From contig NZ_JAUCZH010000001.1 in the NCBI RefSeq assembly GCF_030373185.1, forward strand, positions 806,001-870,000: a stretch of 64,000 nucleotides of DNA. The letters are read 5' to 3'. Origin of the DNA: Tabrizicola sp. (GTDB lineage: Bacteria; Pseudomonadota; Alphaproteobacteria; Rhodobacterales; Rhodobacteraceae). Positions 1 through 64,000 of the stretch are shown piece after piece. Made by a program: the position numbers and the translations under genes. Position 1 is the first letter of the stretch. Every line of letters begins with the position of its first letter. A model generated the notes under the pieces. It made no database searches. It was given only the letters and a program-made list of their open reading frames with translations, and was not told the origin of the DNA.

Positions 1-393
1 CCAGAGATCCTGCGCTTCCTTCGGGGTCAGCAGGTGCATCTCAAGCCCGAAGGAATGTGCCGTGGTGGCCTGGCGCTTCACTTCGGTCCAGCGTTCGGCG
101 TTGCAGGCAAGGCGCAGCCCCCCGTTCATCTTCCAGCCGGTCTGTAGCCCGGTCTCCGCCTCCAGCGTCTTGTAAAGCGCGACCGAATGGCCAAGAAGCT
201 GGGTGATGTTGGCGCTGGTGCGCAACTGGCCGACCAGCCCCGCCGCGTGAAAGGTGGTGCCGGAGGTAAGCTTCTTGCGCTCCAGAAGCACGGTATCGCT
301 CCAGCCGAGCTTGCCAAGGTGATAGGCCACGGAACAGCCGACGATCCCGCCCCCGATGATGACGGCACGGGCGGTGGTGGGAAGGTCGGTCAT
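1..393 (-). CDS. FAD-dependent oxidoreductase, dimethylglycine/sarcosine dehydrogenase-like (C-terminal part beyond window)
   Basis: Only the first 131 codons are present; the frame is open to the window edge. It starts at ATG 393. Residues 10-19 (AVIIGGGIVG) form a Rossmann FAD/NAD motif, followed by a second beta strand ending LLERKKLTSGTT and a histidine in TFHAAGLVGQL. This layout is typical of the DAO/GcvT-type family of dimethylglycine, sarcosine and related N-methyl amine dehydrogenases, which are about 800 residues with a C-terminal folate-binding GcvT region; that region is not visible here. The start overlaps the stop of the upstream choline-kinase-like gene by ATGA, so the two are translationally coupled. 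A role in methylated amine breakdown is inference. Confidence 0.8.
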   Translation of the reverse strand, partial: MTDLPTTARAVIIGGGIVGCSVAYHLGKLGWSDTVLLERKKLTSGTTFHAAGLVGQLRTSANITQLLGHSVALYKTLEAETGLQTGWKMNGGLRLACNAERWTEVKRQATTAHSFGLEMHLLTPKEAQDLW

Positions 394-1277
394 TGGGATG
401 TCCTGAAGGCGGCCAGGGCGGCGCGGTAGGTTTCAAGGTAATCGGCCGTATAGGCGGCATAGTCGAAATCAAGGCCAGAGTGGATTTCCTGGACCATGGA
501 CCACATCGCCTCACGCAGGGCCGCGGCCGCCTTCATCGCGCGAAAGCGCCGCCACAGGTCTGCATCGGGCGGCTGGCCGTAGTAAGCGGTCAAAAGCCAA
601 CCTTCTTGTGCGGCGTCCAGCTCATTGTTGGCCGCCAGTCCGCCAAGGTCGAATAGCGGCGAGTTCCACCCGGCATAATCCCAGTCGATCAGCCACATCC
701 GGCGGCCGTCATGCAGAAAATTGGCTGGCAAAAGATCGTTGTGGCCAAAGACCAGTTCAATGCGGCCAACGGCGGATTCAAGCATGGCGGCTTCGTCCAT
801 CAACCCCTGCAAAAGCGGCAGATGGCGCGAAGACCCGTCCGACAGGGTGGCGGCATAGTCGCGCAGCACCTGAAACACCCAAAAACACAGTGCAGGGCCG
901 CGCAGGTGTCGGGGAATGTCGCGGTGGGCATGCATCACAATGGCCAAAGCCTGTTCCAGCAGATCCTGCTGGCGCAGGTCTTCGGCAGTCATCGTGCGGC
1001 CTTCGACAAAGTCGATCACAAGTGCGCCGGGTTCGTGGTGGATCACGGCAGGCGAAACACCGGCGGCATGGGCGGCGCAGCTGGCCGCCAGTTCATTGAA
1101 GCGCATGATCTGGTGAACCGGAATGTCGTCGCCAATCCGCACCACCGCCCGGCGCTTGGCATCGGTGACCAACACATTGAGGTTGGTGATGCCCCCACCT
1201 AGGGCCACGGCCGTCGCCTGCCCCGACCAGATCGGCAGAGACAGCGCGCGGGCCAGAGGATCCTGCAAGACACTCAT
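390..1277 (-). CDS. Choline kinase / aminoglycoside phosphotransferase family protein
   Basis: The 295-residue protein has the kinase-like fold of the LicA/choline kinase and APH family. The Brenner motif is GHNDLLPANFL (catalytic Asp, metal-binding Asn), followed by the second metal motif LIDWDYAG. An N-terminal GGITN loop fits nucleotide binding. An in-frame TTG lies 18 codons upstream, but the ATG at 1277 (MSVLQDPLARALSL) gives a family-typical N-terminus and is preferred. The gene ends in an ATGA overlap with the FAD oxidoreductase and is divergent from a DeoR regulator. The pairing suggests an amino-alcohol or methylamine substrate; the true substrate is unknown. Confidence 0.82.
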   Translation of the reverse strand: MSVLQDPLARALSLPIWSGQATAVALGGGITNLNVLVTDAKRRAVVRIGDDIPVHQIMRFNELAASCAAHAAGVSPAVIHHEPGALVIDFVEGRTMTAEDLRQQDLLEQALAIVMHAHRDIPRHLRGPALCFWVFQVLRDYAATLSDGSSRHLPLLQGLMDEAAMLESAVGRIELVFGHNDLLPANFLHDGRRMWLIDWDYAGWNSPLFDLGGLAANNELDAAQEGWLLTAYYGQPPDADLWRRFRAMKAAAALREAMWSMVQEIHSGLDFDYAAYTADYLETYRAALAAFRTSQ

Positions 1278-1591
1278 TTCGGCCTGCAAGCAATGGGGCG
1301 GTGTGATCGTGACACGGGCGCGGCTTCTCAATGTGCAGGACGGGCGGACCCAAGGGGTCAGGCCCGCCCGAAGGATGCGTCAGAGGGTCCAGACCACTGG
1401 CGCACCAAGAATGAAGGTCAACTTGCGGATGAGGGATTGCCCGCAAACAGTCCTTGAAAAAAAAGAGTGGGCGCCAAGGGGCAGTCTGTCAAAGGGATTT
1501 GTGATCATTTGTGTGGTGTTGAGTGGTTCTTGTTGAATTAGGCAGGTGAAAAGACATAACATCACATTATCCCTCGAACCTGGGCAGTCAG
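1278..1591. other. 314-bp divergent intergenic region
   Basis: The region separates the choline-kinase-like operon (minus) from the DeoR gene (plus) and should hold both promoters. It contains an inverted repeat, CGGGCGG at 1341-1347 with CCGCCCG at 1364-1370, and a competing inner hairpin GACCC/GGGTC at 1347-1359. Around 1455-1465 there is a run of A residues. No convincing small gene is visible. The DeoR start has no clear Shine-Dalgarno sequence. An operator for the adjacent DeoR protein would be expected here, but I cannot assign it. Confidence 0.5.
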
Positions 1592-2350
1592 ATGCTGCAA
1601 AATGAACGCGAACGCGCAATCCTTGATCTGCTGATGCAATCGGGGTCGGCCCGAATCAAGGATCTGTCGGTCACCCTTGGCGTCAGCGAGGAAACCGTGC
1701 GCCGGACGTTGAAACGGCTGGAATCAATGGGCGGTCTGACCCGGGTCCATGGCGGAGCACAATTGCGCGACTGGGGAGCCGAACCCAGCTTTGCGCTGCG
1801 GCTGGGCGTCAACATTGATGCCAAGCGGCGGATTGCTGCGCGGCTTGCGGGGTTGATCGAACACGGGGCCTCGCTGTTTCTGGATGTGGGGTCGACCACG
1901 GCCTTTGTGGCGCAGGCTTTGCGCGATCACCGCGATCTTCTGGTGGTGACGAATTCGCTGGCGGTGGCGCAGACATTGGCCGGGCGTGGGGGCAACCGGG
2001 TCTTCATGGCGGGGGGTGAGTTGCGACCCCATGACGGCGGCGCTTTCGGTGCCGAGGCCCTGGCCTTCGTGCGCCAGTTCCGGGTGCGTCATGCGATCCT
2101 GTCGGCGGTGGCGGTGGACGGGCGAACCGGCTTCATGCTGAACGACCTGCGCGAGGCCGAGTTCAGCCGTGCCATCATTGACTGTGCCGAGGTGGCAACC
2201 ATCGCCGCAGATGCGACCAAGTTCGACCAAACCGCCCCGGTGCGGATCGCAGCCCCGGACGCCTTCCACCGGTTTGTGACTGATGTAATCCCCGAGGGGG
2301 CGCTGGCCACCCTTCTGAACCGGGCCGGCATCGAGATCATTCTGGCCTGA
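1592..2350 (+). CDS. DeoR/GlpR-family transcriptional regulator
   Basis: The 252-residue protein has an N-terminal DeoR winged helix (ERERAILDLLMQSGSARIKDLSVTLGVSEETVRRTLKRLE in outline, with the family's EETVRRTL recognition helix) and a C-terminal DeoR sensor domain of the ribose-5-phosphate-isomerase-like fold. That domain shows LFLDVGSTTAFVAQAL, VTNSLAVAQTL and a late ADATKF segment. Such regulators usually bind a phosphorylated metabolite and repress neighbouring catabolic genes. It is divergent from the kinase/oxidoreductase pair, its likely target, and ends 14 bp inside the 3' end of the convergent histidine kinase gene. The start lacks a clear ribosome-binding site. Confidence 0.9.
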   Translation: MLQNERERAILDLLMQSGSARIKDLSVTLGVSEETVRRTLKRLESMGGLTRVHGGAQLRDWGAEPSFALRLGVNIDAKRRIAARLAGLIEHGASLFLDVGSTTAFVAQALRDHRDLLVVTNSLAVAQTLAGRGGNRVFMAGGELRPHDGGAFGAEALAFVRQFRVRHAILSAVAVDGRTGFMLNDLREAEFSRAIIDCAEVATIAADATKFDQTAPVRIAAPDAFHRFVTDVIPEGALATLLNRAGIEIILA

Positions 2351-5300
2351 GTCCGGCGTGACAGATCAGCAGCGCCTCGGTCAGCCGTTCCGGCCGCAGC
2401 GGCTTGGCAACGCAGCAGGCAAAACCCCGTGACAGGTAGTCGTCAACCTGATGGGTCATCGCATTGGCCGTGACGGCCACCGCCAGCGGCGGGGCCACCC
2501 CAAGCGCCGCGGCCTTGGCCTGCAAGGCGGCAAGAGTAGAGATTCCGTCACGGCCCGGCATGGCAATGTCCAGAAGCACCGCGTCAAAGCGTCCCGGTTG
2601 CCAGCGCTCCAGCGCCTCATCGCCGCTGGTGGTGATTTCCACGCTGACCCCAAGCGTCTGCAACAGGCTGGCAAGGATGATCCGGTTCGTGGCGTTGTCT
2701 TCCGCCGCCAGCACCGTCATCGGCGGCAGTTCGGCATTGGGCAGCGGCTTGGCTTGCTGCGCGGGGCCGTCATTCAAGGGCATCGCAAGCGTCACCCGCG
2801 CCGTCAGCCCCTGCCCCGGCGCGGCGATCAGCGACACATCGCCCCGCATCATCCGCGCCAGCCGCCGCACGATGGCAAGACCAAGCCCCGTGCCACCGTA
2901 GCGCCGCGAAATACCACCCTGACCTTGGGTGAAATCCTCGAATACACGGGCGATATCGGCCTCGGACATGCCAATGCCGGTGTCGGACACCGAGATCTCC
3001 AGCAGCGTGGCCGAGGTTGCATCGACCCGCACCACAACTTCGCCCGCATCGGTAAACTTGATCGCATTGCCGACAAGGTTGTGCAGGATCTGGATCAACC
3101 GCTTTTCATCGCCAAAACGCTGGGCGTCTTGGTGGCTGCCGTGGCAATCGGCGGTCAGGCGGATGCCTTTTTCTTCGGCCCGAACCCGGTGCAGGGCCAC
3201 GATCCGGTCAACGATATCGCACAGGTCCAAGGGGCCGGGATCAAGCGAGAAACGCCCGGCCTCGATCTTGGCCAGATCAAGAATGTCGTTGATGACCGAC
3301 AAGAGATGCTCGCCAGACTCGCGGATGATCCGCAGCATCACGCGCTGGTCGGTGTCGGCAAGTCTGGCGTTCAAGACCTCAACCATGCCAAGCACCCCGT
3401 TGAGGGGGGTGCGCATTTCGTGGCTGATGGCGGCAAGGAAATCCGATTTGGCCCGGTTTGCCGCCTCGGCCGCTGTCATGGCGGCACGCAAGCGGTCTTC
3501 GCTTTCGACGGCGTCGGTGATGTCGGTCAGCGAACACAGCACGGCAAGATCAGTCCCCGGCGCGGAAAGCCGGGCCGCGTTGATCGACAGCACGCGCCGG
3601 GTGCCATTGGGCCAAAGGATCGCGTGGCGCAGGTCGTGCTGAACGGCCAGCCCCGCAAGCGCCCGGTTCACCGGAAAGTCCGGGGGGGCCACGCTGGCGC
3701 CGACAAGATCGGTGACACTGGCAGACGCCAGAATTTGCGGCAGGTCATCGCCGGGCAAAATAGGGCGGCCCAGAACCGCTTCCGCCGCCGCATTGGCAAA
3801 GACCACCCGGCCAGCGCCATCCACCGCAACGATCCCGGAAACCGAGGTTTCCATGATCCGCGCCAGCGTGTCGCGTTCGCGCGCCAACGCCGCCTCCAGC
3901 GCCTTGGCGGCCGAGATGTCAAGATGCACCCCGCTGATTTGCAACGGATTTCCCTCGGCATCCCATTCCGTCACCTGACCACGCGACAGCACCCAGACCC
4001 AATGTCCCTCCCGGTGGCGCAGACGCATTTCATACTCGACCGTCCATTGTCCCTCGGCAAAGGACCGGGCGGTTGCTTCCAGCATTGCGGGCAAGTCATC
4101 GGGATGGATCAGGCCCAACCAGCGCTCCAGCGGCAGCGGGTTCAACTCGACCGCCCGATAGCCAAGGATTTCCGCCCACCTGTCGTTGATCAGCGTCACC
4201 TCTTGGCGCAGATCATGTTCCCATGTGCCAACGCGGGCGCCGTCGATCAGCCGGGTCAGGCGCTGTTCGGCGTCGGTCCTGGCCGAAACATCCAGCGTCA
4301 CCCCCGAGATCCGCCTTGGCGTGCCGTCACTCCGCCGGGACAGCACCTTACCGCGCGACAAGAGCCAGACCCAATGCCCGTTCTGATGCCGTATCCGATA
4401 CAGCAGGTCGAAATCGTCGATCCCACCCTGAAACAGCGCCCGGTGCAGATCATGGGCGACGGGCAGATCGTGGTGGTGCATCAACGCCATCAAGTCAGGC
4501 AGGTCAGCCATGCCATCTTCGCGGCCCAGCATCGCCCGCCAGCGGTCATTCATCGCGCTGAGTCCGGTCTCTGCCGCCCAATCCCAGACCGCAACCTCGC
4601 CGCCCTCAACCACTTGCTGCAAGCGGCGGTCGGCAAGTCGGCGCGCGGTGACATCTTCGTAAAGCCCCACGGTCTCACGCTCGGGGGTCGAGCGTTCGCG
4701 CACCCAGATCAGGCGCCCGTCGGCGAAGACATCTTCGCCGTCCCAGATCTCGGTCAGCGGGCGGTCAAGACGCCGCCGGAGGCTGGCCTCATCGCGCTCG
4801 CCCTCGGCGCCGAAGATGCCACGCTCGATCGCGGCGCGCAAAAGATCGTCATAAAGCGCGCCCTCGACCAGAAGGTCGGCAATCCCGGCAAAAACCCTGG
4901 CATAGGGCATGTTCCACAAGACCAGCCGATCATCGGCGTCAAAGATGGCAAATCCATCGTCCAACGCCTCGATTGCCGAAACGAAGCGCGCTCTTGTCGC
5001 CTCCAGCGCGGCTTGTTCGGCCAGCAGGGCAGCTTCCTTGGCCCTGATCTCGGTCACATCCTCGATCAAGGCCCAGACCATGCGCCGTCCGTTCGGATCA
5101 ATGCTCATGAACCCGCGCAACACCGCCGGAAAGCGGCGCCCATCCCCACGGCGCAAGGTGGCCTCGACCGGGCCATAGCTTCCGGTGGCTTTCATTGCAG
5201 CGACGGCATGGTCAATCAGCCACAAGGCATCGGTCGGCAGAATGTGCCGCACGCCCTGCCCCGTCGAGTGCTGCGGATCAATGCCGAACACCTGCTTGAA

Positions 5301-6338
5301 GGCACGGTTGCCGTCCAGCAATTCCCCGGTGTCAAAGTCATTGAGCAGGATCGGATGCGGACACATCTCGAAAAAGGCGGTGAACTGGCCTTCGCGGTAA
5401 GATGCCATTTCGCTTGTGGTCTGCGACGAGGACATGTCACGGATCACCGCGACGGCCCCTGATTGACCCTGGGCTGGGTCGAGGCCAAGCGGCGCGACCG
5501 AAACCTCATACCAATGCGGTGCGACAAGTGTAGACACACCGACCCTTCGGGTGCGGGCGGTACCGGCGGCAGGTGGATCCTCAATCATTTCCGTCAGCGT
5601 CCGCGCCAGAGGTTCAGGCAGGATATCGCGGGCATGCCGCCCCATGCCGGCATGAACCAGACTGGAAAGCCACGGCAGATTGTCACTGTGACAGGCAACG
5701 ATATGGCCATCCGGGCAGATTTCGATCACCAGATCGGGAAGCGCCCGCAAGGTGGCCTCTAGATGACCGCGGGCCTCGGCTTCGGCCTTTGCCGCATCGG
5801 TCCGCAGCAGGACCGAGGCTACAGCACGACCCACCGACCCAAGCAGGAAAACCTCGTCTTCCGTCAGGGGGCGATCCGGGCTTTCGCTGTCAAAGCCGAA
5901 GATCCCCAGCAGCCTGTCACCATCCCGCAACGGCAGCATCAGCGAGGAATGGACGCCGATCTTTTCCAGAAACAGCCGTTCGGGCATGTCCGGTGGCAAT
6001 GCAGCACGGCTGGCCACAGCCACGGCCTTGCCGGCCAGAAACGCCGCCTGCCATGTGGAATGGTCTGTAGGCTGGACTGACTGCATCCGGTCTTTCAGCG
6101 CGGCCACACCCGGGGCCACCCATTCATGGCTGTTGTATCGCGTGCCGCCTGGCCGAATGCGGAAAAGGAAGCTGCGGTCAAACCCGCACGCCGCCCCCAG
6201 TCGGGCCAAGGCATCATCCAGCGCCGCATCGATACCGTCCGGGCCGGGATCAAGCAGACGGTTCATCAATTCGATGACCAAAAGCTCGACACACGCCGAC
6301 CGAGCCTTTGCCGCGTCAAGCTGGCCGGTGCGTCCCAT
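2337..6338 (-). CDS. Cytosolic GAF/multi-PAS hybrid sensor histidine kinase
   Basis: This 1333-residue protein starts at ATG 6338, with GAGGA about 11 bp upstream. In order: a GAF domain (about 20-180), six PAS-like segments (about 190-950), HisKA with phosphoacceptor His973 in SHEMRTPLNG, HATPase_c with N box NLVGNAIKFT, G1 box DTGIGM and G2 box GGTGLGLAI, and a receiver domain with AEDN, phosphoacceptor Asp1257 in LLDIAMPG and a KPLRP lysine. No transmembrane segment or signal peptide is visible, so it should sense a cytosolic cue. Two adjacent PAS domains end in near-identical HWVWLLSRG and HWVWVLSRG, evidence of internal duplication. No response regulator or Hpt gene is adjacent. The signal is unknown. 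Confidence 0.9.
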   Translation of the reverse strand: MGRTGQLDAAKARSACVELLVIELMNRLLDPGPDGIDAALDDALARLGAACGFDRSFLFRIRPGGTRYNSHEWVAPGVAALKDRMQSVQPTDHSTWQAAFLAGKAVAVASRAALPPDMPERLFLEKIGVHSSLMLPLRDGDRLLGIFGFDSESPDRPLTEDEVFLLGSVGRAVASVLLRTDAAKAEAEARGHLEATLRALPDLVIEICPDGHIVACHSDNLPWLSSLVHAGMGRHARDILPEPLARTLTEMIEDPPAAGTARTRRVGVSTLVAPHWYEVSVAPLGLDPAQGQSGAVAVIRDMSSSQTTSEMASYREGQFTAFFEMCPHPILLNDFDTGELLDGNRAFKQVFGIDPQHSTGQGVRHILPTDALWLIDHAVAAMKATGSYGPVEATLRRGDGRRFPAVLRGFMSIDPNGRRMVWALIEDVTEIRAKEAALLAEQAALEATRARFVSAIEALDDGFAIFDADDRLVLWNMPYARVFAGIADLLVEGALYDDLLRAAIERGIFGAEGERDEASLRRRLDRPLTEIWDGEDVFADGRLIWVRERSTPERETVGLYEDVTARRLADRRLQQVVEGGEVAVWDWAAETGLSAMNDRWRAMLGREDGMADLPDLMALMHHHDLPVAHDLHRALFQGGIDDFDLLYRIRHQNGHWVWLLSRGKVLSRRSDGTPRRISGVTLDVSARTDAEQRLTRLIDGARVGTWEHDLRQEVTLINDRWAEILGYRAVELNPLPLERWLGLIHPDDLPAMLEATARSFAEGQWTVEYEMRLRHREGHWVWVLSRGQVTEWDAEGNPLQISGVHLDISAAKALEAALARERDTLARIMETSVSGIVAVDGAGRVVFANAAAEAVLGRPILPGDDLPQILASASVTDLVGASVAPPDFPVNRALAGLAVQHDLRHAILWPNGTRRVLSINAARLSAPGTDLAVLCSLTDITDAVESEDRLRAAMTAAEAANRAKSDFLAAISHEMRTPLNGVLGMVEVLNARLADTDQRVMLRIIRESGEHLLSVINDILDLAKIEAGRFSLDPGPLDLCDIVDRIVALHRVRAEEKGIRLTADCHGSHQDAQRFGDEKRLIQILHNLVGNAIKFTDAGEVVVRVDATSATLLEISVSDTGIGMSEADIARVFEDFTQGQGGISRRYGGTGLGLAIVRRLARMMRGDVSLIAAPGQGLTARVTLAMPLNDGPAQQAKPLPNAELPPMTVLAAEDNATNRIILASLLQTLGVSVEITTSGDEALERWQPGRFDAVLLDIAMPGRDGISTLAALQAKAAALGVAPPLAVAVTANAMTHQVDDYLSRGFACCVAKPLRPERLTEALLICHAGLRPE

Positions 6339-6454
6339 GCGGTTCCCGTGGTCCTCAATCGCTGACGAGTATCGGGCAGAGCCGCCTGTCCCGCAAGCCT
6401 GCAAGAAGGCCTACCCCAGCGGCCATGGGGTCAACATCGGCCGCGCTTGCAGGC

Positions 6455-6508
6455 GTCTTTCTCTGGCCCTCAGTCTTTCTCTGGCCGTCAGTCTTTCTCT
6501 GGCCCTCA
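6455..6508. repeat. Three tandem 18-bp repeats spanning a stop codon
   Basis: Three head-to-tail 18-bp units lie at 6455-6472, 6473-6490 and 6491-6508, of the form GTCTTTCTCTGGCCCTCA with one substitution in the middle copy. On the minus strand each unit begins with TGA; the unit at 6491-6508 supplies the stop codon (6506-6508) of the M20 hydrolase gene. Because 18 is a multiple of three, two further in-frame TGA codons follow. The repeat lies between the M20 gene and the histidine kinase start. Slippage is the probable origin. Confidence 0.9.
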
Positions 6509-7672
6509 GGCCGCAGGCATACGGGCCTCGGCCATGCCGGCATACCAGCTGGAGCCGAAGGGGATGGCGGCATCGTCAAAATTGTATGCCGGGTGATGGA
6601 CCATCGCCGTATCGCCATTGCCAAGGAAGATATAGGCCCCGGGGCGTTCGTTCAGCATGAAGCTGAAGTCTTCCGCCCCCATCAAGGGTGCCGTATCAGT
6701 ATCGACCTTTCCAGAGACTGCCATCGCGACTTCTGCTGCAAATTCAGTGTTTTCCGGCGCGTTTATCGTAACGGGATAGCCACGGCTATATTGCACATCC
6801 GCCCGCGCGCCCAAGGCAAGTGCCGTGCCTTCGACGATCTGGCCGATGCGCGCTTCGACATAATCCTGCACCCCGGGATCCATCGTGCGGACAGTGCCTT
6901 TCATCTTCACGACCTGAGGAATGACGTTATGCGCGGTGGAATCGGTCTCGACCGTGCAGACGCTGACCACGACCTGCTTCAACGGGTCTACGTTGCGGCT
7001 TGCAATCGTTTGTAATGCCACAACAATATGCGCGGCGACCACGGTCGTGTCCACACAGTCATGCGGTTTCGCAGCGTGGCCACCCTTGCCCGTCACCACG
7101 ATCTCGAACTGATCGGCGGCAGCCATCATCGCACCGGGGCGAATGGCAAAATGGCCGACAGGAATGCCGGGCATGTTATGCATTCCGTAAACTTCATCAA
7201 TATTCCAACGGGTTATCATCCCGTCTTGAACCATCTCACGCCCGCCACCGCCGCCTTCTTCGGCTGGCTGGAAGATACAGACGACGGTGCCGTCGAAATT
7301 CCGTGTCTCGGCCAGGTATTTCGCGGCCCCCAGAAGCATCGCGGTATGCCCATCATGACCGCAGGCGTGCATCTTGCCCGGTGTCTTGGAGGCATAAGGC
7401 ACCCCGGTCTGTTCCTTGATCGGCAACGCATCCATATCGGCGCGCAGGCCGATGGTGCGGCCCCTTGTATCCGATTTCCCTTTGATAACAGCCACTACCC
7501 CGGTGCGGCCAATGCCGGTCACCACCTCATCGCAGCCGAAAGAGCGGCAGAGATCGGCCACTTTTTCAGCGGTGCGGTGAACGTCGAACAGAAGTTCGGG
7601 ATGCTCATGGAAATCGCGGCGCCAGGCGGTGATTTCGGGCAAGAGTTCGGCAAAACGGTTCTTCGGGGGCAT
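6506..7672 (-). CDS. M20 family amidohydrolase (hippurate hydrolase / IAA-amino acid hydrolase type)
   Basis: The 388-residue protein is a zinc-dependent M20D-type peptidase/amidohydrolase. Visible metal and catalytic motifs are ADMDALP, CGHDGHTAM, FQPAEEGGGG (catalytic Glu-Glu) and HNMPG, with a late MGAEDFSFML. The family removes acyl groups from N-acyl amino acids. The ATG at 7672 is preferred over an upstream TTG because AAGGAG lies nine bases before it. It is the third gene of a minus-strand set after the ArgE-like deacetylase and the DAO-type oxidase, opposite a peptide ABC transporter, which suggests use of acylated amino acids or peptides. Its stop codon lies in a tandem repeat. Confidence 0.9.
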   Translation of the reverse strand: MPPKNRFAELLPEITAWRRDFHEHPELLFDVHRTAEKVADLCRSFGCDEVVTGIGRTGVVAVIKGKSDTRGRTIGLRADMDALPIKEQTGVPYASKTPGKMHACGHDGHTAMLLGAAKYLAETRNFDGTVVCIFQPAEEGGGGGREMVQDGMITRWNIDEVYGMHNMPGIPVGHFAIRPGAMMAAADQFEIVVTGKGGHAAKPHDCVDTTVVAAHIVVALQTIASRNVDPLKQVVVSVCTVETDSTAHNVIPQVVKMKGTVRTMDPGVQDYVEARIGQIVEGTALALGARADVQYSRGYPVTINAPENTEFAAEVAMAVSGKVDTDTAPLMGAEDFSFMLNERPGAYIFLGNGDTAMVHHPAYNFDDAAIPFGSSWYAGMAEARMPAA

Positions 7673-7729
7673 GAGGGGGACTCCTTTACGCCTGAGGGTG
7701 GGCTTTTGGGACCGGATCGGCAAGAGGGA

Positions 7730-9073
7730 TCACAGGCTGGGTCCAGGCGCGATCTTTGTGCCATCACTAAAGCGTTTGAAGCGGAACCGTGAAAGGTCGT
7801 GGCCGACCGCACCGCCGGTCACAAGGTCGGCCAGCACCCGGCCCATGCCGGGACCGATGCCAAAGCCATGCCCGCTCATCCCCGTGGCGATGGTCAGGCC
7901 GGGGATCGGCGCGTGATCGACGATCGGCACCACATCGGGCAGCGTGTCGATCATCCCGCCCCATGCGGTTTTCAACTTTGGCCGACCAAGACCGGGAAAG
8001 GCGCGCGCGAAAGCGTCCTGCACCTTTCCCAGCGTCTTCAGGTTCGGCGCGGGGTTGAGGATGCGGGTGGCCTCGAAGGGGGACGCCTCGTCTTCCGACC
8101 AGCGCCGGGGGGTGCGCCAACCGTCTGGAAACCCTTTCGGCGCCATCGGGCGAAAGCGCGCGTGGCGCAGGTCTTTCTTCAGGATCGGCAGATAGGGGCG
8201 GATGCTGCGCAAGGCATCGGGGCCAAGAAAGAAGTCATGTTCAGACCCGCCGGGCGCGATGGAATAGCCGCCATCGGCACGGCGGCGAAAGGCAAAATCA
8301 TCGTCGGCGGCATTGCCGGGAAAGATCTCGGGCATCGGTTCGGTGGCCGCGACCGAGGCAAGGACGGACAGTTGCGGGATCTTCACCCCATGGCGGGCAA
8401 GAAACAGCCGCGACCACGCCCCCGCCGCAAGCACCACATGATCGCACGCGATGCGGCCATGTTCGGTGACGACGCCGATGACACGGCCTGCGGCGATATC
8501 AAGCGCGCGCACCGCACAGGATTCCATGATCGCAACACCGCGTTCTTCGGCGGCAGCGGCAAGGGTCGGGACGGCAAGCCAAGGCTCGGCCCGACCATCC
8601 GATGCGGTGTAAAGCGCGCCCTTCCACGGGGCGACCGCACCTTTCAGCATCGTCATGGTTTCGGCCCCGGTCAGAAGCCGGGTATCAAGCTGATGGGCGC
8701 GGGAATGTTCGGTCCAGTCTGCAAACCCCTGCATTTCCCGGTCAGTCTTGGCAAGGTAAAGCACCCCGGTCTGCTTGAACCCAAGCCCGTCGCCAAACTC
8801 GGCGGCAAGGTGTTTCCAGATCGACAGGCTTTCAACCATGATCGGCAATTCACCCGGGTCGCGGCCCTGCTGGCGCACCCAGCCCCAGTTGCGGCCCGAC
8901 TGTTCGCCCGCGATCCGGCCCTTTTCGCACAGGGTGACGGACAGGCCTTTCTTGCGTAAAAACCACGCTGTCATGACCCCGATCACGCCACCCCCGATGA
9001 TGACGACATCTGACCGGGCCGGAAGCGGGCCAGCAAAGCGGATCGGCGAGGCGTCATGGATCGGGAATGTCAT
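7730..9073 (-). CDS. FAD-dependent oxidoreductase, DAO (D-amino acid oxidase/dehydrogenase-like) family
   Basis: The 447-residue protein has an N-terminal FAD-binding Rossmann motif VVIIGGGVIGVMTAW at about 23-37. Next comes GEQSGRNWGWVRQQGRD, a segment seen in DadA and related amine or opine oxidases. A C-terminal FAD-contacting stretch reads IATGMSGHGFGIGPGMGR. No signal peptide or membrane segment is evident. Its ATG overlaps the ArgE-like gene's stop by ATGA and it precedes the M20 hydrolase by 57 bp, so the three form one operon. A role oxidising the amino acid released by the hydrolases is plausible; the substrate could be a D-amino acid, N-alkyl amino acid or opine. Confidence 0.87.
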   Translation of the reverse strand: MTFPIHDASPIRFAGPLPARSDVVIIGGGVIGVMTAWFLRKKGLSVTLCEKGRIAGEQSGRNWGWVRQQGRDPGELPIMVESLSIWKHLAAEFGDGLGFKQTGVLYLAKTDREMQGFADWTEHSRAHQLDTRLLTGAETMTMLKGAVAPWKGALYTASDGRAEPWLAVPTLAAAAEERGVAIMESCAVRALDIAAGRVIGVVTEHGRIACDHVVLAAGAWSRLFLARHGVKIPQLSVLASVAATEPMPEIFPGNAADDDFAFRRRADGGYSIAPGGSEHDFFLGPDALRSIRPYLPILKKDLRHARFRPMAPKGFPDGWRTPRRWSEDEASPFEATRILNPAPNLKTLGKVQDAFARAFPGLGRPKLKTAWGGMIDTLPDVVPIVDHAPIPGLTIATGMSGHGFGIGPGMGRVLADLVTGGAVGHDLSRFRFKRFSDGTKIAPGPSL

Positions 9074-10236
9074 GCCAGCGCCTCCAGCAAGGTTTCCATG
9101 AACCGCTGCCCGGCTTCGAATTCCGCCACCTCAAGAAACTCGTCGGGCTGATGGGCTTGGGCTATGTCACCGGGACCGCAGATCACGGCGGAGTAGCCTG
9201 CTTCCTGAAACTGGCCGGCCTCGGTCCCATAGCTGACCACGCCGGTGGTGTTCGCACCGGTCAGGCGACGAACCAGCGCTTCAGCCGGGCCGTCGATTTC
9301 AGGGACAAGGGCCGGCACCCCGAAGAACTGGTCAAGCTGGACGCCAGCCTCGGGACGGACGGCCTTCAGCGCGGCGTCAAGGCGGGCGGCTTCGGCCTCA
9401 AAACGCGCTTCGTATTCGGTGATTTCCTCACCCGGCACGACGCGCATCTCCAACGCAAAGCGGCAATCGGCGGCGGTGATGTTATGCGCGGTGCCGCCTT
9501 CGATCATGCCGACGTGAAGCGTGGTGAAGGGCGGGTTGAACTGGGCGGCGGCCGGGCCGGGGGCGCCCGCCTGGAGGACTGCGTTCTGGTCGTTGACCCA
9601 CTGGATCAGCCGCGCTCCTTCCATGATGGCCGAGACCCCCTGAGGCAGAAGCGAGGAGTGGACCTCATACCCCTTCACATGAACATGGTACCCAGTCCCG
9701 CCCTTGTGGCCGGTGATCAGCCCCATGCGGGAAGGCTCTCCCACGATCACCGCGCTGCCCTTCGGCAAGATGCCCTGCATCGCGGCGATCATCGGCGGGG
9801 CGCCAGTGCAGCCGACCTCCTCGTCATACGAGAGGGCAAGTTGCAGGGGCGTGGTCAGGCCGCGACGCTGACCTTCAACCAGCGCCCAGATGGCCAGGGC
9901 GACATAGCCCTTCATGTCACAGGTGCCGCGCCCATAAAGCCTGCCGTCGCGTTCGGTCACGGTCCAGGGGTCGGTCGTCCAGCTTTGTCCATCGACCGGG
10001 ACCACATCAGAATGGCCCGAAAGCACCACCGCCCCCGGCTCCCATGGCCCGACATGGGCGAAAAGCGCGGCTTTGGTGCCGTCTTCGTTCCAGTGGCGAT
10101 GGGCGGTGATATCGTGGCCGCCAAGATAGCTTTCCAGCCAGTCGATCAGGTCCAGATTGGACCCGCGGCTTACTGTCGGAAAACTGACCAGACGGTCAAG
10201 GATCTGACGTGACGTCAACAGTGTCGGGGATTTCAC
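9070..10236 (-). CDS. argE: Acetylornithine deacetylase (ArgE-type M20 peptidase)
   Basis: The 388-residue protein matches ArgE/DapE-type M20 enzymes: zinc-ligand motif SGHSDVVPVDG, bridging Asp in YGRGTCDMKG, catalytic DEEVGCTGA, and HNITAADC in the dimerisation lid domain. It starts at GTG 10236 with AAAGG upstream. ArgE hydrolyses N-acetylornithine. Here the neighbours are a DAO-type oxidase, another M20 hydrolase and a divergent peptide transporter, not arginine genes. Many Alphaproteobacteria make ornithine with ArgJ, so this copy may instead have a catabolic deacylase role. That functional reading is inference; the family call is firm. Confidence 0.85.
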   Translation of the reverse strand: MKSPTLLTSRQILDRLVSFPTVSRGSNLDLIDWLESYLGGHDITAHRHWNEDGTKAALFAHVGPWEPGAVVLSGHSDVVPVDGQSWTTDPWTVTERDGRLYGRGTCDMKGYVALAIWALVEGQRRGLTTPLQLALSYDEEVGCTGAPPMIAAMQGILPKGSAVIVGEPSRMGLITGHKGGTGYHVHVKGYEVHSSLLPQGVSAIMEGARLIQWVNDQNAVLQAGAPGPAAAQFNPPFTTLHVGMIEGGTAHNITAADCRFALEMRVVPGEEITEYEARFEAEAARLDAALKAVRPEAGVQLDQFFGVPALVPEIDGPAEALVRRLTGANTTGVVSYGTEAGQFQEAGYSAVICGPGDIAQAHQPDEFLEVAEFEAGQRFMETLLEALA

Positions 10237-10478
10237 TTTGCACCTTTCAAGATGTTGTAGCGAGACTGTCGGGCGGCCCTGTCCCTGTCAATATCTGGCA
10301 GAATGACGGGCCGATCAGTCATTCTGCCGGAGGATGGCTGTGGAATCGGGCTGCAAATCGGGATTGATAGAGTCTGGAAAATCGGAAACAGTTGCGTTGA
10401 CTGCGGGCAACCGTTGGCTGGCAGGGTCAAAAAGACCCAAGAATAACAAGAACTAAGAAACGACGCGGGGAGTCTTTG
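10237..10478. other. 242-bp divergent intergenic region of the peptide-utilisation locus
   Basis: The region lies between the minus-strand deacetylase operon and the plus-strand ABC transporter operon and must carry both promoters. Its most striking element is the inverted repeat at 10297-10328, described separately. The transporter start has GGGGAG about seven bases upstream of ATG 10479. No coding sequence is supported inside it. Confidence 0.6.
10297..10328. promoter_or_regulatory. Perfect 11-bp inverted repeat, candidate operator
   Basis: GGCAGAATGAC (10297-10307) is followed after ten bases by its exact reverse complement GTCATTCTGCC (10318-10328). The arms are 21 bp apart centre to centre, two helical turns, as for a dimeric regulator bound on one DNA face. 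It is centred about 77 bp upstream of the deacetylase operon start and 166 bp upstream of the transporter start. It has no T-run, so it is not a terminator. No regulator gene lies in the immediate locus. Confidence 0.5.
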
Positions 10479-11493
<1,015 letters not shown>

Positions 11494-11501
<8 letters not shown>

Positions 11502-12564
11502 CGCCCGCCCTGTGCCGAAATCCGCAAGCCCGCTGGTGCAGGTCGAAGGCCTGACGATGCATTTCCCGATCTATTCGGGCGTGTTGCGCCGCCATACCGG
11601 CGACGTGAAGGCGGTGGATGGGGTGTCCTTCACCATCAACGCCGGCGAAACCCTCGGGCTGGTCGGCGAATCCGGGTGCGGAAAATCCACCGTTGGCCGG
11701 GCGCTGTTGCGGCTTTATGAACCCACGGCGGGCCGGGTGATCATCGACGGCGAGGATGTTGCCAGCCTGTCGCCCGAGGCCCTGCGCAAGAAGCGCCCGA
11801 CCATGCAGATGGTGTTTCAGGATCCGCAAGCCAGCCTGAACCCGCGCATGACCCTGTCGCGCATCATCGGTGAGCCACTGGACGAACATACCGATTGGGC
11901 CGAGGCGAAAAAGCTGGACAGGATCCACGAGCTGATGGATGCCGTCGGGCTGAACCGCCGTTTCGCCAACCGGTTCCCGCATGAATTTTCCGGCGGGCAG
12001 CGCCAGCGGATCGGCATTGCCCGCGCCCTTGCACTGGACCCCAAGTTCATCGTCTGTGACGAACCTATCGCCGCCTTGGATGTGTCGATTCAGGCGCAGG
12101 TGGTGAATCTTCTGGAAGACATGCAGGAAAAGCTGGGGCTGACATATCTGTTCATCAGCCACGATCTTTCCATGGTGCGCCATATCGCGGACCGGGTTGC
12201 GGTGATGTATCTGGGCAAGATCGCAGAGCTTTCGCCGCGCGACGATCTATATGCCCGCCCCTTGCACCCTTACGCCGAGGCGCTTTTGTCTGCGGTGAAC
12301 GAACCTGATCCGGCCATCGCCGCAAAGCGGCGCCGGATCATCCTGTCGGGCGATGTGCCTTCACCCGCAAACCCGCCAAAGGGCTGCAATTTCTGCACCC
12401 GTTGCCCCAAGGTCATGGACATCTGCCGGACCGTGAAGCCCGACCTTGCCGAGGTCGAGCCGGGGCGACTGGTCGCCTGCCACCTTTACACCAATACATC
12501 CGCCGCCGGATCAACCGGCGCACCAGAGGCAACAGAGCGTAACCAACAAGGAGAGACTCGATGA
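11494..12564 (+). CDS. Dipeptide/oligopeptide ABC transporter ATP-binding protein (DppF/OppF type)
   Basis: The 356-residue partner ATPase has Walker [20 protein letters not shown], signature [15 protein letters not shown], Walker [13 protein letters not shown] and H-loop ISHDLS. A C-terminal cysteine cluster ([14 protein letters not shown]) matches the family extension. The start at ATG 11494 has AGGAGG at optimal spacing; the reading frame is open further upstream but that part lies within dppD-like coding sequence. It overlaps the upstream gene by 8 bp and the binding-protein gene by ATGA, indicating tight co-translation. Together with the first ATPase it forms the usual heterodimeric motor. 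Confidence 0.93.
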
Positions 12565-14264
12565 AACTGACAACCGCCCTTCTGGGCGCTGCCGCCGCGA
12601 TGGCCTTTGCGCCCGCGGCCTTTGCCGAGCGCGGTGCCGATGGCAACGTGAACGTGCTTTACTGGCAGGCGCCGTCGATCCTGAACCCCTACCTGTCCTC
12701 CGGCACCAAGGACGTGGAAACGGCCTCGCTCATTCTCGAAGGCCTCGCGGGCTTTGATGAAAAGGGCGTGGTCTTCCCGCGTTTGGCGGAATCGGTGCCG
12801 ACCGTGGACAACGGCGGGATCACCGAAGACCTGACCCAGATCACCTGGAAGCTGAAGCCGGGCCTTCTGTGGTCTGACGGCACACCGGTGACCTCGGCTG
12901 ACGCGAAGTTCACCTATGACTATTGCACCCATCCCGAGGGTGGTTGCGCCCAGGCTGCGCGCTATGAAGGCATCGCCTCGATCGATACGCCGGACGATCT
13001 GACAATCGTCATCACTTTCAACGCCCCGAAGCCGAACCCCTACACCGCCTTTGTCGGCGGCACCTCGCCGGTCTTGCAAGCGGCGCAGTTTGCCAACTGC
13101 CTTGGCGCGGCGGCTTCAACCTGCACCGACCAGAACTTCAAGCCAGTCGGCACCGGGCCTTTCGTCGTCACCGATTTCAAGGTGAATGACGTGGTGACGC
13201 TGGCCGCGAACCCGAACTACCGCGACCCTGCAAAGCCTGCCTTCGCCACCATGACCGTCAAGGGCGGCGGCGATGCCGGTGCCGCTGCACGCGCCGTTCT
13301 GGAAACAGGCGAGTTTGACTATGCCTGGAACACCCAGATCAACCCCGAGCAGCAGGCGCAGATGTCGGCCGCTGGCAAAGGCGTTCTCTTGAACGGATTC
13401 GGCACGCTGGTCGAGCGGATCGAGATGAACATGACCAACCCCTCTCCGGACCTGCCGGAAGGTGAGCGGTCGACGACCAAGCATCCGCACCCGTTCCTGT
13501 CCGACATCAACGTCCGCAAGGCGCTGTCGATGGCGATCGACCGGCAGATCCTGGTGGACATCGGCTATGGCGCCGCTGGCCGCGCGACGTGCAACCTGGT
13601 GCCGGCACCGGATATGTTCGCCTCGCCCAACACCGACTGCATCACGCAGGACATGGAAGGCGCCAAAGCGCTGCTGGAATCCTCGGGTTGGGTCGACAGC
13701 GATGGCGACGGTATCCGTGAAAAGGATGGCATGCCGCTGAAGCTGGTCTACCAGACCTCGACCAACCCGGTTCGTCAGGACTTTCAGGCGGTCATCAAGG
13801 ATTGGTGGACGGAACTTGGCGCGGATGTGGAACTGAAGAACATCGACGCTTCGGTCTTCTTCGGCGGTGACGCCGGCTCGCCCGACACGTTCCAGAAGTT
13901 CTATTCGGACGTTGAAATGTACGCCAACAACTTCGACGGTACCGACCCGGAGCCCTACCTGGCACAATACAAGTGCGACAAGATCCCCGGCCCGGACAAC
14001 CAGTGGCAGGGTGAAAACATCAACCGCTTCTGCGACCCGGCCTATGACGCGCTGGTGGACGAACTGTCCAAGACTGCCGATATGGGCGAACGCAGCGCAA
14101 TCGCGATCAAGCTGAACGAGATGCTGACGAAAGACAGCTATGTCGTGGTGCCGCTGGTGGACCGTGGCCGTCTTTCGGCTGCCTCGAACACCCTTGGCGG
14201 TGCGGTTCTGAACACCTGGGACACCGAACTTTGGAACGTCCAGGACTGGTTCCGCGTGAAGTGA
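12561..14264 (+). CDS. Peptide/solute ABC transporter periplasmic binding protein (SBP family 5)
   Basis: The 567-residue protein begins with a Sec signal peptide ([22 protein letters not shown], cleaved after AFA). The mature part has family-5 features: [24 protein letters not shown](K)[27 protein letters not shown] and [18 protein letters not shown]. It should bind the transported peptide or amide in the periplasm and deliver it to the permeases. A good ribosome-binding site (AAGGAG) precedes ATG 12561, which overlaps the second ATPase gene by ATGA. A strong terminator follows at once, before the permease genes, which would allow excess production of this protein or reduced permease synthesis. 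Confidence 0.93.
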
Positions 14265-14300
14265 TCCGAACCCTCGGGATGGGCGGTTCTGCCCATCCTT

Positions 14301-14334
14301 CGGACGGAGGCCAAATGGTCTCCGTCCGTTTTTT
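14301..14334 (+). terminator. Intrinsic terminator between binding-protein and permease genes
   Basis: CGGACGGAGGCC (14301-14312) pairs with GGTCTCCGTCCG (14317-14328) through one G-U pair across an AAAT loop, followed directly by six T (14329-14334). It lies 36 bp after the binding-protein stop and 33 bp before the permease start. Because the permeases are needed for the same transporter, it probably acts as a partial terminator that sets the binding protein to permease ratio. A smaller hairpin GATGGGC/GCCCATC lies just upstream. Confidence 0.85.
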
Positions 14335-14367
14335 CCCGCAAGACAGCTGATCCGAGGCACCTGCCCC

Positions 14368-15375
14368 ATGCTCACATTCACGCTGAGACGGCTGTTACTG
14401 GCCATCCCCACGCTTCTTCTGATCAGTCTTGTCATCTTTCTTCTGGTCGATCTTGCCCCCGGCAGCCCGGCGTCAGAAATTCCGCTTACCGTGCCGCCGG
14501 AAGTGCGCGCCAAGATTCTTGAAGCGCTTGGTGTGAACGAACCCGTCCACGTCCGATACCTGCTTTGGCTGAAGCAGTTCTTCTGGGTCGAACCGCTAAA
14601 CGGGTTCGACGCGATCTTCGGCACCAATTACGCCGAGGGCATGCAGCGGATCATCAGCTATCAAAGCCGGTCCCCGGTGTTCCCGCTGATCGGGGAACGC
14701 CTGCCGCAGACGCTGACCGTGATCGGCACCGCCTATCTTGTGGGTGTGCTGATCGCGCTGCCGATCGGGATCTATTCGGCCTACAAGCAATATTCGCTGT
14801 TCGACCAGTTCGGCACCATGTTCGCAATGATCGGCTTTTCGGTGCCAACCTTCTTTACCGGCACACTTTTCATCATCATCTTCGCGGTCGGTCTGGGCTG
14901 GTTTCCGACGAAATACGATACCACGCTGACAGTCACCGACTGGGAAAGCTTTCTTAAACAACTTCGCCAGATGGCCATGCCGGTGATGGTGCTGGGGCTG
15001 GCGAATGCCGCCGCGATCAGCCGTTACATGCGGTCTTCCATGCTGGAAAACATGGGCCAGGATTACGTCCGCACCGCCCGCGCCAAGGGCCTGGACGAAC
15101 GCACGGTGATCTTGAAACACGTCCTGCGCAATTCGCTGATCCCGGTGGTCACGGTCATCGCACTTGGCATCCCTTCGATCTTCGGCGGCGCGATCATCAC
15201 CGAGAACCTGTTCGGGGTGAATGGCATCGGATCGGCGCTTATTCAGGCGATCCGAGGCAATGACCTGCCGATGGTGCAGACGCTGGCCTTCATCTTCGCG
15301 ATCCTGATCGTGATGTTCAACCTGATTGCCGACCTTCTTTATGGCATGCTTGACCCGAGGATCCGCTATGACTGA
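14368..15375 (+). CDS. Peptide ABC transporter permease (DppB/OppB type)
   Basis: The 335-residue inner-membrane protein has an N-terminal membrane helix (LLLAIPTLLLISLVIFLLVDL), then a large periplasmic segment and further helices. The BPD_transp_1 coupling (EAA) loop reads DYVRTARAKGLDERTVILKHVLRNSLIP, the family signature that contacts the ATPases. The N-terminal LAPGSPAS matches the OppB_TM_N region. GAGG precedes ATG 14368. The stop overlaps the next permease start (ATG 15368). It should pair with the downstream permease to form the membrane channel of the transporter encoded from 10479. Confidence 0.92.
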   Translation: MLTFTLRRLLLAIPTLLLISLVIFLLVDLAPGSPASEIPLTVPPEVRAKILEALGVNEPVHVRYLLWLKQFFWVEPLNGFDAIFGTNYAEGMQRIISYQSRSPVFPLIGERLPQTLTVIGTAYLVGVLIALPIGIYSAYKQYSLFDQFGTMFAMIGFSVPTFFTGTLFIIIFAVGLGWFPTKYDTTLTVTDWESFLKQLRQMAMPVMVLGLANAAAISRYMRSSMLENMGQDYVRTARAKGLDERTVILKHVLRNSLIPVVTVIALGIPSIFGGAIITENLFGVNGIGSALIQAIRGNDLPMVQTLAFIFAILIVMFNLIADLLYGMLDPRIRYD

Positions 15376-16279
15376 CACCAATCTTGGCGTCGCCGCGCCG
15401 GAAACCCTGCGGGCCGCTGTCTGGGCGCAGTTTCGCAAGCATCGCGGGGCTGTGTTCGGGCTGGTGGTGCTTGGCCTCTTGATCCTGTTTTCGATCCTTG
15501 GCCCGCTGGTCTGGGCGCCGGAAAAGCTGACTGTGGTCGAAGCACTGAAAAGCAAGAACCTTGGTCCGGGCATGTCGCATCCGATGGGAACCGACCAGCT
15601 GGGCCGAGACCAGATGCAGCGGATGATGGCGGCTGGCAAGGTCAGTCTGGCCGTGGGCTTTGTGGCGATGATCATCGCGGTCTTCCTTGGCACGCTGATC
15701 GGGGTGCTGGCGGGTTATTTCAAGCGGCTGGACGGCCCGTTGATGCGGCTGACCGACATGTTCCTTGCGCTGCCGCTGATCCCGCTGCTTCTTGTCATGG
15801 TGATGCTCTTTCGGGACAAGCTCTCGCGTCAGCTTGGGCCGGAGATGGGGGCGTTCCTGCTGATCGTCTTTGCCATCGGTGTGACCAGCTGGATGCATGC
15901 GGCCCGGATTGTCCGGGGCGAGGTGCTGGCGCTGAAGGAACGGGAATATGTGCTGGCCTCACGATCGATCGGGGCGACGCCGCGCCGGGTGATCCTGCGG
16001 CACATCCTGCCGAACGTCGTGTCCCCGGTGATGGTGGCCGCGACGCTGGGTGTGGCCGAGGCGATCATCACGGAATCCGTGCTGTCCTTCCTTGGCCTTG
16101 GCTTTCCACCAGATTTCCCGACATGGGGACGGCTACTCTATGAAGGCCTTGAATACATGCAGATGTATCCCGAGCGGGTGATCTTCCCCGGCCTTGCAAT
16201 CTCGCTGACGGTGCTGAGCGTCAACTACATCGGTGACGGGCTGCGCGACGCGCTGGACCCGCGCATCCGGGGCCGCTAA
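15368..16279 (+). CDS. Peptide ABC transporter permease (DppC/OppC type)
   Basis: The 303-residue permease has the OppC N-terminal cytosolic stretch and first helix (FRKHRGAVFGLVVLGLLILFS), the HPMGTDQLGRDQ segment found at the start of DppC/OppC ectodomains, and the coupling loop REYVLASRSIGATPRRVILRHILPN. Start at ATG 15368 overlaps the upstream permease by 8 bp. It completes the five-gene transporter set. The stop overlaps by 4 bp the 3' end of a convergent membrane-protein gene, so no room exists for a separate terminator. Confidence 0.93.
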   Translation: MTDTNLGVAAPETLRAAVWAQFRKHRGAVFGLVVLGLLILFSILGPLVWAPEKLTVVEALKSKNLGPGMSHPMGTDQLGRDQMQRMMAAGKVSLAVGFVAMIIAVFLGTLIGVLAGYFKRLDGPLMRLTDMFLALPLIPLLLVMVMLFRDKLSRQLGPEMGAFLLIVFAIGVTSWMHAARIVRGEVLALKEREYVLASRSIGATPRRVILRHILPNVVSPVMVAATLGVAEAIITESVLSFLGLGFPPDFPTWGRLLYEGLEYMQMYPERVIFPGLAISLTVLSVNYIGDGLRDALDPRIRGR

Positions 16280-17136
16280 TCGGCAAAGCGGAAGGCAAGG
16301 TCGGTGATCCGGCCCCGCCAATAGGGCTTTGGCCCTTCCGGCAGGATCCAAGCCACCTCGCCCGCCATCGGCACCATCATGCCGTCCTGAGGCTGGTAGT
16401 CGGACCAGTGGCCTTCCCAAGGGGTCGGGATCACCGCGCCGGCCAGCGTGCGGCCCCGGGCCTCGGCGCGGACCGAGGCGATCAGATCGTCCGGGCCAAA
16501 TCGGAAGGTCAGGTTGATCGTCAGCGGGCCATCGGTCAGCGTGGCAAGGGCGCTGGAATCGTCAATGCCGGACCAGTCAACACCCTGCCCCGGTAGAAGC
16601 GCGGTCGGATACCATGCGGCCTCGGCCAGATAGCGCATCGCCTCGCCTTCGGCGATATCGCCGGTGCCGCGCAACTCGGTCAGCTTTAAAAGCCCGAAAA
16701 GGGCGGGGATCAGCACGCCTTCGCCCGCGACATAGGCGTCATGGACCCGCACCGGCAACCCCGGCGCCATGCGGATCGTGCCATCCCAGACAAAACCGGG
16801 CCGCGAGATTTCAACCACCTGCCGAGAGGTGAAGGGTTTCCAGTTGTCCACCACCTCACCCATGTTGAAGGTTCCGGCATGGGCAAGCGTTACCCCCGCC
16901 ACCATCGGCTGACCGGGGGTCAGGGCCGCACGAAAGAAGCGCTGAACGGGGGGAGGCAGGTCGTCAAGTGCGGCCGGATCATAGCGGCCCGGGGAAACCG
17001 GCGTTCTGCTTGCTGTCAGGTCTGACACCAGTGCCGCGGTGCGCGCCTGCCAGCGCCAATTGCCGTAAAGCGCCAATCCAGCCCAGACCAGAGCCTGCCC
17101 TGCCGCCGCGTAAAGCCCCCATTTCAGCCAGATCAT
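16276..17136 (-). CDS. DUF6544/DUF6920-like membrane-anchored protein
   Basis: The 286-residue protein has one N-terminal membrane helix (about 3-25) and a beta-rich remainder. Recognisable segments are LPPPVQRFFRAAL, PGFVWDGTIRMAPGLPVRVHDAYV, YLAEAAWYPTALLPGQGVDW and DDSSALATLTDG, the pattern I associate with the DUF6544/DUF6920 family of unknown function; this naming is from memory. GGAGG lies six bases before ATG 17136. It converges with the permease gene. No catalytic motif is evident. It is on the same strand as the DUF3422 gene upstream, about 76 bp away, so the two may be cotranscribed. Confidence 0.6.
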   Translation of the reverse strand: MIWLKWGLYAAAGQALVWAGLALYGNWRWQARTAALVSDLTASRTPVSPGRYDPAALDDLPPPVQRFFRAALTPGQPMVAGVTLAHAGTFNMGEVVDNWKPFTSRQVVEISRPGFVWDGTIRMAPGLPVRVHDAYVAGEGVLIPALFGLLKLTELRGTGDIAEGEAMRYLAEAAWYPTALLPGQGVDWSGIDDSSALATLTDGPLTINLTFRFGPDDLIASVRAEARGRTLAGAVIPTPWEGHWSDYQPQDGMMVPMAGEVAWILPEGPKPYWRGRITDLAFRFAD

Positions 17137-17212
17137 CGCCGCCTCCGTCGCTTGACGACGGGCAGGATCGCAGGCCCCGGCTCAAACCGCCTTGACCCTG
17201 CGCAACGTGGCG

Positions 17213-18496
17213 TCAGTGCAACGCCTTGCGGATCCGGCGGACCAGCAGCCAGACCAGACCGACCACCGGCAGGACAAGTGCAGCCGTCAGGGCTTCCTTG
17301 CCCATGTTCAACGCCTTGGCCAGCGGATAGGCCAGATAGGCCGCAAGGCTGACCGCATAATAGCTGATCGCCACCACCGACAACCCCTCGACCGTCCGTT
17401 GCAGCCGCAGCTGCAGATCGGCGCGTTTGTCCATGCTTTCCAGAAGCTTCTGGTTCTGGGCCGATCGTTCCACATCAACCCGCGTGCGCAAAAGCTCGGC
17501 CGCGCGCTGGGCGCGGTCGGCCATGGCCTGCAATCGCCCCTCGGCGGATTTGACCGTGCGCATCGCCGGATCATATCGGCGCATCATGAATTCGGCAAAG
17601 GTCTGGCGGCCCTCGATCCGGGTTTCGCGCAAAACCTCGATCCGCTGGTTCACGATCGCCTCATAGGCCGCCGTGGCACCGAATCGGAAGGAAAACTGCA
17701 CCGCAAGGCTTTCCAGTTCCGCCGAGATGGTCAGAAGGTCATGCAGGGCCGCTTCGGGGGCCGGTTCGGCATTGTCGAGACCAGAGACCAGCGCCGAAAG
17801 CCGCGGGTCAAGCGTGTTCAGCCGCGCCGACAGATCGCGCGACCGCATCAGGCCCAGCATCGACATGGCGCGGTAGGTTTCGATCTCGCACAGGCGCTGG
17901 ACGATCCGGCCGACCCGGCGCGGGCCAGTGCCGGGCTTGACGAAAACCGCAAAGCGCATGTGTCCGGCAGGATCGATGCGGAAATCCCCGGCGATCACGG
18001 CAGCCCCATCGACAACACGGCTGACGGCAAGGCTTTCCGGCACAAACCAGTCATCCAGTTGCGCAAACAGCGCTTCGTCCGAAGCCGGCATCGGCTCGAT
18101 CCGGATCAGGACCGAGGTCAGGCGACGACCCGGCGCGGTCGCCAACCAGTCTTCGGGCAAAAGCTCCGCCTCGGCCGGGTCAAAGGGACGTTTGGAAGCG
18201 CCGCGCGAAAAGGCGGTATAGGTCACGAACTCGGTGTGGCTTTCCCATTTCAGATCGGCCCGGCCGATTGGCCCCTGAAAATGTGTGGCACCGGGTTGCG
18301 GATGGGCGCTGCCGTGACGGTCAAGCAGTGACAGAAGATGGGCCAGATCCTTGGAGCGGTCACGATTCTGCGCCTGCACCGGTTCCTTGATCGCCACATA
18401 AACGGCGGTCGATGGCACCTCCAGCGACGGAAAGGGCCGCGCGTGCAGCTCATTCACGGTGGCATAGCGAAGCGGGTGATCCGGGATCGGGGGCAT
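17213..18496 (-). CDS. DUF3422 family protein with C-terminal membrane segments
   Basis: The 427-residue protein starts at ATG 18496 (MPPIPDHPLRYATVNELHARPFP), preceded by AAAGG; an upstream in-frame TTG is less likely. The HPLR-x4-NELHARPF opening, SHTEFVTYTAF and the conserved central helical region match the DUF3422 family of proteobacterial proteins. Near the C-terminus an arginine-rich helix (SMDKRADLQLRLQRTVEGLSV) precedes two membrane helices (about 375-420), a layout reminiscent of membrane-anchored coiled-coil regulators. Function unknown. Confidence 0.8.
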   Translation of the reverse strand: MPPIPDHPLRYATVNELHARPFPSLEVPSTAVYVAIKEPVQAQNRDRSKDLAHLLSLLDRHGSAHPQPGATHFQGPIGRADLKWESHTEFVTYTAFSRGASKRPFDPAEAELLPEDWLATAPGRRLTSVLIRIEPMPASDEALFAQLDDWFVPESLAVSRVVDGAAVIAGDFRIDPAGHMRFAVFVKPGTGPRRVGRIVQRLCEIETYRAMSMLGLMRSRDLSARLNTLDPRLSALVSGLDNAEPAPEAALHDLLTISAELESLAVQFSFRFGATAAYEAIVNQRIEVLRETRIEGRQTFAEFMMRRYDPAMRTVKSAEGRLQAMADRAQRAAELLRTRVDVERSAQNQKLLESMDKRADLQLRLQRTVEGLSVVAISYYAVSLAAYLAYPLAKALNMGKEALTAALVLPVVGLVWLLVRRIRKALH

Positions 18497-18614
18497 GGCG
18501 GGCCTTTGGCTGTCTTGCCGCAAGAGTTAGGCCGCGCGGTCCCTGCTTGCCAGCAAAATGCTGGAATACCGGGGTATGCCGGGCAGGTGTTGCAGTTTCG
18601 CTGAAGGCTGATGC

Positions 18615-18642
18615 GCGGGGTGGGCTGATCTGCCCACCCCGC
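18615..18642. other. GC-rich inverted repeat downstream of pntB
   Basis: GCGGGGTGGGC (18615-18625) and GCCCACCCCGC (18632-18642) form a perfect 11-bp stem with a six-base loop seven bases after the pntB stop codon. Neither strand has an adjoining T-run, so it is not a canonical intrinsic terminator; it may block 3' exonucleases or assist factor-dependent termination. Confidence 0.55.
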
Positions 18643-18648
18643 AAGCGG

Positions 18649-20082
18649 TCAGTCGATCAGCGGCAACAGCGCATCCAGCGACTTCTTGGCGTCGCCGTAG
18701 AACATCCGGGTGTTGTCCTTGTAGAACAGCGGGTTCTCGATGCCCGAATAGCCGGTGCCTTGGCCGCGCTTGGACACGAACACCTGCTTGGCCTTCCAGC
18801 ATTCCAGCACCGGCATCCCCGCGATGGGACTGTTCGGGTCTTCCTGCGCTGCCGGGTTCACGATGTCATTGGACCCGATGACGATGGCCACATCCGTGGT
18901 TGGGAAATCCTCGTTGATCTCATCCATTTCCAGCACGATATCGTAAGGCACCTTGGCCTCGGCCAGAAGCACGTTCATGTGGCCCGGAAGGCGGCCAGCG
19001 ACCGGGTGGATCGCAAAGCGCACGGTCTTGCCGCGCGCGCGCAGCTTGCGGGTCAGCTCAGAGACCGACTGCTGCGCCTGGGCCACGGCCATGCCGTAGC
19101 CCGGGATGATGATCACCGAATCCGCGTCATTCAGCGCCGCCGCGACACCTTCGGTATCGATGGCAATCTGTTCGCCGGCAATTTCCATCGCAGGACCAGT
19201 CGTGCCACCGAAACCGCCAAGGATGACGCTGATGAACGACCGATTCATCGCCTTGCACATGATGTAGGACAGGATCGCACCCGAGCTGCCGACCAAAGCG
19301 CCGACCACGATCAGAAGGTCATTGCCAAGGCTGAAGCCGATGGCCGCCGCCGCCCAGCCGGAATAGCTGTTCAGCATCGACACGACCACAGGCATGTCGG
19401 CCCCACCGATCCCCATGATCAGGTGATAGCCGATGAAGAAGGCCAGAAGCGTCATCAGCGCCAGCGTCCAGATACCCGCCTCGTTGAAATACATCACGCC
19501 AAGCACGACCGCGCCGATGGCCGCTGCCGCGTTCAGGAAATGCCCGCCCGGCAGCTTTTTCGCCGTCGTGTCGACCTTGCCGGCCAGCTTGCCGAAAGCG
19601 ACCACCGACCCGGTGAAGGTCACAGCCCCGATGAAGACACCAAGGAACACCTCAACCCGCAGGATCGACACCTCGACCGCGTCCTTCTTGGCCAGAACGG
19701 CGGCAAAACCGTCCAGCGCTTGCCGCGCGACGCTGTCCATGCCCAGCACGCGACCAAGCTCGATATCGGCGTTGAAGCCCACGAACACCGCCGCAAGGCC
19801 GACAAGGCTGTGCATCGCCGCCACAAGCTGCGGCATCTCGGTCATCTGCACGCGGTTGGCCACGACCCAGCCGATCGTCCCGCCCGCCAGCACCAACACC
19901 AGCGACAAGGCCCAAAGCCCAGCCCCCGGCCCGATCAGCGTGGCGGTTACCGCCAGAGCCATACCGGCCATGCCATACCAGACCGCGCGCTTGGCGCTTT
20001 CCTGACCCGACAAACCGCCCAAGGACAGGATGAATAGAATAGCCGCAACAACATAGGCGGCGGTGGTGAAACCGTAATCCAT
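18649..20082 (-). CDS. pntB: NAD(P) transhydrogenase subunit beta
   Basis: The 477-residue inner-membrane subunit couples hydride transfer from NADH to NADP+ to proton entry. Eight or so hydrophobic helices fill the first 290 residues. The C-terminal NADP-binding domain III contains [56 protein letters not shown] and [17 protein letters not shown], all family signatures. The ATG at 20082 has TAAGGAG at good spacing. It lies 13 bp after pntA, forming the usual operon that balances NADPH supply. Confidence 0.97.
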
Positions 20083-20095
20083 CGTCGGGCTCTCC

Positions 20096-21667
20096 TTACG
20101 ATTTCTGGAACATGGCGAGCATGCGCCGGGTGACAAGGAAGCCGCCGAAGATGTTGATCCCGGCCATGAATACCGACAGAGCGGCCAGAACGATCACGAT
20201 GAACGAACCCGACCCGATCTGCATCAACGCCCCAAGGATGATGATCGACGAGATCGCGTTGGTGATTGCCATGAGCGGGGTGTGCAGCGAGTGGCTGACG
20301 TTCCAGATCACCTGGAAGCCCACGAACACCGCCAGCACGAAGACGATGAAATGCTGCATGAAGCTGGCCGGAGCCACCAGACCCACCGCCAGCAAAAGCG
20401 CGCCGCCGACCACCAGAAGGCCAACCTGACTGCGGGTTTGCGCCTTGAAGGCCGCCACTTCCTGCGCGCGGCGTTCCTCGGGCGTCAGCTCCTTGACCTT
20501 TTCCTTCGGCTTGGCTGCGGCAATCGCCGCGATCTTCGGCGGTGGCGGCGGATAGGTCACCGCGCCGACATGGGCCACGGTGGCCCCGCGGATCACGTCA
20601 TCTTCCATGTTGTGCAGGATCACGCCGTCTTTCTTCGGCGTAAGGTCGGTCAGCATGTGGCGGATGTTGGTGGAATAAAGGGTAGAGGCTTGCGCCGCCA
20701 TCCGGCTGGGGAAGTCGGTATAACCTACGATGGTCACGCCATTTTCCGTCACGATCTTCTGGTCCGGCACCGTCATATCACAGTTGCCGCCACGTTCGGC
20801 CGCAAGGTCGACGATCACCGACCCTGGCTTCATCATCGCAACCATGTCCTCGGTCCAGAGCTTCGGCGCGGGTCGGCCGGGGATCAGGGCGGTTGTGATA
20901 ACGATGTCCATTTCCGGCGCAAGCTCGCGGAACTTCGCCAGTTGCTTCTCGCGGAACTCAGGCGACGAGGGGGCAGCATAGCCACCCGTCGCGGCGCCGT
21001 CCTGTGAAGCCTCGAATTCCAGGAAAACGAAGCTTGCACCCATGGATTCGATCTGCTCGGCCACTTCGGGGCGCACGTCGAAGGCGTGGACAATGGCACC
21101 AAGTGAAACGCTTGTCCCGATGGCGGCAAGACCCGCCACACCCGCGCCAACGATCAGCACCTTGGCTGGTGGCACCTTGCCCGCTGCCGTCACCTGACCG
21201 GTGAAGAAGCGGCCAAAGTTGTTACCGGCCTCGATCACCGCGCGGTAGCCGGCGATGTTTGCCATCGACGACAGCGCGTCCATCTTCTGCGCGCGGCTGA
21301 TGCGTGGCACCATGTCCATCGCGACCACGGTCAGGTTCTTCTTCGCTGCGGCTTCCAGCAGTTCAGGGTTCTGGGCGGGCCAGAAGAAACTGATCAGCGT
21401 CTGACCTTCGGCCAGCGTGCCAAGTTCGGCGGCCTCAGGCCCGCGCACCTTGACGATCACGTCAGAGGCGGCAATCACATCGGCGGCAGTCGGCAGCACG
21501 GTCACCCCGGCCGCGCTGTAAAGCGCGTCGGAAAAACCCGCCTTTGCCCCTGCCCCGGCCTCGATGCAGCAGGAATGGCCCAACTTGAGCAGTTGGGTGG
21601 CCGAGTCCGGTGTCATCGCTACCCGGTTTTCACCCGGAAAAACCTCTGTCAGTGCTCCGATTTTCAA
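20096..21667 (-). CDS. pntA: NAD(P) transhydrogenase subunit alpha (fused form)
   Basis: The 523-residue subunit contains domain I (NAD(H) binding; [21 protein letters not shown] at the N-terminus, [16 protein letters not shown] Rossmann motif, [11 protein letters not shown]) fused to a C-terminal membrane part with about four helices after residue 400. Some Alphaproteobacteria split this protein into PntAA and PntAB; here it is one chain as in E. coli (about 510 residues). No ATG fits. The TTG at 21667, preceded by GGGGGG, gives the expected N-terminus (M)KIGALTEVF; a GTG 48 bp upstream is less likely. Confidence 0.95.
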
Positions 21668-21766
21668 GACTGCCCCCCGCTTCTGCCGTCTGCGCCATAA
21701 ACCAGCCTGATGCACTTATCACCGCGCAACAATATTTCAAACCCCAGTTTGTCGCACCGGGGCTGT

Positions 21767-22252
21767 TCATTTCCTTGGGGTCCGGCCCCCGATCCAGCGT
21801 GGCGTGTGTGCGGCCCAAAGATCAAACTCCGGCCCGAAGGCCATGGTCAATCGCGTCTCCTCGTCGCGGATGAAACGGGTCTGGATCAGCAAGACGAAGA
21901 CCGCGACCAAGGGCAGCGCCAAGATCGCGTCCAGCCACAGGATCGCCCCCAGCAGGATCACGGCATCGGCCAGATAGATCGGGTTGCGCGAAACGGCAAA
22001 AAGCCCGGTGGTCACCAGTGCGGCAGGCTTCCGGCGAGGAATGACGGTGGTGCGGTGCAGCGTCATCTGGGCGGCGGCAATGACGGTGATGACGACACCA
22101 AGAATGACCAGGGCGCGACCAAGCCAGTCGCCGGCGGCGCCGAACAGCGCTGGCGAGATCAGCGAAAGCACCCATGCAGCAGCCACATGCGCGGCCAGCC
22201 AGGCGGGCGGCAGGTCGATCAGGGCAAGGATCTTGCGCAACATCGGGCGCAT
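21767..22252 (-). CDS. Isoprenylcysteine carboxyl methyltransferase-like membrane protein
   Basis: The 161-residue protein has four to five hydrophobic segments and the ICMT/PEMT-type signature: GLFAVSRNPIYLADAVILLGA, then a late FIRDEETRLTMAFGPEFDLW. These motifs bind S-adenosylmethionine in membrane methyltransferases of this superfamily. Bacterial members act on lipids, small molecules or unknown substrates. The ATG at 22252 has GGAGG seven bases upstream, inside the first codons of a slightly longer alternative starting at 22264. It is divergent from kynU and stands alone. Confidence 0.8.
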   Translation of the reverse strand: MRPMLRKILALIDLPPAWLAAHVAAAWVLSLISPALFGAAGDWLGRALVILGVVITVIAAAQMTLHRTTVIPRRKPAALVTTGLFAVSRNPIYLADAVILLGAILWLDAILALPLVAVFVLLIQTRFIRDEETRLTMAFGPEFDLWAAHTPRWIGGRTPRK

Positions 22253-22371
22253 ATCGGCCTCCATTCGTGACGGCCGATCTAGGCAGAGCATGGCGCAAGG
22301 TGCAAGCGCCGCAGTTCCGGCTTGGCATTGCAAAAGGAAGCCCCGATAACGGCAAGGAGAAGGAGACAGCC

Positions 22372-23568
22372 ATGCCCATCGATTTCGCAGCCAAGAAGGC
22401 CTTGTTCCACCTGCCCGAGGGGGTGGTTTATCTGGATGGAAACTCCCTCGGGCCGATGGTCAAGGCCGCGCCCGCACGGGTTGATCATGCGGTGCAGGCC
22501 GAATGGGGTGAGATGCTGATCCGCGGCTGGAACAAGGCCGGATGGATGGCGCAACCCGCGGCACTTGGTAACCGGGTGGGCAAGTTGATCGGCGCGGCGC
22601 CGGGGACGGTGGTTCTGGGTGATACGCTGTCGATCAAGGTCTATCAGGCGCTTGCCTCGGCGCTGGAGATGAACCCAAAGCGCCGGGTGATCTTGTCCGA
22701 TACCGGGAATTTCCCGTCTGATCTTTACATGGCCGAAGGGCTGTGCCGCACACTTGGCGGGCAATACCGGCTGAAGACCGTGGCCCCCGAAGAAGCGATG
22801 GCAGCAATTGATGACACCGTTGCCGTGGTCATGCTCACCGAGGTCGACTACCGCACCGGGCGGCGGCACGACATGCGCGAGATCACCCGGCGCTCGCATG
22901 AAATGGGGGCGATCACCGTCTGGGATCTGGCCCATTCGGCGGGTGCGCTGCCGGTGGATCTTGCTGGCGCGGGTGCCGATTTCGCGGTGGGCTGCACCTA
23001 CAAATACCTGAACTCCGGCCCCGGTGGCCCGGCCTTCATCTATGTGGCCCCCCGGCATGCCGAGGTGGCGCGCCCTGCCCTGTCCGGCTGGCTGGGCCAC
23101 GAAGCACCCTTTGCCTTTGACCTGAGCTATCGCCCCGGTCAGGGGATCGAACGGATGCGCGTCGGCACGCCACCCGTGTTGCAGATGGCGGCACTGGAAG
23201 CCGCGATGGATGTCTGGGACGGCGTCGATCTGGCCGAGGTTCACGCCCAGTCGCTGCGGCTGCAGGATCAGTTCATCAAGGGCGTGGAAAGCCGCGCACC
23301 GATGCTGCAACTGGCAACGCCCCGTTCACACCTGATGCGGGGCAGCCAGGTCAGCTTCCGCCATCCCGAGGGTTATGCGATCATGCAGGCGCTGATCCAT
23401 GAAGGCGTGATTGGCGATTTCCGCGCACCCGACATCCTGCGTTTTGGCTTTACCCCGCTGTACATCGATGAAGATGACGTGGCGCGCGCCGTCAGCGTGC
23501 TGGCACGGATCATGGACTACGGCACGTGGGACAAGCCCGAGTTCAAAGCCCGCGCGGCGGTGACGTGA
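22372..23568 (+). CDS. kynU: Kynureninase
   Basis: The 398-residue PLP enzyme cleaves kynurenine (or 3-hydroxykynurenine) to anthranilate (or the hydroxy form) and alanine in tryptophan breakdown. Visible features are VVYLDGNSLGPM near the N-terminus, TDYR-like EVDYRTGRRHDM, VWDLAHSAGALPVDL and the PLP lysine in GCTYKYLNSGPGGPAF. ATG 22372 follows GGAGA. The stop TGA overlaps the ridA start by one base (TGATG). No kynA or kynB lies nearby in this window, so the other pathway genes, if any, are elsewhere. Confidence 0.94.
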   Translation: MPIDFAAKKALFHLPEGVVYLDGNSLGPMVKAAPARVDHAVQAEWGEMLIRGWNKAGWMAQPAALGNRVGKLIGAAPGTVVLGDTLSIKVYQALASALEMNPKRRVILSDTGNFPSDLYMAEGLCRTLGGQYRLKTVAPEEAMAAIDDTVAVVMLTEVDYRTGRRHDMREITRRSHEMGAITVWDLAHSAGALPVDLAGAGADFAVGCTYKYLNSGPGGPAFIYVAPRHAEVARPALSGWLGHEAPFAFDLSYRPGQGIERMRVGTPPVLQMAALEAAMDVWDGVDLAEVHAQSLRLQDQFIKGVESRAPMLQLATPRSHLMRGSQVSFRHPEGYAIMQALIHEGVIGDFRAPDILRFGFTPLYIDEDDVARAVSVLARIMDYGTWDKPEFKARAAVT

Positions 23569-23960
23569 TGATCAGGCTCTGGACCCCGGCGACGATGCCG
23601 CAACCCGCCTCGCGCTACAATCAATGCGCGCTGGCCGAAGGGGCGACCCGACGGCTGGAGATTTCTGGCCAGATCGGCATTCACCCGGATGGCACCCTGG
23701 CCGAGGGTCTGGCCGCGCAGCTGGACGTGGCCCTGGCCAATGTTGACCGGGCGCTGGAGGCGGCCGGGATGAGCAGGGCCAACCTGATGAAGATCACGGT
23801 CTACCTGACCGAAAACAGCCCCGAGGCCGTGGCCACCTACCGCGTCCGGCGCGACCTTTGGGTGGAGGAAAACCCGCCGCCTGCCGCGACTCTGCTGATC
23901 GTCGCGGGGTTGGCATCGCCTGCGCTTTTGGTCGAGGTAGACGCAGTGGCAGCCGGATAA
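23568..23960 (+). CDS. RidA/YjgF family enamine/imine deaminase
   Basis: The 130-residue protein is of usual RidA-family length. It shows the N-terminal ASRYNQCALAEGATRRLEISGQIGIHPDG, AQLDVALANVDRALEAAGMSRANLMKITVYLTE and C-terminal PAATLLIVAGLASPALLVEVDAVA. RidA proteins hydrolyse reactive enamines and imines released by PLP enzymes. It is translationally coupled to kynU, which suggests it removes reactive intermediates from kynureninase chemistry. The canonical RidA arginine is not clearly placed (ITVYLTE, then RVRRDLWV), so it may belong to a divergent subgroup. Confidence 0.85.
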   Translation: MIRLWTPATMPQPASRYNQCALAEGATRRLEISGQIGIHPDGTLAEGLAAQLDVALANVDRALEAAGMSRANLMKITVYLTENSPEAVATYRVRRDLWVEENPPPAATLLIVAGLASPALLVEVDAVAAG

Positions 23961-24111
23961 GGGTCTGAAAGGCGCTTTTTTCCACCTTTTGACGCGGTTT
24001 TCACGCGCCCGTGATCGCGTTCCGTCCCCTGCACGGTTTGACGGACAGTCACGGCTAAGTTACCGTGAAGCCGTAGTTTAGCCCGGGCAGGAAGCTTGCG
24101 GGCCGGAAAAA

Positions 24112-25059
24112 GTGAGTTTCTTGATGCGCCAGACGCAGATTTCCCTTGGCCGCAGGCTGGCGGCCCTTCCCGCAGCGCTTGCCCTTTTCGCCCTCGCTGC
24201 CTGCGTGGACCCAACGGTCAGCCCATCGGCCTCGAACCAGCCGCTGCCAAAGCCGGACGAGAATGTCTATCTGGCGTCAATGGATGCCGGCATCCAGATC
24301 CCGGCCCTGCCGGTGGAACAGATCCCCGAAACCCACCGCCGACAGGTTGTGGCCTATGAAACCGACCAGCCGGTCGGCACAATCATCATCAACCCCAAGA
24401 CCAGGCTGCTTTACTATGTGGTCGGAAAGAACAAGGCGATCCGCTACGGCATTTCCGTGGGCCGCGCCGGGTTTGAATGGTCGGGCGAGGCTGATGTCGT
24501 CGAAAAGAAGCAATGGCCAACGTGGACACCTCCCCGGGAAATGATCGAACGCGATCCGAAGCTGGCGAGATGGGAAAAGGGTCAGCCGGGCGGGCCGACC
24601 AACCCCTTGGGCGCGCGGGCAATCTATCTCAAATCGAACGGCATCGACTACGGCTACCGCATCCACGGCACGCCGGAATGGAAGTCGATCGGTCGCAATG
24701 CATCTTCTGGCTGCATCAGGATGATCAATCAGGACGTGATTGACCTTTATAACCGCCTGCAAGGTGGCGAAAAGGTTGTCGTGCTGACTGCGGCGGGCGA
24801 AATGCCGAAAGGGCTCTATATCCCCAAGCCGATCGTTCCAGCAAAGAAGAAGGTCGAAGAGCCGGTAATTCCGGCAGGCGCGGTGCCTGCCTTGAACGTG
24901 CTTCCGCCACCCTCGATCGCGTTGGGGACCGCCCCGGTTGTCGTGCCGGCAGCGGCCCCGGCAGTGGCGGCGCCCGAGACAACGGAGGCAACCGCCACCC
25001 CGGTTTGCGCCACGGCACTGGTTGACGGCGCCTGCCCGCCCCCAACTGCCGTGGACTGA
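24112..25059 (+). CDS. L,D-transpeptidase (YkuD) lipoprotein
   Basis: The 315-residue protein has a lipoprotein signal peptide ending in the lipobox LAAC, then a YkuD catalytic domain (about 85-235) with IHGTPEW...GRNASSGCIRM, where the Ser-x-Gly-Cys motif holds the nucleophilic cysteine and the upstream His is catalytic. These enzymes form 3-3 peptidoglycan crosslinks or anchor lipoproteins to the wall. The C-terminal 80 residues are Pro/Ala-rich and low complexity. The start is either GTG 24112 (with GGAAAA upstream) or ATG 24124; the mature protein is unaffected. A bidirectional terminator follows. Confidence 0.9.
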   Translation: MSFLMRQTQISLGRRLAALPAALALFALAACVDPTVSPSASNQPLPKPDENVYLASMDAGIQIPALPVEQIPETHRRQVVAYETDQPVGTIIINPKTRLLYYVVGKNKAIRYGISVGRAGFEWSGEADVVEKKQWPTWTPPREMIERDPKLARWEKGQPGGPTNPLGARAIYLKSNGIDYGYRIHGTPEWKSIGRNASSGCIRMINQDVIDLYNRLQGGEKVVVLTAAGEMPKGLYIPKPIVPAKKKVEEPVIPAGAVPALNVLPPPSIALGTAPVVVPAAAPAVAAPETTEATATPVCATALVDGACPPPTAVD

Positions 25060-25079
25060 ACCGCACAGGCTTGCAACGC

Positions 25080-25107
25080 AAACGGGGCGCCAATGGCGCC
25101 CCCGTTT
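25080..25107. terminator. Convergent-gene terminator hairpin
   Basis: AAACGGGGCGCC (25080-25091) pairs with GGCGCCCC-C-GTTT (25095-25107, one bulged C) over a three-base loop. A-run on one side and T-run on the other let it serve both the L,D-transpeptidase gene (plus) and the D-lyxose isomerase gene (minus), which end 20 and 18 bp away. Confidence 0.7.
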
Positions 25108-25125
25108 CAATTCATGGCCAAGGTA

Positions 25126-25806
25126 TTAAAGCCAGCTGTCGTAATCGCTGACCAGCAGATGCAGCGGCGGCTCGTCCTCCTCGATCTCGGCAAAGCGGCC
25201 AATCGGCTCGCGGAAGATGTTGTCGGTGAGATCGTCGTTCACGGTTGACACCTCACCGATCAGCACATCGCCCCCCTCGCCCCAGAAGGCGTGCCAGTCG
25301 CCGGGCATCAGCGTGACACTTTCGCCGGGGGCAAGCCGCAGCTTTTCACCCGGACCATAGGCCCGCGCGATGCCGTCGCAATGCACGCTGCCGCCGCGAT
25401 CCTCGGCGAAGTTGCCGTGATCGTCCGACCCGTAAAGCTCGATCACCAGAGTAGCCCCGCCGCGGTTGATTATATCCTCGGCCTTGATGACATGGGTATG
25501 CATCGGGGAAAGCTGATCTTGCCGGGAAATCAGCAGCTTTTCAGCATAGCACATGCCGCCGCCGCGTTGCAGATCAGCCAGCCGACCATTGCGCAGGGTG
25601 AACAGAAACAGGCCCATGTCATCAAACCGGCCCTGCCCGTAATCGGTGATGTCCCAGCCCATCCGGGTTTGCACGATTGTCCCGGCATCGGTGCGGGCCT
25701 TGAACGCCTCGGGCGTCCAATAGGCGAAGGGTGGCAGGACAAAGCCGTGGTGGCGGATGAGATCGTCCGCCGCGCGCATGATATCGTTGATGCGTGATCG
25801 TTTCAT
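25126..25806 (-). CDS. D-lyxose/D-mannose-type ketol-isomerase
   Basis: The 226-residue cupin-fold protein matches D-lyxose ketol-isomerase (interconversion of D-lyxose with D-xylulose and often D-mannose with D-fructose). Metal-binding positions are visible in QLSPMHTHVIKAEDIINRGGATLVIELYG (His, His, Lys-x-Glu) and in the later LMPGDWHAFWGEGGDVLIGEVSTVNDD. Size agrees with the YdaE/LyxI family. CGGAG lies about eight bases before ATG 25806. It stands alone without a sugar transporter or kinase next to it, so its physiological substrate is unclear. Confidence 0.88.
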   Translation of the reverse strand: MKRSRINDIMRAADDLIRHHGFVLPPFAYWTPEAFKARTDAGTIVQTRMGWDITDYGQGRFDDMGLFLFTLRNGRLADLQRGGGMCYAEKLLISRQDQLSPMHTHVIKAEDIINRGGATLVIELYGSDDHGNFAEDRGGSVHCDGIARAYGPGEKLRLAPGESVTLMPGDWHAFWGEGGDVLIGEVSTVNDDLTDNIFREPIGRFAEIEEDEPPLHLLVSDYDSWL

Positions 25807-25894
25807 TGCTGACTCCGGAAATGGGCTGGTCGACTTGACCTGAAATCCTGCCCACTGTCACCCGGGCAAGATGCAAAACCGCAAGGTTTTGCGG

Positions 25895-27439
25895 CTATCG
25901 CTTGCCGAAGATCGAGCCAAGCACCCCGCGCACCAGTGCCTGACCGGACTTTGTGCCAAGCTGGCGGGCGAAGCTTTTGGCAAAGGCGGTGCCGACGGAA
26001 TCGGACCTGCTGCTGCCAGACTTTGACGGCGTTCTGGCCTTGCCGTCGTAGCGGCGGGCGCGGTCAAACTCTTGCTTTTCCTCGGCGATGCGCGCTTCGG
26101 TTTCGGCCGCCTCGCGCGCGGTCTTTTCGGCTCGGGCGCGCAGACGCTCCCAGGCGCTGTCGCGGTCAATCGTGGTGTCATATTTTCCGGCCACCGGCGA
26201 AGCGGCGATGATCGAAGCGCGCATGGCTTCATCCAGCGGGCCAAGCTGGCTGGACGGCGGACGGATCAGGGTGCGCTGGGCGACGCCGGGGATGCCCTTG
26301 GCCTCCAGCAAGGACGTCACCGCCTCACCCGTGCCAACGTCGCGAATCGCGTCTTCGATGGCAAAGGCAGGGTTCGGGCGATAGGTCTGTGCCGCCATCC
26401 GCAGGTCTTTCTGATCCTTGGCGGTAAAGGCGCGCAAGGCGTGCTGCACGCGGTTGCCAAGCTGGCCAAGGATGGTTTCTGGCACATCGGCGGGGTTCTG
26501 GGTCACGAAGTAGACCCCCACACCCTTGGAGCGGATCAGTCGCGCGACCTGTTCCACCTTTGAAATCAGCGCCTTCGGGGCATCATCGAACAAGAGATGC
26601 GCCTCGTCGAAAAAGAAGACCAGCTTTGGCTTGTCTGGGTCGCCCACCTCGGGCAGCATCTCGAAAAGTTCGGCCAGAAGCCAAAGCAGGAAGGTTGCGT
26701 AAAGCCGGGGCGACTGCATCAGCTTGTCAGCGGCGAGGATGCTGATCCGGCCAAGGCCTTCCGCGTCGGTCAGCATCAGGTCGGCCAGATCCAGCGCGGG
26801 TTCGCCAAACAATCCGGCCCCGCCCTGATTTTCCAGCACCAAAAGCCGCCGCTGGATTGCACCGATCGATTCCTTTGACACCAGACCGTAGCGCGCAGAA
26901 ATCGCGTTGGCGTTTTCAGCGACGAAGGTCAGCAGCGCTTGCAGATCCTTCAGGTCCAGGAGCGGCAGTTCCTCTTCGTCCGAAAGCCGGAATGCGACGT
27001 TCAGCACACCTTCCTGCGCCTCGGACAGCTCCAGCAGGCGCGACAGCAGCAGCGGCCCCATCTCGAACAGGGTCGCACGGACCGGATGACCCTTTTCGCC
27101 GAACAGATCCCAGAAGATCACCGGAAAGGCGCGGTATTGCAGATCAAGCCCGATGGTGGCCGCGCGCCTGGAGAAGGGCTCGTGCAGTATGTGGGTTGCC
27201 GAACCAGAGGCAGCGATGCCGGAAAGATCACCTTTCACATCAGACAGAAATACCGGAACCCCGGCCGCCGAAAAGCCTTCGGCAAGGATTTGCAGCGTGA
27301 CCGTCTTGCCGGTGCCGGTGGCGCCGGCAACCAGCCCGTGCCGGTTGCCATATCTCAGCAGCAGGGACTGCGGCTGGCCATAGGCTTCGCCACCGCCACC
27401 GACAAAAATGCTGTCCACCGACTGTTCTTCATTGGCCAC
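25895..27439 (-). CDS. HerA-like ATPase (helicase HerA-like / DUF853 family)
   Basis: The 514-residue protein has Walker A GATGTGKTVTLQ at about 39-46, Walker B LVFFFDEAHLLFDD, and VYFVTQNPADVPETILGQLGNRVQHALRAFTAKDQK, which together define the HerA-like (DUF853) subgroup of FtsK/HerA ATPases. The C-terminus is charged and Arg/Ala-rich (AEKTAREAAETEARIAEEK). It starts at GTG 27439 with GAGGTGA five to six bases upstream. No NurA nuclease is nearby. Classical HerA acts in DNA end resection; the function of this stand-alone bacterial subgroup is not settled. Confidence 0.88.
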   Translation of the reverse strand: MANEEQSVDSIFVGGGGEAYGQPQSLLLRYGNRHGLVAGATGTGKTVTLQILAEGFSAAGVPVFLSDVKGDLSGIAASGSATHILHEPFSRRAATIGLDLQYRAFPVIFWDLFGEKGHPVRATLFEMGPLLLSRLLELSEAQEGVLNVAFRLSDEEELPLLDLKDLQALLTFVAENANAISARYGLVSKESIGAIQRRLLVLENQGGAGLFGEPALDLADLMLTDAEGLGRISILAADKLMQSPRLYATFLLWLLAELFEMLPEVGDPDKPKLVFFFDEAHLLFDDAPKALISKVEQVARLIRSKGVGVYFVTQNPADVPETILGQLGNRVQHALRAFTAKDQKDLRMAAQTYRPNPAFAIEDAIRDVGTGEAVTSLLEAKGIPGVAQRTLIRPPSSQLGPLDEAMRASIIAASPVAGKYDTTIDRDSAWERLRARAEKTAREAAETEARIAEEKQEFDRARRYDGKARTPSKSGSSRSDSVGTAFAKSFARQLGTKSGQALVRGVLGSIFGKR

Positions 27440-27565
27440 AAGTCACCTCACAAATCCGATGAGAGCCGGATCCGGCGGCCCGGCCGCCATCTTTCCCGCC
27501 GATGTTTTCCGCAGTCAAAATACATTGTTAAGCCCTTTGTGCCAGTCTGAACGTGCCGGGGCTGT

Positions 27566-27636
27566 GTTCATCATGGTTCCGTTGGTGACTTCCTCCCTGT
27601 GGACTGGCCGCGCCCTTGAAAAGGCGCGGTTTTTTT
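27566..27636 (+). ncRNA. Candidate small RNA A, anti-Shine-Dalgarno type
   Basis: Core layout: hairpin GT(T)CATCA / TGGTGAC (27566-27589, one bulged T), a single-stranded segment containing CCTCCCTGTGGACT (27592-27605), then a terminator with 7-bp stem CCGCGCC/GGCGCGG (27608-27629) and seven T. The upstream gene is on the opposite strand, so this terminator cannot belong to a preceding coding gene. The CCTCCC motif is complementary to ribosome-binding sites, as in alphaproteobacterial trans-acting RNAs such as suhB/ar14 or the CcsR group; family membership is unproven. The 5' end is not determined. A second copy lies at 60288-60360. Confidence 0.7.
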
Positions 27637-27671
27637 ATGACGTCCACATGACTGACCCCGGCAGAATCCCG

Positions 27672-27700
27672 TTGACGGGCCTCAAAATCCGCCGTAGCGT
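27672..27700 (+). promoter_or_regulatory. Candidate sigma-70 promoter
   Basis: TTGACG (27672-27677) and TAGCGT (27695-27700) are separated by 17 bp. This fits alphaproteobacterial housekeeping promoters. It lies 36 bp after terminator A and would start a transcript near 27707 that runs into the terminator at 27750-27777. Confidence 0.45.
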
Positions 27701-27706
27701 CCGAAC

Positions 27707-27777
27707 CCATGAAGTCGGCCAGTCCGACAGGGAGCAATAAGAAAATTCGAAAAGGGCCGGTTCTGCTGGCCCTTTTT
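27707..27777 (+). ncRNA. Candidate short transcript C ending in an intrinsic terminator
   Basis: A roughly 70-nt transcript is predicted between the promoter-like pair at 27672-27700 and the terminator AAAAGGGCC (27750-27758) / GGCCCTTTTT (27768-27777). It contains a small internal repeat (GTCGGCCAGTCCGAC, able to form a short hairpin). A short reading frame from 27709 would run through the terminator and is not convincing. The IalB-like gene starts 144 bp downstream and probably has its own promoter. Confidence 0.35.
27750..27777 (+). terminator. Intrinsic terminator of transcript C
   Basis: Nine-base stem AAAAGGGCC / GGCCCTTTT with a nine-base loop and a T-run (27773-27777) that is followed by further T-rich sequence. 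No annotated gene precedes it on this strand, which is why it is treated as the end of a small transcript. Confidence 0.75.
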
Positions 27778-27920
27778 CATTCTTTTTCCCGGTTGCGGAA
27801 TGTGGCTTGCCCAAGCCTTGAGGCAGAACCCCGCTGAAGCGCGCTTTCCGACCTGACTTGGCCAGCCGGTCATGCTAATGACCTGCCACAATTACCGTCC
27901 GACCAAAGGATCCGCCCAAG

Positions 27921-28592
27921 ATGGCAATGACCAAGACCACTGCGCTTGCCCTTTTTCTTGCCCTGACCGCAACGCCGTTGATGGCCCAGACGACAGAAGC
28001 CCCCGCCTCCGATGAAGCCGCAGCAACGGATACCATCGCCGACGCTGCCACTGCCGACGGGCTGTCGATGGGGACGGAACTTGGAGGCGGCGACGGGATT
28101 GGGGACACCTATACCGCCGCCAACTTTGAGGCATGGGAACAGCGTTGCGTGCGCACCGAAAGCGGGATTGACCCATGTCAGCTTTACATGCTGTTGAAGG
28201 ATCAGGATGACAATTCGGTGGCCGAGTTCACCATGTTCGGCCTGCCCAAGGGCTCGCCGGGGCCAGCCGTCGCCGGGGCTACCTTCATTGCACCGCTTGA
28301 AACGCTGCTGACCGCCGGCATGACGCTGCAGATCGACAGCGCCAAGCCCAAGGCCTATCCCTTCACCTTCTGCACCCAGATCGGCTGCGTGGCACGGCTT
28401 GGCTTTACCGCCGAGGAAGTGGCGCAGATGAAGAAGGGGGCGGCGGCGACGATCGTGATCGTGCCTTTTGTCGCACCCGACAAACAGGTGGAACTGAAAG
28501 TGTCGCTGAAAGGCTTTACCGCCGGGCTTGCGGCGGTCGATGCTGCCAATGATGCGGCCGATGCGGCGACAGCCCCCGCGGGCAACGAATAG
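27921..28592 (+). CDS. IalB (invasion-associated locus B) family periplasmic protein
   Basis: The 223-residue protein has a Sec signal peptide (TKTTALALFLALTATPLMA, cleaved after LMA). An acidic, Ala/Thr-rich linker follows, then an IalB domain (about 65-210) with WEQRCVRTESGIDPCQLYMLL and FTFCTQIGCVARLGFTAEEV; the four cysteines in these two segments are characteristic of the family and probably form disulfides. The name comes from Bartonella, but family members are widespread in free-living Rhodobacterales, where the role is unknown. ATG 27921 or 27927 could be used. It converges with the ketoacyl synthase gene. Confidence 0.87.
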   Translation: MAMTKTTALALFLALTATPLMAQTTEAPASDEAAATDTIADAATADGLSMGTELGGGDGIGDTYTAANFEAWEQRCVRTESGIDPCQLYMLLKDQDDNSVAEFTMFGLPKGSPGPAVAGATFIAPLETLLTAGMTLQIDSAKPKAYPFTFCTQIGCVARLGFTAEEVAQMKKGAAATIVIVPFVAPDKQVELKVSLKGFTAGLAAVDAANDAADAATAPAGNE

Positions 28593-28646
28593 CGCAGCGC
28601 TGAACTGCGCATGCACGGCCGGTCCGAATGGGCCGGCCGTTTGCGT

Positions 28647-29849
28647 TCAGGCCGCGCGAAAGGCCAGAACCGCGTTCAGCCCGCCGAAGGCAAAAGCATT
28701 CGACAACACCACCTTCGGGCTGGCGACGCGCGCATCGTTCGCCACCACATCCAGCGCACAATCCGGATCCGCACCGAGATAGCCGATCGTCGGGGGCAGG
28801 ATCCCTTTGGTCAGTGCAAGGATGCAGGCAATGGCCTCCAACGCGCCGGTCGCCCCGATGGCATGGCCGTGCATGGATTTGGTCGCAGAAACAGGGGGCG
28901 GCGCCGCACCGAAAACCTCAAGGATTGCAAGGGTTTCCGACCGATCATTCACCAAGGTGCCGGTGCCGTGCGCGTTGATATGGCCAATGTCGTCGCGGTC
29001 CAGGCCGGCATCCTTGAGCGCGGCCAGCATGGCACGGACTGCACCGCCCGGATCGGGGGCCACGATGTCGCCAGCGTCAGCGTTCATGCCGAACCCGGCC
29101 ACCTCGGCCAGAATGCTCGCACCACGGGCGCGGGCGTGGTCTTCTGCCTCGAATACCAGCATCCCGGCCCCGTCGCCGATCACCATCCCCTTGCGACCAA
29201 GCGAGAATGGGCGGCATGCATCGGGGGCCAGCACGCGCAGTCCCTCCCATGCCTTGACCCCGCCAAAGCACAGCATCGCCTCGGCCCCGCCTGTCAGCAT
29301 CACGTCCGCCGCGCCAAGCCTGATCTGTTGCAGCGCAAGGCCCATCGCGTGATTGGCGCCGGCACAGGCCGATGACACCGACAGGACCGGCCCCTGAAGC
29401 CCATGCGCAATCGACAGGTGCGAGGCGGCGGCATTGTGCATCAAGCGCGGCACCACAAGGGGCGAGACGCGGGACTTCCCTTCGGCGAAGACCGCGCGGT
29501 AGCTGTCCTCCCATGTGCTGATCCCGCCAGCCGCCGTGCCAAGGATCACCCCACCCCGCGGCCCAAGGCCCGCAGAATGGTCCGATGGAAGGCCCGCCAT
29601 CGCCATCGCCTCGGCCCCCGCGACCAGCGCGTATTGGGTCACCCGGTCAAAAAGCGGCAGGCGCGCGGGGTCGAGATCGGGCGCCCAGTCACGAACCTCG
29701 GCACCGATGCGGATGGTCAGACGGTCTGCGTCACGGCAGGTCAGAGGGCCGATCCCCGGACGGCCTTCCGCGAGTGCGGCAAAGGTTCCCGGAACATCCT
29801 TGGCCAGCGCGTTCACGGTGCCGATGCCCGTTATGACGACCCGTCTCAT
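28647..29849 (-). CDS. Beta-ketoacyl-ACP synthase (KAS I/II, FabF-like) of an accessory acyl cassette
   Basis: The 400-residue condensing enzyme has a complete catalytic set: Cys162 in SVSSACAGANHAMG, His294 in INAHGTGT and His329 in KSMHGHAIGATG, with Lys324 and a C-terminal SNAFAFGGLNAVL. It is a FabF/NodE-type enzyme that elongates acyl-ACP. ATG 29849 overlaps the stop of the dedicated ACP gene by four bases, and an LpxD-type acyltransferase is next upstream. This context suggests a specialised acyl chain for lipid A or a related glycolipid, not bulk fatty acid synthesis; that is inference. Confidence 0.88.
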   Translation of the reverse strand: MRRVVITGIGTVNALAKDVPGTFAALAEGRPGIGPLTCRDADRLTIRIGAEVRDWAPDLDPARLPLFDRVTQYALVAGAEAMAMAGLPSDHSAGLGPRGGVILGTAAGGISTWEDSYRAVFAEGKSRVSPLVVPRLMHNAAASHLSIAHGLQGPVLSVSSACAGANHAMGLALQQIRLGAADVMLTGGAEAMLCFGGVKAWEGLRVLAPDACRPFSLGRKGMVIGDGAGMLVFEAEDHARARGASILAEVAGFGMNADAGDIVAPDPGGAVRAMLAALKDAGLDRDDIGHINAHGTGTLVNDRSETLAILEVFGAAPPPVSATKSMHGHAIGATGALEAIACILALTKGILPPTIGYLGADPDCALDVVANDARVASPKVVLSNAFAFGGLNAVLAFRAA

Positions 29850-30121
29850 GCCCGATCGGCAATAAGTTTCGCCACACCGTCAACGATATCCGGGACCGAG
29901 GCAAAGTCGAACTCTGGCAGGTCGGGTTCATTGGCGTTGAAAGGGATGGTGATCCCGAAGCGTTCTTCCAGCGCAAAGATCGCCTCGACCTTGCCCAGAC
30001 TGTCAAGGCCAAGGTCATCAACCCGCGCGTCTGGCGAAACCCCTGACGAGGGCAGCAGCAACTGAGCCGCCAGAATCTCGATCACCGCCGTTTCGATTTC
30101 TGCCCGCACTTCTGGCTGCAC
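29846..30121 (-). CDS. Acyl carrier protein, dedicated (AcpXL-like size)
   Basis: The 91-residue protein carries the phosphopantetheine attachment motif DLGLDSLGKVEAIFALEERFGITIP, with serine in DSLG. It is longer than housekeeping ACP (about 78 residues) and similar in length to AcpXL, the ACP for very-long-chain lipid A acyl groups in Rhizobiales; similarity beyond length and the EERFGITIP region is not established. No ATG is available. GTG 30121 has GAGG nine bases upstream; TTG 30136 is an alternative. It is coupled to the ketoacyl synthase by overlap. Confidence 0.85.
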   Translation of the reverse strand: MQPEVRAEIETAVIEILAAQLLLPSSGVSPDARVDDLGLDSLGKVEAIFALEERFGITIPFNANEPDLPEFDFASVPDIVDGVAKLIADRA

Positions 30122-30160
30122 CTTTGTCTGCCTCAATTCCCGGCTGCCCGTCAGGGTTTC

Positions 30161-31252
30161 CTACTCGGCTTCCGGGGCGAAGGGAACGCCCTTCTCCAGG
30201 GCGGCCACCCGGCTGGCAAGGCGCGGCAGGCGGCGCAGCGCCTTTTGCATTTCGACATGCGTCTCCATCTTGACCGCCGGGTATCCCAGAAGCACGCGCC
30301 CCGCCGGAGCGTTGGTGAATATCTTGGTGGCACCGCCCGCAATCACGTCATTGCCAACGAAGATGTTGTCATTGACGCCGCATTGCCCGCCAAGCACCAC
30401 CCGGTCCCCGATCCGGGCCGATCCGGCGATGCCAACCTGCCCGCAAAGCAGGCAGTCGCGCCCGATCTGGACGTTGTGGCCAATGTGGACAAGGTTATCA
30501 AGCTTGGTGCCGGACCCGACGGACGTGTCGCGGATCGTGCCACGATCGATACAGACGTTCGCGCCGATTTCCACGTCATCCCCAATGCTTACAGCCCCAA
30601 GCGAATGAATCCGCGTCCAGTTTTGTTCCTTGATGTCAGCGCGGCTGCCAAGGGTTTCGCGGATCTCTTCGACCCCGGACCTTTCGGGTGTCACAAAGGA
30701 AAACCCGTCCGCACCTATGACGGCACCGGGCTGGCAGATGAAGCGGTCACCGATGGTGACCCGCGCACCGATCCGCGCACCTTGCAGGATCAGGCAATCC
30801 GCGCCGACCCGCGCCCCCTCGGCGATGGAGGCATGGCTGACAATCCGCGCACTCGGCCCAAGAACCACACCCGCGCCGATGGTGACAAATGGGCCGATCG
30901 CAGCACCCGGGCCGATCTCGGCCGAGGGATGCACGATGGCCATCGGATGCACGCCGGGCGCCAGATCCGGGCCGGGGTCCATCAGCCGCGTCAGGCCCGC
31001 CATGGCCAGCCGCCCGCGCGGGGCAAAGATCACAGCCTTCAGGCCCATCGCCTGCCAGTCGGCACCCGGCCAGACCATTGCAGCCCGGGCCTGCCCCCTG
31101 ATGATCCCGTCGCCGTAGCGCGGGTCCATCGCAAGCGCCAGATCATCGGGGCCAGCCGCCTGCGGTTCGGCCGCGTAAGTAACCGTCAGGTCAAGATCGC
31201 CCGCCGCCTCGGCCCCAAGGGCCAGCGCGATATCACGGATGGTGTGCGGCAT
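30161..31252 (-). CDS. lpxD: UDP-3-O-acylglucosamine N-acyltransferase (LpxD)
   Basis: The 363-residue protein has an N-terminal LpxD uridine-binding domain and a long left-handed beta-helix of hexapeptide repeats (about 100-330; for example IGPGAAIGPFVTIGAG). The catalytic histidine region reads LDNLVHIGHNVQIG, and the C-terminal helix (EMQKALRRLPRLASRVAALEKG) is as in E. coli LpxD. LpxD adds the N-linked hydroxyacyl chain in lipid A synthesis. The gene is not beside fabZ-lpxA-lpxB here but with an ACP and a ketoacyl synthase, so it may be a second, specialised copy. CGGAG precedes ATG 31252. Confidence 0.92.
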   Translation of the reverse strand: MPHTIRDIALALGAEAAGDLDLTVTYAAEPQAAGPDDLALAMDPRYGDGIIRGQARAAMVWPGADWQAMGLKAVIFAPRGRLAMAGLTRLMDPGPDLAPGVHPMAIVHPSAEIGPGAAIGPFVTIGAGVVLGPSARIVSHASIAEGARVGADCLILQGARIGARVTIGDRFICQPGAVIGADGFSFVTPERSGVEEIRETLGSRADIKEQNWTRIHSLGAVSIGDDVEIGANVCIDRGTIRDTSVGSGTKLDNLVHIGHNVQIGRDCLLCGQVGIAGSARIGDRVVLGGQCGVNDNIFVGNDVIAGGATKIFTNAPAGRVLLGYPAVKMETHVEMQKALRRLPRLASRVAALEKGVPFAPEAE

Positions 31253-31285
31253 GGCAAAGCTCCGGCTGCGTCCCTGGCGGCAGGA

Positions 31286-32893
31286 TTACCCCTGAACCCC
31301 GGCCAAGGCCACCCCGGCTTCGGCCAGCGCGTTGAACAGCGCCGCATCCCGGCCATAGACATCACGGCGATACCCGATCCGGCCCTTGGCGTCCGGGTAG
31401 GCCGTGAAATAGACCAGATGCACCGGCACGGACTTTTGCAGCTTTACCGTGGTTTCCTTGCCAGACTTCAGGTGGACCTGAAATTCATCTTCCGGGGCAT
31501 CGGATTGAAGCGCAAGCAGCGCATAGGCCAGATCGAAGGGATCGGCCACCCGGATGCAGCCATGACTGTAGGCGCGCACGTCATGGCCAAACAGGGATTT
31601 GGACGGAGTATCATGCAGATAGATGTTATGGACATTGGGGAACATGAACTTCACCTTCCCCAGCGCATTGCCATCCGATGGCGGCTGGCGCAGGCCGAAG
31701 GGAAAGCTGCGCGCCGAATAGGCGGCGAAGTTGACCGCCCCGCGCGGCACCACCCTGCCCCGCCCGTCGATGACCTGAAGGTGGCCGACCGCATTGGGGT
31801 TCTGTTGCAGCAGGGGCAGATATTCCTTGACGATGATCGAGCGTGGCACCCCCCATGACGGGTTTATGACCATATGTTCCATCTGGTCGGAAAATTCCGG
31901 GCTGCGCTGGTCAGGGACGTTCTTGCCGATCACCACGCGGGTATCAAAGACCGTGCGGCCGCCGTCGATGATCTTGGCGCGGAAGTCGGGCAGATTGACC
32001 CAGATGTGGCGGGTGCTGCGGTCGATATCCATCCAGCGTTCGCGTTCAAGGGCGACGATCACGGATTTCAGACGCCCCTCTGCCGGGATGTTCAGTTCAA
32101 GGATGGTGCCTTCCCCGGCGCGACCATCGGCGACAAGCCCATGACTGATCTGGAAATTCTGCACCGCCGTCTGCAAGGTGCGATCGTAGCTGGCGGTTGC
32201 GGTCGGGGCCAGATAGCCCATCTTGATCAACCGGTCGCGCAGCGCCACGACGGCCGGTCCGGTCATGCCCTGCTCCAGCGGGCTGACCGCGAGCGGCGCG
32301 CCCCAGCCACCGGCGGCAATTTCCGCCTCAAGCCGGATTTTCGCCTTCATCAGATGCAGATAGGCGGGCGAGTGGGGCAGAAGCCGGGCCAGCACCGTCT
32401 CGGCCTTGCCATTGGCAAGGCGTGACAACAGGGTCCGCGGGTCGATCCGGTCGATCTCTCTGACAATGCCGGCATCAACCCTGGCGGGGTCGATCGCGCC
32501 CGAGGTCAGGTCGCGCGCCCATGCCAGATAGGCGCGAGTCATCGCAACTTCGAGCCGCCCCCGGTCACCTTCGGTCGTCGCCGCGCGCAGGGCGCCGGCA
32601 AGGGCCGCAGCGTCATAGCGCTGCACCGGAAGCCCGTGATCCGCAGCAGTGGCGATGGCGGTCAGAAAGGCCTGACGGCGTTCTGCATCATCGGCACCGG
32701 TCCAGAGCGGTTCATAGCCGGTCTTGCGATACCATTCGGCGATGACCTCATTGTCAGACGCGGCGGCGGCAAGGGATTGTGAAAAGGCTGAAGCCTGCGC
32801 CAGCACAGGTGTGGCATCAAGCGGAGCCATCACAAGGGCCAACGACAGGACAAGCGCACGCCGGGGCAGAGCTTGCAGCAGGAAAAGGTTCAT
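31286..32893 (-). CDS. L,D-transpeptidase of the YcbB/LdtD type
   Basis: The 535-residue exported protein has a signal peptide (ending PVLAQ) and an LdtD scaffold domain. A peptidoglycan-binding motif follows (LEQGMTGPAVVALRDRLIKMGYL ... AVQNFQISHGLVADGRAGEGT). The YkuD catalytic domain shows INPSWGVPRSIIVKEYLP and SHGCIRVADPFDLA, containing the catalytic His and Cys. Length agrees with E. coli YcbB (615 residues, somewhat longer). ATG 32893 with GAGGG upstream is preferred to GTG 32914. It is divergent from a DUF882 peptidase, mirroring the ycbB-ycbK neighbourhood of E. coli. Confidence 0.92.
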   Translation of the reverse strand: MNLFLLQALPRRALVLSLALVMAPLDATPVLAQASAFSQSLAAAASDNEVIAEWYRKTGYEPLWTGADDAERRQAFLTAIATAADHGLPVQRYDAAALAGALRAATTEGDRGRLEVAMTRAYLAWARDLTSGAIDPARVDAGIVREIDRIDPRTLLSRLANGKAETVLARLLPHSPAYLHLMKAKIRLEAEIAAGGWGAPLAVSPLEQGMTGPAVVALRDRLIKMGYLAPTATASYDRTLQTAVQNFQISHGLVADGRAGEGTILELNIPAEGRLKSVIVALERERWMDIDRSTRHIWVNLPDFRAKIIDGGRTVFDTRVVIGKNVPDQRSPEFSDQMEHMVINPSWGVPRSIIVKEYLPLLQQNPNAVGHLQVIDGRGRVVPRGAVNFAAYSARSFPFGLRQPPSDGNALGKVKFMFPNVHNIYLHDTPSKSLFGHDVRAYSHGCIRVADPFDLAYALLALQSDAPEDEFQVHLKSGKETTVKLQKSVPVHLVYFTAYPDAKGRIGYRRDVYGRDAALFNALAEAGVALAGVQG

Positions 32894-33250
32894 TCGGCCC
32901 TCATTCTCAATCACTTGGCCAACGAATTGGCGTATGGCTCATGTTTTCGTGAAAATGGGACGACTGTCCATTCACAAACCTGTCTATCTGCGAAGTTGCG
33001 GTTGGATTGTTTCCACCCCATGGACAGTCTGAGGGCAACCGATGCAAACCGACAACAGCCGCCGAGTTTTCGTGCCATTTGTCCGGCGTTCAGCGAAAAT
33101 TTGCCGATTAAGGTTGTGCTGGGGAACCGGCGGGCAATCTGCGCTTGGGCTTCGATTCGTCTTGTGCAATAACACCGTTGCACTTGGGGAAGAAGTTGCA
33201 CGAAAGCTGCGCTAAGGCAGTCAAAGACAGCTACGGGGACAGGCGTTAGA
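32894..33250. other. 357-bp divergent intergenic region between cell-wall genes
   Basis: The region carries the promoters of the LdtD-like gene (minus) and the DUF882 peptidase gene (plus). A small palindrome TTTTCGTGAAAA lies near 32944-32955, and two direct GTTGCAC copies lie about 20 bp apart near 33177-33212, just upstream of the DUF882 gene. No small gene or terminator is supported. Operator function of either element is unproven. Confidence 0.45.
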
Positions 33251-33820
33251 ATGACGGATCAACGGACTTACGGTGTCACGCGGCGTGGCCTTCTTGGCGT
33301 GTTCGCGGCAACCGCAGTGATGGCAGCACCGACCTATTCAAATGCTTTCGGGCTGTTGAAAGGGTCAGGCGATATTCGCCGTATCCGGATGTATTCGGGC
33401 CGCACGGGTGAAAGCCTTGACACGATCTACTGGATCGATGGCGAATACGTTCCGGAAGTCCTGAAGGAAATCAACTACTTCATGCGTGATTGGCGTTCCG
33501 ACGATACCACCCGGATCGACATGCGGACCATCGACATCATGGCCGCGTCGCACCGGCTGATGGATGTCTCTGAACCCTACATGCTCTTGTCGGGCTACCG
33601 GTCGGCCAAGACCAATGCGATGCTGCGCTCAAAGTCGCGCGGGGTGGCGAAGAACTCGCTGCACATGGTTGGTCAGGCGGCTGACCTGCGGCTGAAGTCG
33701 CGGTCGGTTGGCCAGATGGCCAAGGCGGCAGTGGCTTGTGCTTCCGGTGGCGTTGGAAAATACTCGCGGTCGAACTTCGTGCATATGGATTGCGGTCCGG
33801 TTCGCAGCTGGGGCGGCTGA
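33251..33820 (+). CDS. DUF882 / M15-type murein endopeptidase (YcbK/MepK-like), Tat-exported
   Basis: The 189-residue protein has a twin-arginine signal (TRRGLLGVFAATAVMAAPTYSNA) and a DUF882 (peptidase M15) domain. Zinc-site motifs are LLSGYRSAKTNAMLRSKSRGVAKNSLHMVGQAADLRL (His and Asp) and NFVHMDCGPVRSW (final His). E. coli YcbK (MepK) cleaves 3-3 crosslinks made by L,D-transpeptidases. The divergent LdtD-like gene encodes the enzyme that would make such links, a coherent pair. GGGGACAGG precedes ATG 33251, and a strong terminator follows. Confidence 0.92.
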   Translation: MTDQRTYGVTRRGLLGVFAATAVMAAPTYSNAFGLLKGSGDIRRIRMYSGRTGESLDTIYWIDGEYVPEVLKEINYFMRDWRSDDTTRIDMRTIDIMAASHRLMDVSEPYMLLSGYRSAKTNAMLRSKSRGVAKNSLHMVGQAADLRLKSRSVGQMAKAAVACASGGVGKYSRSNFVHMDCGPVRSWGG

Positions 33821-33843
33821 AACAGCCGTTACTGTGGAAAAAC

Positions 33844-33864
33844 GGCGCCCTCGGGCGCCTTTTT
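33844..33864 (+). terminator. Intrinsic terminator after the DUF882 gene
   Basis: GGCGCC/GGCGCC stem closed by a CTCG tetraloop (33844-33859) followed by five T (33860-33864), 24 bp after the stop codon. Confidence 0.9.
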
Positions 33865-33886
33865 CATTTGAATTTTAGGGATCGGA

Positions 33887-34633
33887 TCAGTCTTCAGGAT
33901 CATCCTGCCCTGGCCGGTCCGCCAGCTCGCGCCCGCGAAACCCCATGGCCACCACAAATTTCTCCGAACTGTCGGCTCGGCTGGCAGGGGGTTTGACGTT
34001 CGCCACCTTGCGGAAGTTCTTCTTCAGCAGGGTCTGCATCTGGTTTTCCGCGCCCCCGGCAAGAACCTTGGCAACAAAGGTGCCGTCGTCTTCCAGCACG
34101 TCAAAGGCAAAGGCCAGCGCCGCTTCGACCAGTGCCACGATCCGGAGGTGATCGGTCGCCTTGTGGCCACTGGCCGAGGCAGCCATGTCCGACATCACCA
34201 CATCGGCACGGCCCCCAAGCCAGCCCTTGACCTTGTCATCGGCATCATCGGCCAGAAAATCCAGCTGATGGATCTCGGCGCCGGAAATCGGTTCCACCTC
34301 TTGCAGGTCGATCCCCAGAACGGTGCCGATGGGTTTTTTCGGGTTCTGCCCCAAGGCGTTCACCCGTTCGACCGCGATCTGGCACCAGCCCCCCGGCGCG
34401 CAGCCAAGGTCCACCACCCGCGCTCCGGGCTTCAGGAATCCGTAGCGGTCATCCAGTTCAAGGATCTTGTAGGCCGCGCGGCCGCGATAGCCCTCTTTCT
34501 TGGCGCGGATGACATAGGGGTCATTCAACTGGCGTTCGAGCCAGAGCGTTGACGACAGTTTCCTGCCCTTGGCGGTCTTGACCCGCACCCGAAGTTCCCG
34601 CTGGCCGCGGCCCGAGGTCGGTTTTTCCGTCAT
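33887..34633 (-). CDS. rlmE: 23S rRNA (uridine-2'-O-)methyltransferase RlmE (FtsJ/RrmJ)
   Basis: The 248-residue enzyme 2'-O-methylates a uridine in the ribosomal A-loop (U2552 in E. coli numbering). It has the SAM-binding motif [15 protein letters not shown] and the K-D-K-E tetrad in [38 protein letters not shown] and [13 protein letters not shown]. Basic N-terminal and acidic C-terminal tails flank the domain. ATG 34633 overlaps the Ppx/GppA stop by ATGA, a pairing common in Alphaproteobacteria. Confidence 0.95.
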
Positions 34634-35772
34634 GTGTAAGGCCCGTCCCCAAGAATGCCGTCGCTGCTCATCTGCGCATAAAGAAGCCCCTCCCTAAGCC
34701 CCCGGTCGGCCACCGACAAGCGGTCCGTCGGCCATATCCGCATAAGCGCCTGCAAGATCGCCGCCCCCGACATGATCAACGCATGCCGGTCACGGCCGAT
34801 CCGAGGGTCATTGCGGCGGCCCTCGGGGCCAAGCGACAGGTAATCGCGGATCACGATGTCGATCTGGTCCGAGGTCATCTGCAACCCGTCCACCTTGGCC
34901 CGGTCATAGCGCTTGAGGTTCAGGAAACTGGCCGCAACCGTGGTGACCGTGCCAGAGGTGCCGACGATCTGGAACCCTTCGCGGGGGTTTTCGGCATTGT
35001 AGGGGCTGAAGCTGGCAAGGTTCTCTTCGAAAAACCAGCTCATCAGCGCAAAGCGGGCGGCGTCGTCATCCACGTCGATGAACTGGTCTTTCAGCGTCGC
35101 CACCCCAAGTGGCACCGAAATCCAGTCCACCACCCGCGCCACGGCCCCTTCGCCCTGGGCATCAAAGCCCATGTGCAGACGCATGATCGCCTTTGGCCGG
35201 TCATGCGGCGCAACGGCCGACAGGTCGATCCACACCAGTTCTGTAGACCCGCCGCCGATATCCACGACAAGAAGCTGCTCGGTCGTGGGGCTGACGAGGG
35301 GCGCGCAGGAAATGACGGCAAGCCGCGCCTCTTCCTCGGGGGCGATGATCTCCAGCGAGAGGCCGGTTTCGCGGCGCACCTGGCGGATGAAATCACGGGC
35401 ATTGCGCGCGCGGCGGCAGGCTTCGGTCGCAACCAGACGCATGCGACGGACAGAGTGCTTTTCCAGCTTCTTTTCGCAGATCCGAAGCGCCTGTATCGTG
35501 CGCAGCATCGAAGACCGGCTCAGCCGGCCCGAAGCTTCAAGCCCAACGCCAAGCTGGACCGACTTAGAAAAGCTGTCCAAGATGACGAACTGACTGCCCT
35601 GAGGTTGGGCAATCAGCATCCGGCAAGAGTTCGTACCAAGATCAAGCGCCGCGTAAAGCGGGGCTGACCCTGGGTCAGTCAGGGCAGACGGAGCATCGGC
35701 GCGGGAAACATCCTCGGGCGTCTCGACCTGCGCGTCAGTTGCGTCCGCCCTATGGGGACGCTCGGGCGTCAT
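34630..35772 (-). CDS. Ppx/GppA phosphatase family protein (exopolyphosphatase/pppGpp phosphohydrolase-like)
   Basis: The 380-residue protein belongs to the sugar kinase/Hsp70 ATPase superfamily. It shows [18 protein letters not shown] (phosphate 1), [25 protein letters not shown] (phosphate 2) and [13 protein letters not shown] (adenosine-type). The family degrades polyphosphate or pppGpp; which one is not decidable here. The N-terminal 40 residues are low-complexity. ATG 35772 has GGAGGG five bases upstream; an ATG four codons earlier has no ribosome-binding site. It is cotranscribed with rlmE. Confidence 0.92.
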
Positions 35773-35968
35773 GCCGCCCTCCATATTTGGTTAAAGTGGA
35801 AGGTAGTTGTCTTTTGCCTTCATGACAAGCATCACCGTCCGGGCTGGCCAAGCAGAAAGTCGTATTTCTATATGCCTGCCGTCACCACATCGGCAGCGGG
35901 CCAGGGCCGCACTATGCGCAGCGTCCAAGACTCTCTATGATATCAGAATTTAGTGCATGGAGATCATG

Positions 35969-36661
35969 ATGACATCCCAAACCAGACTACTGGGCGCTGC
36001 CCTTCTTTTCGCTCTGGCTTCCCTGCCCGTATCTGCCGGCGGACCAGTGACGCCGGTTGAAGAACCGATGATCGCGCCGATTGCGGATGTGCAAGACTGG
36101 CAAGGCCTGCATTTCGGCATCGCGGCCTCACGTCCGAATGGTGACAACTTCTTTGCCGAGCGTGGTGAAAGCGCCGCATCTAACCCGGACGATTTTTCAG
36201 GCACCTTTCCCACCGTTTCTGCGGGCTACGACTGGCAGCGCGGCAATCTGGTCTACGGCGTGGCGCTCGCGATTTCTTCCGGGGAGATCACTGCCAACCC
36301 GACAACGAGCGTCAACTTCTTCTGACCCGGTTGCGAAACCAGCGTGGAAAAACTTGCTACCCTGCGCGGTCGCCTTGGGTGGGCCTTGGGCAAGACGCTG
36401 ATCTTTGGCAGCGCTGGTGCTACGCGCGCCGATGCCATGGGGACTGCCAATGACGGCACCAGTGTCTTGGGCGAGGACAGCCTCTCGGGCTGGACCGCAG
36501 GAATTGGCGTGGAACATTTCGTCACCCGGAAAATCACAGTCTCGGCCGAATACCTGCACACGGACCTTGGGCGGCTGGAACTGCCGACGGTATGTGTTGC
36601 CCAATGTTACACGGATGTAAGCTTTGGCCGACTGCAACTGGGCCTGAACTACCGCTTCTGA
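35969..36661 (+). pseudogene. Outer-membrane beta-barrel protein gene interrupted by in-frame TGA
   Basis: A signal peptide (TSQTRLLGAALLFALASLPVSA) and the first part of a small barrel protein are read to a TGA at 36323-36325. The same frame continues after it for 112 codons to a proper barrel end: ATLRGRLGWALGKTLIFGSAGAT, AGIGVEHFVTRKITVSAEYLHTDLG and a terminal FGRLQLGLNYRF, with the usual C-terminal phenylalanine. The TGA sits in FF-stop-PGCET; one substitution to TGC or TGT would give Cys-Pro-Gly-Cys, and another Cys pair (CVAQC) lies in a later loop. Nonsense mutation or sequencing error is most likely. The start is ATG 35969 (GGAG upstream), with ATG 35957 and 35966 as alternatives. 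Confidence 0.75.
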
Positions 36662-36683
36662 TACCGGCATTCTGCGACACTTG

Positions 36684-36711
36684 AACCGGCCCCCGTGATT
36701 GGGGGCCGGTT
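36684..36711 (+). terminator. Intrinsic terminator after the interrupted barrel gene
   Basis: AACCGGCCCCC (36684-36694) and GGGGGCCGGTT (36701-36711) form a perfect 11-bp stem with a GTGATT loop, followed by a T-rich stretch. Its preservation suggests the barrel gene was, or still is, expressed. Confidence 0.8.
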
Positions 36712-36726
36712 CTGTTTCTGACCGAG

Positions 36727-36821
36727 CTTCATTTCCTTTATGAAGATTTCTCAGATCCCGCATGCTGGCGTCCGGCCATGCGGTTGGTTAACCTCGCCGC
36801 ATGCGACCGGCGGGGTCGCAT
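36727..36821 (+). promoter_or_regulatory. Hairpin-rich leader upstream of one-carbon cassette
   Basis: Three successive stem-loops are visible: CTTCAT/ATGAAG (36727-36745), GCATGCTGG/CCGG-C-CATGC (36760-36781) and ATGCGACC/GGTCGCAT (36801-36821). Between the last two is the palindrome GGTTAACC. They lie 90-185 bp upstream of the first gene start at 36912 and after the terminator at 36684-36711. I could not match this to a SAM, SAH or cobalamin riboswitch consensus by eye. The arrangement could be a 5' UTR regulator or unrelated repeats. Confidence 0.35.
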
Positions 36822-36911
36822 CCATCATACGCCATGTCGAAAACCGACACCGGCTGTCGTGGATCGGCGACTATCAGTAGCAGCAGGCAAGCCAAGGGGA
36901 ATCACCGGATC

Positions 36912-37214
36912 ATGGCCGAAGTCACCATCGTCTACTGGCGCGACATCCCGGCTCAGGTCATCGTCGGCAAGGGCCGGCGCGGATCGAAGATCCAGCTTTC
37001 CGAGCGTTTCGAACAAGCCATCGACCGCTGCGCCATGAAGGTCGGTGCGCGCGATACCGACAGCTATCTTGCCGAATGGCGCAAGGCGGTGGTCGGTGAG
37101 ATCGAGGGTGATCCCGACCAGATCGTCGCCACCGAAGCCGCGCGTCTGGAAGCCGAGTTTGACACCGCGCGCCTGAAATTGCTGATCGAATCGGATGGCT
37201 GGGCCAAGGCCTGA
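36912..37214 (+). CDS. Virulence-factor domain (PF13769-like) small protein
   Basis: The 100-residue cytosolic protein reads VTIVYWRDIPAQVIVGKGRRGSKIQLSERFEQAIDRCAMK near its N-terminus and is helical and acidic afterwards. This matches the conserved domain named virulence factor, which in Rhodobacterales is found next to folate one-carbon genes; the name reflects an old annotation, not known virulence. AAGGGGA lies upstream of ATG 36912. It is 38 bp before the methylenetetrahydrofolate reductase-like gene and probably leads that operon. Function unknown. Confidence 0.75.
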   Translation: MAEVTIVYWRDIPAQVIVGKGRRGSKIQLSERFEQAIDRCAMKVGARDTDSYLAEWRKAVVGEIEGDPDQIVATEAARLEAEFDTARLKLLIESDGWAKA

Positions 37215-37252
37215 GCCGCATGTCCCTGCCCCCGACCCTCAAGGAGACCGTG

Positions 37253-38161
37253 ATGGCCCTGTTCAACTTCCGCCGCAAGGACGACGCACCCGCAGCACAG
37301 CCGCTGGAGGCCTTTCTCAAGGGCTACTCCATCGAGGTGATGCCGCGCACCGCCGAAAAGGTCGAAACCTTCCGCGATATCCTGCCCACCGGCACCCGCG
37401 TCTATATCGCCCATATCGACGGCACCCCGATCGAGGAAATGGTCGCCACCGCCAGACGGATCGGGGCCGAAGGCTTTGACGTGATGCCGCATTTCCCGGC
37501 GCGGATCATCAAGGACAAGGCGACGTTGACCGATTGGGTCGCGCGCTACAAGGATGTGGGCGTGAAGCAGGGCCTGCTTCTGGCCGGTGGCGTGGCCCAG
37601 CCGGTTGGCGACTTCGCAACCTCGATGCAACTGCTTGAATCCGGCGCGTTTGGTGGCTTTGAGCGTCTGCATGTCGCCGGTCACCCGGAAGGCAACAAGG
37701 ATATCGACCCCGACGGATCGGACCGCATGGTGATGGAAGCCGCGCGCTGGAAATCGGCGTTCATGGAGCGGACGGATGCCCAGATGGCGATGGCGACCCA
37801 GTTCTGCTTTGAGGCCGAACCGGTCATCGCATGGGTCAACCGGTTGCAGGCCGAAGGCGTGAAGCTGCCGGTGCATATCGGCATCGCCGGCCCGGCCAAG
37901 CTGCAAACCCTGATCAAGTTCGCCATTGCCTGCGGGGTTGGACCCAGCCTGCGCGTTTTGCAAAAGCGGGCTATGGACGTGACCAAACTGCTCCTGCCCT
38001 ATGAACCGACCGAGGTTCTGGCTGGCCTTGCCGCCGAAAAGGCCGCCAATCCCGATTTCGGGATCGAACAGGTCCATTTCTTCCCCCTGGGTGGCATAAA
38101 GACCAATGCCCAGTGGGTCACCGACAATGGCGGCGCCTCTGGCGTTCCCGCAAACGCATAA
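37253..38161 (+). CDS. Methylenetetrahydrofolate reductase-like protein
   Basis: The 302-residue protein fits the MTHFR TIM-barrel family in compact form: SIEVMPRTAEKVETFRDILPTGTRVYIAHIDGTP, ARIIKDKATLTDWV, LLLAGGVAQPVGDFATSMQLLESGAF, HVAGHPEGNKDI and VHIGIAGPAKLQTLIKFA. It is clearly divergent from biosynthetic MetF. It should interconvert methylene- and methyl-tetrahydrofolate, probably in the oxidative direction when coupled to the downstream methyltransferase. ATG 37253 with AAGGAG six bases upstream is chosen over an ATG at 37220. Confidence 0.85.
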   Translation: MALFNFRRKDDAPAAQPLEAFLKGYSIEVMPRTAEKVETFRDILPTGTRVYIAHIDGTPIEEMVATARRIGAEGFDVMPHFPARIIKDKATLTDWVARYKDVGVKQGLLLAGGVAQPVGDFATSMQLLESGAFGGFERLHVAGHPEGNKDIDPDGSDRMVMEAARWKSAFMERTDAQMAMATQFCFEAEPVIAWVNRLQAEGVKLPVHIGIAGPAKLQTLIKFAIACGVGPSLRVLQKRAMDVTKLLLPYEPTEVLAGLAAEKAANPDFGIEQVHFFPLGGIKTNAQWVTDNGGASGVPANA

Positions 38162-38176
38162 GAGATAGGTTGAAGA

Positions 38177-39157
38177 ATGACCCGCACTGTCATTGAATCC
38201 AAAACGAAAACCGTGATCATCGGCTTTGATGAGCCCTTCTGCGTGATCGGGGAACGGATCAACCCCACGGGGCGCAAGAAGCTGGCGGCGGAACTGGAGG
38301 CGGGCAACTTCGAGACCGTGATCAAGGATGCGCTGGAACAGGTGGCCTGCGGGGCGACGGTGCTTGACGTGAACTCGGGCGCGGTCTTCACCAACAAGAT
38401 GGCCACCGACCCGCGCTATGCCGACAACAACTTCGTCGAGCCGCCGCTCATGAAAGCCCTGATCGAGATCATCCAGCAGACGGTCGACGTGCCTTTGTGC
38501 ATCGACTCGTCGGTGCCGGGCGCGCTGGAAGCGGGGCTGATGGCCTGCGAGGGCCGCCCGCTTCTGAACTCCGTCACCGGCGAGGAAGACCGTCTGGAAC
38601 TGGTTCTGCCGCTGGTCAAGAAATACAACGTGCCGGTAGTGGCGATTTCCAACGACGATACCGGCATCAGCCAGGATCCCGATGTGCGTTTTGCGGTGGC
38701 GAAAAAGATCGTCGAGCGCGCTGCCGATTACGGAATTCCGGCGCATGATATCGTGGTTGACCCGCTGGTCATGCCGGTCGGAGCAATGGGCTCGGCGGGC
38801 CAGCAGGTCTTCGCGCTGGTGCGGCGTTTGCGTGAGGAGTTGGGCGTGAACACCACCTGTGGCGCGTCAAACATCAGCTTTGGCCTGCCGCACCGTCACG
38901 GGATCAACGGCGCCTTCCTGCCGATGGCGATTGGTGCCGGCATGACATCCGCGATCATGAACCCCGTCCGCCAGCAGGAAATGGAGGCGATCCGCGCCGC
39001 CAACTTCCTCATGAACCATGACGCCAACGGCGGCGAATGGATCCGCTTTGCCAAGGTGCTGGAAGCGGTGGAAGGCGGCATGACCTTCGCCGAAGCCTCG
39101 TCCGCCGCCAGCCAGGCCGCAGGCGGGCGTCGTGGCGGGCGTCGCGGACGGGCCTGA
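38177..39157 (+). CDS. Methyltetrahydrofolate:corrinoid methyltransferase-like protein
   Basis: The 326-residue protein is a dihydropteroate-synthase-fold (pterin-binding) methyltransferase as in AcsE, MtgA and the folate domain of MetH. It shows FCVIGERINPTGRKKLAAELEAG, GATVLDVNSGAV, VPLCIDSSVPGALEAGL, PLLNSVTGEEDRLE, DIVVDPLVMPVG and TTCGASNISFGLPHR. Such enzymes move a methyl group between a corrinoid protein and tetrahydrofolate in methylamine or betaine use. The C-terminus is Ala/Gly/Arg-rich. No corrinoid protein or MttB-type methyltransferase gene is in the window, so the donor system must be elsewhere. Confidence 0.87.
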   Translation: MTRTVIESKTKTVIIGFDEPFCVIGERINPTGRKKLAAELEAGNFETVIKDALEQVACGATVLDVNSGAVFTNKMATDPRYADNNFVEPPLMKALIEIIQQTVDVPLCIDSSVPGALEAGLMACEGRPLLNSVTGEEDRLELVLPLVKKYNVPVVAISNDDTGISQDPDVRFAVAKKIVERAADYGIPAHDIVVDPLVMPVGAMGSAGQQVFALVRRLREELGVNTTCGASNISFGLPHRHGINGAFLPMAIGAGMTSAIMNPVRQQEMEAIRAANFLMNHDANGGEWIRFAKVLEAVEGGMTFAEASSAASQAAGGRRGGRRGRA

Positions 39158-39167
39158 TCGGCCCGCA

Positions 39168-39887
39168 CTACCGTGCAACCGCCCGCAAGGATGCCGCGCG
39201 GGCGGGCGGAACCCGGTCCACCTCGACACAGGTAAAGACGTGGAGCGTGTCCAGTTCGCGGTCCACGACCGCATGGTCACTGACCCAGCCGCCCATGCCC
39301 AGATAGGTCCGCAGCAAGGGTGGCAGCGCTGCAAGTGACGTTCGGCGGTCAACAACCGGCCCCGCCAGAGCCGGGAAATCGACCACTTCGGCCGCCTTGT
39401 ACCCCGGTCGGTGCGCCTCTGGTCCCAGAAACTCGGCCGCCAGAAGTGCCAGACCCGCCTTATGCGGCCGCCAGTCCGCACCCCGGAACGACGCGCAGCC
39501 GACCAGAAGCCCCGCCTGCCCTTCATCCACCAGCCGCGTCATTGCCCCCCATGCCAGACGCAGGACATCCGGATGCACTCCACCCGGGGCAAGGCAAAAG
39601 CGGCCCATCTCGGCAATCGGTCGGCCGTAGCGTTCCAGCGGGGCCACATCGTAAAAGCGTGCCGCATAGCCCTGCGCCAGCCCCGCACCCCAGCCAAACA
39701 GCATGACGCGGAAATAGCCAAGCAGTTCTCCTGCGGCGCTTTCAACCATGACATGCGCCGAAAGCGCGTCCTGGGCATCTTCTTCCTGCCCGCTCGTCCG
39801 GGAAAAGGCAGCCCGGCGGAAATCAAGCACCCGGGCAAGGTCGGCCGACCCATCTGCCAGCCGCGCCACCAATCCGCCCCGCTTCAC
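39168..39887 (-). CDS. olsB: Ornithine lipid N-acyltransferase OlsB-like (GNAT fold)
   Basis: The protein (about 239 residues) matches OlsB, which transfers a 3-hydroxyacyl group from ACP to ornithine to make lyso-ornithine lipid. Segments include RRAAFSR, GRPIAEMGRFCLAPG, LLVGCASFRGADWRPHKAGLALLAAEFLGPEA and PPLLRTYLGMGGWVSDHAVVDRELDTLHVF, the last being characteristic. The second-step acyltransferase gene olsA is not adjacent. No ATG fits: GTG 39887 with GGAAAGG about nine bases upstream is preferred, GTG 39896 is possible. It converges with the methyltransferase gene and is divergent from msrB. Confidence 0.85.
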   Translation of the reverse strand: MKRGGLVARLADGSADLARVLDFRRAAFSRTSGQEEDAQDALSAHVMVESAAGELLGYFRVMLFGWGAGLAQGYAARFYDVAPLERYGRPIAEMGRFCLAPGGVHPDVLRLAWGAMTRLVDEGQAGLLVGCASFRGADWRPHKAGLALLAAEFLGPEAHRPGYKAAEVVDFPALAGPVVDRRTSLAALPPLLRTYLGMGGWVSDHAVVDRELDTLHVFTCVEVDRVPPARAASLRAVAR

Positions 39888-39955
39888 TGGCTGCACACCC
39901 TTTCCCCCCGCCAAACCACATCCTAGATTAGAGCGGTAGAACAGGAGTCCCCGCA

Positions 39956-40348
39956 ATGGACAAGATTACCAAGACCGATGCCGAATGGCAGGCGCAACTG
40001 TCCGATCTGGCCTTCAAGGTCACCCGCAAACATGCCACCGAACGTGCCTTCACCCATGATGACTTTCCCAAGGCCCCCGGCACTTATCGTTGCATCTGCT
40101 GTGATGCGCCCCTGTTCGATCAGGCAACCAAGTTCGACAGCGGCACCGGCTGGCCCTCGTTCTATGCGCCGCTGGATGCCGAAATGGTGGGCGAACAGTC
40201 TGACAACAGCTGGTTCATGCGGCGCACCGAAGTGCATTGCAATCGCTGCGCGGCGCATCTGGGGCATGTGTTTCCCGATGGCCCTGCCCCAACCGGCCTG
40301 CGCTATTGCATCAATGGCGTGGCGCTGCGGTTCGAGCCGGAAGACTGA
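39956..40348 (+). CDS. msrB: Peptide-methionine (R)-S-oxide reductase
   Basis: The 130-residue enzyme repairs methionine-R-sulfoxide. Two zinc-binding CxxC pairs are visible ([11 protein letters not shown] and [11 protein letters not shown]), and the catalytic cysteine lies in [13 protein letters not shown]. The substrate-binding [11 protein letters not shown] is intact. ATG 39956 has AGGAG about eight bases upstream. It is divergent from olsB, with only 68 bp between the starts, so the promoters overlap. Confidence 0.97.
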
Positions 40349-40359
40349 GGCTGGCTGGG

Positions 40360-40848
40360 CTACTCGCCCAGCAGATCTCCGGCCTGCAAGCGCCCGAAGT
40401 TGCCCAGAAGTTGCTGGATCAGGCTTAGACCCTTGATGTTTGTCTCGGTCACGCGTCGTGAAATCTCGACGACCTTGCCGTCTTCCAGCCCGTAACGACC
40501 GATGTTTTCGACCACCCCCGCCTGATTGAAGGTGATCGCCAGCAACTGACGCTCGATCTCTTTCGGGGCGCGCGGGCCTAGGTGTTCATAGCGGCTTTGC
40601 ACATAGTACCAGCCTTCATCGTTCAGAAGGCCCGAGGTTGACGGCCGGCCGATCTTCTGGCCCACCGTTTCGCGCGTGTCACTACCGATTTCGATCTGGG
40701 CAAGCTCGTCTTCAGCCGGCACATAACCGTGGTTGCGAAAGACCGGAGAGCAAGCGGCAATGCCTGCCGCAAGCACCAGAACCGCGCCTTGTCTGCGCGT
40801 GCCATGGCAGATCGCGAGGATCGTCCGCGCCAATCGGAATACCGCCAT
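40360..40848 (-). CDS. bamE: Outer membrane protein assembly lipoprotein BamE (SmpA/OmlA)
   Basis: The 162-residue lipoprotein has a basic N-terminus, a hydrophobic stretch and a lipobox-like AAGIAAC. The SmpA/OmlA domain follows: EDELAQIEIGSDTRETVGQKIGRPSTSGLLNDEGWYYVQSRYE and FNQAGVVENIGRYG. BamE is an accessory subunit of the BAM machine that inserts beta-barrels into the outer membrane. ATG 40848 has GAGGG about five bases upstream; ATG 40860 is an alternative start. It is divergent from the DUF177 gene, as in many Alphaproteobacteria. Confidence 0.92.
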   Translation of the reverse strand: MAVFRLARTILAICHGTRRQGAVLVLAAGIAACSPVFRNHGYVPAEDELAQIEIGSDTRETVGQKIGRPSTSGLLNDEGWYYVQSRYEHLGPRAPKEIERQLLAITFNQAGVVENIGRYGLEDGKVVEISRRVTETNIKGLSLIQQLLGNFGRLQAGDLLGE

Positions 40849-40999
40849 AACTGCCCTCATGCCCGCTGAAACGCCGTTGCCGACGCGGGTTCTTCAAAAC
40901 CCTTGGTGTTCGGGATATCAGAAGGCAGGCCCCTTGTTCAAGAATGGAACGCCATATCGGGGTTTACTGCCGTCATTCCCTGCGCCAAAGGCCAAATTC

Positions 41000-41575
41000 A
41001 TGACCGATGCCGACCCTGTTCGACCCACCAAGTTCCGCACCGGCGGCCTCAGCCCGCGCAAGCCGACACGCTTTGCCTATGCCCCCGGCGCAACCCTGCG
41101 TCAGGCGTTGGCAGGTGAAATGGGCCTGCTTGCGCTGCCCAAACTGGAATTTTCCGGTCAGATCGCGCCGGACGGGCGCGATGCGATGCTGTTGACCGGC
41201 ACGCTGACGGCCGAATGTGACCAGCCCTGTATCGTGACCCTGGCCCCGGTTCGGTCGCGGATCACCGAAGCGGTGCGCCGCCGCTATGTCGCAGGTCTGG
41301 ACCAGCCCGACGCCGACGAGATGGAGATGCCCGAGGACGACACCGTAGATCCGATGCCCGAGGTGATCGACATCGCCGAGATCGCCGCCGAAGCGCTGAT
41401 GCTGGCGCTGCCGCTTTACCCCCGTGCTCCGGGGGCGGAACTGGGCTCTGTCGTGCATGCAGGCGAAGGGGTGTCACCTTTGTCGGACGCGGACCTGAAG
41501 CCGTTTGCGGGCCTTGCCGCCCTTGCAGGAAAGCTGGCCACAAAGCCAGACGGGGATGGTGGCAAAGATGGGTGA
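41000..41575 (+). CDS. DUF177 (YceD) family protein
   Basis: The 191-residue acidic protein shows LRQALAGEMGLLALPKLEFSGQIAPDGRDAMLLTGTLTAECDQPCIVTLAPV and an acidic run followed by EVIDIAEIAAEALMLALPLYPRAPGAE. This is the DUF177/YceD pattern (large-ribosomal-RNA accumulation protein), nearly always encoded just before rpmF. ATG 41000 (MTDADPVRPTKF) gives the expected N-terminus; the frame is open further upstream but that lies over bamE. The role is probably in 23S rRNA accumulation or ribosome assembly, from work on other bacteria and plants. Confidence 0.9.
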   Translation: MTDADPVRPTKFRTGGLSPRKPTRFAYAPGATLRQALAGEMGLLALPKLEFSGQIAPDGRDAMLLTGTLTAECDQPCIVTLAPVRSRITEAVRRRYVAGLDQPDADEMEMPEDDTVDPMPEVIDIAEIAAEALMLALPLYPRAPGAELGSVVHAGEGVSPLSDADLKPFAGLAALAGKLATKPDGDGGKDG

Positions 41576-41603
41576 AAGCCCGCGCCGACCTGCGGAAAAG
41601 GGC

Positions 41604-41631
41604 TTGCGCATGCCCGAAATCCGAGTATGTA
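41604..41631 (+). promoter_or_regulatory. Predicted rpmF promoter
   Basis: TTGCGC (41604-41609) and TATGTA (41626-41631) are spaced by 16 bp and followed by TCGC. The same layout and much of the same sequence precede the tRNA-Pro gene at 45260-45287, so this is probably a housekeeping promoter for rpmF and the genes behind it. Confidence 0.65.
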
Positions 41632-41746
41632 TCGCGCCTCATTCAAGCTGTGAAGCAGCATCGGTCGGCTATTGCCGTAGCATCCCTGACCGTGCCGCTT
41701 CGCAAAGGAAATCCCGGGGCCTGTCCCCACTGCCCGAGGTTGTGAC

Positions 41747-41953
41747 ATGGCTGTCCCGCAGAACCGCACCACGAAATCCAAGCGCAACATGCGTCGCGCG
41801 CATGACTCGCTGGTTGCCGCAAACCCGAACGATTGCCCGAACTGTGGTGAACTGAAGCGTCCGCACCATGTGTGTCCGTCCTGCGGTCACTACGATTCGC
41901 GCGAAATCGTCTCGATGGCCCGCGAAGTTGATATCGACGAGGACGCGGCGTAA
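41747..41953 (+). CDS. rpmF: 50S ribosomal protein L32
   Basis: The 68-residue protein begins [20 protein letters not shown] and contains a zinc ribbon with CPNC and CPSC pairs, typical of the Zn-binding form of L32. The Arg/Lys-rich N-terminus binds 23S rRNA. ATG 41747 is fixed by the conserved [11 protein letters not shown]-terminus. It lies 26 bp upstream of plsX in the usual rpmF-plsX-fabH arrangement that links ribosome and membrane synthesis. Confidence 0.98.
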
Positions 41954-41979
41954 GCCGCGCCACCCGCGCGACAGATCCC

Positions 41980-43119
41980 ATGGCCATCGGACCCGAGTTT
42001 GCGTCTGCTACGGCCCCCGTCCCGGCTTCTGAAAGCGTGGTGATTTCGGTTGATGCCATGGGTGGCGATCTGGGGCCGGCAGCGGTGGTTGCCGGTCTTG
42101 CTGATTCCATGGCTCAGCATCCGCAGATGGCCGCCATCCTGCATGGTGATGAATCTGTTCTGGCCCCCCTGCTGGCGCGCCACGCAATTCTTGCCAACCG
42201 CTGCACCCTGCGTCACGCCCAACGCGTCGTGACGATGGAGGACAAGCCCGCGCAGGTGATGCGCCACGGGGCCGGCACCTCGATGTGGGGGGCGATCGAC
42301 AGCGTCAAGGAAGGCGAAGCACAGGCGGCGGTGTCCTGCGGCAATACGGGCGCGCTGATGGCGGTATCCATGCTGCGGCTGCGCAAGCTGCCCGGGCTGA
42401 ACCGTCCCGCCATCGCCAGCCTGTTCCCTACGCCCACCGCGGGCAAGATGAATGTCATGCTGGACATGGGCGCCGATGTGAAGGCCGATGCCGGTGATCT
42501 TCTGCAGTTTGCCTTCATGGGGGCGTCCTACGCCCGCAATGGCCTGTCCATTGCCCGGCCGCGGGTTGGTCTGCTGAACGTCGGCACAGAAGAACACAAG
42601 GGCCGGGCCGAGCTTCAGGAGGCACATGCGCTCATGAGTCAGCGCGCCGAGGCGGGCGATTTTGACTATATCGGCTTTGTCGAAGGCACTGATATCCTTT
42701 CGGACCGCGTCGATGTGATCGTGACCGATGGTTTTACCGGCAATGTTGCATTGAAGGCCATCGAAGGCACTGCCCGGACGGTGGGCGACCTGTTGCGTCA
42801 GTCGCTGACCAGCACGCTCATGGCCAAGCTCGGAGCGCTTCTGGCCCGGGGCGCGCTTGGTCGGCTGCAACGCAGGATCGACCCGCGCCGGGTGAATGGC
42901 GGGGTATTTCTGGGGCTGAACGGCACGGTGGTAAAGTCGCATGGCTCGGCCGATGCGACCGGGGTGGCAGCGGCCATCGGGCTGGCCCATCAGCTGGCGC
43001 AGGCCCGCTTCATCGAACGGCTGGCAGCCCGGGTTGCATCGGCCGAAGTGGCGGGGCAGGATGCCGCGCAAGATAAGTCCGGCACCAATAGCGGGACGGG
43101 GAGCAGTCCGACCGAATGA
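41980..43119 (+). CDS. plsX: Phosphate acyltransferase PlsX
   Basis: The 379-residue enzyme converts acyl-ACP to acyl-phosphate for phospholipid synthesis. Family segments: VVISVDAMGGDLGPAAVV, AVSCGNTGALMAVSMLRLRKLPGLNRPAIASLFPT, VMLDMGADVKADAGDLLQFAFMGASYA, PRVGLLNVGTEEHKG and VIVTDGFTGNVALKAIEG. The N-terminal extension of about 20 residues before the conserved start is Ala/Pro-rich and may not all be translated. The C-terminal 20 residues are Ser/Gly-rich. The stop overlaps fabH by ATGA. Confidence 0.96.
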   Translation: MAIGPEFASATAPVPASESVVISVDAMGGDLGPAAVVAGLADSMAQHPQMAAILHGDESVLAPLLARHAILANRCTLRHAQRVVTMEDKPAQVMRHGAGTSMWGAIDSVKEGEAQAAVSCGNTGALMAVSMLRLRKLPGLNRPAIASLFPTPTAGKMNVMLDMGADVKADAGDLLQFAFMGASYARNGLSIARPRVGLLNVGTEEHKGRAELQEAHALMSQRAEAGDFDYIGFVEGTDILSDRVDVIVTDGFTGNVALKAIEGTARTVGDLLRQSLTSTLMAKLGALLARGALGRLQRRIDPRRVNGGVFLGLNGTVVKSHGSADATGVAAAIGLAHQLAQARFIERLAARVASAEVAGQDAAQDKSGTNSGTGSSPTE

Positions 43120-44087
43120 CGATACGCGCCACAGTCAAGGGCGTCGGGCATTACCTGCCCGACCGCGTGGTCCCGAACGCCGAGTTCGAAGCCATCATAG
43201 AGACCTCCGATGAATGGATCCGGTCCCGTTCCGGCATAGAACAGCGCCATTTCGCGGCCGAAGGGCAGATGACCTCGGATCTTGCGACCCGTGCGGCGGT
43301 TGCGGCACTGGCGGATGCCGGGCTGGTGGCCGGTGATATCGACGCAATCATCGTTGCCACCTCGACCCCAGATCTGACCTTTCCGTCAGTCGCCACCATG
43401 GTGCAGGCCGCCTTGGGGATGACTCGCGGCTATGCCTTTGACGTGCAGGCGGTTTGCGCGGGTTTCGTTTATGCACTGACCACGGCAAATGCGCTGATCC
43501 TGTCGGGGCAGGCAAACCGGGCCCTCGTGATCGGGGCGGAAACCTTCAGCCGGTTGATGAACTGGAAGGACCGTGGAACCTGTGTTCTGTTCGGCGACGG
43601 CGCGGGCGCACTGGTGCTTGAAGCCTCCGACGGAGCAGGGACTGCGGCTGACCGCGGCATCCTTTCGGCCGATCTGAACTCCGACGGCCGTTTCCGTGAC
43701 ATCCTTTATGTGAATGGCGGCACCTCTACCGGGACAACGGGCCATCTGGTGATGGAAGGCAAGGAAGTGTTTCGCCATGCCATTGAAAAACTTGCAGAAA
43801 CAGCCCATCACGCGCTGGAGAAAGCCGGGCTGACCCCGGACGATGTTGACTGGATCGTGCCGCATCAGGCCAATATCCGCATCATCGAAGGCACCGCAAA
43901 ACGGATGCAGGTGTCGATGGATCGGGTGATCGTGACCGTACAGGATCATGGCAACACATCCGCCGCCTCGATCCCCTTGGCGCTGTCGGTGGGCAAGGCG
44001 CGCGGGCAGATCAAGCCGGGCGATCTTCTGGTCACCGAGGCCATCGGTGGCGGGCTGGCGTGGGGGTCGGTCGTCCTGCGCTGGTAA
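43116..44087 (+). CDS. fabH: Beta-ketoacyl-ACP synthase III
   Basis: The 323-residue enzyme condenses acetyl-CoA with malonyl-ACP to start fatty acid synthesis. The catalytic triad is present: Cys in VQAVCAGFVYAL, His in VPHQANIRIIEG and Asn in QDHGNTSAASIP. The N-terminal TSDEWIRSRSGIEQRH and GGGLAWGSVVLRW C-terminus are canonical. It is coupled to plsX by ATGA and followed by ihfA. Confidence 0.97.
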   Translation: MTIRATVKGVGHYLPDRVVPNAEFEAIIETSDEWIRSRSGIEQRHFAAEGQMTSDLATRAAVAALADAGLVAGDIDAIIVATSTPDLTFPSVATMVQAALGMTRGYAFDVQAVCAGFVYALTTANALILSGQANRALVIGAETFSRLMNWKDRGTCVLFGDGAGALVLEASDGAGTAADRGILSADLNSDGRFRDILYVNGGTSTGTTGHLVMEGKEVFRHAIEKLAETAHHALEKAGLTPDDVDWIVPHQANIRIIEGTAKRMQVSMDRVIVTVQDHGNTSAASIPLALSVGKARGQIKPGDLLVTEAIGGGLAWGSVVLRW

Positions 44088-44188
44088 GTGCCTTTAAGCG
44101 CGTGTCCCAAGTGGTTGATATTGACTCGTAAATCCATCCGCCGCATGGTCATGAAAATGATCGTGAAGACAAACTCTTGGGGGACGAG

Positions 44189-44491
44189 ATGAGCGAAAAG
44201 ACGTTGACCCGGATGGACCTCAGCGAAGCCGTATTTCGCGAAGTTGGCCTAAGCCGCAATGAATCTGCCAATCTGGTCGAATCCGTGCTTCAGCACATGT
44301 CCGACGCCTTGGCTCAGGGTGAGACGGTGAAGATCTCCTCCTTCGGGACATTTTCGGTCCGCTCCAAGTCGGCCCGGGTCGGTCGCAACCCGAAGACGGG
44401 CGAGGAAGTGCCAATCCTGCCGCGCCGTGTGCTGACCTTCCGTCCCTCGCACCTGATGAAGGACCGCGTCGCTGCCGGAAAGAAGCGCTGA
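44189..44491 (+). CDS. ihfA: Integration host factor subunit alpha
   Basis: The 100-residue DNA-bending protein contains [71 protein letters not shown], the HU/IHF beta-arm with the intercalating Pro in RNPKTGEE. It pairs with IhfB to bend DNA. ATG 44189, preceded by GGGGGA, is chosen over TTG 44177. It follows fabH and precedes the MerR-type gene, the standard alphaproteobacterial order. Confidence 0.96.
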
Positions 44492-44505
44492 AGGGGTTTT
44501 AGCGG

Positions 44506-45237
44506 ATGGACAAGTCTCCTGACGCCTTCCGCACCATCAGCGAGGTTGCCGAGGTTCTGGAAACGCCGGCCCATGTGCTGCGGTTCTGGGAAAGCCGGTT
44601 TCCGCAGATCAAGCCCGTAAAGCGCGCCGGCGGCCGGAGGTATTATCGGCCATCCGACATGGCGCTGCTGTCCGGGATCAAGCGGTTGTTGCATGACGAG
44701 GGGCTGACGATCCGCGGAGTTCAAAAGATTCTGCGCGACCATGGGGTGCGCCATGTTGCTGGCCTTGCAGACGATTCGGTAAGTGTCGAGGATCTTGTCG
44801 CCGTTCCTGAACCGATTGCGACCGGATTGCCCGATCTGGCAGAGCCAGAGACTGCGGCAGAAGATGCAGGCAACGCGCCAACCGGGACGGCTCCGGTCAG
44901 TGCGGGGCCAATAAGCCCGCAGAAAGAGGTAATTGTCACTGACGAAAGCGCTGCGCTGCCCTCGGCGACACGAAGCGCCCCACAGCAGCAGGTTCTGCCG
45001 CTGTTTGACCTTCCGGCGACCACTTCCCCCGATACCGGCCCGATTGCTCCCCCTTTGCCAACTGCCGCCACGCGCCGCCAGCCGACGCTGCGCGATGATG
45101 CCAGCTTTGCAAGCCTTGTCAGGGGGTTGTCGCCCAAGGCTCGGTCTGCTTCCGCGCCTGAACTGGCCAGTTTGGCGCGCCGTCTTGCTGCCTTGCGGGC
45201 GCAAATGGCCAACCGCGCCGAAGGCGGCCAAGGCTGA
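44506..45237 (+). CDS. MerR-family transcriptional regulator with Pro/Ala-rich tail
   Basis: The 243-residue protein has an N-terminal MerR winged helix ([69 protein letters not shown]), nearly invariant across Alphaproteobacteria at this locus. Residues 90-190 are a disordered Pro/Ala/Thr-rich linker. A short C-terminal helix ([18 protein letters not shown]) may dimerise. There are no metal-binding cysteines, so it is not a metal sensor of classical MerR type. It lies 14 bp after ihfA. Targets unknown. Confidence 0.88.
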
Positions 45238-45259
45238 ACCGCGCAATGTGCTTTCCTGC

Positions 45260-45287
45260 TTGCCCCGGCCCGGAATATCAGTATGTA
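45260..45287 (+). promoter_or_regulatory. Predicted tRNA-Pro promoter
   Basis: TTGCCC (45260-45265) and TATGTA (45282-45287) with 16-bp spacing, followed by TCGC. Transcription would start near 45294, about five bases before the mature tRNA. It shares the AGTATGTATCGC block with the rpmF promoter. Confidence 0.65.
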
Positions 45288-45298
45288 TCGCCTCGTGT

Positions 45299-45376
45299 CG
45301 GGCCGTAGCGCAGCCTGGTTAGCGCGTCCGTCTGGGGGGCGGGAGGTCGAGAGTTCGAATCTCTCCGGCCCGACCA
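45299..45376 (+). tRNA. tRNA-Pro (anticodon GGG)
   Basis: Acceptor arms CGGGCCG (45299-45305) and CGGCCCG (45366-45372) pair fully, followed by A73 and an encoded CCA (45374-45376). The D arm (GCGCAGCCTGGTTAGCGC), the anticodon stem-loop (45327-45343, loop CTGGGGG with GGG at 45334-45336) and the T arm with GTTCGAATC are all present. It decodes CCC and CCU proline codons. Confidence 0.97.
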
Positions 45377-45384
45377 CTACAAAG

Positions 45385-45418
45385 CCGCCCGCCTGCCAAC
45401 CGGCAGCGCGGGCGGTTT
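45385..45418 (+). terminator. Terminator after tRNA-Pro
   Basis: CCGCCCGC-CTGCC (45385-45397) pairs with GGCAG-C-GCGGGCGG (45402-45415, one bulged C) over an AACC loop and is followed by TTT. It begins eight bases after the CCA end of the tRNA. Confidence 0.75.
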
Positions 45419-45446
45419 CGTATTCATCAACTGGGGCGGGGATGCG

Positions 45447-46526
45447 ATGACAAATGGTGTGCTGCCGTCTCAGGCCTTGCGCGGGCTGATTGCCCAAGGG
45501 GCCATTGCAGCTGATCCGGCGGTGCTGGAAGACCAGCTGCAACCCGCCAGCCTTGATCTGCGGCTTGGGGCCGTGGCTTACCGGGTGCGAGCGTCGTTTC
45601 TGGCCGGCAAGGGCCGCAGGGTGCAGGATCGGCTGGAAGAATTCACCATGCACAAGGTCAACCTGACCGATGGCGCGGTGCTGGAAAAGAACTGCGTCTA
45701 TCTGATCCCCTTGGCCGAGCGGCTGGCCCTGCCTGCGGGCGTCACGGCGGTGGCCAATGCCAAAAGCTCATCAGGGCGGTTGGACCTTCTGACCCGCACC
45801 ATCACTGATGGCGGAATCGAATTCGACCGGATTCCAGAAGGTTACCAAGGCCCGCTTTACGCCGAGGTTTGCCCGCGCAGCTTTTCGGTGCTGGTCCGCG
45901 CCGGGCAACGGCTGAACCAGATTCGCTTCCGGCAAGGTCAGGCGGTGTTGTCGGACGCCGCGTTGACAGCACTGCACAAGGCTGACCCGCTGGTGTCGGG
46001 CGAGGCGGTGATTTCCGAAGGCCTGGGCTTTTCGGTCGATCTGCGCCCGGCAAGCGGCACGCTGGTCGGCTACCGCGCCAAGCCGCATGCGGGCGTGGTC
46101 GACCTTGACCGGATCGGCCATTACCCCGCCTCGGATTTCTGGGAAGAGCTGCACAGCCGCGATGGCCGCATCATCCTTGACCCCGGCGCCTTCTACATCC
46201 TTGTCAGCCGCGAGGCGGTGACGATCCCACCCGACTATGCCGCCGAAATGGCGCCCTATCTGGCGATGGTGGGGGAATTCCGGGTGCATTACGCAGGCTT
46301 CTTCGACCCTGGCTTCGGCCATGCCGCCGCCGGTGGCACCGGATCGCGCGGCGTGCTGGAAGTGCGCTGCCATGAAGCCCCCTTCGTGCTGGAACACGGA
46401 CAGGTGGTCGGGCGGCTGGTCTATGAGAAGATGAGCGAACGACCCGAAACCCTGTATGGCGCTGGAATTGCGTCAAATTATCAAGGTCAGGGACTGAAAC
46501 TGGCCAAGCAGTTCCGCATCGGCTGA
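45447..46526 (+). CDS. dcd: 2'-deoxycytidine 5'-triphosphate deaminase, long (two-domain) form
   Basis: The 359-residue protein is about twice the length of E. coli Dcd (193 residues) and matches the alphaproteobacterial form with two dUTPase-like domains. The first has LEDQLQPASLDLRLG, AVANAKSSSGRLDLLTRTITDGGIEFD and PLYAEVCPRSFSVLVRAGQRLNQIRF. The second ends FRVHYAGFFDPGFGH, GVLEVRCHEAPFVLEHGQ and ASNYQGQGLKLAKQF. It deaminates dCTP to dUTP for thymidylate synthesis. ATG 45447 follows the tRNA terminator; it is apparently a single-gene unit. Confidence 0.9.
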   Translation: MTNGVLPSQALRGLIAQGAIAADPAVLEDQLQPASLDLRLGAVAYRVRASFLAGKGRRVQDRLEEFTMHKVNLTDGAVLEKNCVYLIPLAERLALPAGVTAVANAKSSSGRLDLLTRTITDGGIEFDRIPEGYQGPLYAEVCPRSFSVLVRAGQRLNQIRFRQGQAVLSDAALTALHKADPLVSGEAVISEGLGFSVDLRPASGTLVGYRAKPHAGVVDLDRIGHYPASDFWEELHSRDGRIILDPGAFYILVSREAVTIPPDYAAEMAPYLAMVGEFRVHYAGFFDPGFGHAAAGGTGSRGVLEVRCHEAPFVLEHGQVVGRLVYEKMSERPETLYGAGIASNYQGQGLKLAKQFRIG

Positions 46527-46548
46527 TCTGCAGGCAAGCTCGCCCCGG

Positions 46549-46749
46549 TCAGCGCATGAACCGCCGCCCCAGCCGCGCGGCCTTCTTGGCCTTGTTGGCC
46601 ATTGCCTTGGCGGATTGAGCCTGCTTGCGTTTTTCGGGCGACATTTCGGCATCGGGCTTGCCCTTGCGTGCGGCAAAGTTGATCCCGGTATCGACCGCCG
46701 AACGGACGAACATCTTGGTCACCATGCCGATCAGGCGGTTGATATCCAT
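46549..46749 (-). CDS. Small basic conserved hypothetical protein
   Basis: The 66-residue protein (MDINRLIGMVTKMFVRSAVDTGINFAARKG, then a Lys/Ala/Arg-rich tail KRKQAQSAKAMANKAKKAARLGRRFMR) starts at ATG 46749 with AGGGAG upstream. The N-terminal half is amphipathic and the tail strongly basic, which suggests RNA, DNA or membrane-surface binding. It is ten bases downstream of scpB and is probably the last gene of the argS-to-scpB run. I do not recognise a named family. Confidence 0.65.
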   Translation of the reverse strand: MDINRLIGMVTKMFVRSAVDTGINFAARKGKPDAEMSPEKRKQAQSAKAMANKAKKAARLGRRFMR

Positions 46750-46759
46750 TCGCTCCCTC

Positions 46760-47395
46760 TCAATCCTCGAAAAGTTCGGTCTGGCCGACCCCGGAGTCCT
46801 CGTCGTCGTCGGAAGCTGCAAGTTGCCCCGGCGCTGGCCGGTTGTCCAGCAATCCCGCCGCGCGCAGTTCTTTCAGGCCCGGAAGGTCACGGGCCGATTC
46901 AAGCCCGAAATGATCAAGAAAATGCTCGGTCACGACAAAGGTCACCGGCCGGCCCGGGGTCATCCGGCGGCGGCCAAGGCGGATCCAGTCCAGTTCCAGA
47001 AGCTGATCCACCGTGCCACGGCTGACGGCGACACCACGGATTTCCTCGATCTCGGCGCGTGTCACTGGCTGATGATAGGCAACGATTGCCAGTGTTTCGA
47101 TCGCGGCGCGGCTGAGCTTTCGCGTCTCTACCGTTTCGCGGCGCATCAGATGGCCCAGGTCAGGCGCGGTGCGGAAGGCGTAGGCGTCACCGATCTTGAC
47201 CAGATTGACCCCCCGCCCGTCATAACGCTTGCGCAAGTGGACCAGCGCCTCGGCCGGGTCGGCCCCGTGTGGCAGACGCGCGGTCAGTTCGGCAAGCGTC
47301 ACCGGTTCGGCCATGGCAAACAGGATCGCTTCGACCATGCGTTCCTGTTCGCCCATGGGCGGCGCGTCAAACAGGCTTTGTTCTTCGGCGTCCAT
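46760..47395 (-). CDS. scpB: Segregation and condensation protein B
   Basis: The 211-residue kleisin-associated winged-helix protein has MVEAILFAMAEPVTLAELTARLP, GVNLVKIGDAYAFRTAPDLGHLM, LSRAAIETLAIVAYHQPVTRAEIEEIRGVAVSRGTVDQLLELDWIRLGRRRMTPGRPVTF and a late FLDHFGL, all ScpB signatures. With ScpA and SMC it forms the condensin that organises chromosome arms. The ATG at 47395 overlaps the scpA TGA by one base (TGATG). Confidence 0.95.
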   Translation of the reverse strand: MDAEEQSLFDAPPMGEQERMVEAILFAMAEPVTLAELTARLPHGADPAEALVHLRKRYDGRGVNLVKIGDAYAFRTAPDLGHLMRRETVETRKLSRAAIETLAIVAYHQPVTRAEIEEIRGVAVSRGTVDQLLELDWIRLGRRRMTPGRPVTFVVTEHFLDHFGLESARDLPGLKELRAAGLLDNRPAPGQLAASDDDEDSGVGQTELFED

Positions 47396-48186
47396 CACGT
47401 TTCTCTCCGCCGCAGCTGGATCGGGGCGAAAGCATCGCCCTGACGCAAGGTGATCTGCCCGGCCTTGGCCAATTCCAGAACGGCGGCAAAATGCGACGCG
47501 GTTGCAGAGCGGCGGGCCATGGGGGTGACATTCCAGCCGTCAGGCAGAAAACTGGTCAGGTCGGCCCAATCCCCGGCATAGCCGATCAGCCCGCGCAGCC
47601 GGTCCAGCGCCTGTTCCATCGTGAAGACATGTTCGCGGTCAAGAACGAAGGGGCGGAATTCATCCTTGGTGCGGATCCGGGCATAGGCGCGCATCAGATC
47701 CAGAAGCGTGGCGGTATAGGTCACCTTGCGGTGGTGGGTCACATCTTCCGGCACGCCTCGGGCAAAGAAATCCCGCCCCAATTGATCCCGCGCCATCAGG
47801 CGGGCGGCGGCGTCGCGCATTGCGGCCAGACGTTCAAGCTGAAACGCCAGATGGGCGGCAAGGTCTTCGGCACTTGGCCCGGCTTCGCCCGGTTCAGGCG
47901 GCAACAAAAGGCGCGACTTCAGGAAGGCCAGCCAGGCTGCCATCACCAGATAATCGGCCGCCAGTTCGATCCGCAAGCTGCGGGCCTGTTCGACAAATCC
48001 AAGATACTGTTCCGCCAGCTTCAGGACCGAGATCTTGCGCAGATCAACCTTCTGTGTCCGTGACAGCGTCAGCAAAAGGTCAAGCGGCCCCTCGAACCCG
48101 TCGACATCGACGATCAGGGCTTCTGCCGCCAGACGGTCTTCAGTGGGCAGGCGTTCGGGCTGATCCCAGCTGTCATCTTCAGCCAT
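47395..48186 (-). CDS. scpA: Segregation and condensation protein A
   Basis: The 263-residue kleisin contains FEGPLDLLLTLSRTQKVDLRKISVLKLAEQYLGFVE (SMC neck-binding helices), ADYLVMAAWLAFLKSRLLLP and a C-terminal winged helix ATASHFAAVLELAKAGQITLRQGDAFAPIQLRR. It bridges the SMC heads. ATG 48186 lies within the last codons of nagZ (8-bp overlap), and the stop overlaps scpB, so nagZ, scpA and scpB are translationally coupled. Confidence 0.95.
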   Translation of the reverse strand: MAEDDSWDQPERLPTEDRLAAEALIVDVDGFEGPLDLLLTLSRTQKVDLRKISVLKLAEQYLGFVEQARSLRIELAADYLVMAAWLAFLKSRLLLPPEPGEAGPSAEDLAAHLAFQLERLAAMRDAAARLMARDQLGRDFFARGVPEDVTHHRKVTYTATLLDLMRAYARIRTKDEFRPFVLDREHVFTMEQALDRLRGLIGYAGDWADLTSFLPDGWNVTPMARRSATASHFAAVLELAKAGQITLRQGDAFAPIQLRRRET

Positions 48187-49174
48187 CGGCCAGCTCCGCC
48201 ATAAGGGCAGGCAGGTCAGCCGTCACCTTGCGCCTGAGGGCAAGTGCCGCCCTGCCCCGGGCCATGGCCGCATCGGTCATGGTTCCGGCGGCACTGGCCA
48301 CCTCTTGCATCTGACCCAGATCACCCTTGCAATGGAGCGCAATATCCACCCCCGCCGCCATCGAGCGCTCCGTGCGGTCTGCAAGCGTGCCAGACAGCGC
48401 CTCCATGTTCAGATCATCGGTCATCAACAGGCCCTGAAAGCCGATGTCTTCGCGGATCAGCCGGATCATGGTTGACGATTGTGTGGCGGGACGGTCGGGG
48501 TCAAGTGCTGCAAAGACCAGATGTGCGGTCATCGCCATCGGCAGATCATTCAGCGCCCGGAACGGCGCGAAATCCGTAGCGCGCAGGTCTTCAAGCCCCG
48601 CGTCCACCGTCGGCAAGGCAAGATGGGTGTCGAGGTGCGACCGGCCATGCCCCGGAAGATGCTTTATCACCGGCAGAACGCCACCAGCCAGAAGCCCGTC
48701 GGCCACCGCCCGCGCGATCGTGGTGACAGTGGCGGGATCGGTGCCATAGCAGCGGTTGCGCAGGAAGGGATGCGTTTCGGGAAAGGCCACATCGGCCACC
48801 GGCGCGCAGTTGGCATCAATCCCGACATCGGTCAGTTCCGCCGCGATGACCTCGGCACGAAGCCGCATGATCCGCGCCGCCTTGGCCAGAGTTCCGGCGC
48901 CTTCCACGGTGTCGAAGGGCGGGGTCCATTCCCGCCAATGCGGGGCGCGCAGGCGCTGAACCCGGCCCCCTTCCTGATCGATCAGGATCGGCGCGTCCCG
49001 GCCGACCGCTGAGCGCAGATCAGCAGTCAGGCAGCGCAATTGGTCCGGGGTTTCAACGTTGCGCGCAAAGAGGATGAAGCCGAACGGGTCCGCCTCGCGG
49101 AAAAAGGCGCGCTCATCGGCCAGAAGCACCGGACCAGCGCAACCAAAGATCGCAGCACCCGTGCTGGTGGTCAT
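48179..49174 (-). CDS. nagZ: Beta-N-acetylhexosaminidase (NagZ)
   Basis: The 331-residue GH3 enzyme removes N-acetylglucosamine from anhydro-muropeptides in cell-wall recycling. Signatures: ILIDQEGGRVQRL, VIKHLPGHGRSHLDTHLALP (catalytic His of the GH3 NagZ loop) and LLMTDDLNMEALSG with the nucleophile Asp. No signal peptide is present, consistent with cytosolic action. It overlaps both neighbours (SPOR gene by ATGA, scpA by 8 bp). Confidence 0.95.
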   Translation of the reverse strand: MTTSTGAAIFGCAGPVLLADERAFFREADPFGFILFARNVETPDQLRCLTADLRSAVGRDAPILIDQEGGRVQRLRAPHWREWTPPFDTVEGAGTLAKAARIMRLRAEVIAAELTDVGIDANCAPVADVAFPETHPFLRNRCYGTDPATVTTIARAVADGLLAGGVLPVIKHLPGHGRSHLDTHLALPTVDAGLEDLRATDFAPFRALNDLPMAMTAHLVFAALDPDRPATQSSTMIRLIREDIGFQGLLMTDDLNMEALSGTLADRTERSMAAGVDIALHCKGDLGQMQEVASAAGTMTDAAMARGRAALALRRKVTADLPALMAELADG

Positions 49175-50205
49175 CGTTGCGGAACCGGAATGCAGATGGC
49201 CGATTGTGCGACAAAGGCCGAACAGAAACGGCGGGCATCGGCCTCGTCTTCAAAGCCATGACCGCGCAGGCGCCAGAAGGTGCGCCCACCACTTTCCGCC
49301 GGTTGCACGACCATTGACTTGCCTGCCATCAGATCGCCGAAACGGCCCGCCAGCCGCGCCCACTCTGCCCGCGCCTCATCGGCGCTGTCAAAGGCACCGA
49401 ACTGCACAAGGCGAGTGCCAATCGGGATTGTGGCCGGGTCAATCTCGTTTGCTGCGGGCAGGCTGGCCTCGGCGGTCGGGCTGGCCTGGGCGGTCGGGGC
49501 GACATTGGAAGGGGCGCGATCTGGCCGCGCCCTTGGCCGGGGCGAAAGGACAAGCGCCCCGGCAGGGGCAAGCGCCGCGACCTCTGCCGCAAGGTCGGGG
49601 GCAAGATCAGGGGCCAGTTCTGGCGATACATCCGGCGCGGAAACAGCAGAGATGTCCAGACCCAAGGCCTCGGCCAAGGCGGCGTCAACGGCGATCTCGG
49701 TCGGGTTGGCGCTTTCCACCGGCGGGGCGGCGGCAAGCGCCAGATTGGCATCCGCCGGATCCATTGCCGCAGGACTTGCCAATGGGGCCGAAACATCAGC
49801 CAGCCCGGGTGCCGCGCCTGAGGCAAGCGGGTCTGCAATGCCGGCCATGTCTTCGGGTGCAAGGTCCACCGGGCGCGGCGCAAGGATCAACCGGTCCGGC
49901 ACAGGGGCCGCGATGCCCACCTCGGCCACGGTATTGACTGAAAGGCCCTGATGATCGGCAATTTCACCGCCAGGGTCTGCCGGGGCGATCCGCATCGGCC
50001 CTTCCAGCGCCTGCACCACCGGCACCCCGGTCACATCACGCACCGCAAGGCGGTAACCCCAGACCCCAAGCCCGACCACAAGCGCAAGCGAGGCCACCCC
50101 GCCAGCAAGGTTTACCCAGCGCTGCACCCGTGCGGCATCGGGCATGCCAAGCCCCTGCCGCGCTTCGGGATAGCCGCCGATATCGTCATAATCCGCGTCT
50201 GCCAT
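49171..50205 (-). CDS. SPOR domain-containing membrane protein
   Basis: The 344-residue protein has a short cytosolic N-terminus, one membrane helix (WVNLAGGVASLALVVGLGVWGY at about 30-51), a long periplasmic Pro/Ala/Asp-rich linker with imperfect repeats (ELAPDLAPDLAAEVAAL) and a C-terminal SPOR domain (GTRLVQFGAFDSADEARAEWARLAGRF ... FWRLRGHGFEDEADARRFCSAF). SPOR domains bind denuded glycan strands at the division septum. ATG 50205 is preferred. It follows argS by 71 bp and is coupled to nagZ, linking wall binding and recycling genes. Confidence 0.9.
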   Translation of the reverse strand: MADADYDDIGGYPEARQGLGMPDAARVQRWVNLAGGVASLALVVGLGVWGYRLAVRDVTGVPVVQALEGPMRIAPADPGGEIADHQGLSVNTVAEVGIAAPVPDRLILAPRPVDLAPEDMAGIADPLASGAAPGLADVSAPLASPAAMDPADANLALAAAPPVESANPTEIAVDAALAEALGLDISAVSAPDVSPELAPDLAPDLAAEVAALAPAGALVLSPRPRARPDRAPSNVAPTAQASPTAEASLPAANEIDPATIPIGTRLVQFGAFDSADEARAEWARLAGRFGDLMAGKSMVVQPAESGGRTFWRLRGHGFEDEADARRFCSAFVAQSAICIPVPQR

Positions 50206-50276
50206 CTGCTGCCCCTGCCTGCGGGTCGGTTTGTCCGGCCCTGCATTACGCCTTGTCCCCGACCGGGCGCTTGTGG

Positions 50277-52019
50277 TCAGCGCATTTCCTCGACCGGAGT
50301 GACGCCAAGGATACCAAGGCCAGCGCAAATGACAACGCCCACGGCCCGCGCAAGGGCGATTTTCGCCGCAGAAGTGGCCATATCCTCTTGCAGGAAGCGC
50401 AATGAGGGGTCGTCATTGCCGCGATTCCACAGCCCGTGGAAGTCCGAGGCAAGCTCGTAAAGGTAAAACGCCACCCGGTGCGGCTCGTTCCCCTTGGCGG
50501 CGATTTCCACCAGGCGCGGCCATTCGGCCAGCTTGCGGATCATCGTCAGTTCAGCCTCATGCCCGAGATGGGAGAGGTGCGACGCGGCAAGCGTGCTGTC
50601 TGAAACGTCAATCCCCGCTTCGCGCGCCTTGCGCAGGATCGAGTTAACCCGGGCGTTGGCGTATTGTACATAAAAGACCGGGTTGTCCTTTGACTGTTCC
50701 ATCACCTTGTCAAAGTCGAAATCCAGCGCCACGTCGTTCTTGCGCGTCAGCATCATGAAACGGGTGACATCGGCCCCCACTTCTTCCACCACGTCGCGCA
50801 GGGTGACAAAGGTTCCAGCCCGCTTCGACATCTTGAACGGCTCGCCGTTCTTCCACAGCTTCACCAACTGGATCAGCTTGATGTCCAGAGGCACCCGACC
50901 GTTTGACAAAGCCGCAACCGCCGCCTTCATCCGTTTGACATAGCCGCCATGGTCGGCGCCGAAAATGTCGATCAGCTCATCAAAGCCGCGCTGCACCTTG
51001 TTGTAGTGATAGGCGATGTCGGGGGCGAAATAGGTCCATGACCCGTCCGATTTCTGCACCGGACGGTCCACGTCATCGCCATGCGCGGTTGACCGGAACA
51101 GCGTCTGGACGCGCGGTTCCCAATCTTCGGGTTCCTTGCCTTTCGGCGGCTCCAGCACGCCTTCATAGATCAGCCCCATGTCGCGCAGAGTCTTGATCGC
51201 GGCTTCGATCTGGCCCGTGCCGTAAAGCGCGCGCTCGCTGGAATAGACATCCATCTGGACGCCGAGGGCCGCCAGATCCTCGCGGATCCGGGTCATCATC
51301 ATGTCAATCGCGAAATCGCGGACATCGGCCAGCCAGACCTCTTCGCCCTCGGCCAGCAGGCTGTCGCCATATCTGGCCTTCAGCGCCTCTCCGACCGGTA
51401 TAAGGTAATCGCCGGGATAAAGCCCTTCGCGGATTTCCGGTTCAAGGCCGTTGGCCTCGCGGTAGCGTTCATAGGCGGACCGCGCCAGCACATCGACCTG
51501 CGCGCCGCCGTCGTTGATGTAGTATTCCCGCGTTACGTCCCAGCCGGCATAGGCCAGAAGCCGCGACAACGCGTCACCGACAACCGCGCCGCGCACATGG
51601 CCGACATGCATCGGGCCAGTCGGGTTGGCGCTGACAAATTCCACGTTGACCTTGCGGCCCGACCCAAGCGCCGAACGGCCATAGCCCGTCCCGGCGTCCA
51701 GCACCGCGCGAACCAGCCCCTGCCAAGCGGCGCGATCAAGCCGCAGGTTGAGAAACCCCGGACCAGCCACATCGGCACCGGCAATGCGCGGGTCTTCCAT
51801 CAGCTTCAGCGCCAGCGCATCGGCAATCGCGCGCGGCGCCATCCCGGCCGATTTTGCCAGCACCATGGCCGCATTTGTCGCCATATCGCCATGGCCCGCA
51901 TCGCGCGGCGGTTCGACCGCGACATTGGCAAGGTCAAGCCCGGCAGGCAGCAAACCTTCGGCCATCAAGGCCTGAAGTTCGGCTACCACAAGCGCACGGA
52001 TATCGGCGAAAAGGTTCAT
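50277..52019 (-). CDS. argS: Arginyl-tRNA synthetase
   Basis: The 580-residue class I synthetase shows the N-terminal ArgRS-specific domain ([26 protein letters not shown]), the HIGH-type motif in [22 protein letters not shown], the MSK-type motif [14 protein letters not shown] and the C-terminal DALR anticodon-binding domain ending [22 protein letters not shown]. It charges tRNA-Arg. ATG 52019 is followed by the canonical [11 protein letters not shown] start. It begins 73 bp after the holin gene on the same strand. Confidence 0.97.
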
Positions 52020-52092
52020 TTGATCACATCCTCTGACGCCCTAGGCCATGCCAGAGGGTGCGCCAGAGGTCAAGGATCAGGACCGGGACCGC

Positions 52093-52563
52093 CTAGCCCT
52101 GCCGCCAGTCAGCCAATGCGGCATTTTCTTCTGCAGGGGCGGAAGAGGCGAAGGGCGATGCCACCGCCCGGTGGCGAAAGTAATGGGTTTCCCGCGCGCC
52201 AAAGTAAAAGGCGACAATCGCGCCGAGTAGCCACCAAAGCGGCTCTGGCACGGCGTTGAGGCCGACCATCCGCTTGGCAAACGCCTCGGGGTCCACCATC
52301 GCATAGCTGAAAAGCCCCAGTGTTCCAAAGGCCAGAAGTGGCCGGGGCAAGCGGTTCAGCCCGTTCACCAGACGATCGAACCATGACAAGGCCGGGTGCT
52401 GGTACTCCTCACCCAACTGGTGCAGCGCCGCCATCTGCGCCTCGGCCGACAGCTCCATCCTTCGGGTGGCCGATGGGGTGAAGACCTCGGCCACGCCTCG
52501 GGCCGCCTCGCCCAGGGCGGCCACGGCTCCGGGGCCGCCGATCAGCTTGCCGATCACCCCCAT
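52093..52563 (-). CDS. GTA-type three-transmembrane holin
   Basis: The 156-residue protein matches the Holin_3TM family (PF11351) linked to gene transfer agents. It has an N-terminal helical segment (GGPGAVAALGEAARGVAEVFTPSATRRMELSAEAQMAALHQLGEEY), then hydrophobic segments PRPLLAFGTLGLFSYAMV and EPLWWLLGAIVAFYFGARETHYF, the last containing the family's end motif. It would permeabilise the inner membrane to release the endolysin. ATG 52563 lies inside the 3' end of the lysozyme gene (10-bp overlap). Confidence 0.85.
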   Translation of the reverse strand: MGVIGKLIGGPGAVAALGEAARGVAEVFTPSATRRMELSAEAQMAALHQLGEEYQHPALSWFDRLVNGLNRLPRPLLAFGTLGLFSYAMVDPEAFAKRMVGLNAVPEPLWWLLGAIVAFYFGARETHYFRHRAVASPFASSAPAEENAALADWRQG

Positions 52564-53180
52564 TTTGCCACCCGGGCCGCGTGCTGGGCATCAGATAGGT
52601 GATAGCGCGGTGAGATGAATTCCTCTGCCCGCCTGATCCAGCCGCCTTTGCCCCCAGCCTTCGTCCGGGCAAATTTGCGGCTGGCCGGGCGCGTGTCGGC
52701 AAGGGCGTAATAGTAATTCCGCCGCGCGATCCCATAGGCATCGGCCAGATGCGCCGAGGCCGCCTCATGCGCCATCTGCGCGGCACGGATGGTTTGCGGC
52801 CCAATCGCGCCATCCGGGTCGCAAGGATAGCCCATGTCGGACAACAGCCGTTGCAGGATCTTCACCGCGTTGCCGCCCGCGTTGACATACATGTCGAACA
52901 CCGAGGCCTGAATGACCTCTGGCAAACCGGCGATGCCGGGGCGCGTATAGTAATGTTCCAGATAGATTTCCACGGCCTGAGACCGGGTCAGCGCCTTCAC
53001 ATCGGCCACGTCGATCCGGGTGTCACGGTTCACGTCGATGCCCAGACGGCGCAGGGTGTGGATGGTGACCCCGTGGTTCGTGGCCCCGCCGGGATCATCG
53101 GGGTCATTCACGAAACCGCCTTCGCGGGCGACGATTTCAGCGGCGATATCGCGCACATTCGGTTTCTGGACAGCTGGCAT
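52554..53180 (-). CDS. GH108-type lysozyme (ZliS-like endolysin), GTA lysis type
   Basis: The 208-residue protein has the GH108 catalytic motif EIVAREGGFVNDPDDPGGATNHGVT (catalytic Glu in REGGF) followed by a PG_binding_3 domain (AGGNAVKILQRLLSDMGYPCDPDGAIGPQTI). There is no signal peptide, so export depends on the adjacent holin. ATG 53180 is preferred to GTG 53186. In Rhodobacter capsulatus such an endolysin-holin pair, encoded away from the main GTA cluster, lyses producer cells. A single TTAA half-site (53223-53226) lies upstream; a full CtrA box is not visible. Confidence 0.88.
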   Translation of the reverse strand: MPAVQKPNVRDIAAEIVAREGGFVNDPDDPGGATNHGVTIHTLRRLGIDVNRDTRIDVADVKALTRSQAVEIYLEHYYTRPGIAGLPEVIQASVFDMYVNAGGNAVKILQRLLSDMGYPCDPDGAIGPQTIRAAQMAHEAASAHLADAYGIARRNYYYALADTRPASRKFARTKAGGKGGWIRRAEEFISPRYHLSDAQHAARVAKWG

Positions 53181-53286
53181 AGGCACCCCCGGTTTTCCCG
53201 GAGGCAGCCTTGCAAATCGGGGTTAACCGGCCCCTGCCCCAGCGCGCGCCTGACCTTTGCGGGGCCTCACGGCGATCAGTGTCGTT

Positions 53287-53757
53287 TCAGCTTTCCGGGT
53301 CTTGATAAACGCCCTGTTCCTTCAAGGCGTCCATCACTTCCTTGGGCATGTAGGTTTCGTCATGCTTGGCCAGCACCTCGGTGGCCACGAAGGTTTCCCC
53401 CTCCATCCGGCCAAGCGCCACCATGCCCTGCCCTTCGGAGAACAGATCCGGCAGCACGCCGGTATAGCGAACCGGAACGGTTGCATTGGTGTCGGTCACA
53501 GCAAAGGCAACCTCGGTCCCTTCTCCCCGGATGATCGAACCCTCGACGACCAGACCGCCGATGCGGAACGTTTCGCCCGCGTCCGGCGGTTCTGCGACCA
53601 CCTGACTGGGGCTGCGGAAGAAGTTGATGCCGTCGCGCATGGCATAGCCGATCAGCGCCGTTGACCCGATCAGCGCGACCACGGCCAGCGCAACGATCTG
53701 GATGCGCCGCTGTTTCTTCAGGCCCTTCAGACCCCGGAATTCCTGCTTGCCGTTCAT
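53287..53757 (-). CDS. ccmE: Cytochrome c maturation heme chaperone CcmE
   Basis: The 156-residue protein has an N-terminal membrane anchor (RIQIVALAVVALIGSTALIGYAM) and a periplasmic OB fold with FRIGGLVVEGSIIRG and YTGVLPDLFSEGQGMVALGRM. The heme-binding histidine lies in LAKHDETYMPKEV, with the conserved HxxxY spacing. It passes heme from CcmC to CcmF for c-type cytochrome synthesis. ATG 53757 (AAGGA upstream) is chosen over an earlier frame opening. It follows argC by 75 bp; ccmF and ccmH are not next to it, as a lysis cassette follows instead. Confidence 0.94.
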   Translation of the reverse strand: MNGKQEFRGLKGLKKQRRIQIVALAVVALIGSTALIGYAMRDGINFFRSPSQVVAEPPDAGETFRIGGLVVEGSIIRGEGTEVAFAVTDTNATVPVRYTGVLPDLFSEGQGMVALGRMEGETFVATEVLAKHDETYMPKEVMDALKEQGVYQDPES

Positions 53758-53832
53758 CTTTTCGCGTCCTTGACCCTGACAGGCATCTGCCAACTTTGGA
53801 GTTAGGAATGCATTGACCCTGATCAAGACCGC

Positions 53833-54861
53833 CTAGGGGAACATCGGCGCGAGCATCAGGCCCGCGGTCTCCTCGATCCCCAGCATGAGGTTGGCGTTCT
53901 GGATCGCCTGCCCGGATGACCCCTTGGTCAGGTTGTCCAGCACCGCCACCACCACCGCGCGCCCGGCGATCCGGTCACCGATCACGCCCAGATGGCAGAA
54001 ATTGCTCCCCGCGATATCGCGGGTCGAGGGCAGCGAACCAAAGGGTAGAACCTTCAGGAACGGCTCGTTTTCATATGCCTTTTCAAACACCTGATGCACG
54101 ATCTTCGCGTCACCCTTGACATAGACCGTGGCCAGAATCCCCCGGTTCATCGGCAGAAGATGCGGGGTGAACTGCACCTGAACCGGACGTCCGGCGACCA
54201 GTGAGAACTCTTGGTCAAACTCACCCAGGTGCCGGTGCTTGCCACCGGCGGAATAGCTGTGCGTGCCGCCCGACAACTCGGCGTGCAGCAGATTTTCCTT
54301 CAACGACCGCCCCGCGCCGGAAACCCCGGCCTTGAGGTCGATCAGGATATCGTCAAGGTCGATGCAACCCGCCGCGATCAGGGGCCGCAGCGCGAACTGC
54401 CCGGTTGCAGCGTTGCAGCCGGTGCCAGCCACCAGCCGGGCGCTGCGGATGTCTTCGCGGTAAAACTCGGTCAGGCCATAGACAGCTTCGCGCTGCAAAT
54501 CGGGCTGGCTGTGCGGCTGGCCATACCATTTTTCATAAGCCGCCGGGTCACGCAGCCGGAAATCGGCCGACAGGTCCACGATCTTCAGATCGCGCGGCAA
54601 TCTGGCCACCACCTCTTGCGTCGTCGCATGAGGAAGAGCGCAGAAGCATAATTCAACATTGGAAAAATCGATCTCGTCGATCTTTTGCAGCCTTGGCAGA
54701 TCAAGGTGGCGCAGGAAGGGGAACACATCGGCCATTGCCATGCCTGCCTTGCGATCAGCCGAAAGCGCCACGATCCGCATGGCGGGGTGGCTGGCGATCA
54801 GGCGGACAAGTTCTGCCCCCGTATAGCCCGAGGCCCCGAGGATGGCGATGCGGTGGGTCAT
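53833..54861 (-). CDS. argC: N-acetyl-gamma-glutamyl-phosphate reductase
   Basis: The 342-residue enzyme reduces N-acetylglutamyl phosphate in arginine synthesis. It has the NADP motif [21 protein letters not shown], the catalytic cysteine in [38 protein letters not shown] and [15 protein letters not shown] at the C-terminus. ATG 54861 with GAGAGGGA upstream gives the conserved N-terminus. It is on the same strand as epmA upstream, 67 bp away. Confidence 0.96.
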
Positions 54862-54928
54862 GATCCCTCTCCCAAAGCGTAAAATACCGGGCCTTCTTTG
54901 CGCCGGAGGGCGGCTTATTGCAAGGGCA

Positions 54929-55993
54929 TCAGGCAACCGGGGTCCAGATCACATCGTCGATGCGCGGTGCGGCGGTGGAAAGCATCACCACCCGATCAAA
55001 GCCCATAGCAATGCCCGCAGCCGGTGGCATCAGGGCAAGGGCGGCAAGGAAATCTTCGTCCAGGGGGTAGCGTTCGCCGTAGACCCGGGCCTTTTCGTCC
55101 ATCTCGGCGACAAAGCGGCGGCGTTGTTCGGCGGGGTCGGTCAGTTCGCCAAAGCCATTGGCCAGTTCGACCCCGCAGGCATAGACCTCAAACCGTTCGG
55201 CAAGCCGGGCATCGCCCGGCAGTTTGCGGGCAAGGGCCGCCTCGGCAGCGGGGTAATGGTCAAGGATGGTGATCCGCCCCTGCCCCAGATGTGGCTCCAC
55301 CTTTTCCGACAGCACCCGGCTCAGCATATCCGACCAGGTGTCATCGTCGGCTCGGCGCAGGCCGATCCGGTCCAGTTCCACTGCCAGACGCGCGGCATCG
55401 GTGGTGCCATCAGGGTTGATCGAGGCCAGAAGGTCCACGCCCGCATGGGTCTGGAACGCGTCGGCCACAGACAGCCGTTCAGGGGCCGCGAAAGGATCAC
55501 AGGTCCGGTCGCGAAACCGCAGCAGCCTTGCCCCCGCCGCCTCGGCCGCAAGGCGCAGGAAGGCCACTGTATCGGCCATCAGCCGGTCATAGCCTTCGCC
55601 CACCCGATACCATTCCAGCATGGTAAACTCTGGCGAATGAAGCGCGCCCCGTTCCCGGTTGCGCCAGACATGGGCAAAGGCGTGTATCCGCGTCTCGCCC
55701 GCCGCTAGAAGCTTTTTCATCGCAAATTCCGGCGAGGTGTGCAGATACATCGCCCGGGGCAGCCCGTCATTGCCGATCGCCTCGGTGACAAACCCGTGCA
55801 GATGCGCCTCATTTCCCGGCGAAATGGCCAGCGCAGCGGGGTCAACCTCGATGAAGCCATCCGCCGCCAGCCAGCCCCGGATCGCCGCCTGAATCCGGTT
55901 GCGCGCCAAGAGCAGCGGCCTGCGGTCAGCGTGGCGGGCGGGGGTCCACCAGGTGTCGGGCTGGTGGCCAGTCTGGGCCTTGTCGGGATTCAT
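54929..55993 (-). CDS. epmA: EF-P lysine ligase EpmA (GenX/PoxA)
   Basis: The 354-residue protein is a class II aminoacyl-tRNA synthetase paralogue related to LysRS but lacking the anticodon-binding domain. It shows [16 protein letters not shown], motif 2 [24 protein letters not shown] and motif 3 [14 protein letters not shown]. EpmA ligates beta-lysine to elongation factor P. The divergent neighbour is efp itself, 97 bp away start to start. ATG 55993 (MNPDKAQTG) is chosen. The partner aminomutase EpmB is not in the window. Confidence 0.94.
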
Positions 55994-56090
55994 CTGGAAT
56001 TTCCGGTCGGGATGCGTTACTTCGCGCGGCGACGCCGGTCTAATGTTCCGGCCAGCCATTCACAAGACAGCCAATCACAAGGACCGCACT

Positions 56091-56657
56091 TTGAAAGTCA
56101 TCGCTTCCTCGCTTCGCAAGGGCAACGTCGTCGAGATGGACGGCAGGCTTTACGTCGTTCTCAAGTCGGAAAACTTCCACCCCGGCAAGGGAACGCCCAC
56201 CACCAGCGTGGACATGCGGCGGATTTCGGACGGTGTGAAGGTGGCAGAACGCTGGCGCACGACCGAAATGGTCGAAAAGGCCACCGTGGACGAACGCGAG
56301 TATGACTATCTTTACGAAGACGGCGAAGGCTTCCATTTCATGGAGCCGGAGACCTATGAACAGATCACCGTGAACCCCGATGTGGTGGGTGACGGCAAGG
56401 TGTTCCTGACCGACGGGATGAAGGTCTATCTCAAGACCTTTGAAGGCGTCGCCATCGCCATCGAATTCCCGCAGCGCGTGGTGGTCGAAATCACCGAGAC
56501 GGAACCAGTGGTGAAGGGCCAGACTGCGTCGTCTTCCTACAAGCCCGCGATCTGTTCAAACGGGCTTCGCGTGATGGTGCCGCCGCATATCGGCCCCGGC
56601 ACCCGGATCGAGATCAACACAGAAGACAATTCCTACGTTGGCCGTTCCAAGGATTGA
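56091..56657 (+). CDS. efp: Translation elongation factor P (TTG start)
   Basis: The 188-residue protein relieves ribosome stalling at polyproline. Domain I carries [20 protein letters not shown], in which Lys33 of the PGKG tip is the EpmA target. Domains II-III end [36 protein letters not shown]. No ATG fits; TTG 56091 with AAGGA eight bases upstream gives the expected (M)[11 protein letters not shown] start. A strong terminator follows. Rare TTG initiation may tune its level. Confidence 0.97.
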
Positions 56658-56736
56658 ACGCGGGTCTACCTTCTTCTGGATTTTGCGAATGATTTCCGTG
56701 GCGTGAAGATGAACCTTTGAAGCATCTTCAAACCTG

Positions 56737-56763
56737 AAAGGCACGCCCCTGCGGCGTGCCTTT
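56737..56763 (+). terminator. Intrinsic terminator of efp
   Basis: AAAGGCACGCC (56737-56747) and GGCGTGCCTTT (56753-56763) form a perfect 11-bp stem with a five-base loop; the 3' arm ends in a T-run (56761-56764), 79 bp after the efp stop. Confidence 0.88.
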
Positions 56764-56816
56764 TCACTTTCGGCTGGCGCATTCCCGGCTATCCTGACGC
56801 CAAACGAGGGGACAGG

Positions 56817-57596
56817 ATGCCAGCCGACAGCCATGACGCCTACAAACCCGCCGAAATCGCCGCGCTGATCGAGACGGCGGGGGTCGCCAAGGCCGCCCTG
56901 CCCTTGCACCGTCTGGGAACGCTGGCGCTGCTGGCGGGGGCCTTCATCGGCTTTGGTGCGGCGTTCTGGTGCGTGGCGATGGCGGCAGTGGACCCCGGCT
57001 TTGGCCCGGCCCGTGTGCTGGGGGGCGCGGTCTTTGCGCTGGGGCTGATCCTGGTGATCGTGGGCGGGGCCGAGCTGTTCACCGGCAATGCGCTGATGGT
57101 GATGGCGGCGGTGGATGGCCGGATCACGCCCGGCGCGCTGCTGCGCAACTGGGGGATTGTCTGGCTTGGCAACCTGGTGGGCGCGGTCGGGCTGGCGCTG
57201 GCCTTTGGCCTTTCAGGCCTGATGGACGGGCCGATGGGTGACACGGCGGCGCGGGCGGCGGTGGCCAAGGCGGGCCTTGACCCGGTTGAGGCTTTCCTGC
57301 GCGGCGCCTTGTGTAATGCACTAGTCTGCCTTGCGGTCTGGCTGAGTTTCGCGGCCCGCACGGCGACGGACAAGATACTCGCGGTCCTCTGGCCAGTGGC
57401 GGGGTTCGTGGCGATGGGGCTGGAACATTCGGTGGCCAACATGTTCCTGTTTCCGGCAGGGATCTGGGCGGGGGCCGAGGTCACGCTGGCGGGGGTGGCG
57501 GGGAACCTGTTCTGGGTCACGCTTGGCAATATCGTCGGCGGTGCGGGGGGTGTGGCTTTGGCCTACCGCTATGCTTTTGGGGCGATGCGGGGGTGA
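56817..57596 (+). CDS. Formate/nitrite transporter (FNT) family protein
   Basis: The 259-residue membrane protein has six hydrophobic helices and the FNT signatures: AFIGFGAAFWCVAM near the first helix, GGAELFTGNALMVMAA (omega-loop motif), NLVGAVGLALAFG, GALCNALVCLAVWLSFAA (broken helix with the GxxCN pore motif), GLEHSVANMFLFPAG and GNIVGGAGGVALAY. It should transport formate, nitrite or a similar small anion as a pentamer. GAGGGG precedes ATG 56817. No nitrite reductase or formate enzyme gene is adjacent, so the substrate is open. Confidence 0.92.
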   Translation: MPADSHDAYKPAEIAALIETAGVAKAALPLHRLGTLALLAGAFIGFGAAFWCVAMAAVDPGFGPARVLGGAVFALGLILVIVGGAELFTGNALMVMAAVDGRITPGALLRNWGIVWLGNLVGAVGLALAFGLSGLMDGPMGDTAARAAVAKAGLDPVEAFLRGALCNALVCLAVWLSFAARTATDKILAVLWPVAGFVAMGLEHSVANMFLFPAGIWAGAEVTLAGVAGNLFWVTLGNIVGGAGGVALAYRYAFGAMRG

Positions 57597-57668
57597 ACGG
57601 ACACAGGGCAGGCCTTGCGGCCCGCCCTGCACCGGGAAGGGTCTGGAGGGACAGTCAGACCCCTTTGG

Positions 57669-58154
57669 TCATTCGTCGATGCGCACGGCCACGGCATCGG
57701 CAAAGGCCGTGATCAGCGAGGTGTAATAGGCATCGCTGGAAGCGGTCAGGCTGGCCTCGTCGGTATCAGCGGGGAAGAAGGCGCGCGCCTGATCGACGGT
57801 TACGGTCAGCTGATACGAGTTGAAGTTGGAATTGTCGTTTTCATCGGTGACGTGCACCAGACCGACAAGTTTCGTTTCGGCCAGACCGGCAGCGTCGGTA
57901 AAGGCGTTGCTGAGCTCGGCTTCCGAGATGTCGACGGTCAGAACCTTGCCTTCTTCGGCGACACGGTCGGCCAGACGGGCCGCGATGGCGCCTTGCAGGT
58001 CGGTGGCCAAGGTGCCCAGCCGTTCGGCGGCAAGGGGGTTCACGATGGCCGCCAGGTCCATCTCGACCTTGATGTCCTTGATCTTGTCTTCTTTGGCCTG
58101 CGCGCCGGTGGCCAGAAGGATCGAGATCAGAAGCGGCGCTGAAAGCTTGTACAT
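57669..58154 (-). CDS. Exported hypothetical protein
   Basis: The 161-residue protein has a clear signal peptide (MYKLSAPLLISILLATGAQA, cleaved after AQA) and an acidic, mixed alpha/beta mature domain with KIKDIKVEMDLAAIVNPLAAERLGTLATDLQGAIAARLADRV, VLTVDISEAELSN and SNFNSYQLTVTVDQARAFFPA. The pattern suggests a periplasmic or lipoprotein-like domain related to surface-assembly proteins, but I recognise no named family. It stands between a convergent FNT gene and murI, on the same strand as murI and 115 bp downstream of it. Confidence 0.7.
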   Translation of the reverse strand: MYKLSAPLLISILLATGAQAKEDKIKDIKVEMDLAAIVNPLAAERLGTLATDLQGAIAARLADRVAEEGKVLTVDISEAELSNAFTDAAGLAETKLVGLVHVTDENDNSNFNSYQLTVTVDQARAFFPADTDEASLTASSDAYYTSLITAFADAVAVRIDE

Positions 58155-58269
58155 GGGAAACTCCGGAACGCCCGCAGACCGGAATTGGTTGGGGGCGTAT
58201 GATCCTTGGATACGCCATGGGCCAAGGCCTGTCCCTAACGTGGATCAGGTGCGAAGGATCTGGGGCGGC

Positions 58270-59082
58270 TCAGGCCGCTTCGAAGACCACGCGCTTGCGC
58301 AGGAATTGCGTGGCGCGGTCACTGACCGAGCGCGGGTCGCCCGTGGTCAGGAATTTCGACTGGGTGCCAAGGCCGCGGAATTGCGGGCGGCGGGTCAGGT
58401 AATCGCCCAGCGATTCGGCCACGAGGTTGGCTTGGGAGTAAACCTTGACGCCCTGCCCCAGCGCCTCTTGAAAGACCTTGTCCATCAGGGGGTAATGGGT
58501 GCAGCCAAGGATCGCCGCCTCGGGGTGGGGCATCCGGCGTTTCAGCGCCTCGACATGGGAGCGGACGAGGGCTTCGGCGAGGATTTCGTCGCCCTGTTCG
58601 ATGGCATCAACCACGCCACCACAGGGCTGGGCTTCAACATCGACACCGATGGCGCGGTAGGCCAGTTCGCGCTGGAAGGCACGGGAGGCGACGGTGGCGG
58701 GGGTGGCAAAAAGGGCGACGTGTTTGACGGCAACCTCACGCGGGGGGGAGTTGTCGCCCCACTGGCGTTCGGTCAGCGCCTCGATCAGGGGGACGAAAAC
58801 GCCGAGGACGCGCTTTTCCGGCGGCACCCAGGTTTCCTGCATCCGCTTCAGCGCCGCAGCCGAGGCGGTGTTGCAGGCAAGGATCACCAGATCGCAGCCT
58901 TCCTCCCAAAGCCGCTCGGTCGCGGCGCAGGTCAGGTTGAAAATGTCGTCGGCGGTGCGGACGCCGTAAGGCGCATGGGCATTGTCGCCGAAATAGACAA
59001 AGGGAACCTCAGGCAGCCGCTTTGTCACCGCATCAAGAACAGTCAACCCGCCAAGGCCCGAATCAAAAATGCCAACCGCCAT
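58270..59082 (-). CDS. murI: Glutamate racemase
   Basis: The 270-residue enzyme makes D-glutamate for peptidoglycan. It has [28 protein letters not shown], the first catalytic cysteine in [13 protein letters not shown], and the second in [15 protein letters not shown] 59082 (AAGGGGAAG upstream) gives the conserved [12 protein letters not shown] start, so the longer open frame upstream is not used. It is divergent from the LysR regulator gene. Confidence 0.95.
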
Positions 59083-59273
59083 GTCTTCCCCTTCGCGTCG
59101 CGCTGAAACGGGCCGCACGCTGCCGTTCTGACGATCATAGGACGGAGCCTCGGCCCGCGAAAGGGCCAAGCGGCCCATCGCCGGGGTAAGGTTGGCCGGG
59201 TTTACTTGAGTTCAGGTTTCCTTATCTAGGGTCAGGCATGATAGGGTGCCACACGCATTTTGAGGGGCCGCAT

Positions 59274-60179
59274 ATGGATTGGGACAAGCTGAGGATCTTT
59301 CACGCCGTGGCGGAGAAAGGCAGCCTGACCCACGCCGGGGATGTGCTGCACCTGTCGCAATCGGCCGTCAGCCGCCAGATCCGCGCGCTGGAGGAAAGTC
59401 TGGCGGTGACCTTGTTTCACCGCCATGCACGCGGGCTGATCCTGACGGAACAGGGCGAACTCTTGTTTGACGCGACACAAGCCATGGTCAAACGGCTGGA
59501 CGCCACCGCAGCCCGCATCCGCGACAGCGAGGATGAGGTGTTTGGCGAATTGCGCGTCACCACGACCACAGGCTTCGGCACCCTGTGGCTCGCCCCGCGT
59601 CTGGCGCGGCTCTATGAAAAATACCCGGCGCTGAAGATTGACCTCATGCTGGAAGAACGTGTCCTTGACCTGCCGATGCGCGAAGCAGACGTGGCGATCC
59701 GCATGAAGGAACCGTCACAGGCCGACCTGATCAGGAAGCGGCTGATGAACATCCAGATGCGGCTTTACGCAACGCCGGAATATCTTGCCGGACATGGCAC
59801 GCCCGAAACGCTTGATGACCTGAGCGCGCACCGTTTGATCAGCCAGCATGCCGGAACGCCGCAGGTGGCGGCAGGGGCGATCCTTGTGCAAGAGCTGATG
59901 GCGCATGACATCCCGTCAACTCTGACGGTAAACAACTATTTCGGCGTCTTGCAGGCGGTGCTGAACCATCTGGGAATCGGGGTGCTGCCGGATTATCTGA
60001 TTGAGGATTTTCCAAACCTTGTCAGGGTCTTGCCCGATGTGCAAAGCGCCGAAGTCCCGGTCTTCCTTGCCTATCCCGAAGAGCTGCGCCATTCAAAGCG
60101 CGTGGCCGCGTTCCGGGATTTCGTGACCGAAGAGATCATGGCCTTCCGCCGCCGCCAGCACGATGAGGCCGCCGCCTGA
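59274..60179 (+). CDS. LysR-family transcriptional regulator
   Basis: The 301-residue regulator has the LysR winged helix (MDWDKLRIFHAVAEKGSLTHAGDVLHLSQSAVSRQIRALEESLAVTLFHRHARGLILTEQGE) and a type-2 periplasmic-binding effector domain (about 90-295). GAGGGG lies eight bases before ATG 59274. It is divergent from murI with about 190 bp between starts. The nearly invariant MDWDKLRIFHAVAEAGS opening is typical of a conserved alphaproteobacterial LysR subgroup. Effector and targets are unknown; a candidate small RNA gene follows. Confidence 0.9.
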   Translation: MDWDKLRIFHAVAEKGSLTHAGDVLHLSQSAVSRQIRALEESLAVTLFHRHARGLILTEQGELLFDATQAMVKRLDATAARIRDSEDEVFGELRVTTTTGFGTLWLAPRLARLYEKYPALKIDLMLEERVLDLPMREADVAIRMKEPSQADLIRKRLMNIQMRLYATPEYLAGHGTPETLDDLSAHRLISQHAGTPQVAAGAILVQELMAHDIPSTLTVNNYFGVLQAVLNHLGIGVLPDYLIEDFPNLVRVLPDVQSAEVPVFLAYPEELRHSKRVAAFRDFVTEEIMAFRRRQHDEAAA

Positions 60180-60246
60180 CGCCGGCCGAATTTCTGCCAT
60201 GCAGCAAACGCATACCGGCAATGCCGAATTTGCGGGCAGTCCGCCC

Positions 60247-60275
60247 TTGTTTGCGCCATCAAGCGCCTCTATTTG
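60247..60275 (+). promoter_or_regulatory. Candidate promoter of small RNA B
   Basis: TTGTTT (60247-60252) and TATTTG (60270-60275) are spaced by 17 bp and would start a transcript near 60282, a few bases before the first hairpin of RNA B. The match to consensus is modest. Confidence 0.35.
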
Positions 60276-60287
60276 CAGCTTCGAAGC

Positions 60288-60360
60288 AACGATGAGCGTG
60301 CTCTCGTTTCTTCATACCTCCCTGTTGGACTTGGCCGAGCGGAAGCTCGGCCTTTTTTTT
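60288..60360 (+). ncRNA. Candidate small RNA B, anti-Shine-Dalgarno type
   Basis: Core layout: hairpin AACGA(T)GAG / CTCTCGTT (60288-60308, bulged T, CGTG loop), a single-stranded segment with CCTCCCTGTTGGACTT (60317-60332), and a terminator with perfect 8-bp stem GGCCGAGC/GCTCGGCC (60333-60352), GGAA tetraloop and eight T. The segment from CCTCCC to the terminator stem differs from RNA A only by two single-T insertions. It lies 108 bp after the LysR stop and its T-run touches the stop codon of the convergent sigma factor gene. Read-through from LysR ending here is an alternative. Confidence 0.7.
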
Positions 60361-61558
60361 ACGCCAGCGCGGCGCGACGGGCCTGCAGGAAGGCCTGATC
60401 CGCAGGAGCGGTGGCAAGCGCGATGGCGCGGTCATAGGCCTGAAGGGCCTCGGTGTGGCTGCCCTGGCGCGACAGGTATTCGGCGCGGGCGGCGTGATAG
60501 GGTTGGTAATCGGCAAGGGTTTCGGACAGGTCCGCCAGAATGCGCAAGGCCACGGGCAGATGTCCGGCCTCGGCAAGGGCCACGGCATGGTTCAGGCGGA
60601 TGACCGGGGTCGGCTCAATGGCCAATAGGCGCGCATAGAGGGCGGCAATCTGCGGCCAGTCGGAGCCCGCGTCGGCCGAATGCAGCGCGGCGATGGCGGC
60701 CTTGAGCTGAAACGGGCCGGGGCGGCGGCGGGCGATGGCGCGGTCAAGCAGCCCCTGCCCTTCGGCCAGCATCGCGGCGTTCCAGCGGCTGCGATCCTGA
60801 TCGCGGGGCGGCAGGCTTACACCTTCGGCGCTGATCCGGGCCCCGGCGCGGGCATGGGTTAGCAGGAGGAGCGCGAGGCAGGCCTCGACCTCGGGTTGAT
60901 CGGGCGCAAGGGTGACGAGGAGGCGCGCGAGAAAGATCGCCTCGGTGCAGAGGTCGAAGCCCGTTCGCGGGCCTTGGGCATACCCCGCCGTGAAGATCAG
61001 ATAGACGGTGGTCAGGACTGAGTTCAGCCTTTCAGGCAGATCCTCGGGTCCGGGAACCGCAAAGGGGATGCCGGCGGCGGCGATCTTGGCGCGGGCGCGG
61101 GAAAGGCGCTGGCCCAGGGTCGGTTCGGCGTCCAGGAACACGGCGGCCACTTCGGCGGTCGAGAGGCTGCACAGGCTGCGCAGCGTCAGGGCAATGCGGG
61201 TCTTTTCCTCCAGCGCCGGGTGGCAGCAGGTGAAGATCAGCCGCAGGCGGTCATCGGGAATGGCTTGCGGGTCGGGATCGGCGGCTTCTTCTTCGGCCAG
61301 CACCGTGACAGCGTCACGGTGGCGCGTCAGCGAGGCATCGCGGCGGTAGCTGTCGATGGCCTTGCGAAGCGCGGCGCGCAGAAGCCAGGCCAGGGGATTG
61401 GCCGGCACCCCCGCCCTGCCCCAATGCACCAGCGCCGCAGCGGCGGCGTCCTGCAGCGCATCCTCGGCGCGGGGAAAGTCGCCAATGCGCGCGACAAGGG
61501 CGGCCAGAAGCCGCCCCCTTTCGTGGCGCAGGACATCTTCCAGCGCGGCCCGGGCCAT
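60359..61558 (-). CDS. ECF sigma factor of the ECF42 type with C-terminal TPR-like extension
   Basis: The 399-residue protein has sigma region 2 (VARIGDFPRAEDALQDAAAAALVHW, NPLAWLLRAALRKAIDSYRRD) and region 4 (LTLRSLCSLSTAEVAAVFLDAEPTLGQRLSRARAKI), plus a 200-residue helical extension with TPR-like repeats. Long C-terminal extensions and a neighbouring YciI/DGPF gene define group ECF42. These sigma factors lack a classical anti-sigma factor; the extension is needed for activity in studied members. The start at ATG 61558 overlaps the YciI stop by one base (TGATG). Confidence 0.92.
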   Translation of the reverse strand: MARAALEDVLRHERGRLLAALVARIGDFPRAEDALQDAAAAALVHWGRAGVPANPLAWLLRAALRKAIDSYRRDASLTRHRDAVTVLAEEEAADPDPQAIPDDRLRLIFTCCHPALEEKTRIALTLRSLCSLSTAEVAAVFLDAEPTLGQRLSRARAKIAAAGIPFAVPGPEDLPERLNSVLTTVYLIFTAGYAQGPRTGFDLCTEAIFLARLLVTLAPDQPEVEACLALLLLTHARAGARISAEGVSLPPRDQDRSRWNAAMLAEGQGLLDRAIARRRPGPFQLKAAIAALHSADAGSDWPQIAALYARLLAIEPTPVIRLNHAVALAEAGHLPVALRILADLSETLADYQPYHAARAEYLSRQGSHTEALQAYDRAIALATAPADQAFLQARRAALA

Positions 61559-61905
61559 CAGTACTCCATCACCGGCCTGATCTCGACCGAGCCATAGCGG
61601 GCCGCCGGAATCTCGGCCGCATAGCGCATTGCCGCATCAAGGTCGGGCGCATCGATCAGGTAGAAGCCGCCCAGATGTTCGCGGGTCTCGGCGAAGGGGC
61701 CGTCCATGGTTTCGACCTTGCCCTGACGCTTCCGCAGGGTCGTAGCAGTCTCGACCGGCTGCAAGCCTTCGCCCGCGATGAAGGTCGCGACATCCTTCAT
61801 TCGGTCGGAATGGGTCATGTATTCGCCCATCATGGCCTCGAATTCGGGCGTGCCATAGGCGGGCTCGGCATCGGGAGCTGCGTAGAGGAGGAGGAGGTAT
61901 TTCAT
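61558..61905 (-). CDS. YciI/DGPF family protein
   Basis: The 115-residue protein begins MKYLLLLYAAPDAEP and contains VETMDGPFAETREHLGGFYLIDAPDLDAAMRYAAEIPAARYGSVEIRPV, with the DGPF motif that names the group. DGPF proteins are typical cotranscribed targets of ECF42 sigma factors; their biochemical function is not established. AAAGGA lies six bases before ATG 61905. The promoter region upstream (toward purL) should contain the ECF42-recognised element if autoregulated. Confidence 0.92.
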   Translation of the reverse strand: MKYLLLLYAAPDAEPAYGTPEFEAMMGEYMTHSDRMKDVATFIAGEGLQPVETATTLRKRQGKVETMDGPFAETREHLGGFYLIDAPDLDAAMRYAAEIPAARYGSVEIRPVMEY

Positions 61906-62016
61906 CAGCTATCCTTTCGGTGGCGGACAAGGCTGTGGGTTTGCGCCTGATCCTAGACCAAGGACGTGCGGGGTGGGAGGATTTCGACAGGAAGGCGGGG
62001 CGAGGGAAAGATTTTT

Positions 62017-62034
62017 GGCGAAAATTTTTGCGCC
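62017..62034. promoter_or_regulatory. Imperfect palindrome between yciI-like gene and purL
   Basis: GGCG-AAAA (62017-62024) and TTTT-G-CGCC (62026-62034) form an inverted repeat with one extra G, in an A/T-rich island about 75 bp upstream of purL and 110 bp upstream of the YciI-like gene. It may be an operator for either gene. Confidence 0.3.
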
Positions 62035-62107
62035 TGTGGCAGCGGGGGCGGTTTGCCCTTCCCCCGTCTTTCCATTATGAGGCGGCCAAGCTGCCAGAGG
62101 GGATCCC

Positions 62108-64000
62108 ATGACCGAGCCCATGATCACGCCTGACCTGATCGCCGCGCACGGGATCAAACCCGATGAGTGGGAGCGGCTTTTGGGGATCATGGGCCGAGAG
62201 CCCAGCTTTACCGAGCTTGGCATCTTCTCGGCGATGTGGAACGAGCATTGTTCCTACAAGTCCTCCAAAATCCATCTGAAGAAGCTACCGACCACGGGGC
62301 CGCAGGTGATCTGCGGGCCGGGGGAGAATGCGGGTGTCGTGGATATCGGTGACGGGCAGGCGGTGGTCTTCAAGATGGAGAGCCACAACCATCCGTCCTA
62401 TATCGAGCCACATCAGGGCGCCGCGACCGGCGTCGGCGGCATCCTGCGCGACGTCTTCACCATGGGCGCGCGCCCCATCGCGGCGATGAACGCGCTGTCA
62501 TTTGGCCTGCCCTCGCACCCCAAGACAGCGCATCTGGTCAAGGGCGTGGTCGAGGGTGTCGGGTCATATGGCAACGCATTCGGCGTGCCAACCGTGGGCG
62601 GCGAGGTGCGGTTTCACGCCAGCTACAACGGCAACTGCCTGGTGAACGCCTTTGCCGCCGGTTTGGCGGATGCCGACAAGATCTTCTACTCGGTCGCCTC
62701 GGGCGTGGGGATGCCGGTGGTCTATCTGGGGGCCAAGACCGGGCGCGATGGCGTCGGCGGGGCTACCATGGCCAGCGCCGAATTCGACGACACCATCGAG
62801 GAAAAGCGCCCCACGGTGCAGGTGGGCGACCCCTTTACCGAAAAGCGTCTGCTGGAGGCCTGTCTTGAGCTGATGGCCTCGGGTGCGGTGATTTCCATTC
62901 AGGACATGGGGGCTGCTGGCCTGACCTGCTCGGCGGTGGAGATGGGCGACAAGGGCGGGCTTGGCATCAAGCTGCAACTGGATGACGTGCCGCAACGCGA
63001 AACCAACATGACCGCCTATGAAATGATGCTGTCGGAATCCCAAGAACGGATGCTGATGGTGCTGAAGCCGGAAATGGAGGCTGAAGCGCGGGCGATCTTC
63101 GTCAAATGGGATCTGGATTTCGCCATTGTCGGTGAGACGATTCCAGAAGACCGCTTCCTGATCCTGCAAGGCAATGAGGTGAAGGCGGATCTTCCCCTGT
63201 CGAAGCTGGCGTCTTCAGCGCCGGAATATGACCGCCCGTGGATTGAAACGCCTGCGGCGGCGGCTTTGGGTGCGGTGCCAGAGATTGGGGCGATTGACGC
63301 GTTGAAGGCGCTGATCGGTTCGCCCTCTTACGCCCACAAGGCCTGGGTCTGGGAACAGTATGACAGTCAGGTCGGCGCCGACACCATCGTCGCCCCCGGT
63401 CTGGGCGCGGGCGTGGTGCGGGTGCATGGCACGGGCAAGGCACTGGCCTTCACCAGCGATGTGACCCCACGCTATGTGAAGGCCAACCCGTTTGAAGGCG
63501 GCAAGCAGGCGGTGGCCGAGGCGTATCGCAACCTTGTGGCCGTGGGCGCGCGGCCATTGGCCACGACCGACAACCTGAACTTCGGCAACCCGGAAAAGCC
63601 TGAAATCATGGGGCAATTCGTCGGCGCGATCAGAGGCATCGGTGCGGCGGTCGCGGCCCTGGACATGCCGATCGTTTCGGGCAACGTCAGCCTTTACAAC
63701 GAAACCGACGGCAAGGGCATCCTGCCAACGCCGACGATTGGCGCGGTGGGGATACTCAGCTCCCTTGACGAATTGATTTCGGGGCAGCCGGTCGCAGGCG
63801 ATCTGGCCGTGGTGATCGGAGAGACGCGCGGGCATCTGGGGCAATCGGCGCTTCTGGCCGAGGCGTTCGGGATCGAGGCGGGCGATGCGCCCTCGGTGGA
63901 CCTTGCGGCTGAAAAGCGCTGCGGTGATTTCATCGGGGCCAACCGCAAGGCGTTCCATGCCTGCACCGACCTTTCCGATGGCGGGCTGGCGCTGGCGGGT
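62108..64000 (+). CDS. purL: Phosphoribosylformylglycinamidine synthase subunit PurL (C-terminus beyond window)
   Basis: The first 631 residues are present and the frame is open at the window edge. Motifs of the small (about 720-residue) PurL used with PurS and PurQ are evident: [93 protein letters not shown] and a second ATP-binding repeat with [26 protein letters not shown] and [12 protein letters not shown]. It makes FGAM in purine synthesis. AGAGGGG precedes ATG 62108. purS and purQ are not in the window. Confidence 0.96.

Follow-up and report, generated by a model that had tools for sequence, protein, structure and literature searches.

A candidate sponge RNA conserved in tandem with a Sor-type small RNA in Rhodobacteraceae

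In the window, by which we mean the whole stretch of 64,000 nucleotides analysed here, a conserved candidate RNA gene, element 2, lies directly 3′ of a Sor-like small RNA (sRNA), copy A, and carries the complement of the core of the sRNAs SorX and SorY. In our view, element 2 probably acts as a constitutive sponge on SorX, SorY and copy A, with copy A as a third trans-acting sRNA of the Sor type. A first-pass annotation of the window had described copy A and a paralogue, copy B, as anti-Shine-Dalgarno sRNAs and had overlooked element 2.

Research on SorX and SorY in R. sphaeroides goes back about a decade and treats them as stress-made sRNAs that act on transporter mRNAs. Published papers on R. 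sphaeroides sRNAs (PMC6238624, PMC8307010, PMC5089854, PMC11354728, PMC3413700, PMC3688512, PMC5036791, PMC9438474, PMC7821165, PMC8625941) describe both as Hfq-bound and RpoHI/RpoHII-dependent, and report potA as a target of SorX and takP as a target of SorY, both of them transporter mRNAs. The tandem locus comprises the following features, in window coordinates; the terminator scan covered the copy A region only.

25895-27439, minus strand: flanking gene, HerA_C helicase-like (PF05872, 715.7 bits)
27520-27548, plus strand: promoter-like block ATACATTGTTAAG ... TGCCAGTCT of copy A, conserved in alignments
27552-27637, plus strand: copy A sRNA (predicted start), with a variable-sequence hairpin, the core and an intrinsic terminator
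27592-27610, plus strand: core CCTCCCTGTGGACTGGCCG of the copy A sRNA
27606-27637, plus strand: intrinsic terminator of copy A (folds and terminator scan)
27672-27700, plus strand: element 2 promoter, TTGACG-N17-TAGCGT (alignment and counts of TTGAC, spacer and -10 box)
27707-27781, plus strand: element 2, candidate sponge RNA (predicted start; covariance model R1 and fold)
27714-27734, plus strand: anti-core GTCGGCCAGTCCGACAGGGAG, hairpin GUCGG-CCAGU-CCGAC followed by single-stranded AGGGAG
27749-27777, plus strand: element 2 terminator (terminator scan, fold, T-run downstream)
27853-27881, plus strand: CTGACT-N17-TAATGA, a second, separate promoter-like site, assigned to the ialB-type gene (family motif counts)
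27921-28592, plus strand: flanking gene, IalB domain (PF06776, 125.6 bits)

Sor-type RNAs in the window and the genome

The pattern CCTCCCTGT(T)GGACT occurs at exactly two sites in the window (27592-27605 and 60317-60331, both on the plus strand) and at none in 100 dinucleotide shuffles of it, which bears out the first-pass annotation's two copies with a common core and terminator. Their blocks from CCTCCC to the terminator are, as it had described, only two single-T indels apart, and folds place a GC-rich terminator with a T-run at the end of each copy. Its account of paralogous sRNA genes with a CCUCCC core and an RNA structure under selection also holds as judged by sequence, and conservation in related genomes is borne out by the Sor core pattern, which is found in 183/198 family genomes, against 12 for the backward pattern. 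In the class sample the pattern occurs in 18/190 genomes, of which three are family members, and only 4 of the 15 carriers outside the family have the TTGGAC form. Both copies exist, but two is too low a count for the genome, which holds a third core at C5:102150 (L075); this is SorX (72.4 bits against the curated 46.6) and lies, by our reading, downstream of an OmpR-type gene.

Copy B is a SorY-type sRNA with the following features.

60246-60275, plus strand: heat-shock-sigma-like promoter, CTTG ... CCTCTATTT (predicted from the CTTG box)
60284-60360, plus strand: SorY-type sRNA (RF02651, 53.9 bits, E 1.9e-10; RF02784, 43.4 bits)
60317-60331, plus strand: core
to 60360, plus strand: terminator

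Its neighbours are a LysR-type gene on one side and, on the other, a sigma-70-like gene whose 3′ end is the nearer. Although its scores fall below the curated values for both SorY (RF02651, 111 bits) and SorX (RF02784, 46.6), the SorY cut-off is very narrow, because only one of 198 family genomes, that of R. sphaeroides, reaches it. When aligned to the SorY model, copy B has the hairpin, the CUUCAUACCUCCCUGUUGGACU core and the GCCGAGC terminator, and it resembles SorY in the order of its parts, with the CAUACCUCCCUGUUGGACUU core and a CTTG-type promoter. This predicted promoter is of the RpoHI/RpoHII type, with its CTTG box at 60246; a CTTGW box is present in 32/38 SorY-type loci, against 2/38 in the reversed control.

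Copy A occupies the 481-bp gap (27440-27920) between the divergent HerA_C (minus) and IalB (plus) genes, and its terminator therefore serves no coding gene, as had been proposed; the accompanying statement that copy A follows a gene on the opposite strand does not fit this gap. It shows the Sor-type layout of a hairpin, CCUCCCUG..GACU and a terminator, akin to the SorX/SorY core, and shares with SorX (RF02784) the arrangement of core and terminator. Unlike SorX, which sits at an ompR-type gene's 3′ end, it has its own intergenic locus between HerA_C and IalB, together with its own promoter-like block, and scores 21.3 bits in the SorX model (gathering 46.6); against the SorY model it scores 16.3 bits, and by eye it is without a promoter of the SorY type. 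On these features copy A looks like a third paralogue type of the Sor family, beside SorX and the SorY-type copy B.

The gap is matched in 34/61 genomes searched, our own included, and the alignment begins with a promoter-like ATACA-n-TTAAC, then TGCCAG, then a hairpin in which bases vary and pairing is mostly kept; in its 3′ part CCTCCCT is nearly invariant, the middle variable and the terminator begins with ACTGGCCGCG. The bulged-T hairpin that had been placed from 27566 is one of two near-equal folds in the window (-32.4, against -31.1 for the other, on a slightly shorter piece), and in one fold the RNA's own 5′ arm pairs with part of the core; the hairpin starts nearer 27552 in related genomes, upstream of the proposed position. 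Variation in sequence with retention of shape, also claimed at first pass, is clear among the 121 distinct copy A 5′ regions, which have a mean z of -2.45 (118 below 0, 84 below -1.5) and at least six pairs in every case; the window's own region is weak taken alone (z -0.79). TTAA[CG] is found in the upstream block of 102/121 loci (control motif, 7/121) and ATAC-N4-6-TTAA in 95/121. By eye this block is unlike the SorY CTTG box, and we know of no sigma consensus that fits ATACA-N-TTAAC; the site at 27520-27548 may be that of an activator or of an alternative sigma factor.

The two known families suggested for these RNAs, suhB/mmgR and CcsR/cuckoo, have a C-rich stretch and a terminator in common with the copies. 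CcsR/cuckoo RNAs carry tandem CCUCCUCCC motifs and are located downstream of a ccaF1-type gene. Membership of suhB/mmgR (RF00519) is rejected by the Rfam scores of copies A and B (19.7 and 23.3 bits, where the gathering score is 41), and membership of CcsR/cuckoo on the basis of motif and neighbours: CCUCCUCCC is absent, the core being CCTCCCTG, and the neighbours are HerA_C/IalB and LysR/sigma-70-like genes. Matches to 'Betaproteobacteria_toxic_sRNA' were set aside as weak (22.6 and 23.5 bits against 50), as was a minus-strand sRNA copy at 27734, where by eye a T-run terminator is absent. Elsewhere in the family, tandem Sor-type cores lie 105-223 nt apart at four loci (L033, L034, L035 and L036, in G022, G021, G148 and G124), and further occurrences of CTCCCTGTCGGAC with a hairpin and a T-rich stretch (L010/L038 in G010, L043 in G175) stand, by eye, directly behind the stop codon of a reading frame rich in Ala and Lys, possibly a fourth location of the core.

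Element 2 and its surroundings

After the copy A terminator and on the same strand follow TTGACG-N17-TAGCGT, then AAGTCGGCCAGTCCGACAGGGAGCA, which is almost unchanged among relatives of the genus, and a GGGCC terminator; the fold exposes AGGGAG after a five-pair hairpin. At the level of sequence, then, element 2 has its own promoter and its own terminator, and the promoter is, from its boxes, of a housekeeping type. Of the 160 instances collected, 157 have TTGAC at 25-70 nt upstream; 17 is the best spacer in 153/157 (16-19 tried), the -10 box is exactly TAGCGT in 103/157, and a T-run pattern follows in 150/160. An alternative identity as a small protein (an MTKSASPTG frame in some species) was rejected by eye, as the ATG is often absent and the six-base form of the loop shifts the frame.

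The pattern GTCGGCCNGTCCGNNNGGGAG occurs once per genome in 121/198 family genomes (backward, 0). The covariance model R1, built on promoter plus element, finds exactly one element 2 in 171/198 (156 of the 174 good ones); its seed was 36 pattern-found sequences, some from genomes searched later, which match by construction. R1 matches 3/190 genomes of the class sample, all three of them family members, and 0/187 alphaproteobacterial genomes outside the family. The 191 collected element-2 sequences are a mixture from our own genus, the family sample and the matches listed from a scan of named genomes. A pattern leaving only four positions free supplied 160 of them; the other 31 came through the model, from 31 of the 50 genomes with an R1 match and no pattern match, and are free of pattern bias (19 five-base loops, 12 six-base).

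Element 2 has copy A on its 5′ side, similarly oriented, in 127/155 loci, and on the opposite strand in 0/155; in the remaining 28 it is below the match cut-off, and at least four of these retain a diverged copy by eye. In all, copy A is present beside 152 of the 191 sequences. By tblastn, IalB follows on the same strand in 133/135 loci (the two exceptions being L200 and L210) and HerA lies upstream on the other strand in 117/128. Downstream of element 2, [CT]TGAC[AT]-N16-18-TA is found in 142/153 loci, with a spacer of 17 in 137 (reversed control, 3/153).

The greater constancy of IalB than of HerA invites the reading of element 2 as a 5′ leader to the ialB-type gene, in which transcription mostly ends at the element 2 terminator and to which Sor RNAs bind, tuning ialB. 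UpsM, which the R. sphaeroides literature describes as a leader-derived sRNA in front of mraZ, offers a precedent. We nevertheless rate this reading unlikely because of the separate promoter-like site that follows element 2 in those 142 loci. It also has to accommodate the two loci without an IalB match; moreover, the anti-core is not in the terminator stem, so that pairing has no obvious way to switch the terminator.

Complementarity to the Sor core

GTCGGCCAGTCCGACAGGGAG is the reverse complement, G-U pairs included, of the SorX/SorY core. Full-length RNAduplex comparisons are dominated by GC terminators, and partners were therefore scanned in 15,990 windows of 40 nt covering both strands of the 64 kb. 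Its own antisense aside, the element 2 5′ block pairs best with copy B (-40.2) and next best with copy A (-38.1), and reciprocally the best partner of the SorY core, apart from its own gene's antisense, is element 2 (-35.4). The strongest partner of the core within the window is the adjacent element 2.

This complementarity is conserved together with the fold. The hairpin is kept in 190 of the 191 sequences, and against the 14-nt Sor core 177 can pair at all 14 positions and 14 at 13; among the 31 model-found, divergent sequences the corresponding numbers are 26 and 5. Substitutions mostly preserve pairing (121 of 135 cells, 7 of 10 types), and the 14 cells that break it are confined to one loop base (9) and the last base (5). 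In one genome (G158) two stem pairs are changed on both sides, and core pairing is retained both times; in another (G013) the SorY core has one changed base without compensation in element 2. Cofolding of whole RNAs with element 2 gives a clear gain for the genome's own SorY (-17.4 against -6.2 for shuffles, sd 2.7) and for its own copy A (-19.7 against -8.6, sd 3.1, best shuffle -20.0). The gain is weak for its own SorX (-7.4 against -3.2, sd 2.5) and for copy A of R. sphaeroides (-11.6, with shuffles at -7.0, sd 2.8).

Copy A is not an ideal partner for element 2, since its core usually has a mismatch or a missing base: only 10/152 retain the SorX/SorY form GTYGGACT, and the commonest cores are CCTCCCTGTCAGACTGG (48/152) and GT[CT]GACTGG. 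Its two flanks each match element 2, but a single lesion usually separates them. In the core at 27592-27610 and across the family loci, both flanks are kept and the central GG is nearly always broken. The usual lesion may weaken capture, protect from cleavage or simply reflect relaxed constraint. A six-base loop in element 2 accompanies an extra U in copy A (5/10, against 4/142 otherwise).

The lesion bears on a further reading, in which a read-through transcript would fold the copy A core and element 2 into one long-range hairpin, or the two would make up a protein-bound inverted repeat in the DNA. The two inverted repeats are about 120 nt apart in the window, and the upstream position of copy A in most loci agrees with such a pairing in cis; GTYGGACT is, however, lost in 142/152 copies of copy A and kept in 19/20 SorY-type RNAs from divergent genomes, and element 2 is also found without a recognisable copy A and with a promoter of its own. 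We regard this reading as extremely improbable.

Element 2 also occurs together with SorY across genomes. It is present in 171 of the 187 genomes with a SorY-model match (absent from 16) and in 0/11 of those without one at E 0.01; Fisher's test, which ignores relatedness, gives 3.8e-11. Two of the unmatched genomes (G014, G157) do have an exact core, and among genomes lacking both the exact core and the SorY-model match element 2 is found in 0/9. Fifteen genomes have no exact core, and two of them (G013, G069) carry element 2; both give a match to the SorY model. Among all genomes with such a match, 2/171 of those with element 2 and 4/16 of those without it lack the exact core. These data weigh on the possibility that element 2 is an ordinary trans-acting sRNA with mRNA targets, its match to the Sor core stemming from inverted duplication or a shared target motif. 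Its own promoter, hairpin and terminator would suit such an RNA, as would the 28 loci without copy A above the cut-off, diverged copies among them notwithstanding. Against this stand the absence of element 2 from all 11 genomes without a SorY-model match and a core complementarity that, despite variation, stays at 13 or 14 of 14 in every one of the 191 sequences, including the 160 with pattern bias, and we think the possibility quite unlikely.

As for messenger targets, a scan of our own genome for CAACAGGGAG before ATG gave four matches, two of which are SorX and SorY read in antisense; no match came from the backward control, and our own estimate of chance is about one. The other two (L326 and L327, at C3:12271 and C4:296733) hold the motif at the position of a ribosome site, ahead of genes that, named from their translations, encode a binding protein of sugar-transporter type and a cyclase-type product; these are possible Sor targets, about as numerous as chance predicts. 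They and the absence of backward matches are in keeping with the broad anti-Shine-Dalgarno repression first suggested for these RNAs, in which element 2 would be irrelevant, as are the complementarity of CUCCCU to ribosome sites of the AGGGAG type and the transporter mRNAs named as SorX and SorY targets in published work. Such repression as the whole account is very unlikely in our view: the conserved core exceeds the length needed to match a ribosome site, two sites are near the estimated chance level, the targets reported for SorX and SorY are specific (potA and takP), and element 2 is left unexplained.

Proposed function and comparison with known systems

Element 2 as a sponge would work as follows. 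The copy A core, CUCCCUGU..GACUGG, would pair with target RNAs, as a trans-acting sRNA does. From its housekeeping-type promoter to its own terminator, element 2 would give an RNA of about 75 nt that displays the GUCGG-CCAGU-CCGAC hairpin followed by single-stranded AGGGAG. The latter would offer a toehold for the CUCCCU stretch in SorX, SorY or copy A, from which the duplex could zip on through the hairpin until up to 14 or more pairs, counting G-U, stood without a break. The captured sRNA would be inactivated through occupancy or decay. With element 2 made at a constant level and SorY induced by stress, the Sor RNAs would act only above a stress threshold. More tentatively, we propose that Rhodobacteraceae possess a single-copy constitutive sponge, placed in tandem with a target of its own, that buffers three oxidative-stress sRNAs (SorX, SorY and copy A), with copy A possibly a tuned partner. 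The copy A lesion sits exactly where pairing would otherwise be continuous and could release or reload the sponge; as a tuned partner, copy A could couple its own promoter to SorX/SorY activity.

If most of the family, including R. sphaeroides 2.4.1, does encode a constant sponge that matches both SorX and SorY, the activity of these two would depend on the ratio between the RNAs as well as on induction. The locus would then also exemplify an sRNA that has stayed next to its sponge, as in 127 of the 155 loci examined. A Sor sponge was not mentioned in the matches of a literature search, which covered papers other than the primary ones on SorX, SorY and StsR (Peng 2016, Adnan 2015, Gruetzner 2021) and texts containing part of the element in RNA letters.

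Genome G051 can be identified as R. sphaeroides 2.4.1 by two coordinates: its SorY and SorX matches start at 1,632,645 and 2,598,225, in agreement with the published 1,632,642 and 2,598,224. Its copy A/element 2 tandem lies at about 1,426,535-1,426,760 on the minus strand (the element 2 counterpart at about 1,426,535-1,426,602, minus strand) and is flanked by a catalase gene and an IalB gene. Neither RNA matched an Rfam 15 family at E up to 0.1, and the literature search linked no named sRNA to the tandem. The name RSs2778/UdsE, suspected for element 2 from katE being RSP_2779, was dropped. From the pairs of RSs number and position for RSs1624 (1,724,505), SorY (RSs1543; 1,632,642) and SorX (RSs2461; 2,598,224), RSs2778 is estimated to lie far from 1.43 Mb, and RSs numbers are independent of gene numbers, because SorX is RSs2461 yet adjoins RSP_0847. 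UdsE is described as a 5′-UTR sRNA.

Control of one sRNA by another is already represented in R. sphaeroides by UpsM and StsR. UpsM and element 2 are both terminated RNAs ahead of a gene; in published descriptions, UpsM is a 206-nt leader product before mraZ without another start site, whereas element 2 precedes ialB with its own promoter-like site. StsR is described there as 72 nt long and RpoH-driven. Element 2 shows the extended, conserved complementarity to an sRNA pairing region by which sponges are recognised. Enterobacterial sRNA sponges, such as SroC for GcvB, carry a dedicated complement to the pairing region of an sRNA. Element 2 is alike in having such a complement; unlike SroC, it has a gene-like promoter of its own, is found family-wide and stands in tandem with one matched sRNA paralogue.
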